From: Filomicrobium sp.
Lineage (GTDB): Bacteria; Pseudomonadota; Alphaproteobacteria; Rhizobiales; Hyphomicrobiaceae
Length of the DNA: 6,092 bases
Direction: 5' to 3'
Assembly (NCBI GenBank): GCA_030607105.1
Contig: JAUWFF010000088.1
Coordinates: forward strand, 1-6,092
In this document: piece after piece, positions 1 to 6,092 of the stretch
Position numbering within the stretch: the first letter of the stretch is position 1
Layout of the letters: every line of letters starts with the position of its first letter
Notes under the pieces: generated by a model
The model's database searches: none
What the model was told of the DNA's origin: nothing
The model's input: only the letters and a program-made list of their open reading frames with translations
Made by a program: the position numbers and the translations under genes

Positions 1-118
1 GCAATAGTCAAATGTAAAAAAGGGCCTTTTGTCCTATGTTTGTTCCGTGCCTCGCCTGGGTCGAATCCTGGCCCTCCGATGGGCGCTGCTGCGACAAATC
101 GGACCGGCGGAGTATTCT

Positions 119-160
119 TTGAGAATCGTCAATTCATTTTATCTGCAACCTTGCTATGCA
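119..160 (+). promoter_or_regulatory. FixK/FNR-type box with possible class II promoter for the candidate small RNA
   Basis: The 14-mer TTGAGAATCGTCAA lies at 119-132 and matches the TTGA-N6-TCAA core bound by FNR/FixK/FnrN regulators. A weak -10 candidate, TATGCA (155-160), follows after a 22-bp gap, the usual class II spacing, where the activator replaces a -35 element. The start would fall near 165-167, just before a long RNA fold. The -10 matches only 3 of 6 consensus positions, so the box is more secure than the promoter. On the other strand I see no usable -10. Confidence 0.5.
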
Positions 161-166
161 AACGAC

Positions 167-309
167 AGCTTCAAGAGCAGCGCTGAAAGATCAGTTGCCC
201 CCCGTGCTGATCACCTCCGTCAGCGTCAAGCTCTTGAGCGGGAATTACAGTCATGCGTAGCTCCCATTTGCGCCACCGGATCCTTCCCTCGGTCCGGTGG
301 CCTTTTTTT
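167..309 (+). ncRNA. Candidate FixK-controlled small regulatory RNA (about 140 nt)
   Basis: The segment folds on paper into one long interrupted stem: 171-178 (TCAAGAGC) pairs with 230-237, 181-186 (CGCTGA) with 220-225, and 189-194 (GATCAG) with 207-212. The 12-nt apical loop contains six consecutive C. The unpaired strand at 213-218 reads ACCTCC, complementary to a GGAGGU Shine-Dalgarno sequence. A strong intrinsic terminator closes the transcript, and a FixK-type promoter would start it next to the first stem. All three helices are perfect, which is hard to get by chance. A 34-codon ORF (156-260) overlaps it but has no ribosome binding site, and its ATG lies inside the proposed -10, so I prefer an untranslated RNA. 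The inferred role is base-pairing control of mRNAs under low oxygen. I cannot place it in a named RNA family. It could also be the structured 3' end of a longer transcript. Confidence 0.5.
272..309 (+). terminator. Strong Rho-independent terminator
   Basis: A perfect 9-bp GC-rich stem, GCCACCGGA (272-280) with TCCGGTGGC (293-301), encloses a 12-nt loop and is followed by seven consecutive T (303-309). This is the clearest intrinsic terminator in the window. It serves plus-strand transcription, and no recognisable protein gene lies between it and the left edge, which supports the small-RNA reading of the upstream segment. Confidence 0.88.
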
Positions 310-505
310 GCCGTCGCACAAGCTAAGTCGTCGTACTCTGGTCTATTTTTGCTCCGGCGTTGACAGCCCACACTGGCCGTTTAGCGTCGGCAATAATTAT
401 GAACGGGACCACTTCGTTGCTTCCGCTTCTGCTGATCCTCCAGCTGCACAGCCTAGGCCGTCCAGCGCTGAAGGCGCTGATGCCGCCTTCGCGGCACCTG
501 ACAAG

Positions 506-519
506 TTGATGAAGATCAA
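506..519. promoter_or_regulatory. Perfect FNR/FixK consensus box
   Basis: TTGATGAAGATCAA matches the full TTGAT-N4-ATCAA consensus in both half-sites. It lies 272 bp upstream of the GH3-type gene in a stretch with no convincing protein gene. The hexamers 22-23 bp away are poor matches to a -10 on both strands, so its direction and target are unresolved. GH3 control, directly or from a more distant position, is possible but inferred. Confidence 0.5.
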
Positions 520-526
520 GGCATAG

Positions 527-791
527 CCCGATGAGTTCGCTCAAAGAAAACCGAGACGAAATAGAATTACACGCCACCATTTAGTGGTTGAGGAGCAAGA
601 ACCCGAGAGCGTGTTCCGCATCGCCGAGTAATATCCGACATAGCAAAAGCGTGGCCAGGCGCCACTTCGCGGCGCAGAACTGAGATGCCGAGAATGACTA
701 CAGGGATCAATGCCTTCGACACAATGCTGCGCCACGCGTTGAACTGAATCCACAGTTCTTCATCTCGCCACAAGACTGCCGGCTTCTGCCG
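527..791. other. Spacer upstream of the GH3 gene, no convincing gene
   Basis: Open frames exist on both strands (for example a 96-codon minus-strand frame at 857-567 that overlaps the start of the GH3 gene). None has a recognisable family pattern or a good ribosome binding site. The GH3 reading frame is open upstream to 684 but offers no ATG, GTG or TTG there. Presumably this spacer carries the GH3 promoter, but I cannot point to one. Confidence 0.4.
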
Positions 792-2327
792 ATGCCGATT
801 GACACCACACCGTTTCTCCAAGGTTACGCCGCCTGGCGCGTGCAGATGCTTTCGCAACAGGATCCCGCGCTAGCGCAAAAACGTATTCTGCAGGGCCTCC
901 TGAGAACGGGCGAACGGACGCGGTTCGGTCAGGTCCATCGTTTTGAGGAAATCGCGAGCATCGCCGACTTCCAGGCGCGTGTGCCGCTTCGAACATATGA
1001 AGACTACTGGAGGGAATACTGGTCGAAGCCGTTTCCGCGCCTGAAGGATATCACGTGGCCAGGAACAGTTCCTTTCTTTGCCGAAACGTCAGGCACTACG
1101 ACCGGCCGGTCGAAATACGTTCCCGTCAGCTACGAGATGCTGTTTGCCAATTCTTGGGCGGCAAGCGACCTCCTCGTTCATCACATTGCGAACCGTCCAG
1201 GGAGCCGCATCCTTGGTGGCCTTAACTTTTTTCTAGGCGGCAGCACAGGCCTCCGCGAGCTAGCCCCTGGTATATTGAGCGGGGATCTTTCGGGTATCGA
1301 GGCCAGAGTGCTTCCCTGGTGGCTTCGCCCATGGCATTTCCCTCCTGCTGAGATCGAGGAGATGGTGGATTGGGAGGCGAAAATCGAAGCTCTGGCTAAG
1401 GCGGTCATTGGGGAAGACATCCGCGCCATAAGTGGACTGCCAAGCTGGCTATTGGTGCTTTTCGATCGGCTGGAAGAGCTGCGCCCCGATCTCGGGCGCC
1501 ATCTCGTAAACTTCTTTCCGAACTTGGAGATGCTGATCCATGGGGGCGTGAACTTCGGACCCTACCGCCAGAATCTGCTAAGCCGTCTCGAAGGGGGGCA
1601 CGCTGAGACGCGCGAGGTCTATGCCGCAAGCGAGGGTTTCGTCGCCGTGGCCGACCGCAGTGATAGTGAGGGGTTGAGGCTTATCCTCGACAACGGACTG
1701 TTCTTTGAGTTCGTACCCGTAGGCGAGCTCGACCGGCCAAATCCAACGCGACACTGGATGAGAAACGCCGAAGCCGGTGTAAACTATGCAATAGCGCTTA
1801 CAACGTGCGCGGGGCTTTGGGCCTATGTCCTCGGTGACACGCTCGAGTTCGTCACGCTGTCGCCGCCTCGCATCCGCATCACCGGACGCACCGGGCTTAT
1901 GCTCTCGGCCTTTGGTGAGCATCTGATCGGCACCGAGATTGAAGCAGCGGTGAGCGGAGCGGCCAACAGCATCGGCCTTAATGTCATCGATTACACCGTG
2001 GGGGCAGCTGTCGCCGAGCGAAAGGGCGAACAAGGTCAGCATCTGTTCATTGTGGAGTTCGCCGAGGGGCCGCCAGACGCCGCACTCCAAGATCGCTTCC
2101 TGCTCGAGCTAGATCATCAGCTTTCTGAGGCCAACGCCGACTATAGATCACATCGCGCAGCAACCCATGGTCTGCGCCCGCCGCGCTTGATCGCGGTTGC
2201 GCGCGGCACGTTCTATGGCTGGATGCGCCACCGCGAGATGCTTGGGGGGCAACACAAGGTACCACGAGTCATCAACGACGAGACGCTGTTTGCCGAGTTG
2301 CGGCGGTTTGTGGTGGCGGCGTCATAA
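792..2327 (+). CDS. GH3-family acyl-acid amido synthetase-like protein
   Basis: This 511-residue cytosolic enzyme belongs to the GH3 branch of the ANL adenylate-forming superfamily. Plant members activate a carboxylic acid such as jasmonate, indole-acetate or a benzoate with ATP and transfer the acyl group to an amino acid. The three nucleotide-binding signatures are present: TSGTTTGRSK at 99-108 (P-loop-like), YAASE at 277-281, and YVLGD at 345-349, where plants usually have YRxGD. RITGR (362-366) and the C-terminal GQHKVPR (486-492, K489) complete the catalytic set. The length is slightly short of the 530-600 typical of the family, but both domains appear whole. The start is the only ATG/GTG/TTG in the open frame upstream of the conserved N-terminus. 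No Shine-Dalgarno precedes it, so translation may be weak. It stands alone with no pathway partner beside it, so the substrate is unknown. In rhizobia a plant-hormone or aromatic acid is a reasonable guess only. Confidence 0.9.
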   Translation: MPIDTTPFLQGYAAWRVQMLSQQDPALAQKRILQGLLRTGERTRFGQVHRFEEIASIADFQARVPLRTYEDYWREYWSKPFPRLKDITWPGTVPFFAETSGTTTGRSKYVPVSYEMLFANSWAASDLLVHHIANRPGSRILGGLNFFLGGSTGLRELAPGILSGDLSGIEARVLPWWLRPWHFPPAEIEEMVDWEAKIEALAKAVIGEDIRAISGLPSWLLVLFDRLEELRPDLGRHLVNFFPNLEMLIHGGVNFGPYRQNLLSRLEGGHAETREVYAASEGFVAVADRSDSEGLRLILDNGLFFEFVPVGELDRPNPTRHWMRNAEAGVNYAIALTTCAGLWAYVLGDTLEFVTLSPPRIRITGRTGLMLSAFGEHLIGTEIEAAVSGAANSIGLNVIDYTVGAAVAERKGEQGQHLFIVEFAEGPPDAALQDRFLLELDHQLSEANADYRSHRAATHGLRPPRLIAVARGTFYGWMRHREMLGGQHKVPRVINDETLFAELRRFVVAAS

Positions 2328-2686
2328 GAGACAGCAATCGAAGTCTTCGAAAGAAGCCATTTAAGAGGAGAAAGCGCTGGTGCAGCCAATCGGAGGGGAT
2401 TGGGCGTTTTGTAGATAAAGCGGATACCGTCTTCGGCGCATTGTGCGTTAGTGATGGGCGCATCGGTTTCGAGATGAAATGCACGAAGCTTATAGATCAT
2501 AGGTCGGAAAGAACGCTCGAGCTGTTGGCCTGCGCAGCACATCGTCCTACCCAACCGACAAACGAATAGCCTGCAGAGCCTGGCCGATGGCGGCCCGAGC
2601 CTAACTTAGATACTGGCACCGTGATTGGGGGCAGGCCAAAACTGTGAGCTGTCATGCAGGGGTCACTATAAGATAGGAGCTAGCGT
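2328..2686. other. Spacer between GH3 gene and microprotein gene
   Basis: I see no supported gene here. A small hairpin, CCAATC (2386-2391) with GATTGG (2398-2403), followed by GCGTTTT, could be a weak terminator for the GH3 gene 58 bp after its stop. An IS-end-like sequence lies at 2612-2638. A 113-codon minus-strand frame (2554-2213) has no family resemblance and overlaps the GH3 3' end. Confidence 0.4.
2612..2638 (-). repeat. IS-end-like 27-bp sequence, copy A
   Basis: Read on the minus strand this begins TGGCCTGCCCCC and ends in CCAGT. It aligns without gaps to copy B at 5682-5708 with 21 of 27 positions identical. Similarity stops exactly at the outer TGG. A TG start followed by a C-run is typical of terminal inverted repeats of IS3-family elements, so this may be a solitary IS end. 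No transposase or partner end is visible. The plus strand also resembles a sigma-54 promoter (TGGCAC-N5-TTGG, with TTGC expected), 58 bp upstream of the microprotein start, so a promoter role is the alternative. Confidence 0.4.
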
Positions 2687-2857
2687 ATGGATGCGTTTCA
2701 AACGCTGGGCATCATTGCCGTCGGAATTACAGCCTTCTGGGTTTACTTGAATCTCAAACAGAGAATTGACTTCCTGGAGCATGAGGTGCGTTGGCTGAGG
2801 AGTGAGGTGGAAACCCTGAAGCCCACGGAAGTAAAATCTCAGTTCGATAAGCGATAG
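2687..2857 (+). CDS. Small single-pass membrane protein with coiled-coil tail
   Basis: This 56-residue ORF has a textbook ribosome binding site (AGGAG at 2675-2679, 7 nt before ATG). Residues about 6-22 (TLGIIAVGITAFWVYLN) form a hydrophobic membrane span. They are followed by a charged segment, LKQRIDFLEHEVRWLRSEVE (about 23-42), with heptad-like leucine, isoleucine and valine spacing, so a short coiled coil is likely. Predicted topology is an N-terminal anchor with a cytoplasmic helical tail, since the positive charges follow the span. This arrangement is common in small membrane adaptor or phage-like proteins, but I do not recognise the family and assign no function. The ORF stands alone in a 780-bp gap. 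The strong binding site and amphipathic pattern argue that it is a real gene. Confidence 0.65.
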   Translation: MDAFQTLGIIAVGITAFWVYLNLKQRIDFLEHEVRWLRSEVETLKPTEVKSQFDKR

Positions 2858-3106
2858 GCTTGGTCAGCTGGTTAATGGCGGTCTAGCTGTTCATCGGGAA
2901 TCAGCGGGCGGCCCGCGCCGCAACACATCCTCTTGCACCATTCGTGATCCTGGTCTGGCGCTGCCCTCCGACAAAACCTCTGGTGCCTTCGGTATTGTAT
3001 TGTCAGCGCTTGTGGCAAAGCCAACCTTGGATTCTAGGGACATCGAAGAGTGGCCTCTGGGCAAAACGTGATCGAACCAGAATGAACCCCGCGCAAAGCA
3101 TACGCC
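2858..3106. other. Spacer between converging microprotein and BON genes
   Basis: This stretch lies between two convergent genes. It includes a GC palindrome (GCGGGCGGCCCGC near 2904-2916) with no T-tract on either strand. I see no convincing gene or terminator here. Confidence 0.4.
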
Positions 3107-3853
3107 TCAAGGTCGTACGGCAATATCGTTCACGACTAAGTCTACGCCAAACACCATCCAGGCGTCACGCTCGGCAGCCTGCCGCTGGGTCTCGTTGGAA
3201 ACGAGGCCGGTCAGCCTCACGAGCGTATTGCGGACGCCCACCTTGATCTGGCCAGCATTCACAAACGGGTCCTTTTCCAGAACGATACGGACCGCATCCG
3301 CGATGCGGCTAGGACCGTCCTCCTCCGGAGGATCAACTTCTAGACCGTTGATGACATCGCGCACACCGGGAACCCACCAGGCGATTACTCCGGCGAGCCG
3401 CTTGGATACCAGGCTGGGCACTCGGCCGTTGAGAATGACGAGCCCTTGCTTCACTTCGACCAGGATGCTGCCATGGGGGTCAAGCGGGGCCCCACGTACC
3501 AGCTTGTCTCCATTTCCGTCGCGCTCGCGGATCTCAAGCGACTTGAATCCGGTTTCTCCTATCAGTCCGTTGCAGGTGTGAACGCGGATCTCCTTGTCGC
3601 CCATCTGCGCAGCAGGTGCGACGTGCAGATGATCTGCGATACCGGAAACGCCTGGGATCGCTGCCACTTTCTCGAGCGCTATCTTTTTGGCAGCAACGTC
3701 CGGCACCTCTCCATGCAGCAAGACCACGCCGTCACCCTCGATCTTCAGTTCCTCCAGGTGATACGACGGTCCAAGTCGGGGTTCGCTTCGCAGCACTGAG
3801 CGGACCGTCTGCTCCATTTTAAGGATCGACCTCTTGACATCAGAATGCGTCAT
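3107..3853 (-). CDS. Cytoplasmic protein with three BON domains
   Basis: The product is 248 residues and consists of three successive BON modules (alpha/beta folds thought to bind phospholipid or ligand, known from OsmY and related stress proteins). The first spans about residues 11-80, with core GDGVVLLHGEVPDVAAKKIA. The second spans about 85-175, with core QGLVILNGRVPSLVSKRLAG; it is longer and diverged in its first half. The third spans about 182-248, with core NTLVRLTGLVSNETQRQAAE. Each core carries the hallmark V-x-L-x-G turn. No signal peptide is visible, unlike periplasmic OsmY-type proteins, so a cytoplasmic location is likely. I chose the ATG at 3853 because GGAG lies 9 nt upstream. 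An ATG at 3892 or a GTG at 3934 would add 13 or 27 residues with no domain content. The gene lies 182 bp downstream of the 80-residue small gene and probably shares its FixK-type promoter. Confidence 0.85.
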   Translation of the reverse strand: MTHSDVKRSILKMEQTVRSVLRSEPRLGPSYHLEELKIEGDGVVLLHGEVPDVAAKKIALEKVAAIPGVSGIADHLHVAPAAQMGDKEIRVHTCNGLIGETGFKSLEIRERDGNGDKLVRGAPLDPHGSILVEVKQGLVILNGRVPSLVSKRLAGVIAWWVPGVRDVINGLEVDPPEEDGPSRIADAVRIVLEKDPFVNAGQIKVGVRNTLVRLTGLVSNETQRQAAERDAWMVFGVDLVVNDIAVRP

Positions 3854-3948
3854 TTTTCGAAGCTCCAATGCTCCCGCAGATTTGTGGAGCATGTTGGGAT
3901 TTCTTCCGGCGGTTTTCCGTGCAGGGTGGGGCACAGATTTCAGAGCGT

Positions 3949-3967
3949 GGGTGAAGCAGCTTCACCC
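3949..3967. repeat. Perfect 9-bp inverted repeat in the BON upstream spacer
   Basis: GGGTGAAGC, one central A, then GCTTCACCC forms a perfect odd palindrome about 100 bp upstream of the BON start and 68 bp past the stop of the upstream small gene. Neither side has a T-tract, so it is not a standard intrinsic terminator. It could be a repressor operator for the BON gene or an RNA hairpin that stabilises or separates the two parts of a shared transcript. Confidence 0.45.
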
Positions 3968-4035
3968 GCATGGGCCGCTTGCAGGATCCGTCGACCGTTG
4001 AGGCTCCGCGCACGCTAATATGGCGCAACTTCGCA

Positions 4036-4278
4036 CTAGCGGGGCCGCTCGTCCTCTGGGAATTCCTGAGCCTGAACGAGGATGTCATAGACGCGCGCTG
4101 CCGCACCTTCGAGCGGGCGTTCCAACTCGCCCATGACATCGTTTTGCTGAGCTAATCGCATCGCCACCTCTTCGAGCTCGCGATAGCTCGGCTTGACTTC
4201 CAGGATTTCAACGATCGTGTGATCGGAGATTTCTCCGAACAAATGGACCACGTCGTCGTGGGTCACCGCTTCACTCAT
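4036..4278 (-). CDS. Conserved-type 80-residue acidic protein of unknown function
   Basis: The ORF encodes 80 residues from an ATG at 4278, preceded by AGGA with a 9-nt gap. The open frame extends further upstream, but that part is composition-poor and lies in the proposed leader. The protein is soluble and acidic (many Asp and Glu, with none of the hydrophobicity needed for a membrane span). It begins MSEAVTHDDVVHLFGEISD, continues with helical segments around ELEEVAMRLAQQ, and ends in a charged tail. I have the impression of a rhizobial small-protein family that turns up beside stress and microaerobic genes, but I cannot name it or give a function. The gene is first in line behind the FixK-type promoter at 4457-4415 and is followed by the BON gene, suggesting a two-gene low-oxygen or stress unit. 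Confidence 0.7.
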   Translation of the reverse strand: MSEAVTHDDVVHLFGEISDHTIVEILEVKPSYRELEEVAMRLAQQNDVMGELERPLEGAAARVYDILVQAQEFPEDERPR

Positions 4279-4414
4279 ACAAGGTGTTCCTACAAGCTGT
4301 GATGGCCGCCTCGACAAATTTTTATCAAAGCCAGCCTCTGGCGCGCTGCTTGGACGGCCGATCCTGCAGTTTCGGTAACACCGCAATCTCGATCTGTCCG
4401 CCCCAGACGTATTC

Positions 4415-4457
4415 ATTATTCTCTGGCATCCGCCGACAGTGCGTTGACATGCGTCAA
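4415..4457 (-). promoter_or_regulatory. FixK/FNR class II promoter reading left
   Basis: The box TTGACATGCGTCAA (4444-4457) has perfectly matching TTGAC/GTCAA half-sites. Reading leftward, AATAAT (4420-4415, 5 of 6 matches to TATAAT) follows after 23 bp with no -35 element, the class II FNR/FixK layout. The start would be near 4408, giving a leader of about 130 nt before the 80-residue gene. Rightward, the hexamer at the same distance is poor (TCTGCT), so the left-reading genes are the likelier target. A weaker influence on the divergent methyltransferase gene, 140 bp away, remains possible. Confidence 0.65.
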
Positions 4458-4584
4458 GCCAGCGCGTTCCGATATGCGTCTGCTCAGCTGGACGGCCTAA
4501 AATGCTTCAGGAGACCACCTCAAACGACAAGCGGACGCTGCCGCACATATTTCCGTCGAAGCCGGCCGCCGACCGCACAACCGC

Positions 4585-4588
4585 AGGA
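4585..4588 (+). promoter_or_regulatory. Ribosome binding site of the methyltransferase gene
   Basis: AGGA sits 8 nt before the ATG at 4597 and supports this start over internal ATGs. Confidence 0.6.
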
Positions 4589-4596
4589 CATCAAGC

Positions 4597-5442
4597 ATGA
4601 AGGATGAACATTGCGTTGCCTTCCTGCAGTGGGCACTTCCGCACCTTGAATTGCACTGGCCTGGGTTCCGAAAGGTGCGAAGGCAGGTCTGCCGGCGACT
4701 GAAAAGACGCATGAGCGAGCTCGGCGTGCCCGGATTCTCAGACTATCGAGATTACATCGCTGACCATCCGGAAGAGTGGAGCGTCATCGACGCTTTCTGT
4801 TACATTACCATCTCGCGTTTCCTTCGCGACAAGAACGTATTTCGGGTCCTCGGCGACGTCATTCTTCCGGAAGCGGCACAGCGAGCGGCCGCAGAAGGCC
4901 GCGATGTCCGCTGCTGGTCGGCTGGCTGCGCATCGGGTGAAGAGGTGTATTCCCTCAAGATCGCATGGGAGCGGCTCGCGAGGGCCCGAGCACCTGACAT
5001 CTGCTTTTCGATTATTGGTACAGATATTGATGAGACCGTCCTTCGACGGGCTGAAACAGGGTGTTATGAAAGGTCCACGCTAAGGGAGCTCCCAGTCGAG
5101 TCGCTCAATGAGTGCTTCGTGCGCAAGGGAGAAAGCTACTGCGTCAGGCGTGAGTTTCGCGACAATATCTCATTCCAGCTGCAGGACATTCGCGAGGTTT
5201 TGCCTGTGGGACCGTTCGACCTCATTCTGTGTCGAAACCTCGTGTTCACCTACTTCGCGCGCTCTTTGCAAGAAAGAACGTTAGAGCGGATCGCCACGTG
5301 CCTGCAATGCAGGGGCGTTCTCGTCATCGGAGCCCATGAAACGCTACCCGCTGGCGCCGTTGATTTCCGTCCGGAGCTGGAATGTCGCGAGATCTTTCGC
5401 TGGCTGCCCGTGAGACCCGAATGCCCTATGGACAGGGGCTGA
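4597..5442 (+). CDS. CheR-type SAM-dependent methyltransferase, orphan
   Basis: The 281-residue product has the CheR fold. A helical N-terminal region (about 1-80) ends in ITISRFLRDKNVF, the counterpart of the CheR NxFFRD motif. The Rossmann domain carries motif I, CWSAGCASGEEVYS (106-119), the acidic GTDID (141-145) expected to hold the ribose of S-adenosylmethionine, QDIR (196-199), and FDLILCRNLVFTYF (207-220). CheR enzymes methylate glutamates on chemoreceptors. This subgroup, common in rhizobia, occurs away from chemotaxis operons and its substrate is unknown to me. No CheB, CheA or receptor gene is nearby, so a role in chemotaxis is not supported. The N-terminal domain is compact, and the receptor-binding beta-subdomain seems reduced. 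The protein ends naturally soon after the last strand (REIFRWLP). The gene diverges from the 80-residue gene across a spacer holding a FixK-type box. Confidence 0.85.
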   Translation: MKDEHCVAFLQWALPHLELHWPGFRKVRRQVCRRLKRRMSELGVPGFSDYRDYIADHPEEWSVIDAFCYITISRFLRDKNVFRVLGDVILPEAAQRAAAEGRDVRCWSAGCASGEEVYSLKIAWERLARARAPDICFSIIGTDIDETVLRRAETGCYERSTLRELPVESLNECFVRKGESYCVRREFRDNISFQLQDIREVLPVGPFDLILCRNLVFTYFARSLQERTLERIATCLQCRGVLVIGAHETLPAGAVDFRPELECREIFRWLPVRPECPMDRG

Positions 5443-5681
5443 CGCCTCGCAGACCAGTATTCCGAAGGCACGTATCCAGGATTCCGCGGCAACGGCTGAA
5501 GCAACCTATCGGCTGCTCGGACGGGGCGGGCGATTGGGGCACCTCGCAATGCACCCCGCTGGTTGGGGAGCGGCCGATACAGCGTTTAACAGGCATCAAG
5601 GCTGCTTGAGACGATTGCAGCTAGGTTTGTGTCAATGGAACCCGAGGTGATGTATCGAAATCGCCGGATTCGCTCAATCAG

Positions 5682-5708
5682 ACTGGTACGGTTTCCGGGG
5701 GCAGGCCA
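5682..5708 (-). repeat. IS-end-like 27-bp sequence, copy B
   Basis: On the minus strand it begins TGGCCTGCCCCC and ends CCAGT, with 21 of 27 positions identical to copy A (2612-2638) and the same orientation. Its outer edge falls about 9 bp after the expected start point of the leftward FixK-type promoter. I infer a solitary IS3-family-like end that replaced the native leftward gene. No transposase remnant was recognised to its left. Confidence 0.45.
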
Positions 5709-5723
5709 TGATATGATTTTAAA

Positions 5724-5765
5724 AATATAACGCACCGGCAACTTCCCAACGTTGATCGATCTCAA
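5724..5765 (-). promoter_or_regulatory. FixK/FNR class II promoter reading left, apparently orphaned
   Basis: The box (5752-5765) reads TTGAGATCGATCAA on the minus strand. After 22 bp comes TATATT (5729-5724, 5 of 6 to TATAAT). The predicted start is near 5717, yet leftward transcription immediately enters the IS-like end at 5708, and there is no minus-strand gene before the methyltransferase 3' end. The only early ATG (5710) opens a frame of 11 codons. Confidence 0.6.
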
Positions 5766-5827
5766 TACGTCGACGCAAGTTCGGCTCTGCCAACGAAACT
5801 GGTTCGATCCTTGGGCCAGAATGCCCG

Positions 5828-5868
5828 TTGACGGATATCAAGGCGCTCAGGTTTCTCGTCGATATATT
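5828..5868 (+). promoter_or_regulatory. FixK/FNR class II promoter for the exported-protein gene
   Basis: The box TTGACGGATATCAA (5828-5841) has TTGAC and ATCAA half-sites. TATATT (5863-5868, 5 of 6) follows after 21 bp. The start is expected near 5875, giving a leader of about 140 nt to the ATG at 6017. This is the best-formed rightward example in the window and points directly at the gene that leaves the window. Confidence 0.65.
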
Positions 5869-6016
5869 TTAAAATAAAGCGCAAGTACTAGGCGCGGTGA
5901 CTAAGTTTTTAAGCGGATGGGCTCTGCTTCGCTGATTTCTATTACGCTTGTACTTTGCTTTGCGATCTAGCAAGCCAATAGGCTGCGAGCAGGGCAGGCG
6001 GAGAGAAAACCCGAGG

Positions 6017-6092
6017 ATGAACAACACATTAAAAGCGGCCTGCGCCATGGCGTTAGGCCTGTTTGTGGCACTTGCTGTTCCTCTGCCGGCGC
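6017..6092 (+). CDS. Exported protein, N-terminal signal peptide only (runs off the window)
   Basis: Only 25 codons are visible. They read MNNTLKAACAMALGLFVALA, then VPLPA: a lysine near the N-terminus, a hydrophobic core of about 15 residues, and a small-residue end, which together make a Sec signal peptide with cleavage probably just beyond the edge. GGAG (6000-6003) lies 13 nt upstream, and a second purine run, GAGG, abuts the ATG. The protein should therefore be periplasmic or envelope-attached. A FixK-type promoter about 150-190 bp upstream suggests low-oxygen induction, compatible with a c-type cytochrome, copper protein or another respiratory or stress component. The mature part is missing, so I name none. 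Confidence 0.6.
   Translation, partial: MNNTLKAACAMALGLFVALAVPLPA

What the first reader, a model, noticed from the sequence alone, without database searches (positions are those of the whole stretch)
119..309. Candidate oxygen-responsive small RNA with anti-Shine-Dalgarno motifs
A FixK-type box, a weak -10 at the right distance, a start point abutting a three-helix stem, and a perfect terminator define a compact unit of about 140 nt with no credible protein. The loop carries six C and the bulged strand reads ACCTCC, both suited to pairing with ribosome binding sites. Its design recalls FnrS, the FNR-activated small RNA of enterobacteria, but the sequence is unrelated as far as I can tell. 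A rhizobial counterpart under FixK control would be notable.
Basis: partly seen in the sequence, partly recalled or inferred. Interest (0 to 1): 0.75.

Follow-up and report, generated by a model that had tools for sequence, protein, structure and literature searches.

The report
Low-oxygen small RNA gene family
This stretch holds what is likely a small RNA gene, with eight related copies in two related bacteria; eight of the nine copies carry, at the same distance, the exact DNA motif read by low-oxygen regulators, so the RNA would be made when oxygen runs short and is predicted to silence other genes through its exposed runs of C.

Summary
A perfect FixK/FNR-type box (119-132), a weak -10 (155-160), a long interrupted hairpin (168-239), a second hairpin (240-265) and a strong terminator (272-309) define a ~142-nt unit without a conserved reading frame. 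Eight more copies were found: five by blastn, two by a covariance model built from those, one with laxer filters; all in 2 other of 9 genomes of one genus. In 8 of 9 the box TTGA-N6-TCAA starts exactly 56 nt before the same helix base, including two divergent copies found by a model without the box. Seven of nine transcripts fold better than shuffles; the two at one leader locus do not. C runs are held unpaired (15 of 20; shuffled mean 4.3). Exact anti-Shine-Dalgarno sequence is not conserved, and only one of nine tested segments pairs with ribosome sites clearly better than shuffled seeds. Best reading: a lineage-specific, multicopy sRNA family likely activated by FixK/FnrL-type regulators at low oxygen, predicted to pair with G-rich mRNA sites. 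It works like FnrS/PcrZ but matches no known family. Transcription, oxygen response and targets are untested.

The parts
90..97 (+). TGCGACAA block, about 3 helical turns upstream of the FixK/FNR box; candidate second regulator site
   Evidence: At -29/-30 in 5 copies and -35 in one, absent in G006e, G002b and the ninth copy; same block at the same spacing before a FixK-like gene in G006 and G002
119..132 (+). FixK/FNR-type box TTGAGAATCGTCAA
   Evidence: TTGA-N6-TCAA in 8 of 9 copies, 56 nt before GAGCAG/GAGCGG; ninth reads TTGACCAGGATAAA at 55 nt
141..150 (+). ATCTGCAACC, conserved promoter spacer segment
   Evidence: Identical in 5 of 6 close copies, ATCTGCAACT in G006d; not in G006e and G002b
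155..160 (+). -10-like TATGCA; predicted start near 167
   Evidence: Box-to-hexamer distance fits class II geometry (recalled rule); G002b has TACAAT one base earlier
167..309 (+). predicted small RNA, about 142 nt
   Evidence: Box/-10 spacing, hairpin from 168, terminator to 309; ends not measured
168..239 (+). first hairpin: three stacked helices with a C6 loop and an ACCTCCG bulge
   Evidence: 90.8% of 305 pair cells kept over 9 copies (this hairpin plus terminator), 25-40% when slid
198..203 (+). CCCCCC in the apical loop
213..219 (+). ACCTCCG bulge, second C-rich unpaired segment
   Evidence: letters vary between copies
240..265 (+). second hairpin; stem letters replaced between copies, pairing kept in several
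   Evidence: window: 18 of 500 shuffles fold as well; lost in G006c
272..309 (+). intrinsic terminator, 11-bp stem and T7
   Evidence: stem kept in G002a, G006a-d (one mismatch in G006d) and the ninth copy, degenerate in G006e and G002b

Best explanation
The locus is one of nine copies of a structured element without a conserved reading frame, likely transcribed into a ~142-nt trans-acting small RNA when a FixK- or FnrL-type regulator binds the box at low oxygen, and predicted to lower translation of target mRNAs by pairing its exposed C runs with G-rich sites such as ribosome binding sites. Shown here: the family and its restriction to one genus in the genomes searched, the box at constant spacing, the kept pairing in most copies, the unpaired C runs, the broken frames, and the terminator. 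Inferred: transcription, activation by low oxygen, which regulator acts, and action by base-pairing. Because most copies lie beside different genes and end in their own terminators, they would act in trans and add up in dose. At one locus (G002b/G006e) a degenerate copy lies between the box and a small gene that in some relatives follows its box directly; whether the family was born there or a copy landed there and decayed is open.
For: Copies: blastn finds 5 beyond the window; R1 over 103 family genomes gives 8 copies in 3 genomes, a ninth at E 0.005 over the 9 genus genomes, raised to 30.1 bits, E 2.4e-5, by R2, which did not contain it (the best rejected hit has 25.1 bits). Box at offset 56 in 8 of 9 copies, two of them (32 and 59 bits) found by a model without the promoter. 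Structure: z -3.5 to -7.3 in six copies and -2.8 in the ninth; 90.8% of cells paired (0 of 500 shuffles) and covariation score reached by 3 of 500. C runs: 15 of 20 runs of 4 or more C wholly unpaired, shuffled sets mean 4.3, 0 of 100 sets reach it. Regulators: FnrL-like proteins with C-x2-C-x7-C and an ETVSR helix in G002 and G006; an ETVSR protein also in G000 (L197).
Against: No transcript data. G006e and G002b fold no better than shuffles (z +0.3 and +0.2; 117 and 115 of 200), and G006d's own minimum-energy fold differs from the consensus. Covariation is mixed: with 8 copies the score is reached by 91 of 500 shuffles and pairs changed on both sides by 63 of 500; with 9 the latter by 79 of 500. 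The alignments were fitted to the model and the copies are related. The ribosome-site test is weak (window loop 25 of 60, window bulge 8 of 60 shuffled seeds do as well). In the window's genome (68% complete) no protein with the FnrL cysteine pattern was seen; L197 has only C-x2-C, and not all of its eight Crp/Fnr matches were read. Six of nine genus genomes, two of them 70% and 85% complete, show no copy. No target was identified.
Confidence: 0.6

Rival explanations
1. Same small RNA, but the C runs do not block ribosome sites: they bind a protein, or soak up a G-rich RNA (sponge).
For: C runs are kept unpaired while the exact anti-SD sequence is not kept; ribosome-site test weak.
Against: No candidate protein or partner RNA was looked for or found; C-rich unpaired motifs are described as anti-SD in alpha-r14 RNAs.
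Confidence: 0.2
2. A 5' leader or attenuator that controls the next gene in cis.
For: In G002b and G006e the element lies between the box and the same small gene, 33 nt before it, and its terminator is degenerate.
Against: The other copies have no shared downstream gene; in the window the next gene with a family match starts 483 nt after a strong terminator and has a box of its own at 506.
Confidence: 0.1
3. A mobile or repeated element (MITE-like) that carries a promoter and hairpin, without regulatory role.
For: Several copies per genome beside different genes; TGCGACAA at one end and TTGTCGCA (G002a) or GTCGCA (window) just after the terminator.
Against: No exact TTGTCGCA after the terminator in the six other copies printed (G006b has TGTCGC) nor in the ninth; the TGCGACAA block also stands before a FixK-like gene at the same spacing; box and spacing outlast the rest of the promoter.
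Confidence: 0.07
4. A small protein gene on either strand.
For: An antisense frame ending (G/D)ADGGDQHGGQLIFQRCS* is recognisable in the window, G006a, G006b and, with changes, G006c; a forward frame, 29-526, spans the unit in the window.
Against: Among 8 copies translated, the antisense frame is shifted in part of G002a and in G006d and gone in G006e and G002b; the forward 29-526 frame has stops in G002a and G006a, b, c, e; the ATG at 156 is in the window alone. The ninth copy was not translated.
Confidence: 0.03

Closest known systems
FnrS (FNR-activated sRNA of enterobacteria)
   Same: Small RNA under FNR control that represses many mRNAs at low oxygen (review passages, PMC8139620); ours has an FNR/FixK-type box and its own terminator
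   Different: No Rfam match; several copies per genome; different lineage
PcrZ of Rhodobacter sphaeroides
   Same: Alphaproteobacterial low-oxygen sRNA depending on PrrA and FnrL (PMC8139620 passages); ours also has a second conserved promoter block
   Different: No Rfam match; the second regulator and the targets are unknown; the two sequences were not compared directly
RSs0019 and RSs2461 (FnrL-bound sRNA promoters, R. sphaeroides)
   Same: FNR-type binding at sRNA promoters in an alphaproteobacterium (PMC4263372 passages)
   Different: Not functionally characterised there; sequences not compared here
alpha-r14 family / NfeR1 (Rhizobiales)
   Same: Several hairpins with C-rich motifs in unpaired regions and stems that diverge (PMC10746234 passage; PMC3927594 passages)
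   Different: The ultraconserved CCUCCUCCC is absent; G002a comes within one base (CUCCUCCC); no match to any Rfam family
RsaE/RoxS of Firmicutes
   Same: Redox-linked sRNA with C-rich segments (search listing and abstract starts only; details recalled)
   Different: Different phylum and regulator; not compared by sequence beyond the Rfam scan

Membership tests
FNR/FixK-activated small RNA (kind) | FNR/FixK box at an activating distance | tested here: met
   Exact box in 8 of 9 copies at constant spacing; ninth TTGA-N6-TAAA one base nearer
FNR/FixK-activated small RNA (kind) | Discrete untranslated transcript with terminator | tested here: inconclusive
   Terminator and lack of a conserved frame shown; transcript not measured
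FNR/FixK-activated small RNA (kind) | Expression depends on oxygen and regulator | not testable with these tools
   Needs RNA from a carrier or a reporter
FnrS | Match to an Rfam family model | tested here: not met
   No match at gathering score in the window or in loci holding the eight other copies; only an isrD hit at E=5 in window 85-325
alpha-r14 (NfeR1) | CCUCCUCCC in the unpaired part of each of three hairpins | tested here: not met
   Motif absent from all nine transcripts printed; CUCCUCCC once, in G002a
alpha-r14 (NfeR1) | Match to an Rfam family model | tested here: not met
   no match to any of 4227 families at gathering score
PcrZ | Represses photosynthesis mRNAs by pairing | not tested
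   No target search against photosynthesis genes was made

The most novel reading that the evidence does not exclude
A low-oxygen regulon gave birth to its own small RNA: the leader of a FixK-controlled gene became an independent RNA that multiplied, promoter and all, to five copies in one genome, swapping its stems freely while keeping the regulator box, the spacing and the exposed C runs, so that dose and target range can be tuned copy by copy.
Probability: 0.28. Interest if true: 0.62.

Novelty: new member of a known kind. Interest (0 to 1): 0.45.

Why it matters
FNR-activated RNAs are well worked out in enterobacteria, and the papers seen here describe only a few low-oxygen RNAs in alphaproteobacteria. 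This family offers sister copies at different divergence, a locus where the element sits in a leader, and a built-in test of which RNA features selection keeps. If active, it adds a post-transcriptional layer to the FixK/FNR regulon of an environmental lineage and shows how such RNAs multiply.

Tried and rejected
By blastn against all loci then held none of the 118 is a homologue (longest chance match 29 bp). R1 over 12 of the 118 gave weak hits in L108 and L092, R2 over 26 of the 118 one weak hit in L050; L108 is the end of a coding gene plus a hairpin; L092 and L050 were not read.

Rejected after reading: G099, G080, G085, G013, G074 (terminators or coding sequence), G379 (terminator), G112 (a 41-bp blastn match), and five R2 hits without a box.

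Organism: L062 (titled Hyphomicrobium sp.) matched 58 of 59 genomes, the 22 best-scoring places all in the window's family; this suggests, but does not prove, Hyphomicrobiaceae. Globin link: the TGCGACAA-box site at G002:C317 lies downstream of a globin gene, not before it, so it was dropped as support. No match in plasmid or phage records. A four-sequence alignment of the second hairpin cut a stem and was not used. The claim that the leader locus is the birthplace was weakened, and its odds lowered from 0.35 to 0.28, when folding the two leader copies showed no excess stability.

Full report
What was checked. The window is contig 44 of a 1.97-Mb, 68% complete genome (G000). The fold of 160-309 has z -6.3 with 0 of 200 shuffles as stable. 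Boxes TTGA-N6-TCAA number five in the window (119, 506, 4444, 5752, 5828) against 0.05 expected, so the contig looks like part of such a regulon (inference); the one at 506 lies 280 nt before the GH3-family gene.

Relatives. Blastn with window 110-320 found five more copies, and over 103 genomes of the family nothing outside the genus but a 41-bp match that I rejected. A covariance model of the transcript alone (R1, from those 6 copies) found 8 copies in 3 of 103 genomes, plus hits in five genomes rejected on reading. In an even draw of 397 genomes of the order it found, at E up to 1e-4, the window's own copy and one terminator. Over the 9 genus genomes with laxer filters a ninth copy appeared (G002:C179, E 0.005); R2, built without it, scores it 30.1 bits, E 2.4e-5 for one genome, against at most 25.1 bits for five hits rejected for want of a box. 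Counts: G000 1, G002 3, G006 5; none seen in the six other genus genomes, two of which are only 70% and 85% complete. The ninth is 51-60% identical to the others.

Flanks. Homology between close copies runs from about -36 to +196 relative to the box. The window and G006b share more, back to the window's first bases (73% over 319 nt), so their upstream sides may be the same locus; the window and G002a share to about +225. Downstream genes differ.

Promoter. In 8 of 9 copies TTGA-N6-TCAA starts exactly 56 nt before GAGCAG (GAGCGG in G006d) of the first helix; the ninth has TTGACCAGGATAAA at 55 nt. The two divergent copies G002b and G006e (32 and 59 bits) were found without any promoter in the model, which makes the box independent evidence. 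Box and -10 stand as in class II FNR promoters (recalled rule); the hexamer itself is poorly conserved. A block TGCGACAA lies at -29 or -30 in five copies and -35 in one, and is absent in G002b, G006e and the ninth. The combined pattern gave 10 sites in 4 of 9 genus genomes, 0 for the reversed control: six are the copies, two lie about 80 nt before the presumed start of a Crp/Fnr gene in G006 and G002 at the same spacing, whose best NCBIfam match is FixK, far below that model's cut-off; one lies downstream of a globin gene and one inside a 680-codon open frame in G005. The block resembles half of a RegR/PrrA-type site (recalled, untested).

Regulators. Crp/Fnr-family matches are in 5 of 5 genomes searched. 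G002 and G006 hold proteins with the ETVSR helix and C-x2-C-x7-C whose best NCBIfam match is FnrL, below its cut-off. In G000 one protein with ETVSR was seen (L197); it has C-x2-C but not the third cysteine. Not all matches were read.

Structure. Seven of nine transcripts fold better than shuffles: window, G002a, G006a, b, c (z -5.8, -4.9, -5.4, -7.3, -4.7), G006d (-3.5, with a different fold), the ninth (-2.8). G006e and G002b do not (+0.3, +0.2). Over 9 copies and 35 pairs, 90.8% of 305 cells pair (25-40% when slid); 0 of 500 shuffles reach that, 3 of 500 the covariation score, 16 of 500 the cells changed on both sides, but 79 of 500 the pairs changed on both sides and 168 of 500 the pair types. 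With 8 copies the figures were 4 (cells paired), 91 (score) and 63 (pairs changed on both sides) of 500. The second hairpin is not in that count: its stem letters differ between groups, and its stability beats shuffles in G006a, b, d and G002b (4, 1, 0, 2 of 500), modestly in the window (18), not in G002a (258) or G006e (92); G006c has lost it (500). Structure is supported in most copies, not proven by covariation.

C runs. Of 20 runs of four or more C in the nine transcripts 15 are wholly unpaired in the minimum-energy folds; 100 shuffled sets average 4.3 and none reaches 15 (relatedness is not controlled; G006e has no such run). G002b and the ninth copy show C6 in the loop of the second hairpin. 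Exact anti-SD letters are not kept. In 174 presumed genes of G006 (0.26 Mb; a Shine-Dalgarno-like core in 71 upstream segments, 25 coding ones) all nine segments tested, from six copies, pair better upstream of starts than in coding sequence, but shuffled seeds often do as well: window loop 25 of 60, window bulge 8, G002a loop 8 and bulge 14, G006a/b loop 2 and bulge 30, G006c bulge 39, G006d loop 28 and bulge 54; the true anti-SD 4 and the alpha-r14 motif 1. G006e, G002b and the ninth were not tested. The ribosome-site reading is plausible but weak.

No protein. Among 8 copies translated, the ATG of ORF 156-260 is in the window alone; the longer forward frame (29-526) and the antisense frame are interrupted or shifted in several copies.

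Origin. G002b and G006e are at the same locus: the same small gene (MLTLEDL...) follows 33 nt after the element, and that stretch is 74.5% identical over 322 nt. The gene has homologues in 22 of 103 family genomes. Of the 25 loci read, these two have the box at -206 and -230; seven have an exact box at -67 to -175 and no element found by R1; three have a looser box; thirteen have none within 420 nt. Either the element arose in this leader and spread, or a copy landed there and decayed; the lack of excess fold stability in both and their degenerate terminators fit decay as well as ancestry. The ninth copy lies about 400 bp from a triple-BON gene whose protein is 80% identical to the window's.

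Comparison with what is known. No Rfam match. FnrS, NarS and PcrZ are low-oxygen sRNAs (passages of PMC8139620), and FnrL binds two sRNA promoters in R. sphaeroides (passages of PMC4263372). Alpha-r14 RNAs carry CCUCCUCCC in unpaired regions with diverged stems (passages of PMC10746234 and PMC3927594). Passages of PMC11475020, PMC6515984, PMC6686037 and PMC4842269 named no FixK-controlled sRNA. Paper searches listed no work that I recognised as this family; only listings and those passages were seen, and most subscription papers are not held. Verdict: a real, new, lineage-restricted family of a known kind; expression and targets remain to be shown.

Noticed in passing
window 792-2327 +: GH3-family protein; best NCBIfam match is lyso-ornithine lipid synthetase OlsH (550 bits, cut-off 620), with a FixK/FNR-type box at 506 upstream.
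   Followed up: partly
window 4444-4457, 5752-5765, 5828-5841: Three more perfect TTGA-N6-TCAA boxes in 1.4 kb, the last two before an ORF that begins near 6017 and runs off the contig.
   Followed up: no
window 3107-3934 -; L245 2056-2802 +: Triple-BON protein; an 80% identical relative in G002 lies about 400 bp from the ninth RNA copy.
   Followed up: partly
L152 5171-5464 +; L150 9669-10091 -: Small ~97-residue protein (MLTLEDL...) whose G002 form has no Pfam or NCBIfam match, in 22 of 103 family genomes, with an exact FixK/FNR-type box within 420 nt upstream at 9 of 25 loci: a candidate low-oxygen small protein.
   Followed up: partly
G006:C378:35437-35480, G002:C502:22398-22441: Composite promoter TGCGACAA + box before a FixK-like Crp/Fnr gene, same spacing as in the RNA genes.
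   Followed up: partly
L213 (G002:C317): Same composite motif just downstream of a globin gene; no clear gene behind it, possibly another unannotated RNA.
   Followed up: no
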